Shown here piece after piece: positions 1 to 26,176 of a stretch of DNA of 26,176 bases. The first letter of the stretch is position 1; the number at the start of each line of letters is the position of its first letter. Origin of the DNA: a virus; the IMG/VR virus record IMGVR_UViG_3300024517_000097, positions 1 to 26,176 of that record; one strand, written 5' to 3'. A program made the position numbers and the translations under genes. A model generated the notes under the pieces. That model did not search any database. It saw nothing but the letters and a program-made list of their open reading frames with translations, and had not been told where the DNA came from.

Positions 1-2305
1 TATCGGGTAGGGCTGCCCCACCTCTGATGTCTTGTCCAAGCTCTTGGATCTGCCGCATTTCGACACTATCGCCCAATAAACCTGCCTTGGCCCACTCATC
101 TACCTGGGCCGGATTTTTAAGTCCCGCCATCATTGACTTAGTTGCCTTTGCCCCGATTACTGGATTGAGTCTCCCTGCCACTTTCTGCATCCACCAACCA
201 CCAACCACATTTCTTACTTGGGTTGTCGGGTTGAACACAGTCAAGTTTTTATTGGCCATGTTGAACATACGCATGAATAGATTTAGCCCCTTGTTCGTGA
301 CGATATCCAACTCATCCATGTTCTCGAAAACCTTTTGAAACTCGGGCGTGGTATATAAGTTCTTCATCGCGCCGTATCGAGGATTGTCGGGTATCTGGGC
401 AGTGAGTCCGGCATCAGGATCCCCCTTGACTGACAAAAACCTGCCTTTGCCTGCTGGCCCCCTGCCTCTGAGTCCTTGTGCAGTGACCCTTTCAAAAAAT
501 TGACTTGTCTCTACGAATTGCGCTACTCGGCCAACTGTGTTTTGGTAGTTAACAAACGGATCTTTGTATTCGCCCCACAGCTTTCTAACTTCAATAGGTA
601 TCTCTTTGCGCTTTCTCGTCACCCCCATGTCCCGGCCAAACGTGGTTGAGAGGTGCCCCAGCATGTCCTTGCCTTTGGTGTCTAGCAGGTTGCCTACTTT
701 GATGGTAAGACGGGAATCCAGCAGTTCGGCGGCGCGGGGAGAAAGGTTATCGAGTTTTGTAAGTTTAAGTCCAAGGGTTTCGTTGAGATCTTTAAGGAGC
801 GCCTTTTCCTCCGAGTTGCGAATGTATCTCTTCGCCTCATTGACGATTTGTTCTGCTTCACTGCCTTGTTTTTTTGCTGACTTGAGAAATTTTTTCGCAT
901 AATCCGCTTCTTCAAACATTCGATATGCTCTAGTTAAATACGTATATTCATTATGATCTATGACTTGCTTCAACTCTGTGCTGATGCTGGTGCCTGGTAA
1001 ATCTCTAGCTGCCCGGCTCAGTCGTATTCGTTGCTTACGGGCTCGCTTTATGGCATTGGCGGTTTTAGGGCTGAAGCTGCCTAGTCCGGCACGAGTTTGT
1101 AGCGCATCGTTCACCCGATACCGGAATGCTGGTTGGTTCAGTTGCCCTGGGTGTTCTTCCTTGATTGCCTTTTTGAGTTGCTTGACCGTATAGAGAGCGC
1201 GATTTGTTTCAGCCGCGACGGCAGCATTCATTCCATGTTTCAGGTTGGCTACTTTAAGTGTAGGGAAATGCCCCTGGGGAGTAACTTGGTGTTTGATCCA
1301 AGCAAATGCGCCCTTGCTGAAATCTACTTCTGTCTCTGCCTGATACACTTCACGCAACAGGTGCTGGATCCTTCGTTTCGGTTGTCCTTTGAGTGCCCTG
1401 ATCGCTTGGATGCCGGATCCCACTCCTGCCAGTGCTGCCGCTTCGCCAAAATTCAATAGGTGGCTATCTGGTTTCCCTGCTAGTTCGGCCAACAAACCGG
1501 GCGCTGTTTTGGAATACGCTACGGCAGTTGTCCCTTCGGCAGCCATGAGTGCGGCAATTTTCGGTATTCCTTTCAGCCCTAATTTAGTCGCTCCCTTAAC
1601 TGCCCCGACACCACCAGCTACCAGTGACCCTACGGCAATTGCTGGATCCGTGAATCCTGTGCTTGGGTGGGCCAACGAGATAAGTCCCTTTAGTGTATCG
1701 GATCGTTCGCCTGTGACAAATTCGGTCTTGCCCCATGGAGTAGCTGCCTCTGCCGTTAGCTGCATCAACGACGGCACACCGGAGCGGGTCTTGGCCTCAT
1801 CGGACAATCTCTGCCATGCCTTGGGGTCGATTAACCGCAATAGCCTTTTACCGGCAGTAGCTGAGTTGCCCTGGATTTGGTAGTTGCCGAGCCTATTTAA
1901 CTCTTCATCCGATATGTCTTTGAGATCTTGTTCCGTGGCCTTTGACAACCCTGCCATAGTTGTTTCGGTGTCGAGCGACTGAAGTGGGATGCGAAGGTCT
2001 ACCGTGTCTTGCCGGGTATCGGTCCAAGTATTAGCCATGCCTCCCAGTTGAGATCGGGGCACTGGTGTTGTCTTTGGCGGGATAAGCAACTCATCCACCT
2101 CTCTATACACAATCCCTTGCGCCCCTTGGAGAAACTTAGTGGCCTCATCGTTGTCTGTTTCGTTGGCCAGGTAATCTGAGGCACCGGCATCTTCCAGAAT
2201 TGTTTGCTCAAAATACTGCTCACGCATCTGTGCCTTGCGTGCCCGTGACATAGATGCCATGGCAACAGGATCTTTGAATTGTGTTAGTAGTTCGGCGGCG
2301 GTCAT
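1..2305 (-). CDS. Giant internal virion protein, partial (runs off left edge)
   Basis: From ATG 2305 the frame is open for 768 codons to the left edge, so the N-terminal part only is present. The start TAATG is shared with the previous stop. The opening is MTAAELLTQFKDPVAMASMS, and a glycine/alanine-rich hydrophobic patch lies near residues 220-255. Two stretches resemble a region found in very large phage virion proteins: RKLWGEYKDP (about 575-584) with YQNTVGRVAQFVETSQFFER just after it, and NKNLTVFNPTTQVRNVVGG (about 685-703). These large proteins may carry lytic transglycosylase, ADP-ribosyltransferase or other domains. None is visible in this part. It takes the place of T7 gp16, an ejection protein. 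Confidence 0.83.
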   Translation of the reverse strand, partial: MTAAELLTQFKDPVAMASMSRARKAQMREQYFEQTILEDAGASDYLANETDNDEATKFLQGAQGIVYREVDELLIPPKTTPVPRSQLGGMANTWTDTRQDTVDLRIPLQSLDTETTMAGLSKATEQDLKDISDEELNRLGNYQIQGNSATAGKRLLRLIDPKAWQRLSDEAKTRSGVPSLMQLTAEAATPWGKTEFVTGERSDTLKGLISLAHPSTGFTDPAIAVGSLVAGGVGAVKGATKLGLKGIPKIAALMAAEGTTAVAYSKTAPGLLAELAGKPDSHLLNFGEAAALAGVGSGIQAIRALKGQPKRRIQHLLREVYQAETEVDFSKGAFAWIKHQVTPQGHFPTLKVANLKHGMNAAVAAETNRALYTVKQLKKAIKEEHPGQLNQPAFRYRVNDALQTRAGLGSFSPKTANAIKRARKQRIRLSRAARDLPGTSISTELKQVIDHNEYTYLTRAYRMFEEADYAKKFLKSAKKQGSEAEQIVNEAKRYIRNSEEKALLKDLNETLGLKLTKLDNLSPRAAELLDSRLTIKVGNLLDTKGKDMLGHLSTTFGRDMGVTRKRKEIPIEVRKLWGEYKDPFVNYQNTVGRVAQFVETSQFFERVTAQGLRGRGPAGKGRFLSVKGDPDAGLTAQIPDNPRYGAMKNLYTTPEFQKVFENMDELDIVTNKGLNLFMRMFNMANKNLTVFNPTTQVRNVVGGWWMQKVAGRLNPVIGAKATKSMMAGLKNPAQVDEWAKAGLLGDSVEMRQIQELGQDIRGGAALPD

Positions 2306-3312
2306 TAGTTCCTTGCCCCTTGTCTAAATCGGTCTAGTGCTTTTGTGGCGTTGTTTTTCGGGTTGATAGGTGTTTTGGACGTGGGCTTGTAGCTGGCAGG
2401 CAGAGATGATGTGCCGCTGTTGATGTCCTTTGTCAGCGATTCGTTTTCTGATTTTAGCTGTTTTATCATCTTTGTCGCAGCATCTCGTCTCTCCTGGGTA
2501 ACATCGAATTCATCACCCGCTATTTTTTCATAGTGCAGCATGAGATCCCTATTGTCGCTTCGCTCTTTTTTCCACCCATCGATTCGTCTGTCTGCTCGTC
2601 GAGCCACTTCAAATGCTACCTGCTGCTCCATGCGTGCCCTAGTTGACGGATCCACTTTGTCTTTGTCGAGGATATGGATTGCGCCATTAGCACCGACCAA
2701 GTAAGGGTATTTCTCACCGGTATCTGGATCAACCCAAGTGTATTGTTCTGGCGCCACATCTTTTTTCTGCGTTTTCGACCGGATGTCAGCGTCAATAGCA
2801 TACATTTTGCTTATGTCATTTATCAGCGAGGTAGTCAACCGAATATCTTTTTGATTGAATGTCTCGGCCATGCCACTCCACGCTTCTCGGAAGCTGCTGT
2901 CCTTTGACACATTGGACAGGTGGTTTTTGAATACTGCCAGTCCTTCTTGATTGTTTCGTCGCTCCTCTGTCTCGCGCTGCCGTTGTTTTTTCATTACATC
3001 GGCTTGCTCCTGCTGCCTCTGCATAGCTTTGACCTGAGCGTATTGCCCTAGCATCTCTGCCTTTGCTGCTGGCGACATGTTTACCAGGTGTTTCGGGTCA
3101 ATGATGCTCTCCTGCTTTTGGATAGCGTCAAACGCCTTACCCATGGCAATTATCTTCTTCTGCTTCTCTTCTTCCGCTTTCTCTAGCAGTTTATTCTTTT
3201 GTTTGTTCAGACCTAGCTGGGCCAATCCACTACCAATACCTTGGCCGAATTGTGAAATGCCTTGCCCAATAGATTGGTCGCCTCTGTATTGTATACCTGG
3301 ATTGTATGGCAT
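2305..3312 (-). CDS. Internal virion / ejection protein, second of three (gp15-like position)
   Basis: This 335-residue protein opens with a Gly/Gln-rich stretch (GDQSIGQGISQFGQGIGSGL, 11-30). A long coiled-coil helix follows, rich in Lys, Glu and Gln (about 35-125), then a helical core, a short beta patch (YTWVDPDTGEKYPYLVGANG, about 191-210) and a basic C-terminus. Long helical, Gln-rich proteins at this place in podoviruses are internal core or ejection proteins. I see no catalytic motif. Its TAA overlaps the ATG of the giant gene downstream (TAATG). The role rests on composition and order. Confidence 0.7.
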   Translation of the reverse strand: MPYNPGIQYRGDQSIGQGISQFGQGIGSGLAQLGLNKQKNKLLEKAEEEKQKKIIAMGKAFDAIQKQESIIDPKHLVNMSPAAKAEMLGQYAQVKAMQRQQEQADVMKKQRQRETEERRNNQEGLAVFKNHLSNVSKDSSFREAWSGMAETFNQKDIRLTTSLINDISKMYAIDADIRSKTQKKDVAPEQYTWVDPDTGEKYPYLVGANGAIHILDKDKVDPSTRARMEQQVAFEVARRADRRIDGWKKERSDNRDLMLHYEKIAGDEFDVTQERRDAATKMIKQLKSENESLTKDINSGTSSLPASYKPTSKTPINPKNNATKALDRFRQGARN

Positions 3313-3319
3313 GTTATTT

Positions 3320-3323
3320 CTCC
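3320..3323 (-). promoter_or_regulatory. Ribosome binding site of the second ejection gene
   Basis: On the minus strand GGAG is followed by a 7-base spacer (AAATAAC) and the ATG at 3312. It lies in the 23-base gap after the preceding gene, so this gene has its own initiation signal and is not coupled by overlap. Confidence 0.65.
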
Positions 3324-3335
3324 GAATTGTCTGTA

Positions 3336-4154
3336 TTATCCCCCCATCCCGAACGCACCACCGGCAATACTTCCAAAGGCGCCTATGGCAGCCCCGGATA
3401 GGGCAGCTTTGTTGTTAGCGTTGGCGATGTTTGCCGCACTGGCAGCGTTGAAATTGGTGTTATACACGTCTGATGCGTAGCCGGACTCTGGGTTGAATAG
3501 ATTGCCTGGGTTAAGTGAGTTCGCTTGGCCAAACACGGATCCACCTTCCAGCGGGTTGCGTCCTGACCGGCCTAGAATGGCTAAAAATGGATCGGCAGAA
3601 GTTGCCTGGTTGAGCCCCACCACTCGATCTGCGAAACCCCTCGACTGATTGCGGTATCTATCATACTCACTTGCCGTGAACCGGGCCTCATTAAACACAT
3701 CTGACGGTCCCATGCCAAACCCTCTTGCCGACTGTCCAGCCCGTATTGCCTGCTGAGATTCGCGCAGTAGCCCAGCGTCCATGCCTCCCGATTGCAAACC
3801 TGCTAGTGCTTGTGTGTTCATTTCTGCCATCAAAGCTGCCTGTTCTGGATTGGCGGCCCTAAATGCTTCCATGGCCCTAGTGCCAAGATCTTCTACGTCA
3901 GTTAAATCTGCCTCGCGTTGAGAGCGGTTGCTGGTTTCGGCAATAGTGTCTAGTTCACTGGACGCACTTTTAAACAGCTCCAACATTTGCGGGGTCATAG
4001 TCTTAGCTATGTCCATGTCTAGCTGGGCGTATTGGGGCCGAAACTCTCTTTCAGCGTCAAATTTATCGCCTGCCAGATCGTATTGTGCTTGGAGGGTTTC
4101 TCGCGTCTCGTCGTAATAGTTGCGAGGCTCAACAGGTTCTACTTTAGATCCCAT
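3336..4154 (-). CDS. Internal virion / ejection protein, first of three (gp14-like position)
   Basis: The 272-residue product is helical at the start (YYDETRETLQAQYDLAGDKF) and Gln/Ala/Met-rich in the middle (NPEQAALMAEMNTQALAGLQ, ARGFGMGPSDVFNEARF). The tail is Gly/Ala-rich and hydrophobic (AALSGAAIGAFGSIAGGAFG). In podoviruses, such proteins lie in the head or tail and form part of the channel that carries DNA across the envelope. The hydrophobic end would suit insertion into a membrane. The identification comes from composition, size and order (three such genes after the fibres), not from a clear family signature. A Gly-rich C-terminus of this kind is common in such proteins. Confidence 0.68.
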   Translation of the reverse strand: MGSKVEPVEPRNYYDETRETLQAQYDLAGDKFDAEREFRPQYAQLDMDIAKTMTPQMLELFKSASSELDTIAETSNRSQREADLTDVEDLGTRAMEAFRAANPEQAALMAEMNTQALAGLQSGGMDAGLLRESQQAIRAGQSARGFGMGPSDVFNEARFTASEYDRYRNQSRGFADRVVGLNQATSADPFLAILGRSGRNPLEGGSVFGQANSLNPGNLFNPESGYASDVYNTNFNAASAANIANANNKAALSGAAIGAFGSIAGGAFGMGG

Positions 4155-4488
4155 ATAATATCTTTCTTTCTACTGCGTCAGTCTTGTAAATTTTCAAACG
4201 GTCCCTTCTGTGCCATGCGAGCCACGGCAGTCTATATGGTGTGATTTGGACAAACCTTTTGAGGGGTCGATTTCCTGCCGCCGTCCAAACAAACCAGCAA
4301 TTCTTGACAGCAAACTCCGCTTCGATCTTGAGGAACTTGTGGGGCTCGTCGACATTGACCGGTCGTGCCATGATGAACTCTGTAGGACTGGACCACACGC
4401 ATCCATACTGCATATGTAACATGAGGTCGGTGGCAAATGGCCGGTCTTTAGGTTCATATAGTTTAAGCGCATGTTCGAGTGGAGTCAA
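4144..4488 (-). CDS. Hypothetical phage protein with TTG start
   Basis: The 114-residue protein has no ATG at its beginning. TTG 4488, one base after the previous TAA (TAATTTG), gives MTPLEHALKLYEPKDRPFAT. Conserved-looking parts are FIMARPVNVDEPHKFLKIEA and the C-terminal LPWLAWHRRDRLKIYKTDA. That W-x-RR-x-R pattern is seen in small proteins of unknown function near phage tail genes. It is basic and aromatic, with no membrane segment. Its stop overlaps the start of the first ejection protein by 11 bases. Confidence 0.7.
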   Translation of the reverse strand: MTPLEHALKLYEPKDRPFATDLMLHMQYGCVWSSPTEFIMARPVNVDEPHKFLKIEAEFAVKNCWFVWTAAGNRPLKRFVQITPYRLPWLAWHRRDRLKIYKTDAVERKILYGI

Positions 4489-4489
4489 A

Positions 4490-5572
4490 TTATAGTAGTT
4501 CTAATACTCGGCATCTGACATTACCAAACCCTGTGCCTGAGCCAAACACCATGCCGGGAGTTGCGGCAGAGTTGACGTGGATTGTTCTAGCATTTGTGAT
4601 AGCATCCGGCACAATGAATACGCTGATGTAAACTGTTCCTGTCTCAGTGCTAGTAGTAAACCAACCCTTGGCGCTTACGTGATACAAATAGTCGCTACTG
4701 CTCGTTGTTACAAAATATGTTGGGCCTCCTGCAAGTTTCGTGGTGTGGGCATCTGCGGCAGTGTTGTAAGCAATCAATACGCACTCAGTTGCTGGTGTGC
4801 CTCCCCCTTCTGCGAGATAGGCAAAATCACACTCGACCCATATCTTGGAACTCTCGTGGACTTTGGTGTATGAGAATTGTGCGATTAGTGGTGTGTTGGT
4901 CAGTCCATCATGGTATGCCAAGGCCGTGTCGATGTTTGAGTTGCCTGACTCGGGATGGAAAAATAAATTGTTGGCGCCACCAGGTTCTGGGATTGCGTCC
5001 ATGTCCAACGAGAAAGCAGTATCGTTAGAAAAGTATGCTGCCGTTGCCCCACCAATGCCGTTAAGTGTTGCGTAGTTAACCGGGTTGCCGCTACTGTCGA
5101 TGATAGGCACTCGCTCTACACCAGTGATAGTTGTGTCCTCGGTCAGTCCATTGAATTGAATCTTTGCCGTAGTGACCGAATCGTTTGCCAGCATGGCTGT
5201 TTCAACTGCTCCGGCCTGGATTGTTGCGGCGCCCGTACTGTCTACCACGACGTCTCCTGAGATAGTGTATGCAACAGCCGTGTTGGCAGTAGATCCGATT
5301 AGAAATTGTCCCGCTGTTAAAATCGTTTCGGCAGCCAGACCACTAGTGTTGCCGACTAACACCTTACCTTCTGCCAGGGCAATCTTGGTTGAGGTGATAT
5401 CGGCAGTGCCAGAGATGTGTTCGTTTTTAACGCTACCGGCAGCCAAGCTTTGTCCTGCTACGGATCCCTGGATTGTCACGGTTGGTTTGGCTAGTTGGTT
5501 CAGCTTGGCCTTGGTGACATCCTCGGTCGCATTGAAGTCGTAGCCTGGTGTTAGTGCTGCTGAGATTGACAT
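4490..5572 (-). CDS. Fibre-like protein, paralogue 2
   Basis: This 360-residue protein is a full-length paralogue of the previous gene. It has the N-terminal anchor MSISAALTPGYDFNATEDVT then KAKLNQLAKPTV, followed by ITSTKIALAEGKVLVGNTSG, the junction GAVETAMLANDSVTTAKI and the same C-terminal beta domain (LIAQFSYTKVHESSKIWVEC, YHVSAKGWFTTSTETGTVYI, PGMVFGSGTG). It lacks the poly-serine run. The pair probably arose by tandem duplication and diverged, as expected for receptor-binding or decorating fibres. The gene starts one base after the paralogue's stop. Its stop lies next to a TTG start for the following gene. Confidence 0.78.
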   Translation of the reverse strand: MSISAALTPGYDFNATEDVTKAKLNQLAKPTVTIQGSVAGQSLAAGSVKNEHISGTADITSTKIALAEGKVLVGNTSGLAAETILTAGQFLIGSTANTAVAYTISGDVVVDSTGAATIQAGAVETAMLANDSVTTAKIQFNGLTEDTTITGVERVPIIDSSGNPVNYATLNGIGGATAAYFSNDTAFSLDMDAIPEPGGANNLFFHPESGNSNIDTALAYHDGLTNTPLIAQFSYTKVHESSKIWVECDFAYLAEGGGTPATECVLIAYNTAADAHTTKLAGGPTYFVTTSSSDYLYHVSAKGWFTTSTETGTVYISVFIVPDAITNARTIHVNSAATPGMVFGSGTGFGNVRCRVLELL

Positions 5573-5573
5573 A

Positions 5574-6758
5574 TTATTCGGGAGTAGCTACTTCGGTGAT
5601 AGTGCATTTTAAATTTTTGAGATCGCCATACATTTGCCCCGGCACTGAGGTTTTGTTGATCCAGTATTGCCTGCCTTGGACTGGGAAGACATCCGGCACA
5701 ACCCACACTGATATGTATACGTTGCCTGGGGCATCTGTGGTGCTAAAATATCCGCTGGGGGAACAATGCAGAACTTGGTATCTCAGCCCTTGACCCGGCA
5801 GATTGGTATCTGTAGAGACAATGTGTTTCGGGGGCGATATGATTTTTGCCGCAAACGTAGTAGAGCTTGTGCCGTAGGCAATGACAATAGACTCAACTGC
5901 CTTTGTTAAGAAGCCGTTGTATAACCGCATCAGAGCAAAGTCCATTTCTATCCATAGATCAGAGTTAGTGAGTTGCTTGGCATACGTCCATTGATGAATC
6001 ATCGGGATGCCATCAGTTTCTACATTGTTGTAGTTTTCACCCATGGCATGGTCTAGATCTACGTTGCCTGTTTCTAGATCAAACCACAAATCATCATCGG
6101 GTGCCGGGGGGATAGTTACTTTCTCATTTACGTTGTTCGATATATAACTAAACTCCACATCATCAGACAGCAAAACAGTATGCGTCCTATGAACATCTTT
6201 TGAGGTAACATAGCTGATTGGATCCCCAGTATTATTGATAATAGGTATCCTTTCCGCGCCATCCATATCTATGTCTTCCGTCAGCACCAACTGAACGGCA
6301 CTTTCATCGGCGGCATCGGTATCTAGCTCGGTAGTATCCACAGCATCATTTGCTATTGTGGCTTGAGCTACCAGCACACTTGAAGACGAGGACGATGAAG
6401 ACGACGATGAATAGGCCCAGGCAAGTGTCATATCCCCGCTGAGACTAACTGCCTCTGCCTTACTTGCGGCTGATCCGGCCAACAGTTCCGCTTCATCCAA
6501 ATCTTGTAGGTCGGCTTTGCCACTAGCATTACCTACATACACGTCGCCTCGGTCTAGAGAAAACTTAGTAGACGTAATGGCATCTTTCTCGGCACTGCTG
6601 AGATGTGTATCAGTTATATTATTAACAGTAAGCGCCAAGCTACCGATAGCCCCTTGCACGTCGATAGTAGGTTTGCCCAAAAGGTTTAGCTTCTCCCGTG
6701 TCACCTCTTCGTCATCGTCGAGAATGTGTCCTGGGAATATGTCTACTTCTGTTGCCAT
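5574..6758 (-). CDS. Fibre-like protein, paralogue 1, with poly-serine linker
   Basis: This 394-residue protein has the shared N-terminal anchor (PGHILDDDEEVTREKLNLLG, 9-28, then KPTIDVQG). A repeat-like region ITSTKFSLDRGDVYVGNASG (61-80) follows, then a run of 11 serines (117-127), and a large C-terminal beta domain (about 175-394). It matches the 360-residue neighbour along most of its length: GAERIPIINNTGDPISY against GVERVPIIDSSGNPVNY, and GNVYISVWVVPDV against GTVYISVFIVPDA. The C-terminal half looks like a jelly-roll carbohydrate-binding or tip domain. A receptor-binding role is inferred. Serines in the run use mostly TCN codons, as in a slipping repeat. Confidence 0.78.
   Translation of the reverse strand: MATEVDIFPGHILDDDEEVTREKLNLLGKPTIDVQGAIGSLALTVNNITDTHLSSAEKDAITSTKFSLDRGDVYVGNASGKADLQDLDEAELLAGSAASKAEAVSLSGDMTLAWAYSSSSSSSSSSSVLVAQATIANDAVDTTELDTDAADESAVQLVLTEDIDMDGAERIPIINNTGDPISYVTSKDVHRTHTVLLSDDVEFSYISNNVNEKVTIPPAPDDDLWFDLETGNVDLDHAMGENYNNVETDGIPMIHQWTYAKQLTNSDLWIEMDFALMRLYNGFLTKAVESIVIAYGTSSTTFAAKIISPPKHIVSTDTNLPGQGLRYQVLHCSPSGYFSTTDAPGNVYISVWVVPDVFPVQGRQYWINKTSVPGQMYGDLKNLKCTITEVATPE
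6378..6410 (-). repeat. Poly-serine codon run
   Basis: Eleven consecutive serine codons (ten TCN and one AGT) encode residues 117-127 of the fibre-like protein. The plus strand reads as imperfect GAC/GAT/GAA trinucleotide repeats. The paralogue has no such run at the aligned place. Confidence 0.9.
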
Positions 6759-6764
6759 GCTAGT

Positions 6765-7646
6765 CTATACCGCTTCCACTATAATCCCAATATTTTCCAG
6801 GGCACTGATGATTGAGTCAATGGCAGTCCTAGCTTCGGAATCTTGGGTGCTGCCGCCAGTTGGTGAGTTAATGACGGATGCCTGGACAGTAGGAGTTTGA
6901 CCATACATACCTATTGTGCTGCCATCGCCTATTTGGAATACGCTCGTGCCGTTGTCCGTGAAGTCCGCTATATCCCCAGTGCTTGTTTGGTTTACAATTA
7001 ATGTCGTTGTCGTATCTTGTGCTGTGACATTTAGATGACCGTCTGACAGAGTAGCATCCCCCGCCTGTAGAGCTATAAAACCGTTTACCATGTCGATGTT
7101 GCCCAATGGTATGTGTAGACTCAGTATCTCTCCTCCGGATCCAACGTATAATCCTTTGGTAGCCTGAACTCCATTATCATCGTCGTAGTAGATATATGAT
7201 ACATCTGTTTTTGGCACCCCAGAACTGCTCGCGTAAGGAATGGACTGATTCGCCCAAGCGCCCATCCCCGTACCCCCACTTGCCGGGGTAATGGGTATGC
7301 CAGCAGATATAGTGCTAATCACCGCAGCCGAGGCAACGATGTTGGTGACATATAAATTGCGAAATATTTTTGCTGGTATGAGCGAACCGAGGTCTACGGT
7401 ATTAGTGACGGCAGGTAGTATGTGCCCGGTCACGGTAGAGGTTCCGGTATTAACAAACTCCGCTGTGTTTAGTGCTGTAAAATATCCATTGGAAAAAGGA
7501 ACCCCAGACGAACCGATATCTGCCGCATCACCCGTCTCCCGAAACACACCAGTGTCTACGTATATCGCATTAATAGGGTCGCTCGATGTCCCAATATCAA
7601 TCTGGTGTAAGTCATCTATTACAATTGACGAAAGCAGTCTCGGCAT
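6765..7646 (-). CDS. Tail fibre protein with LGS-type repeats
   Basis: The 293-residue protein has three related stretches in its N-terminal third: DIGTSSDPINAIYVDTGV (17-34), DIGSSGVPFSNGYFTALN (43-60) and DLGSLIPAKIFRNLYVTN (85-102). This repeat is typical of trimeric fibre shafts. PASGGTGMGAWANQSIPYAS (121-140) is the common GGTG linker. The C-terminal MYGQTPTVQASV...SEARTAIDSIISALENIGII (247-289) is a widespread phage fibre end, probably a trimerising helix. The gene begins one base after the previous stop and ends six bases before the next start. Fibre identity is well supported, and the target is unknown. Confidence 0.8.
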   Translation of the reverse strand: MPRLLSSIVIDDLHQIDIGTSSDPINAIYVDTGVFRETGDAADIGSSGVPFSNGYFTALNTAEFVNTGTSTVTGHILPAVTNTVDLGSLIPAKIFRNLYVTNIVASAAVISTISAGIPITPASGGTGMGAWANQSIPYASSSGVPKTDVSYIYYDDDNGVQATKGLYVGSGGEILSLHIPLGNIDMVNGFIALQAGDATLSDGHLNVTAQDTTTTLIVNQTSTGDIADFTDNGTSVFQIGDGSTIGMYGQTPTVQASVINSPTGGSTQDSEARTAIDSIISALENIGIIVEAV

Positions 7647-7647
7647 G

Positions 7648-9285
7648 TTATCCGGTTACAATTACTCGATATTCACCCGCGCTAGGGGCAAGGTTGAAGC
7701 TTAAAGTTATGGTGTTGGTGCTGGTTCGTTCTACGTCACAGATTACAGTCTCGTATGGAGAGGCAACGGTGTATAGTTCTACGGTCACGTCTCGGGTGCC
7801 AAGGTTGTGGGTGATTACTTCAGTTGCTGTGCCGCCCGTGATAGTCACTACGTATCGGCCAAACCCGGTCATATTACCCCAGGCAAGATAGTAGCTGCCT
7901 TCCTGGTCATCCAGCTTATCGGCATTTAGATTGGAGACCTTAGTAGTAGAGGCAACAATGAGTGGCGCTGTGCCTGTGGCAATATCCGATTCAAATGATT
8001 CTGCCGTCAGCTTGTAAGACCCAATATCCCATGCCGCATTGACAGTGATGTGTGTCTGGTTGATTGCCGTCCAAGCAGGAACTGCCGCTACTCCACCCGT
8101 TGACTCAGACAACAGAAACACGGGGTTGTTGGAAGTGTCGCCCCCAAGCTTTGCTAAAACAGGAGAGGCATCCCCAACTAGTATGTCGCCCTTTGTATAT
8201 GACGTAATGTTGGTGCCGCCATTTGCCTGGGGCAATGTCCCGTTGACTGCGGCAGACTGAGCTAATTCTATTGCCCCGAAACTAGGCACGGCAGAACCAT
8301 TGGCTCGCAACACCTGGTAGTTGGCAGGGGCAGAGATAAATCCTATAGTCGAGGTGCCCGAGCAGTATGGTAGGTCGTATTGAGTATAGCTGCCGCTCTG
8401 TGCAAATGACACAGTAGACCCAGTTACATCAATACCATTGCCTGCCGTGAGTCCAGACAGATCGAAAACTTTAATCCACGGCACAGACTCATATGTTCCT
8501 GGCGCATCACCGGGATCCCATATCGGGTCGGTCCCAGCAGAATCAATTTGGCATAGCCAGCCAGTGCCTGATAGCGTGTCGCCGCTCGTAACAATAGTGT
8601 ATGCTGCCGTCAGTTCGGCAATAGTATCAGACGCCGTAGACCTGGCCCATATTCCTGCCGCCGCTAAGTAAATACCGTTCTCTTCTACATTGGTTTGGTC
8701 TTTGACAAGGATCCGGTTAGTTGCCGTTATAGTGGCAGTTGTATCCATGCCCCCCAGTGAGGGTCCGAGCCCACCCGTTACAAGATCCACATTGCCGGTC
8801 GTGGTATACAGACAGTCAGTTTTTGATTGCCAATTTACAGCCGAGTCATCTACGTATTTCTTGGTAGCGGCATCTAAATCATTGCTTGGCGCTGTAATCC
8901 GCAGTCGCCCTGACGAGTCTCTAACCGCCACCTCTTCAGCCCCGGCAGGTAGTAGTGTTGCCGTCCATCCATCGAGCTTGTCTACATCCAGGTTTGCTAC
9001 TTTCGCAGTGCCAGATGCAACGGCAAACGGGGCTGCCCCACCCCCAACTCCGTTAAACGTCCACAAGGCAGAAATGGTTTCGGCACTCTCTAGTTGCGGG
9101 ATGTTGTAGTATGTGCTGGTCGATGTGGCATTGTAGCCGATGTGATCACTTGAGGTATCGTAGTAAAGCCTGCCCTTGTCGTGGTTGGACGCAGGCGCCC
9201 CGCTCTGATTCTGTAGCCGGAGATTCATTATCTCATTCCGGTTCATGTCCAGATCTACGGTAAATTGTCTACTGTATGTGCCCAT
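7648..9285 (-). CDS. Tail fibre protein
   Basis: This 545-residue protein has classic fibre signatures. AATKKYVDDS (139-148) is widespread in phage fibres, NRILVKDQTNVEENGIYLAA (190-209) is a common repeat segment, and GTLPQANGGTNITSYTKGD (349-367) is another. LNADKLDD (453-460) is a copy of the LNADLLDG-type repeat, and VANLDVDKLDGW (96-107) is a second copy. The C-terminal domain (VITHNLGTRDVTVELY and the following 40 residues) resembles the end of the 148-residue gene. The N-terminus FTVDLDMNRNEIMNLRLQN probably attaches to the tail. Receptor binding is likely but unproven. It begins at a TAATG junction and ends one base before the next ATG. Confidence 0.85.
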   Translation of the reverse strand: MGTYSRQFTVDLDMNRNEIMNLRLQNQSGAPASNHDKGRLYYDTSSDHIGYNATSTSTYYNIPQLESAETISALWTFNGVGGGAAPFAVASGTAKVANLDVDKLDGWTATLLPAGAEEVAVRDSSGRLRITAPSNDLDAATKKYVDDSAVNWQSKTDCLYTTTGNVDLVTGGLGPSLGGMDTTATITATNRILVKDQTNVEENGIYLAAAGIWARSTASDTIAELTAAYTIVTSGDTLSGTGWLCQIDSAGTDPIWDPGDAPGTYESVPWIKVFDLSGLTAGNGIDVTGSTVSFAQSGSYTQYDLPYCSGTSTIGFISAPANYQVLRANGSAVPSFGAIELAQSAAVNGTLPQANGGTNITSYTKGDILVGDASPVLAKLGGDTSNNPVFLLSESTGGVAAVPAWTAINQTHITVNAAWDIGSYKLTAESFESDIATGTAPLIVASTTKVSNLNADKLDDQEGSYYLAWGNMTGFGRYVVTITGGTATEVITHNLGTRDVTVELYTVASPYETVICDVERTSTNTITLSFNLAPSAGEYRVIVTG

Positions 9286-9731
9286 TAGTTAAGGTATGCT
9301 GTGCCTGATTCGGTAGTATTGAAAGAGTATGTCAGCGCATTGACGCTTGTATAATCTAGTTGGCCGAGTAGTTCGTTGCCCAGGCTGTTCACGACTGTTA
9401 TGTTTGGATAGGCATCTAGGTTATGTGTTATCGTCCATACTGCTGTCGGGCTCGCTTGGACGTGAGTATATTTGTTAGCGAAAGATATCGCAGACCCCCA
9501 TGCCCCGGCTGCCTTGGGACCATAGAGGCCAAAAGTAGTTTTGTTGAGGTAGTAATCCCCATCGTCGCCCAGAGTTGAAGCAGGGACCCCATTGCCTGCC
9601 AGAAATTTAGAATCGACAAAGTTAGCTAGTGTAATCGACGGCGAACCAAGGGCGTTCAATCGTGCCAGGGTTATAGTGTCATCCCCTGCCGTGAACTGGT
9701 AGCCAGGAACTATAGTTGCCGAGAGTGACAT
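9285..9731 (-). CDS. Short tail fibre/attachment protein with modular ends
   Basis: The 148-residue product has the N-terminus MSLSATIVPGYQFTAGDD then TITLARLNALGSPSI, shared with the 360- and 394-residue proteins. The middle has GDDGDYYLNKTTFGLYGPKA, a motif common in phage fibre and adaptor proteins. The C-terminal domain (VWTITHNLDAYPNITVVNSL, ALTYSFNTTESGTAYL) resembles the C-terminal domain of the 545-residue neighbour. It therefore looks like a minimal fibre: virion anchor, short linker and tip. Both ends are TAATG junctions. Receptor or fibre-stacking role is inferred. Confidence 0.75.
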   Translation of the reverse strand: MSLSATIVPGYQFTAGDDTITLARLNALGSPSITLANFVDSKFLAGNGVPASTLGDDGDYYLNKTTFGLYGPKAAGAWGSAISFANKYTHVQASPTAVWTITHNLDAYPNITVVNSLGNELLGQLDYTSVNALTYSFNTTESGTAYLN

Positions 9732-12604
9732 TATGTTTTACTGCCAAATAGCCCTTGCCCCGTGAGAGAATCTACGGTTGCCTCTTTTATCCGTATTCGG
9801 CCTTGTGTGTTGACTACTTTGATTTGTCCGTATTCGCTTTCACGCGCAGACACTCGATACTTCTCCTGAAAATCCTGTAGCCTGTTCGGGTTAAACCCAC
9901 TACCGGCCGATATTCCACTGTCTATATCCAACGAATAGTCTTCGCGGTAGGCAGTTCCATGATCATCGTTTACGTTGGTTGCGTCGTAGGCTACTTTAGT
10001 GAAGGGCCGGGTGTAGCGGGTGTTTGATTTTGTTTTGGCTGATACCAGGGTCTGTGTCTCGTTCACACCCTCTGTCTGGTAGCTGATAGTGTAGCTCGGT
10101 TTCCATGTTGCCAAGTTCAGCCGCGCCACTGTTCCGAACCTATATTCTTTGCTAGGCGCTCGGTATCCTCGGGTAGTGAGAGTTGTGTCAATATCTTCCC
10201 GGCCATTGTAGTTGCTAGAGCTAGTGTTTCTGGCATCGTCTCCATCAAATGCCTCTTCCATCAAATTGATATACCCATCGGCATCGGCAAATAGAAGCCT
10301 GCTTACGCCCCCGACTGGGCCAATCAAGAACTCAGTAGCCCTCATTGCCGGGTGGGCGCCGGATCCATAATCAACGCCACTCCATTGCTTGTTCAAAAAG
10401 TCATATACCAGGATCGCATTGTTCTCACCTTCTACGGCACGTTTGATTGTGCTTGTTACCGGGATGCTTTGCGGATCCAGCAATAGTTTGTCGCCAGTTT
10501 CCAGCAACAGATAGTCACCAGTCTCTAGCAACAGGGCGCCACTATTTGATTCTGCCGGACCCTGAACAGTCATGGACTCACTATTAGTTGTCCAAGAAAA
10601 TGAGGTAGTGGGGGTTGTGGTTAGTAGCCCAGTCCAATCGTCGCTGTAGATACCCAACGTAGCGGCATCAACCCCTGGCTCGAATCTGTATTTCTGACCG
10701 ATGATCAGGTTGTCAACCAGTATAAGCCCACCATCAGGATACGAGGTGCTGGCAAAGACGTTTTCGGTCGCTTCGTTGTATGGAGATCCCAGCGGCACGG
10801 CAACAAACAGCTTATTGTCCCAGTAGGCCATGCGTATCTTGTGCCCGTAGCGCCAGTCGATGGAGTCAATGAGGGGCTGTATCGGTTTGGAAATTGGTTC
10901 GTCTACCCCAAACATCTCGCCTTGCTCTGTGTGCCGTAAGCTTACTACCCCCCGCCTATCGGACATGAACAACACATCTCTGCCTACCACGGCAAAGGCA
11001 CTTTTAGCTGATAGCCCGTAGTCGGATATGAGCGATTTCAATACCGGTGTCGGAGTAGTGCCGCTATCAGAAGTAACAGAGGTAAGATAAAACACGCTCC
11101 TGTCCTTGAAGCAGATCACTTCGTTGTCACTGATGCTTGCCACATCCACTAGCTCGTCATCACTGCCCTGGTTGATCCGCATGTGGTTAGTGAAATACGT
11201 AGTCGTCGGATCCAGGAAGTCGGTCAAAAATACAAAGTCAGTCTTGTCATAAGCGGCAGTTGGGCTACCAGACAGGTCGGCGGCAAATTTGTAGTTGCTG
11301 GTAAAAAGGATTCGGTTCTGTGCCGCTACCCCCCTTACGCCGTTTGGAGTCTGGGTGTATACTTGATCCCAGTTCGAGCCGGACGTTGGGTGGTTTACGT
11401 CTCTTGCCGTGGTGGCTGAACTACACTTGTAATAGTGAATCGCGTCAACAGCCTGATTGAAGGCAGCCCCACCCCAATAAGGAGATGCCATTGTGCTATC
11501 TCGTGGACCCCATAGCGCCTCTGCGGTAGTGTCCCAATATAGGTTATCATCTCCTGTGCTGCCCACACCTGGATCCCCAGCGGCACTATATAACGTCCTC
11601 ACTGAGCCGGTCGGCAAATCTTCGTCTAGGTAATTGCTTAAATCGAATCGGAAATGGTCATCGTGCCCGGTAACAGCCTCCATGTTATTCAGCACATCGG
11701 CAACTGTGAGTAACCCGGTTAGCGTGGTATCGCCCTTTGCCGCATCGGCATCTAGTTCAAACTTGCCTTCGCCCTCACCGGCATCTGGGAAAACCAAAAC
11801 ATCGCCAGAACTTAGGGCAGACGACAAGGCATCTACGGTAATGGTGCTGGCATTGACTGTTGCCGTTGCTTGGTTGAGCCGAACAACAAATCCCAGGTTA
11901 ATATCGACTCGTAGACTGGTTGTGTCGGCGGTATCGTTGTATAGGTCTACCTGGCTGCCCTCTTTAAACCCGTGTGCGGCAGTTGTTTTATACGTAATGA
12001 CTGAGCCAGTGAACCCAGTATCATAGGCAGCCGTAGAAAGCCCCACCTCTGTGCCCCACGACACAATGTCTTCGTTCTCGGAGACGGCATCATAGGCCAC
12101 GGCAGGATCATAGCGCCCTTTGAAGTTGGGAGACGCCGAAACAATATCCGACATGTCCAAAAATCCATCATCAATGTTGTTGAGCAAAAGCGGAGGCAGC
12201 CCAACCCCACGTAGCATCATCACAAACCCAGCAGACTGGACAAACTGCACATCAGCCCATATGCCTACGCCGCGAGGCAAGGTAAGTTCGACTGGAGTGT
12301 TGTTTTCTCTGGCCCAATAAACCTTACCATCGGCAGCAATGAGGTAATACAGTATCGAGTTCGGATCTCGAAAAACCCCCAACCCATAGATCTTGCCCCA
12401 AGGCGTAATGCGATAAGGATCGTGGTTTGCCCCTGATGTGTTTTGTAACCACACGGGACGAGTCACCCCTAGCCTAGTCGAAGCGACCCCATCTCTGAAG
12501 CGCATGTTACGTGCTTCTGAAACGAGGCCAGGACTAAGCCTACCTGGATCCACCCGCATATCAACGCCGATGAACCCTATGTCTCCGGTAGTTTCTACGG
12601 CCAT
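9731..12604 (-). CDS. Large tail hub / nozzle protein (tubular protein B or gp10-like)
   Basis: The 957-residue protein begins with DIGFIGVDMRVDPGRLSPGL followed by VSEARNMRFRDGVASTRLGV. This opening is known from tail nozzle and packaged-DNA-stabilising proteins of podoviruses, which fold as a beta-propeller that closes the tail tube. The rest is almost all beta, with repeated D/G/T-rich turns. A peptide of tandem LLLETGDY, LLLETGDK and LLLD units lies at residues 691-710. The order adaptor, hub, fibres matches T7 gp11, gp12 and fibres. The size is larger than T7 gp12 (about 794). The exact homologous group (gp10 or gp12) cannot be settled by eye. The stop overlaps the next ATG (TAATG). Confidence 0.78.
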   Translation of the reverse strand: MAVETTGDIGFIGVDMRVDPGRLSPGLVSEARNMRFRDGVASTRLGVTRPVWLQNTSGANHDPYRITPWGKIYGLGVFRDPNSILYYLIAADGKVYWARENNTPVELTLPRGVGIWADVQFVQSAGFVMMLRGVGLPPLLLNNIDDGFLDMSDIVSASPNFKGRYDPAVAYDAVSENEDIVSWGTEVGLSTAAYDTGFTGSVITYKTTAAHGFKEGSQVDLYNDTADTTSLRVDINLGFVVRLNQATATVNASTITVDALSSALSSGDVLVFPDAGEGEGKFELDADAAKGDTTLTGLLTVADVLNNMEAVTGHDDHFRFDLSNYLDEDLPTGSVRTLYSAAGDPGVGSTGDDNLYWDTTAEALWGPRDSTMASPYWGGAAFNQAVDAIHYYKCSSATTARDVNHPTSGSNWDQVYTQTPNGVRGVAAQNRILFTSNYKFAADLSGSPTAAYDKTDFVFLTDFLDPTTTYFTNHMRINQGSDDELVDVASISDNEVICFKDRSVFYLTSVTSDSGTTPTPVLKSLISDYGLSAKSAFAVVGRDVLFMSDRRGVVSLRHTEQGEMFGVDEPISKPIQPLIDSIDWRYGHKIRMAYWDNKLFVAVPLGSPYNEATENVFASTSYPDGGLILVDNLIIGQKYRFEPGVDAATLGIYSDDWTGLLTTTPTTSFSWTTNSESMTVQGPAESNSGALLLETGDYLLLETGDKLLLDPQSIPVTSTIKRAVEGENNAILVYDFLNKQWSGVDYGSGAHPAMRATEFLIGPVGGVSRLLFADADGYINLMEEAFDGDDARNTSSSNYNGREDIDTTLTTRGYRAPSKEYRFGTVARLNLATWKPSYTISYQTEGVNETQTLVSAKTKSNTRYTRPFTKVAYDATNVNDDHGTAYREDYSLDIDSGISAGSGFNPNRLQDFQEKYRVSARESEYGQIKVVNTQGRIRIKEATVDSLTGQGLFGSKT
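10475..10534 (-). repeat. Tandem LLLETGD peptide repeat in the hub protein
   Basis: Twenty codons encode LLLETGDYLLLETGDKLLLD (residues 691-710). The 9- to 10-residue unit is repeated twice and a third begins. The same peptide ends the 51-residue protein at 16804-16863 with only three differences. Confidence 0.9.
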
Positions 12605-12610
12605 AGTAGC

Positions 12611-12814
12611 CTACTTCTTGTTGGCAGGAGCAGGAGGAAGGGTGTTGGCAGGAATAATGTTGGGAGGAGCCTCTGCTGTTGCCTGTTCCCGCCTGTTGTG
12701 GATAGCCTGTTGCAAAGCCACAATGTTCTGTTCAATCTGTTTCGCCGATTCGATTTGTTGATAGCACATCGACTCTAGTTTCTCCAGAGATAGTTTCGTT
12801 ATATCCATTTGCAT
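12611..12814 (-). CDS. Small coiled-coil protein, 67 residues
   Basis: I start this at ATG 12814, four bases after the lipoprotein stop. A TTG at 12841 would extend it but would overlap the previous gene by 23 bases. The N-terminal 45 residues (MDITKLSLEKLESMCYQQIE, then SAKQIEQNIVALQQAI) form a helix of the type seen in many small phage proteins next to lysis and tail genes. The tail is Pro/Ala-rich (NIIPANTLPPAPANKK). The function is unknown. It could be a chaperone for tail assembly or part of the lysis group. Confidence 0.72.
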   Translation of the reverse strand: MQMDITKLSLEKLESMCYQQIESAKQIEQNIVALQQAIHNRREQATAEAPPNIIPANTLPPAPANKK

Positions 12815-12818
12815 ATTG

Positions 12819-13313
12819 TTACCGTTTGAGAACTGTCGCAACTAAGCCAGCAACTTCACCAGCTATTCCGGCAATATCTGCCTGTTTGCGAACTGCTTTC
12901 TTTACGGTCCCGTCGGTGCTGCCATTCTCGATACCCTTGACCAAAGCAGTTTGTATTTGATCTGCTGTAGTCAGGGCTGCCGAAAGTTGTGTTTGCTTCT
13001 GTTCTGCGGCTCGTTTTTTATTAGTCTGGAATCGGGCAAACCACCCAAGTCCAACAGACGAGAGCCCCAGTAAAATTGATAAAACGCCTCCTGCCGGACC
13101 AGGCACATAGGGAGTCACGCTTTTTGCCGTAGATATGCCGGATCGAATGCCGGGTTTTACTACAATGTTTGTTACTAAAATGGAGTTGGTCTTGAAGGTG
13201 CCATCGCTCATCTCCGCTACAACTTGCCGCTCTACAACTTCCTGGTCAAACCAAGTGGCGCAACCAGTGGCAAAGCAGATAATCAGTATTGGAATTATGT
13301 GTGGTATCTTCAT
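12819..13313 (-). CDS. Lipoprotein with a second membrane segment, lysis or envelope-related
   Basis: The 164-residue protein begins with a lipoprotein-type signal, a hydrophobic run from I3 to F14 and a lipobox-like ATGC with C18. The mature N-terminus would be a lipid-modified cysteine. A second hydrophobic segment lies at about 74-93 (AGGVLSILLGLSSVGLGWFA) and is followed by a basic run (TNKKRAAEQK). The C-terminal half is helical. The lipobox is slightly unusual because -3 is Ala, not Leu. ATG 13313 overlaps the stop of the coiled-coil membrane gene. Outer spanin, envelope-targeting lipoprotein or holin-like protein are all possible. I favour a lysis role because of the gene pair. Confidence 0.72.
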   Translation of the reverse strand: MKIPHIIPILIICFATGCATWFDQEVVERQVVAEMSDGTFKTNSILVTNIVVKPGIRSGISTAKSVTPYVPGPAGGVLSILLGLSSVGLGWFARFQTNKKRAAEQKQTQLSAALTTADQIQTALVKGIENGSTDGTVKKAVRKQADIAGIAGEVAGLVATVLKR

Positions 13314-13738
13314 GAACTAACGTCGCTCTTTTTAGCATGTCCCGTGCCTAGCCCTGCCTCTTTCAGTCTAGCCCTTACCTGCCGCTCGACCTTCATCTGC
13401 TCTAAAAAATCATTCAGCAATTCAGTCAATCGGTCCATGCGTGTGTCTATTCGTGCAAGCAATCGCTGATCTCCCCACCACCTTGGCAAACTAGTTTCGG
13501 GATCTATGGCCCTCGGTCCCAAATGGCAATCCCACAATTCGTTATTTTTGTCCTCGATACGACGGAGAGTATCCATGAGCGCCTTGCTTTTTGCCTCTGC
13601 TAAGGCACAGGAACTCGTCGCAGCTTCAGACTTGGGGGGTTTGATTTTGTTGGCCAGGATCTTAATGACCTCGACCAACGCCAATGCAACGGCAAATGCT
13701 GCCCCCGTTGTAACAGTATCTGATGTAACACCGAACAC
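13310..13738 (-). CDS. Membrane-anchored coiled-coil protein, holin/inner-spanin candidate
   Basis: The product starts at GTG 13738 (MFGVTSDTVTTGAAFAVALA). It has one hydrophobic segment (about residues 9-28), then a positively charged border (NKIKPPK) and two helical coiled-coil stretches (45-70 and 95-130). A single N-terminal membrane helix plus a soluble coiled coil is the layout of inner-membrane spanins and of some holin-like proteins. The very next gene encodes a lipoprotein-type protein in an ATGA overlap, so the pair is a candidate lysis module. No endolysin is visible nearby, and a virion-associated membrane role cannot be excluded. Confidence 0.68.
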   Translation of the reverse strand: MFGVTSDTVTTGAAFAVALALVEVIKILANKIKPPKSEAATSSCALAEAKSKALMDTLRRIEDKNNELWDCHLGPRAIDPETSLPRWWGDQRLLARIDTRMDRLTELLNDFLEQMKVERQVRARLKEAGLGTGHAKKSDVSS

Positions 13739-13743
13739 CTTTG

Positions 13744-13962
13744 TTATTCTGGTTCTGGATCGGCCAATTCACCGGTGATCACAATAGGATCCGCATCACT
13801 GCCTTTGTGGCTTCTGTGCCAATCCCGGAGCGACCGTTTCAGAAAATTGATCACGATTTGTTTGCTGTTAGCGGCAGAGGCAGGCCCACCATTTTGTTCA
13901 GAAAGGGCAGAGTTTAGGTCGTCTACGTGTTCTGCTGGTACGTCTATAGTTAAGTTTGGCAT
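13744..13962 (-). CDS. Hypothetical 72-residue protein
   Basis: The N-terminus MPNLTIDVPAEHVDDLNSAL gives a beta strand and helix. A second helix (KQIVINFLKRSLRDWHRSHK) and an acidic tail (DPIVITGELADPEPE) follow. It starts 15 bases after the virion protein gene without a recognisable ribosome site, and its stop lies five bases before the GTG of the next gene. Short proteins with this MPxLTIxVP opening are common near tail genes of phages and have no assigned function. Confidence 0.7.
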   Translation of the reverse strand: MPNLTIDVPAEHVDDLNSALSEQNGGPASAANSKQIVINFLKRSLRDWHRSHKGSDADPIVITGELADPEPE

Positions 13963-13977
13963 AGTTGTTGTGTTATA

Positions 13978-14757
13978 TTAATCGTCTACTAAAATTCCCC
14001 ACCAAGAGCATGACCCCTCGGCACTAATGGCATCGGGCCAACCACTTACTTTCACAATAGATAGTGCCGGGATAGTAATAGCTAGTTCATGGTTGCCCCC
14101 GTTTTGGTTCACGTAGCCCGTGTCTTTGAAACAAAACACACCGGCAGATAAAACCCCCGACATGTCAGTTGATCGAATCCTAAAAGCAACTCGTTTACCT
14201 TGAGCCTCATTGAAGCTCCAGTGGCGCAAAACTAGTCGTTTGCCGTTAGGCACCATGCGGTGAGGCACTAACGATTTGTTGCCCCCCTGGTGGATCATGT
14301 TATACACTAGCCCGACAGTACCAGTTTTGTAAATCTTGATGTGGTCTTCTGCTACTCCATTGCTGCCTACGGTCAGGGCATACATGTCATTCACGAATCT
14401 AATGTCCGTAGCAACAGTGTTGACCCCCGATGTCCCGTTTAGCGTAATGTCCTCGGTCTGTTCATCCCCACTTGCATCCAAATACTCAAGTCGCAAAGTC
14501 AAGATGCCTGTCGCGGAAGTCCCGTTATCTGCTTGTGACTCTGATACCACAGTCATTTGCTCACCAGCGCCAGCAGGAGTAGGTATTTCTACAGTAGATG
14601 TAGGCGCAGGACTTAGTTCATTGCCTCGCCAAATATCTTCACCAGTAGCAGTCGTACCCATAGACTCGCGTTCCCCCATGGCACTCAGGATAGAACGGCC
14701 TGCCACATTGCCGAGAGCTGTCTCTACTAGAACTTCTTGTTCAGCAAAATACGTCAC
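13978..14757 (-). CDS. Beta-rich virion structural protein
   Basis: The 259-residue product starts at GTG 14757, directly after the fibre TAA (TAAGTG). No other start keeps the N-terminus MTYFAEQEVLVETALGNVAG. It contains SATGILTLRLEYLDASGDEQ and ITLNGTSGVNTVATDIRF, a pattern typical of phage beta-sandwich proteins with repeated strands. The C-terminal part (VPHRMVPNGKRLVLRHWSFN onwards) looks like a jelly-roll or galectin-like domain ending in SCSWWGILVDD. Such proteins occur in tails and collars of marine-type phages. The function as collar, fibre or adhesin is inferred. No signal peptide or membrane segment is present. Confidence 0.72.
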   Translation of the reverse strand: MTYFAEQEVLVETALGNVAGRSILSAMGERESMGTTATGEDIWRGNELSPAPTSTVEIPTPAGAGEQMTVVSESQADNGTSATGILTLRLEYLDASGDEQTEDITLNGTSGVNTVATDIRFVNDMYALTVGSNGVAEDHIKIYKTGTVGLVYNMIHQGGNKSLVPHRMVPNGKRLVLRHWSFNEAQGKRVAFRIRSTDMSGVLSAGVFCFKDTGYVNQNGGNHELAITIPALSIVKVSGWPDAISAEGSCSWWGILVDD

Positions 14758-16788
14758 TTAGATAGCTTCCCAATTGGTCACGTCGTAAGCCATGAAAGTC
14801 ACGTTGTTTGCGGCAGCTATTGTGCTCGCTGTGTCCACGCCACCACCATTGATGTTATCGCCAGAGGCAGGAAATACTTGTAGGGTGTTTGCGCCGTTGT
14901 TGATCACGACTACCTTTAACCCGATAACGGCAGAAGGCAGTGTCACGGTGTCGTTGGTATTGGCTACCGTAGCAACCTCATTCACCGATGTGGTTAGCGC
15001 CTGTTGCCCCTGGGTTTGGGTCACAGAGGCAGTGATGCCGGACGTAACTGAGCTGTATACGTATCCATCAAATCGAACATCCCCAGCATCTACGAATAGA
15101 GCATAGTTACTACCACCCTCTGTCGGGGCATTCGCGATATGAACGGTAGTTGCAATTGTCGCAGATCCAGATGTTTCCGTAATGGCGGGTTCGGTTATCC
15201 TAAGTGTGGCGACAACCCCATGCGCTCCACCTGAATTAATCACCGTCCCGTCTGGAGCAAATCGAACAGTAGACAAATCACTTGTCCCTCCGCTCGCAGT
15301 AATAACGCCCCGGCAATGGAGTTGGTGTCCACCGGAGGAACTAAAATCTCGATCAATTACCAAAGTATCCGCACTAGAAACCGCACTTCCGTTACCAACA
15401 GCCCCATAGCCTTCTAGATCGAAGTTGCCTCCTACGGTTAAAGGACCAGAAACAAGATCAAGCTCACCAGTGGATGCAAGAGTCATGCGCGTGCTTCCTG
15501 CCGTAACGAATCCCATGCCGTCAGTGGCGTGTGAATAAGTAATCTGCCCTCTCGCTCTTGTTGCGTCCGAAAACATTAATCCCCCGGAATCAGATGCCCC
15601 ATTAATGATATTGATGTATGCGTGAGTGGCATCTTCCAGAGTAAGAATATCGTTCGCCCCCGCCGCCGATCCACCAGCGCCCCGACTAACGTGCAATGAA
15701 CTTTCGGCTGCTGCCAAACCAATAGCGACATTACCATCAAATCGAGCATCACCAGCATCTACGAACAGCGCATAGTTACTACCGCCCTCTGTCGGTGCAT
15801 CCTGAATGTAAACCGTAGTGGCAATTGTCGCACTGCCAGAAGTCTCTGTAATCGCGGGTTCGACAACTGTAAGAGTTGACACTATGCCATGAGCGCCGCC
15901 AGAATTAATTACCGTACCTTCAGGATCGAAATTAACCTGTTGTAGATTGTTTGTGCCACTCGTAGCTGTGCCAATCCCGGCAACTGTAAGCTGGCGAATA
16001 GTGGCCCCTGAAAAGTCACGATCAATGATTAACGTGGTGTGCGAACCTAGCGACTGGCCGTTACCAACAGCCCCATAGCCTTCTAGGTCGAAATTACCTG
16101 CGACATCGAGAAGCGTTGCGGGGGTTTTGCCGATGCCGAAATTACCAGCGTTATCAATCCTCACGCGCTCAGTCAAACTATTCGACCCATCGGGAACTGT
16201 GTAGAACAGTAAGCGCCCCGGCATATCAGTAGTATCTGCTGCTGAATCAGGTGTCCCGTCAAGCTGTGCAAGAACTGCCGCCGAATTCACGAAATCAGTT
16301 GCCGCCCCTGAATAGCCCTGAAAATAAACCCCACCCAACGATTCACCGTCCGCAACTACTGTTGGTGATGCAATAGTCCCTCCGGCTTTACGAAGGTATA
16401 GAATCGCACTTTTAGTATTGGTGTTATTGTATGTCGAGAAGTAACCGTTCAAACTATTGTCTTTACTAAACTCGAAATCACCACCAGTCAAAACAACAAA
16501 CCGATCAGTCCCGTCCTCCTGCAATCGAAAATCCGTTGTCCCGGCATTGGCAACATCATAGTCAATAAGCATATCGGTCCCATTGAACGAAACAGCCCCA
16601 TCACTGCCGGTGCCGACTAGATACTTTTGTCCATCTTGTAGGATAGGATTGAACGGCAGCCCTGAAGTCTTGCCAAGTAGTTCCTCTAGTGCTATCCGTT
16701 TAGAAGTAGCCCCGTCAACAATATAAATATAATCTGTCGCCTGTGGATCTGTGACCAACGTAAGCGCACTGGTTTTTGTATCTGCCAT
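14758..16788 (-). CDS. Tail fibre protein with an internal duplication
   Basis: This 676-residue beta-rich protein is a fibre or spike. The opening KTSALTLVTDPQATDYIYIV (5-24) resembles virion-anchoring N-termini of fibres. The middle has repeats of DNAGNFGIGKTPATLLDVAG and AAESSLHVSRGAGG type that favour trimeric beta structures. Residues 231-352 and 454-575 are two ungapped copies, about 87 of 122 identical by hand count. The C-terminal domain (about 590-676; LKVVVINNGANTLQVFPASG, INGG, NWEAI) is a tip domain found in many phage fibres. Receptor binding or distal attachment is inferred. The gene starts 12 bases after the 51-residue gene, with no clear ribosome site, and ends next to a GTG start. 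Confidence 0.85.
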   Translation of the reverse strand: MADTKTSALTLVTDPQATDYIYIVDGATSKRIALEELLGKTSGLPFNPILQDGQKYLVGTGSDGAVSFNGTDMLIDYDVANAGTTDFRLQEDGTDRFVVLTGGDFEFSKDNSLNGYFSTYNNTNTKSAILYLRKAGGTIASPTVVADGESLGGVYFQGYSGAATDFVNSAAVLAQLDGTPDSAADTTDMPGRLLFYTVPDGSNSLTERVRIDNAGNFGIGKTPATLLDVAGNFDLEGYGAVGNGQSLGSHTTLIIDRDFSGATIRQLTVAGIGTATSGTNNLQQVNFDPEGTVINSGGAHGIVSTLTVVEPAITETSGSATIATTVYIQDAPTEGGSNYALFVDAGDARFDGNVAIGLAAAESSLHVSRGAGGSAAGANDILTLEDATHAYINIINGASDSGGLMFSDATRARGQITYSHATDGMGFVTAGSTRMTLASTGELDLVSGPLTVGGNFDLEGYGAVGNGSAVSSADTLVIDRDFSSSGGHQLHCRGVITASGGTSDLSTVRFAPDGTVINSGGAHGVVATLRITEPAITETSGSATIATTVHIANAPTEGGSNYALFVDAGDVRFDGYVYSSVTSGITASVTQTQGQQALTTSVNEVATVANTNDTVTLPSAVIGLKVVVINNGANTLQVFPASGDNINGGGVDTASTIAAANNVTFMAYDVTNWEAI
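15064..15429 (-). repeat. Copy B of the fibre internal repeat
   Basis: This stretch encodes fibre residues 454-575 and lies 669 bases downstream of copy A in the reading direction. The ends (GNFDLEGYGAVGNG, TVINSGGAHG, PAITETSGSATIATTV, APTEGGSNYALFVDAGD) are the same as in copy A, while the middle differs. Confidence 0.9.
15733..16098 (-). repeat. Copy A of the fibre internal repeat
   Basis: This stretch encodes fibre residues 231-352, beginning GNFDLEGYGAVGNG and ending LFVDAGDARFDG. It aligns without gaps to copy B, with most differences in a central variable stretch (residues 261-290). Confidence 0.9.
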
Positions 16789-16800
16789 GATGTTAGTAGT

Positions 16801-16956
16801 TTATTCTAAAAGTAATTTGTCGCCGGTTTCGAGCAGCAAGTAGTCTACTGCTTCGAGCAGCAATGAGCCCGTGGTGGTGGAGTCGTATGGAAATCTAGGC
16901 ATTGCCGTGGACAACTGGTCAACTTCTATCGTAGATCCTATGCCGCCTACTTCCAT
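16801..16956 (-). CDS. 51-residue protein ending in LLLE repeats
   Basis: A short gene begins with ATG 16956, four bases after the preceding TAA, and ends with TAA at 16803-16801. The product starts MEVGGIGSTIEVDQLSTAMP. Residues 32-51 are three tandem copies of a short repeat, LLLEAVDY, LLLETGDK and LLLE. The same repeat occurs inside the 957-residue tail protein at 10475-10534, which supports it as a real virion-related peptide. At nucleotide level the repeats contain the directly repeated word CTTCGAGCAGCAA (plus strand). It could be a free mini-protein or the remnant of a longer fibre gene. The function is unknown. Confidence 0.7.
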   Translation of the reverse strand: MEVGGIGSTIEVDQLSTAMPRFPYDSTTTGSLLLEAVDYLLLETGDKLLLE

Positions 16957-16960
16957 AATA

Positions 16961-17275
16961 TTATACTAGTTCGGCCAATGAATATGATCCGGCATTTGCG
17001 CCACCCCCGCCATCTTTTACAGACACAGCTCCGGTGTAATAAGACACAGACAAAGTTCCACCAGTGCCATCAGCGGCAACAGTGCTTGCTCGTAAAATGA
17101 AATGGTAGTCGTTAGTATCACAACCATCACCCAACTTCACGAACAACTTCACGCTATCTTGATTCTGGATAAATAGTCTCTTGCGATCCCGGTTTGCGAC
17201 TAAGGCAGCATCGGCAGTTAGTGGTCCACCTGCTACTACTGTGCCAGTCCGTCCTGTAACTTCTGCAACTCTCAT
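16961..17275 (-). CDS. Small virion protein, probable head decoration or tail accessory
   Basis: The 104-residue beta-rich protein has the pattern DRKRLFIQNQDSVKLFVKLG (30-49) and a glycine-rich C-terminal half with YYTGAVSVKDGG. This type of small protein is common next to connector genes in phages and is presumed to be structural. The ATG overlaps the adaptor stop (TAATG at 17277-17273), so it is coupled to it. The exact role is not known; decoration of the capsid or tail is an inference from composition and position. Confidence 0.75.
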   Translation of the reverse strand: MRVAEVTGRTGTVVAGGPLTADAALVANRDRKRLFIQNQDSVKLFVKLGDGCDTNDYHFILRASTVAADGTGGTLSVSYYTGAVSVKDGGGGANAGSYSLAELV

Positions 17276-18024
17276 TATTTGATTAATTGAATTTGGCGTT
17301 TTTGGTGTCGTTGCCGCAGTAGCTTATCTACCTCGGCCTCCATAGCCCTGTCAGCTTGACGACTGGCAATCATTGCAGCTTCAGTCTCTCCGGCAGCCAT
17401 TCGTAAGTCCGAGAGAGCGCCACGTATTAAATAGTTTTGGAAAATGTATGGTATCTCTGCCAATGTCCAACTAGCGGCAGTGCCTAAAGGATCCTCCCCG
17501 GCAGTGGTGGCTACGGCACATGTATAGAAGTTGCCTGTCCCGGCAGGAGTGGATGAGGCATATGTAGCGTTTTCGTAGTATACTTGCTCGTTGACAGAAT
17601 ACGTAGCAGTGGCAGAATAGGCAGCCCCGGTAAGCATTGGTCGAGTGAGCCGGTATTCCATGATGACTGGATCTGTGTTGTTCAGCACAATCAGTCGCTC
17701 GCCCGTTGTGTAAGAAGAGTCCTCGGCAACGAAATAAGGCACATGTTCCACCTTGACTGATATGCGAGGATCGGCACTATATACCTGAATCACACTGCCT
17801 ACCGTCGCGGCAAGATCGACATGCTTTATGTCACTGGTGGTGGTTATTGCTTCAGACGAAAACCGCATTGTCTCCGGCCACAACTCTTTCTCCCATATCA
17901 TGCCGAGCCGATTATCTACGTAATCTCGGATCTTGAGAGAGTCTAGGTCGTTAACCAGGGAGCGGTCGAGCCCAGCAAGTTGGGCAACGCCGTATAGCAC
18001 ATTGGAATAGTTGAGGGTTCTCAA
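17275..18024 (-). CDS. Head-tail adaptor / tail tubular protein A-like connector
   Basis: The N-terminus RTLNYSNVLYGVAQLAGLDR, followed by MIWEKELWPETMRF (42-55), is the usual opening of podovirus adaptor proteins (T7 gp11-like). These form a ring below the portal. The C-terminal helices IPYIFQNYLIRGALSDLRMA (191-210) and the Ala/Arg-rich tail complete the pattern. Between them, residues about 135-190 form an aromatic module (SVNEQVYYENATYASS...NFYTCAV...ASWTLAE) that resembles small chitin-binding-type inserts. Translation most likely begins at TTG 18024, which overlaps the preceding TGA (TTGA). A later GTG would cut conserved residues. It is 249 residues, longer than the simplest adaptors because of the insert. 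Confidence 0.8.
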   Translation of the reverse strand: MRTLNYSNVLYGVAQLAGLDRSLVNDLDSLKIRDYVDNRLGMIWEKELWPETMRFSSEAITTTSDIKHVDLAATVGSVIQVYSADPRISVKVEHVPYFVAEDSSYTTGERLIVLNNTDPVIMEYRLTRPMLTGAAYSATATYSVNEQVYYENATYASSTPAGTGNFYTCAVATTAGEDPLGTAASWTLAEIPYIFQNYLIRGALSDLRMAAGETEAAMIASRQADRAMEAEVDKLLRQRHQKRQIQLIK

Positions 18025-18374
18025 TTAAACTTTTTAGTCCATCGAGGGCCAGGTGAATACCCTAATTGAATTTTGCGACTAGTCGTCTTGACTCTGGATT
18101 CTTCGTTGTCGCGGAAGTACTCACGGAGAAATTGTTTGTCGTGCCAGCACTTGTACCCAAGGCGCTTGCCCCAATAGTGGTATGAGTGTGGATCTATAGT
18201 GCCCTTCTTTACCCCAAGACCTTGCATGAAATGGGCCTCGGGCAGCTTGTCGTGGGCTAAACGTCGCTTTTGTTCTATGTGAGCATTAACATCATTGAAG
18301 TGCCAACCACGACGCAACTCAGCGTCCATAGCTGCAACTATTTCGTGGTCGACATCTTCAACGGCTAATGACAT
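18021..18374 (-). CDS. Conserved hypothetical protein after the capsid gene
   Basis: This 117-residue, mostly helical, strongly basic and aromatic protein contains DVNAHIEQKRRLAHDKLPEA and YHYWGKRLGYKCWHDKQFLR. It sits between the capsid gene (three bases) and the adaptor gene (TTGA overlap). That is a spot where phages often keep a head-completion or minor virion gene, but nothing in the sequence names a role. The many His, Lys, Arg and Trp residues would suit nucleic-acid contact inside the head. It is not a membrane protein. Confidence 0.75.
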   Translation of the reverse strand: MSLAVEDVDHEIVAAMDAELRRGWHFNDVNAHIEQKRRLAHDKLPEAHFMQGLGVKKGTIDPHSYHYWGKRLGYKCWHDKQFLREYFRDNEESRVKTTSRKIQLGYSPGPRWTKKFN

Positions 18375-18377
18375 AGA

Positions 18378-19403
18378 TTAGGTAGCAAGATCGAACTTGC
18401 CAAAGCCAACGGGGTTTTTGACACACAGTCCGGCAAAGGCTTGAATCATCCTCGCTGGGCCAGCACCGCTATCAGGCAGCTTCTTGACGTGAGGCAACAT
18501 ACCGTACCGGATCTCCGTTAATTCAATAGGGATCAGATACATGTCTGTGATGGTAGGCATAAACACGTCGGGGATCAAATGGATAGAACCAAAGTCGCCT
18601 TCATAGATATCAATACGATGCCTAAGTGAACGATCTCCCTGCTCCCTGTTCATCGTGCGGATCCTGGGTTCGGTGAAAATGTTAACCCCGCCGGTCGTGG
18701 TAGAACTAGCATCGGCCAAACCTGAGATTGATTTCTTCAGAGTAGACCCAACAAAACCACTATACTCAGCAATGTCTCCGGTGTCCTCCCAGATTTTCAG
18801 AAGGATATTCTGAATCGTTGCTTCTGTGATATTTGCCGTAGTAGCAGTTGTCTCGATGTGATCGGCAGGAGTCACAAAACCCCCGGCAGTAGCAGAGGCA
18901 GTAGCGGGACCAGTGTTGTGAATCCACAATCCCATACCTGCTGTTCCATAGCCCACAGTAGTGCCGTTATCAAGGGTAGCGTCTTGCACACCCAAGAAGG
19001 TCAACTCCATGTCCCGTTTCAACTCAATCAACTTGCGGCTCACACCACGAGCCAATTCACTTTTAATAGGACCGGCAATATTGGATACGCCTTCGGCCAA
19101 CTGCGAAACACGGGTCAATCGTCTGAAGAAATGGCCTCGGTTGGCTAACTCATCACGATTGATATTGTCAAAAGCTTTCGGGTTATTGTCGGTGTCGTCA
19201 TAGTCAACACCATCGACAATGTTGGGAGTTACCGCAGCTTCATAGGAATCTGCTTGCCATCGAAAAAGCGTATTGCCCAAGTCCTTGCCCTTCGGCGCCA
19301 TAGAGCAGAACGGAGTTTTGAGGTAATCTACCTCGGAAATAATATCGGCCAAATCTTCTCGTAGACCTTTGCCTAATTGACCTGGTTCAGTTAAAAGTGC
19401 CAT
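18378..19403 (-). CDS. Major capsid protein (SU10/DUF5309-like, HK97 fold)
   Basis: The 341-residue product resembles the DUF5309/SU10 major capsid family. The N-terminus has LREDLADIISEVDYLKTPF and LFRWQADSYEAA (1-55 region). Conserved NRDELANRGHFFRR and VSQLAEGVS stretches follow, then a long spine-type helix ELARGVSRKLIELKRDMELT (about 117-136). The C-terminus MIQAFAGLCVKNPVGFGKFD is typical of the final beta strand region. There is no N-terminal delta domain of the HK97 type, consistent with a separate scaffold gene just upstream. The strong ribosome site and the place between scaffold and connector genes agree. The next gene starts three bases after the stop. Confidence 0.9.
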   Translation of the reverse strand: MALLTEPGQLGKGLREDLADIISEVDYLKTPFCSMAPKGKDLGNTLFRWQADSYEAAVTPNIVDGVDYDDTDNNPKAFDNINRDELANRGHFFRRLTRVSQLAEGVSNIAGPIKSELARGVSRKLIELKRDMELTFLGVQDATLDNGTTVGYGTAGMGLWIHNTGPATASATAGGFVTPADHIETTATTANITEATIQNILLKIWEDTGDIAEYSGFVGSTLKKSISGLADASSTTTGGVNIFTEPRIRTMNREQGDRSLRHRIDIYEGDFGSIHLIPDVFMPTITDMYLIPIELTEIRYGMLPHVKKLPDSGAGPARMIQAFAGLCVKNPVGFGKFDLAT

Positions 19404-19410
19404 GTGTGTA

Positions 19411-19415
19411 TCCTT
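19411..19415 (-). promoter_or_regulatory. Strong ribosome binding site of the capsid gene
   Basis: On the minus strand the bases read AGAAGGA followed by a 7-base spacer and the ATG at 19403. It is one of the best Shine-Dalgarno sites in the window. Most neighbouring genes rely on stop-start overlap instead, which fits high expression of the capsid gene. Confidence 0.7.
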
Positions 19416-19433
19416 CTGTTTGTGTTGTTGCGA

Positions 19434-20438
19434 CTACACGAAGTCATCCATCAACGCAGGAAGGTCATCTCTGTTTCCAGTCTCTCGTAGTCTTTGCCTA
19501 GCTGCCTTTCTCTTGGCATCGGCAGGAGCCACTTGTGCCGGGGTAGCTCTAGGAGCACCGGGGCCAACGGGAGCCTTTCTAGTAGCAACACGGGGTTTGC
19601 GCTGTTTTGAGTCGCTCACTTGCTTGTTCCATTGAGCCACTCCCAACATGTAAATCCCTATCTCTTGTTCCCATAAAGGACTCTGCTTAATTTGTGGTCT
19701 AGCTTTGGCAATCTGCATAGCAAACTGATACTCCTTAGACCCCTTGTCCTTCCAAAACGGAAAGGCTTCATACACTTTAGGCAGTAGTTCTTCACGAGTT
19801 TTGAGGTATTGCTTTCTCTGAGGCAGTTGATTTCTGAGAGCTTTACGAATACCTGCTCTGATGCTTCTCGCTTGTTGCCGGGTGAATTCACTCTCACCTA
19901 GCTTGATCGCATCATCATCACCATCTTCCAAAAACTCACTAATTGTCTCGACTGTGTTTTCTGCATCGTCGATATACTGATCTACATCAGCAGCAGTTTT
20001 GAGATGGTCGCACGACAAGTCCCTGTTTTGAGTAGGCACCTGTATGCTGTCCTCGGCGACACTCCGTAGCTCTTTAATCTCGTCCTGTAGTCCATCGACT
20101 TGGCTTTCTAGCTCATGGCGCTTGGCAGTTAATTTGTCAACACGCTTTCGCCAACCCTTGTCTTTTGGTTCTTCAGGCTCCTCAGATTCCTCTACAATCT
20201 CTGGTTCTTCCTGGGTGTCTGGTTCTGCTGTCTCTTCAACAGAGGCAACTTCATCAGACTCGACTTTGGATGTTTTTTCGACAGGTTCCTCGCTTACCTG
20301 TGATTCAGTAGTTCCATCAGCATCAATAAAATCGCCGATAATATCTACCAAGCTCTCCTCAGTGAAGGCCGGTTTACTTTGCTCACTAGTCGCGGTATTT
20401 GGGGAAGGATCGCTAGTCCCAGAATCTTCATTATCCAT
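19434..20438 (-). CDS. Capsid scaffolding protein (putative)
   Basis: Scaffolding proteins guide capsid assembly inside the prohead and then leave. This 334-residue protein has the typical layout directly upstream of the capsid gene. Residues 1-92 are very acidic and disordered, with many Glu/Asp/Ser/Thr (for example QEEPEIVEESEEPEEP). Next is a coiled coil around 95-130 (LTAKRHELESQVDGLQDEIK). The middle is helical, and the C-terminal tail is basic and Pro/Ala-rich (RKPRVATRKAPVGPGAPRAT). That basic C-terminus could contact the capsid inner face. No protease motif is visible. The sequence itself does not match a named scaffold that I recognise, so the call rests on composition and position. 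The start is ATG 20438, without a clear Shine-Dalgarno. Confidence 0.8.
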   Translation of the reverse strand: MDNEDSGTSDPSPNTATSEQSKPAFTEESLVDIIGDFIDADGTTESQVSEEPVEKTSKVESDEVASVEETAEPDTQEEPEIVEESEEPEEPKDKGWRKRVDKLTAKRHELESQVDGLQDEIKELRSVAEDSIQVPTQNRDLSCDHLKTAADVDQYIDDAENTVETISEFLEDGDDDAIKLGESEFTRQQARSIRAGIRKALRNQLPQRKQYLKTREELLPKVYEAFPFWKDKGSKEYQFAMQIAKARPQIKQSPLWEQEIGIYMLGVAQWNKQVSDSKQRKPRVATRKAPVGPGAPRATPAQVAPADAKRKAARQRLRETGNRDDLPALMDDFV

Positions 20439-20591
20439 ATATCATGCTTTGACCCGCAAGAAGGTTTAGGATCAGCGTTTTTAGGAGTTCGGCAAAACAC
20501 AGAAATTGCCACTACGCCCGTCAATAGAGCATAGGTTTGGGGAAATTAGAAGTTCGACTAAAACGAAGAAGGCGCGCTAGGTGGGCAAACG
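20439..20591 (-). promoter_or_regulatory. 153-base spacer before the scaffold/capsid genes, putative regulatory region
   Basis: This is the only intergenic gap above about 30 bases between confident genes. Read on the minus strand it contains TTGACG, a possible -35, but no good -10 at the right distance. It also has a weak 5-bp hairpin GGCAA-TTGCC and two imperfect copies of CGAACTYCTAA (plus-strand 20548-20558 and 20482-20492), each followed by AAACCT and a TTG(A)CGGG-like word. No T-run terminator is seen. An open frame from TTG or GTG crosses the spacer and runs into the scaffold gene out of frame, and I judge it non-coding. A promoter or processing site that boosts scaffold and capsid expression is a reasonable guess. 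Confidence 0.3.
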
Positions 20592-20843
20592 CTATGAGGT
20601 GATGTTGCTTTTTGCTATCTTGATTTGCTTTTTCGTATTCTCGACTAACTCGACGGCATCGACAATCGCGTATAGGCACCCACAAGAGAAGCTTCGTTCG
20701 TCAGGAGTTAGCCTGGGATTAGATAAAGTAGTTACGGCAGTGTCTTTAGCCTCCTCGAATACTCTAGCCACATAGTCCCACACCTGGCTTTCGGCAGGGA
20801 GATCTTGCCACCACTTATCTGGAACACCAATTAGTTTACTCAT
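20592..20843 (-). CDS. Hypothetical 83-residue helical protein
   Basis: The product MSKLIGVPDKWWQDLPAESQ... is mostly helical. Its central stretch is RSFSCGCLYAIVDAVELVEN (50-69) with a CGC motif. I do not recognise a named family. It is the last gene before the 153-base spacer upstream of the scaffold gene, so it may end a sub-operon. It starts one base after the small membrane protein. It is too hydrophilic overall to be a membrane protein itself. A head-assembly accessory role is conceivable only from position. Confidence 0.72.
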   Translation of the reverse strand: MSKLIGVPDKWWQDLPAESQVWDYVARVFEEAKDTAVTTLSNPRLTPDERSFSCGCLYAIVDAVELVENTKKQIKIAKSNITS

Positions 20844-20844
20844 A

Positions 20845-20943
20845 TCACGGACCCCACCACATATCTATTTTCCAAACGATATAACACAAGCAGCCAACCA
20901 CCCCAACAACTAAACCTACAACTGCTGCTATACAAATATTCAT
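20845..20943 (-). CDS. Small single-pass membrane protein, 32 residues
   Basis: This 32-codon frame starts MNICIAAVVGLVVGVVGCLC and ends YIVWKIDMWWGP. Residues 3-24 form one strongly hydrophobic segment with small-residue packing motifs (GLVVGVVG). A Lys-Asp and an aromatic tail follow. The ATG overlaps the stop of the preceding micro-ORF, and the TGA lies one base before the ATG of the following gene (TGATATG). A hydrophobic helix of exactly membrane length, with both junctions tight, argues that it is real. The role is unknown. Small phage membrane peptides include lysis helpers and superinfection or host-interaction factors. Confidence 0.6.
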   Translation of the reverse strand: MNICIAAVVGLVVGVVGCLCYIVWKIDMWWGP

Positions 20944-21017
20944 AAATACCCGTCGCGTATACGCTTAATCCAAGCTTGATATTGTCTCAGCGAAGGGGCA
21001 CTTACCCAACACCCCAT
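20940..21017 (-). CDS. Possible micro-gene, 25 residues
   Basis: A 25-codon frame begins with ATG at 21017, ten bases after the diphosphohydrolase stop. It ends in TGA, overlapping the ATG of the next micro-gene (TTATGAAT at 20943-20940). The peptide MGCWVSAPSLRQYQAWIKRI has a plausible amphipathic Trp/Arg/Lys helix. No strong Shine-Dalgarno site is visible, only a weak GAGCGGG. It is supported mainly by the coupled arrangement that matches its neighbours. It could be chance in a 183-base stretch. Confidence 0.4.
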   Translation of the reverse strand: MGCWVSAPSLRQYQAWIKRIRDGYL

Positions 21018-21026
21018 TAACCCGCT

Positions 21027-21446
21027 CTACTGCCCTGGTGTCTTTCCCTTAGATGATTCACTGAGATACTCGGCTTTTGTTTTGAAGTCCGGCACCTTAC
21101 AGGATACAGGCAAATCATCCAGACTTCGGCTATAACTGCCTTCTTTCAATCGTTCCTCTGTGTCAACGGCACACATAAGATTCCAACATGCGGCAATTAA
21201 GTGATCTTCGTCCCGCTGCCCCTCTAGGTAACTAAAAGCATGGCGCAAGGCAGAGTCCATGTAGCGGCTCAGAGGTTGGCCCTTTTCCCAGTTGCGAGCA
21301 CCGTATTTGTCGCCGCCCCTTTCAAAATGTTGGGCCAAACGCTTGAGGGCTCGGGTAGGCAGTAGATCAAATCTGCCCTTACCTGTTCGGAGGTCACGCA
21401 CGGACCCGGTTTGAAATTCCTCTCGCTTGCCTGAATCTTTAATCAT
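21027..21446 (-). CDS. DUF5664 / dATP-dGTP diphosphohydrolase-like protein
   Basis: The 139-residue product has the signature of the DUF5664 family, annotated as the dATP/dGTP diphosphohydrolase N-terminal domain. It reads GKGRFDLLP (22-30), H40, KYGARNWEKG (47-56), RH (68-69), E75, DEDH (79-82) and N89. Acidic and histidine residues spaced on four helices are what an all-alpha NTP pyrophosphohydrolase needs for Mg-dNTP. Members would convert dATP/dGTP to the monophosphate plus pyrophosphate. In some phages such an enzyme supports 2-aminoadenine genomes. Family membership is recognised from motifs; the activity in this phage is inferred. The gene sits in a structural operon, and no purZ or DNA polymerase is in the window. 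The tail after residue 105 looks unstructured. Confidence 0.82.
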   Translation of the reverse strand: MIKDSGKREEFQTGSVRDLRTGKGRFDLLPTRALKRLAQHFERGGDKYGARNWEKGQPLSRYMDSALRHAFSYLEGQRDEDHLIAACWNLMCAVDTEERLKEGSYSRSLDDLPVSCKVPDFKTKAEYLSESSKGKTPGQ

Positions 21447-21456
21447 TGAATACTGT

Positions 21457-21699
21457 CTAACAGGATACTAATCGATCGCATGTGCTAGCGTAATCCCCAG
21501 TAATCGGGATTTGTTCCCACGGCCAATAGGGAACTGGCTGCCTCGGACACTGGTGCCAGCGCTCGCGAAACACCAAATCACCTAATGTCGGATAACTTGG
21601 CTCCTTCGGTTTCTCTGCTTCTAAGGCCTTGTCAAATTCTTCGGGAGTCAGCTCAATCTCCTTGCCACCAATATCAATCACGACTTTAACAATTTTCAT
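21457..21699 (-). CDS. Hypothetical 80-residue protein
   Basis: The N-terminal half is a beta hairpin plus helix, KIVKVVIDIGGKEIELTPEE followed by FDKALEA. The second half is Trp/Pro-rich (RERWHQCPRQPVPYWPWEQ). The IELTPEEFDKALEA stretch resembles the amphipathic helix common in small phage proteins of unknown function. It starts in an ATGA overlap with the zinc-ribbon gene and ends 10 bases before the diphosphohydrolase-like gene. I do not recognise a family and assign no function. Confidence 0.75.
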   Translation of the reverse strand: MKIVKVVIDIGGKEIELTPEEFDKALEAEKPKEPSYPTLGDLVFRERWHQCPRQPVPYWPWEQIPITGDYASTCDRLVSC

Positions 21700-21875
21700 A
21701 ACGCTGTATCTTCAACACCAAACCCAAACTCGCGCAACATAGTCTCCATCCGATCAGACTCCGGCACATCATCACCTCGCAATGACACGATGGCAGCTTC
21801 CTCTCCGCAGGTTGGGCAATACCCGTCTGAGTTGGATTCAACCATCTCTAGGCATAACCGGCACCATGTTTTCAT
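21696..21875 (-). CDS. 59-residue zinc-ribbon protein
   Basis: This short gene encodes 59 residues starting MKTWCRLCLEMVESNSDGYC. Two CxxC pairs, C5-x2-C8 and C20-x2-C23, make a compact treble-clef or rubredoxin-like zinc ribbon. An acidic tail follows (about residues 34-59). Both ends are coupled: its ATG overlaps the portal stop (ATGA at 21875) and its TGA overlaps the ATG of the next gene (ATGA at 21699). The perfect double coupling and the cysteine pattern make it a convincing gene despite its size. Function is unknown; zinc ribbons this small usually bind DNA, RNA or a protein partner. Confidence 0.85.
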   Translation of the reverse strand: MKTWCRLCLEMVESNSDGYCPTCGEEAAIVSLRGDDVPESDRMETMLREFGFGVEDTAL

Positions 21876-24007
21876 GCACCGGCTCCCGCGATTGGCGTAA
21901 CCCCAGTCCGGCCTACTTGTTTGTTCTGCTCCTGGACTATTGATTGCTGTAAGTTCTTCACGTAATTCTGGGCCAACAACTGAAACGACTGATCACTCTT
22001 CATCATCTCCATGGCCTTCGGGTTAGATTGTAGCGCCTGTTGAAATACTTGCAACTTAATTGAGGCAGCAGGATCATTTTCTGAATACGTCGGCTCGATA
22101 CCCAGCATCATTTTTGCCAGGTCGGTATGAACATCATCCACAGTCCTCGTAGTGGCAGACTTAGGATCCACTACAACCTCTTCGGCAATGTCAGGGGCAA
22201 TAGCCTTTGCAATAGAGCGAACATAGGCGCCATTATCAATGCTCCCTGCCTTGTCCTGGGGAATGACAAACGTGGAAAACGCCTTATACTTCTCCATCAA
22301 ATATTCATTATCCAAATCCCGCACATCAAACCGTAGCACAAAATCGTATTGCCCGGTCACATCAGGAGCTTCACCTGAAATACCTACTCTTGAATTAGTA
22401 ACCCTCGCTATTTCATTTGGCTCCATATATTGACGCGCCAGGGCAAACATTTGCTTATACACCTCGGTCCAACACGATAGCCATGTCCCAACTTTGCGCT
22501 GTTGCTTGACCTGAGTAGCGGCAGGAGGGATGTCTGGGTGAGGTATCCCGAAATATGTGGCGGCCATACGCTCTACTGAACTGATCATCTCAAAGGCAGT
22601 AGAAGGTTGCCGGGTAGGAGGGCTCATAAAGGCATAGTCATCCGGCCGGTTAACCGATAATTGCACGGCTGGACCTAACTCGCTGACCTGGCCAATACGC
22701 CTGTTGACAGTAATGGGCGGCACAGTGGTGATGCTGGTATAGTCAACCACGGCATCATGTTGGGCCTTAACTTCATCTTGCCACGTCTCGGCAATCTCAG
22801 GCACTCCACGACTATCGGATATGCGGCGATACCTGTTTTCTGCTGTAAAGGCAACGAATGGTTGGACCCCGTGCGCGTAGTCCTGCAACTCATGTTTGGC
22901 GTAGATGTCCTGGTCCTTGTCGTCCTTGAGGGCATGAGGCGAAAACACCGTGCAGTATATGCCGTTCACACCATCTTCATCGCTCTGCCTCGCATATGCC
23001 CAAGCCACCTCAATCAAATTATCGTAGCGGTCATACGTAGTCAACCTCGCTCCGGCCAAACCTGTGGGCTCGACTTCTTGCGTAGAGGCCATTACACTCT
23101 GGTGCCCTGCTGTCTTTTTAACTGCCTTAATCCACTTCTTGTCCCAGTCGTCCTCTTCGGCCATGGCATTAAGTTGGGCCTCAGTCATATACCGGCGCAC
23201 AAAAATCACTCGGGCGTTTTGCAGAGTAAGCGTCTCGGGGGGAAATCCTATGTCATCATACGGGCGCAAGGCAGTTAGTCGAGGCACACTGGATACCACC
23301 TCTGTCACCGGCACACTCGCTTCGCCCTCTTCACGGAAAGTCTTTAGCAGGGCACGTAGCTTTTTATTCTTTACCCCAGGCAGTTGTTCACTGACAAGCT
23401 GGATAGCCAAATCAATTTGATCAGGATCCAACAAAACCGCCAACATGTCTTCACCAAAATTCTCGCGCACGTAATCAACATTTATGTCAAATAGAGTGGT
23501 TGCTTTTTTCTCTTCCCACCCAACCTGCATAACGGCAAATCCATACGTCTCCTGGTAGTTGGCAAGATACTCGCGTTCCAGGTTTATCTGCCCACGCAAC
23601 TTGACATCCGTAAGCCACTTCAACAGTCTCTCAACTATCTTAGCGCCCTCGGCATCAGATACCTCCATCCCGCTTACTTGCAGACGACTCCGCTCATGGC
23701 CAACACACAGCAAATCAACAGTAGAATTAATAACTGTATCAACCAATGGAATCCTGGCATCAGACGCACCGTCCCAAGGAAAAACCTGCTTGCCATCGAT
23801 CTGATTTTTCTGCCACTTTTTGCCATCATCGCTTTGCCCGTTCCACCGCATCAGCCGGGTATAGTCCCACGACGTGAGAGTCCCGACAATTGTACCAGTG
23901 CCTTCGCCCTCACTGAAGCTACGAGTGTATTCTTCCTGTAACTCCGGCAGCTTCGGTTGAGGGGTTGCATCAGCTAAAGTATCTTTGGTATATTCGTCAT
24001 TCTTCAT
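21872..24007 (-). CDS. Portal protein
   Basis: The portal forms the dodecameric ring at the capsid vertex through which DNA enters and leaves, and it is the docking site for TerL. The 711-residue product carries the conserved N-terminal portal signature SWDYTRLMRWNGQSDDGKKW (46-65) and FPWDGASDARIPLVD (76-90). A long alpha/beta body follows, with a helix-rich C-terminus ending in a Gln-rich stretch and GVTPIAGAGA. The size is close to P22-type portals (about 725 residues) and larger than many siphovirus portals. It starts inside the end of the HTH gene and ends in an ATGA overlap with the zinc-ribbon gene. The position after terL supports the call. Confidence 0.92.
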   Translation of the reverse strand: MKNDEYTKDTLADATPQPKLPELQEEYTRSFSEGEGTGTIVGTLTSWDYTRLMRWNGQSDDGKKWQKNQIDGKQVFPWDGASDARIPLVDTVINSTVDLLCVGHERSRLQVSGMEVSDAEGAKIVERLLKWLTDVKLRGQINLEREYLANYQETYGFAVMQVGWEEKKATTLFDINVDYVRENFGEDMLAVLLDPDQIDLAIQLVSEQLPGVKNKKLRALLKTFREEGEASVPVTEVVSSVPRLTALRPYDDIGFPPETLTLQNARVIFVRRYMTEAQLNAMAEEDDWDKKWIKAVKKTAGHQSVMASTQEVEPTGLAGARLTTYDRYDNLIEVAWAYARQSDEDGVNGIYCTVFSPHALKDDKDQDIYAKHELQDYAHGVQPFVAFTAENRYRRISDSRGVPEIAETWQDEVKAQHDAVVDYTSITTVPPITVNRRIGQVSELGPAVQLSVNRPDDYAFMSPPTRQPSTAFEMISSVERMAATYFGIPHPDIPPAATQVKQQRKVGTWLSCWTEVYKQMFALARQYMEPNEIARVTNSRVGISGEAPDVTGQYDFVLRFDVRDLDNEYLMEKYKAFSTFVIPQDKAGSIDNGAYVRSIAKAIAPDIAEEVVVDPKSATTRTVDDVHTDLAKMMLGIEPTYSENDPAASIKLQVFQQALQSNPKAMEMMKSDQSFQLLAQNYVKNLQQSIVQEQNKQVGRTGVTPIAGAGA

Positions 24008-24215
24008 CGGCTAGTTTAAGTTCGTCTATTAAGTTGTCACGAAGGTAATAATGCTTCGCCACAGACGACACTGGACTAGTTTTAACCGCTCCATGCCTCC
24101 GCAGCTTCCATAAGGTGCGCTTGTTGAGTCCGGTCATTTCAGACGCTTGTCCTATATCCAGTAACGGGGGATACTTGTCTTTCAGCCACGCCACTGTTTT
24201 GCTACCTTCACCCAT
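23997..24215 (-). CDS. Small helix-turn-helix (MerR/excisionase-like) DNA-binding protein
   Basis: This 72-residue protein has the layout of a single winged helix-turn-helix of the HTH_17/excisionase kind. LLDIGQASEMTGLNKRTLWK (18-37) gives the two helices, RRHGAV follows, and KHYYLRDNLIDEL (54-66) looks like the wing and last helix. Such proteins act as excisionases, AlpA-like regulators or small DNA-recognition subunits. It lies exactly between the large terminase (no gap) and the portal (11-base overlap). A role in packaging-site recognition, or as a late regulator, is therefore at least as likely as excision. No integrase is in the window. The fold assignment is fairly safe, while the role is inference. 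Confidence 0.82.
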   Translation of the reverse strand: MGEGSKTVAWLKDKYPPLLDIGQASEMTGLNKRTLWKLRRHGAVKTSPVSSVAKHYYLRDNLIDELKLADEE

Positions 24216-25829
24216 TTAATACCCACCTTTCGCACGGATAGCCTTGTTAGATTGCTTGGAAATGTAAATAGGATCCATGACCAATATGTATCTAAGCGCG
24301 TCTATCGGATCCTTTGAAGCGCCCTTTTCGCCATCGGCGCCAGTCCATTCCTTCAATGAGTAGATTAGATTTTTACAACTCTCACTGACATATAAATTCG
24401 GCTGATTAATCCCACTCAAGGGCGCAGTTTGGTCCCAACTCAACAAATCATTAATTCGAGCCACACCCTGATCTACCGAAATCCCGGCAGAAGGTATGAA
24501 TAACATGGGGTTGTCGCCAGTGGCAAGATGGTCCATTACTGATGTCCCGCCGTCTTTGCCGATAGCCTGGGTCGCACCGGCACGAGGATCTATGTACCTA
24601 TCAAAAAACTCTTCTCCACCTTCCAGTCGTCTGATGGTTTCTTTAACTGCATCGAATCCTTTTCCGGCATCATAGGTTTGGGCAACCCCCATCTTCCCGT
24701 CTGCTTTGTCTCCCGGCACTGCCCACTCTCCGATAGTATGATCTGGCCACTCTCGGTAAACGTAGCACCTACCATCCTTATCCACTCTAAGCCATAGCAT
24801 GAACCAGTTTCGCGCTCCGGCAGGATCCACGGCCATGTAGTTAGTGCATTGCTTGGCAGGTGGTATGTCTTCATCGCTAATTATATTGTTCTCGCTGAAT
24901 TGTGGAAATTGATGCCCACTGGTCTTGTCGGTCCAACCATAGGCACGGATCTTAACTTCGTTGCTGGGGCGGCCAATTAATTCCTTGCTCAACCGCTCAT
25001 AGCCACCATAGGGATTGAACTCGCTCCAAAACCAAATTATGTATTTGCCAGGAAACCTCGTCTCGGCAATATACGGCATATGTCCCTTCGGCACCCCAGG
25101 CATGTTTACCTTGTGCGGCAGTAGCTCGGCCTTTTTGGTCTTCAACATGCGGCACCCACTAATGTACTCGGCAACTGTAGGTGTGTATCCCAACACCGGC
25201 GTGAACGTGACAACCAACTTGCCCTTGCGTGTGGCATTCCGATAGCGCAGAGTCTTAATCCAACTGATAGGCACCAACTCATCGGTCCATATAAAGTCTG
25301 TCTCGCCACCCTCAATTACCCTAGGCTCTTGCATGTAGTTCTTGAAAATCAACTGACTCCGGTTAGGCAATACCAACTTGGCCTGGGTAAAGCCGTTTTT
25401 GATGCTATATGACACGGCAGTAGTTTTGCTCCGGCGAGGGGTTTGCATTTCAACCGGCAGATACTTATACACCACCGGCTGTTGCATCTCTATCGAACTG
25501 GCCCCAGAAGTGTGTAGCGCCCAACCCATGCGATCTCCCGCAGACAAGGCATTTTGAACCAACCTCTTGGCAGCCCACTCTGTCTTGCTGCTACGATTGC
25601 CCCCCAATACCAATACCTCGTCACCCTTGGCCAACAAATCATCGGCATCTGACCAAACTTCTAAATCGACGCCATAGTCATACGGGTTGTCAATCTCTGC
25701 CTTTATGCGGGTCTCTCGATCCCGCAAAAACTGCGCCAACTGATCTGCGCCTTCGGGGGTTGATGCTAGGGTTGCCATCTGTTCGGGCGACGGCAGCTTC
25801 CAATATGGGTGGGGGGTTGGTCTATCCAT
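24216..25829 (-). CDS. terL: Terminase large subunit (DNA packaging ATPase/nuclease)
   Basis: TerL is the motor that docks on the portal, pumps DNA into the prohead with ATP and cuts the concatemer. The 537-residue product shows a Walker A variant GGNRSSKT (76-83), a Walker B DFIWTDE (178-184) and a coupling-type stretch VVTFTPVLGYTP (206-217). The C-terminal RNase-H-like nuclease half has candidate metal-binding acids at D335 (AVDPAGARNW), D414 (RYIDPRAG) and D507/D510 (KDPIDALRY). The length is normal for the family. I chose ATG 25829 because it forms a TAATG junction with the previous gene. An ATG at 25856 would add nine residues (MCSGGSVRV) and a 28-base overlap. The gene is followed without a gap by the HTH gene (TAAATG). 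Confidence 0.95.
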   Translation of the reverse strand: MDRPTPHPYWKLPSPEQMATLASTPEGADQLAQFLRDRETRIKAEIDNPYDYGVDLEVWSDADDLLAKGDEVLVLGGNRSSKTEWAAKRLVQNALSAGDRMGWALHTSGASSIEMQQPVVYKYLPVEMQTPRRSKTTAVSYSIKNGFTQAKLVLPNRSQLIFKNYMQEPRVIEGGETDFIWTDELVPISWIKTLRYRNATRKGKLVVTFTPVLGYTPTVAEYISGCRMLKTKKAELLPHKVNMPGVPKGHMPYIAETRFPGKYIIWFWSEFNPYGGYERLSKELIGRPSNEVKIRAYGWTDKTSGHQFPQFSENNIISDEDIPPAKQCTNYMAVDPAGARNWFMLWLRVDKDGRCYVYREWPDHTIGEWAVPGDKADGKMGVAQTYDAGKGFDAVKETIRRLEGGEEFFDRYIDPRAGATQAIGKDGGTSVMDHLATGDNPMLFIPSAGISVDQGVARINDLLSWDQTAPLSGINQPNLYVSESCKNLIYSLKEWTGADGEKGASKDPIDALRYILVMDPIYISKQSNKAIRAKGGY

Positions 25830-26149
25830 TACTCGGACGCTTCCCCCGCTACACATAAAAAGTCTTCTTCAGTATGAATCTCGCTCCACATACCTGTTTG
25901 CTCTAGTTGGGGGGAAAATTGTCTACACACTCCGACTCTCCTGTGGTTGACTGAGCGAATGCGTCGATACTCCCAAAAGCGGCAATGTTGGCATTCAACA
26001 ACCCTGGATCCGGCCCGGGCCCCATGCTTAAAGCCTCCATCTTGTCGAGTCTGCGTTTCGTCTCCGCTAAGGACAAAATGTGTGGGTAAGGCATCGGGTT
26101 TTTCACTTCTGTAAAATCTTGTCGAATTTAGTATTGGCGCTGTTATCAT
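25829..26149 (-). CDS. Small four-cysteine, probably zinc-binding protein, unknown function
   Basis: This 106-residue protein has cysteines at C53, C56, C75 and C99 in the pattern CQHC...GVC...DFLC. That spacing looks like a small metal-binding knuckle, and aromatic residues follow the first pair (CRFWEYRR). The ATG at 26149 is preceded by AAAAGGA at a suitable distance. No other in-frame start lies before the cysteine region. Its TAA overlaps the ATG I prefer for the terminase gene (TAATG), so the two are probably translationally coupled. The metal binding is inferred from spacing, and I do not recognise a specific role. A DNA-binding or packaging accessory role would fit the place next to terL. 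Confidence 0.72.
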   Translation of the reverse strand: MITAPILNSTRFYRSEKPDALPTHFVLSGDETQTRQDGGFKHGARAGSRVVECQHCRFWEYRRIRSVNHRRVGVCRQFSPQLEQTGMWSEIHTEEDFLCVAGEASE

Positions 26150-26176
26150 TTGTCAAATCCTTTTCTACTGCCTTAT
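26103..26176 (-). CDS. Possible C-terminal end of an upstream gene (partial)
   Basis: From the right edge, one minus-strand frame stays open for 23 codons and ends in TGA at 26105-26103. The other two frames stop almost at once. The peptide ends in NTKFDKILQK and is charged and hydrophilic, as the tail of a helical phage protein would be. It would overlap the start of the next gene by 47 bases, which is more than the other overlaps here, so it may be chance. A small terminase subunit often sits just upstream of the large one, but nothing visible proves that identity. Confidence 0.33.
   Translation of the reverse strand, partial: KAVEKDLTNDNSANTKFDKILQK

Follow-up and report, generated by a model that had tools for sequence, protein, structure and literature searches.

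Three copies of a putative hub-docking anchor in a probable receptor-binding-protein slot of a phage

Positions 4490-9731 of the viral record analysed here hold an array of five contiguous genes on the minus strand, located between a gene for a hub-like protein and conserved downstream genes. This raises the question whether these genes encode five fibres with swapped anchor and tip modules, as proposed in the original prediction, or a set of proteins with different roles. The window, meaning the whole stretch of DNA that was analysed, is a linear IMG/VR record of 26,176 bases with the structural genes on the minus strand. Over 98% of its length, the encoded 546-aa large terminase-like protein resembles a Phage C75C1 protein, the major capsid protein belongs to the SU10 family (PF17236, E 1.5e-37), and a putative portal as well as large internal-type proteins are also encoded. 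A tblastn search with the 957-aa hub-like protein led to the annotations 'head closure' (Phage C75C1) and 'phage stabilization protein'. Based on this gene content, we infer a short-tailed phage. Scans of bacterial and archaeal genomes with the terminase and the anchor described below gave no match.

Three further observations were made in the window. A simple motif check found a Shine-Dalgarno-like motif upstream of 4 of the 28 genes and of none of the five array genes, and this scarcity may hint at a host group perhaps not reliant on such sites. A 139-aa protein (21027-21446, minus strand) matches the N-terminal domain of a dATP/dGTP diphosphohydrolase (PF18909, E 7e-22). Upstream of the hub, a 676-aa fibre-like protein (14758-16788, minus strand) contains tandem similar segments of about 130 residues each (residues ~232-370 and ~455-590, both starting with NFDLEGYGAVGNG), which represent an internal duplication.

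All five open reading frames claimed for the array are present on the minus strand at the positions originally given. They are intact, and adjacent genes overlap by one base or are separated by 1-6 bases. The features of the slot and its flanking genes are as follows:

9731..12604, minus strand: 957-aa hub-like protein, to which the anchors presumably dock (tblastn; homologues precede the anchored gene in relatives)
9285..9731, minus strand: 148-aa fibre-like protein, short, with anchor and HNL-type tip (homology of both ends)
9627..9731, minus strand: anchor core of the 148-aa protein, residues 1-35 (profile E 1.6e-17; predicted strand-helix-strand)
7648..9285, minus strand: 545-aa fibre- or decoration-type protein without the hub anchor (family matches of tip and middle module)
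7651-7860, minus strand: C-terminal tip module of the 545-aa protein, residues 476-545 (phrog_2647, PDB 9nx3)
6765..7646, minus strand: 293-aa protein, fibre-like by composition only (no significant family match)
5574..6758, minus strand: 394-aa anchored fibre-like protein (anchor profile E 3.9e-18; full-length paralogue of the 360-aa protein)
6654..6758, minus strand: anchor core of the 394-aa protein, residues 1-35 (blastp, anchor profile, shuffling)
4490..5572, minus strand: 360-aa anchored fibre-like protein (anchor profile E 1.6e-21; shaft matches in relatives)
5468..5572, minus strand: anchor core of the 360-aa protein, residues 1-35 (predicted strand-helix-strand as in the 148-aa protein)
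4144..4488, minus strand: 114-aa conserved gene closing the slot (homologues after the anchored fibre in relatives, namely in L091, L118, L120, L121, L140, L156, L164 and L167)
3336..4154, minus strand: 272-aa conserved gene (g272), used to mark the downstream side of the slot (profile matches in relatives, likewise after the slot)

In an all-against-all comparison of the array proteins, residues 1-49 of the 148- and 360-aa proteins were homologous (E 6e-8), while the N-terminal homology between the 148- and 394-aa proteins was weaker (E 8e-4). The local scores of the anchor links among these three proteins amounted to 61-99, compared to shuffle maxima of 37-44. The N-terminal pattern described earlier for the three proteins is thus shared as a module of about 35 residues, but none of them fits it letter for letter: the 148-aa protein has one extra residue, the 394-aa protein shows L for F and E for D, and the 360-aa protein ends with V for I. 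The C-terminal tip expected to be common to the 148- and 545-aa proteins was confirmed (35% over 69 residues, blastp E 3e-4); it comprises residues 77-146 of the 148-aa protein and reached a score of 81 compared to a maximum of 59 in 2000 shuffles. The GGTG linker assigned to the 545- and 293-aa proteins had to be discarded as a chance link, since the former has GGTN and the latter GGTG, and the score of 293 versus 545 was equalled or beaten in 149 of 500 shuffles. Altogether, the 293-aa protein showed no significant similarity to the other four array proteins in the all-against-all comparison.

A relationship overlooked earlier is that the 360- and 394-aa proteins share homology along their entire length (32% over 394 columns, E 3e-61), with about equal divergence of the anchor (33%) and the tip (34%). 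Since anchor and tip of this pair are alike in divergence and the 293-aa protein is unconnected, the idea of modules swapped across five genes fits the 148-aa protein alone, which has its anchor in common with the 360- and 394-aa proteins and its tip with the 545-aa protein. The 360/394 pair reflects a whole-gene relationship, and the 545-aa protein carries no hub anchor. Shaft residues of the 360-aa protein match the anchored fibres of the related loci L111, L112, L119, L120 and L121; no relatives were obtained when viral contigs were scanned with either the 394-aa protein or the C-terminal domain of the 360/394 pair. The shaft of the 394-aa protein (5574-6758, minus strand) comprises eleven consecutive serines at residues ~117-127, ten of them encoded by imperfect TCN codons as a trinucleotide tract, the length of which might be variable.

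In the predicted single-chain structure models, the anchor forms a strand-helix-strand in the 148-aa protein (pLDDT 82-93 over residues 1-40) and likewise in the 360-aa protein (pLDDT 59-82 over residues 1-40), and both models are confident in the anchor only and poor elsewhere. Accordingly, the predicted fold of the anchor is the same in two of the three anchored proteins. In PDB fold searches with the 148- and 360-aa models, no match reached E 0.001. The C-terminal region of the 360-aa model is beta-rich with TNF-like folds among the weak matches, which mean little at that confidence, and the top fold matches of this model were disregarded, as they cover low-confidence regions.

Next to the comparison within the array, the slot was compared among related phages. 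With a 50-residue anchor alignment as query, 14 IMG/VR contigs were obtained, and with a hub alignment 80 loci, the contigs being partly the same. By an iterated profile, the anchor was traced to 72 distinct IMG/VR contigs besides the window, in each case as the N-terminus of a gene located in the slot that follows the hub, so that the unrelated N-termini which would have spoken against a common anchor did not occur in the relatives. A slot was regarded as complete if it reached from the hub through the 272-aa marker gene, which was the case for 56 contigs. All 56 complete slots contained a single anchored gene, compared to three in the window, and when 26 of these contigs (31-61 kb) were searched over the whole record, one anchor apiece was found. 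These counts are not independent, as many contigs are near-duplicates; the anchors reduce to 61 distinct sequences, including the three window ones. Most complete slots have one small gene 3' of the anchored gene, and at least one gene lies between hub and anchored fibre in 35 of the 56. Since L117, L128, L138 and L140 have several slot genes with a single anchor, extra genes are not unique to the window; within this sample, extra anchors are. In a tree of the 61 distinct, short anchor sequences, the three window anchors were neither grouped nor resolved, and the tree thus gives no support for an origin of the 148-aa protein by duplication within the lineage.

The anchor core had no match in Pfam, PHROGs, the PDB or GenBank phages. 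The Pfam and PHROGs scans of the window proteins matched non-anchor parts only, and the anchor profile gave nothing meaningful against the PDB. Apparent anchor matches in cyanophages were rejected, because they reflect a generic shaft repeat beyond about residue 34, outside the anchor core. An early anchor profile gave no convincing match in 78 contigs with the same major capsid protein, many of which do not span the slot, and this set was put aside. Judged by these searches, the anchor family is seemingly undescribed so far.

Two other gene types were observed in the relatives. In L124, L132, L135 and L160 the post-hub gene begins like MPD.T..F..D..NGP.....T..E.I, and nothing recognisable of that kind is present in the window. 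In L140 (4017-5443), two adjacent slot genes encode proteins of 238 and 237 aa that start almost identically (MIFAPLHTGY.GLMGALDSVAVSVGS) and represent another tandem duplication in the fibre slot, without the hub anchor.

The turnover of modules was followed in pairs of relatives, leaving out pairs with fibres cut by a contig end (L112, L188). Where the hubs are 97-99% identical, the fibres are mostly 84-100% identical over the first ~100 residues and unrelated past ~125-150; this abrupt divergence next to near-identical hubs is found in the pairs L162/L168, L150/L152, L095/L096 and others. The converse was observed for L094 versus L186, with hubs 62% identical, anchors about 45% and the last ~150 residues 76-100%. 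Swaps are hence seen in both directions, and the expected division into an anchor and exchangeable tips is borne out in the relatives. For the 35 pairs with hubs at least 90% identical, the median identity was 0.91 for the anchors and 0.22 for the tips. Across 43 distinct loci, the rank correlation with hub distance amounted to 0.54 for the anchor and 0.20 for the tip, as predicted for a hub-docking anchor with exchangeable tips, which should track the hub more closely than the tips do. Since the distance of the g272 marker also tracks the anchor distance (rank correlation 0.61), shared descent alone could explain the hub-anchor correlation, and contact between the two is not proven by it. Altogether, two traits of anchored modular receptor-binding proteins are found, namely a conserved N-terminus next to a tail gene and a C-terminal part that is exchanged independently.

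The sequences show a constant anchor with exchangeable tips, present in one copy as the norm in the relatives and in three copies in the window. The region is probably a receptor-binding-protein slot that has grown from one gene to five, comprising three hub-docking fibres and two accessory proteins. The N-terminus of about 35 residues would dock a trimeric fibre onto the tail hub encoded directly upstream, and the shaft and C-terminal tip of each fibre would touch the host surface. The hub-docking fibres would be the short 148-aa protein and the 360- and 394-aa proteins as diverged whole-gene duplicates, and the 545- and 293-aa proteins would be fibre- or decoration-type proteins without that anchor. 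The anchored fibres may be present side by side or compete for shared hub sites, which would provide several receptor specificities per genome, and the particle may thus carry several alternative attachment proteins.

An array of five fibres, as predicted originally, is disfavoured by the two proteins without the hub anchor and by the resemblance of the 545-aa protein to a capsid decoration protein. The tip of the 545-aa protein (476-545) matches the head-decoration family phrog_2647 (E 5e-26) and PDB 9nx3 (E 2e-5), a capsid decoration protein of 242 aa. The middle module matches tail-fibre and virion structural families and, weakly, 9nx3, and in L147, a relative of the 545-aa protein is encoded outside the slot, on the upstream side of the hub. 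Accordingly, the 545-aa protein, and perhaps the 293-aa protein, could belong to the head, as a fibre or a capsid decoration protein whose gene only happens to lie in the slot; the tail-fibre array would then consist of the three anchored genes alone. Proteins annotated as tail fibres (phrog_11518; GenBank matches) contain these modules as well, and the gene position favours the tail. While it has the C-terminal HNLGT-type module in common with the 9nx3 protein, annotated as capsid, the 545-aa protein is more than twice as long and located in the fibre slot. We consider the head assignment a serious possibility that nonetheless falls short of being the favoured one, and it is compatible with the main explanation for the three anchored proteins. 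A segment related to the 545-aa middle module (residues 159-254) is inserted in the hub of L147 (9950-12079), which indicates mobility of the module between the hub and fibre or decoration proteins. For the 293-aa protein, the Pfam and PHROGs scans gave no significant family match and no phage match was found; it has three short DxGS-type repeats near the N-terminus (residues 17, 43 and 85).

The main rival to three separately docked fibres is a single branched fibre, in which the 148-aa protein would sit on the hub as an adaptor stub and the remaining proteins would be bound to it or to one another. The 148-aa protein is short and encoded directly after the hub, and similarly short anchored proteins are encoded in L117 (133 aa) and L128 (111 aa), where separate small genes come next. 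A precedent is given by Klebsiella phages of the KP32 and KP34 groups, which carry one to several receptor-binding proteins per phage in clusters with anchor and anchor-branch modes (PMC6872550). Like these clusters, the slot combines a conserved N-terminal anchor with an exchangeable C-terminal part and conserved genes interrupted by variable ones (PMC6872550). In Klebsiella phages, however, the second protein is joined via a branch domain and a short conserved peptide, whereas in the window three proteins have the same anchor of about 35 residues; moreover, depolymerase domains were not detected, and the searches run showed no relationship between the anchor sequences. Since the 394- and 360-aa proteins bear their own anchors, no branch point is needed, and no T4gp10-like family was reported for the array proteins in the Pfam and PHROGs scans. 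A branched assembly is considered rather unlikely.

The phages K1-5 and SP6 carry two tailspikes on one short-tailed particle via the adapter gp37 (PMC6966330). If the window fibres are co-displayed, different receptor-binding proteins would likewise be combined on one short-tailed particle, with the anchors on the fibres themselves instead of a separate adapter. No adapter protein was recognised in the window, where the 148-aa protein is a candidate by size and position only. It is very improbable that one or two genes are in use and the rest are kept as a reservoir of recombination material, since, although the frequent tip exchange in the relatives could be fed by extra cassettes, all five genes are intact and tightly packed, with each start within a few bases of the preceding stop, and the 360/394 pair shows conserved residues along the full length, as expected of maintained genes.

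Returning to the slot grown to three hub-docking fibres, phages with several fibres are already known, and the new aspect is this variant. It is quite possible, though slightly short of an even chance, that a compact hub-docking module of about 35 residues, common to many uncultured phages of a large short-tailed group, allows one hub to accept fibres that are interchangeable, and that its multiplication here resulted in three different fibres for one docking site, with neither adapter nor branch protein, and in a mixed-fibre particle. The small, well-delimited anchor family provides natural swap junctions across dozens of related phages together with a case of a multiplied anchor. A comparison of one-copy relatives with the three-copy window offers a handle on how a short-tailed phage shows several receptor-binding proteins on one hub.
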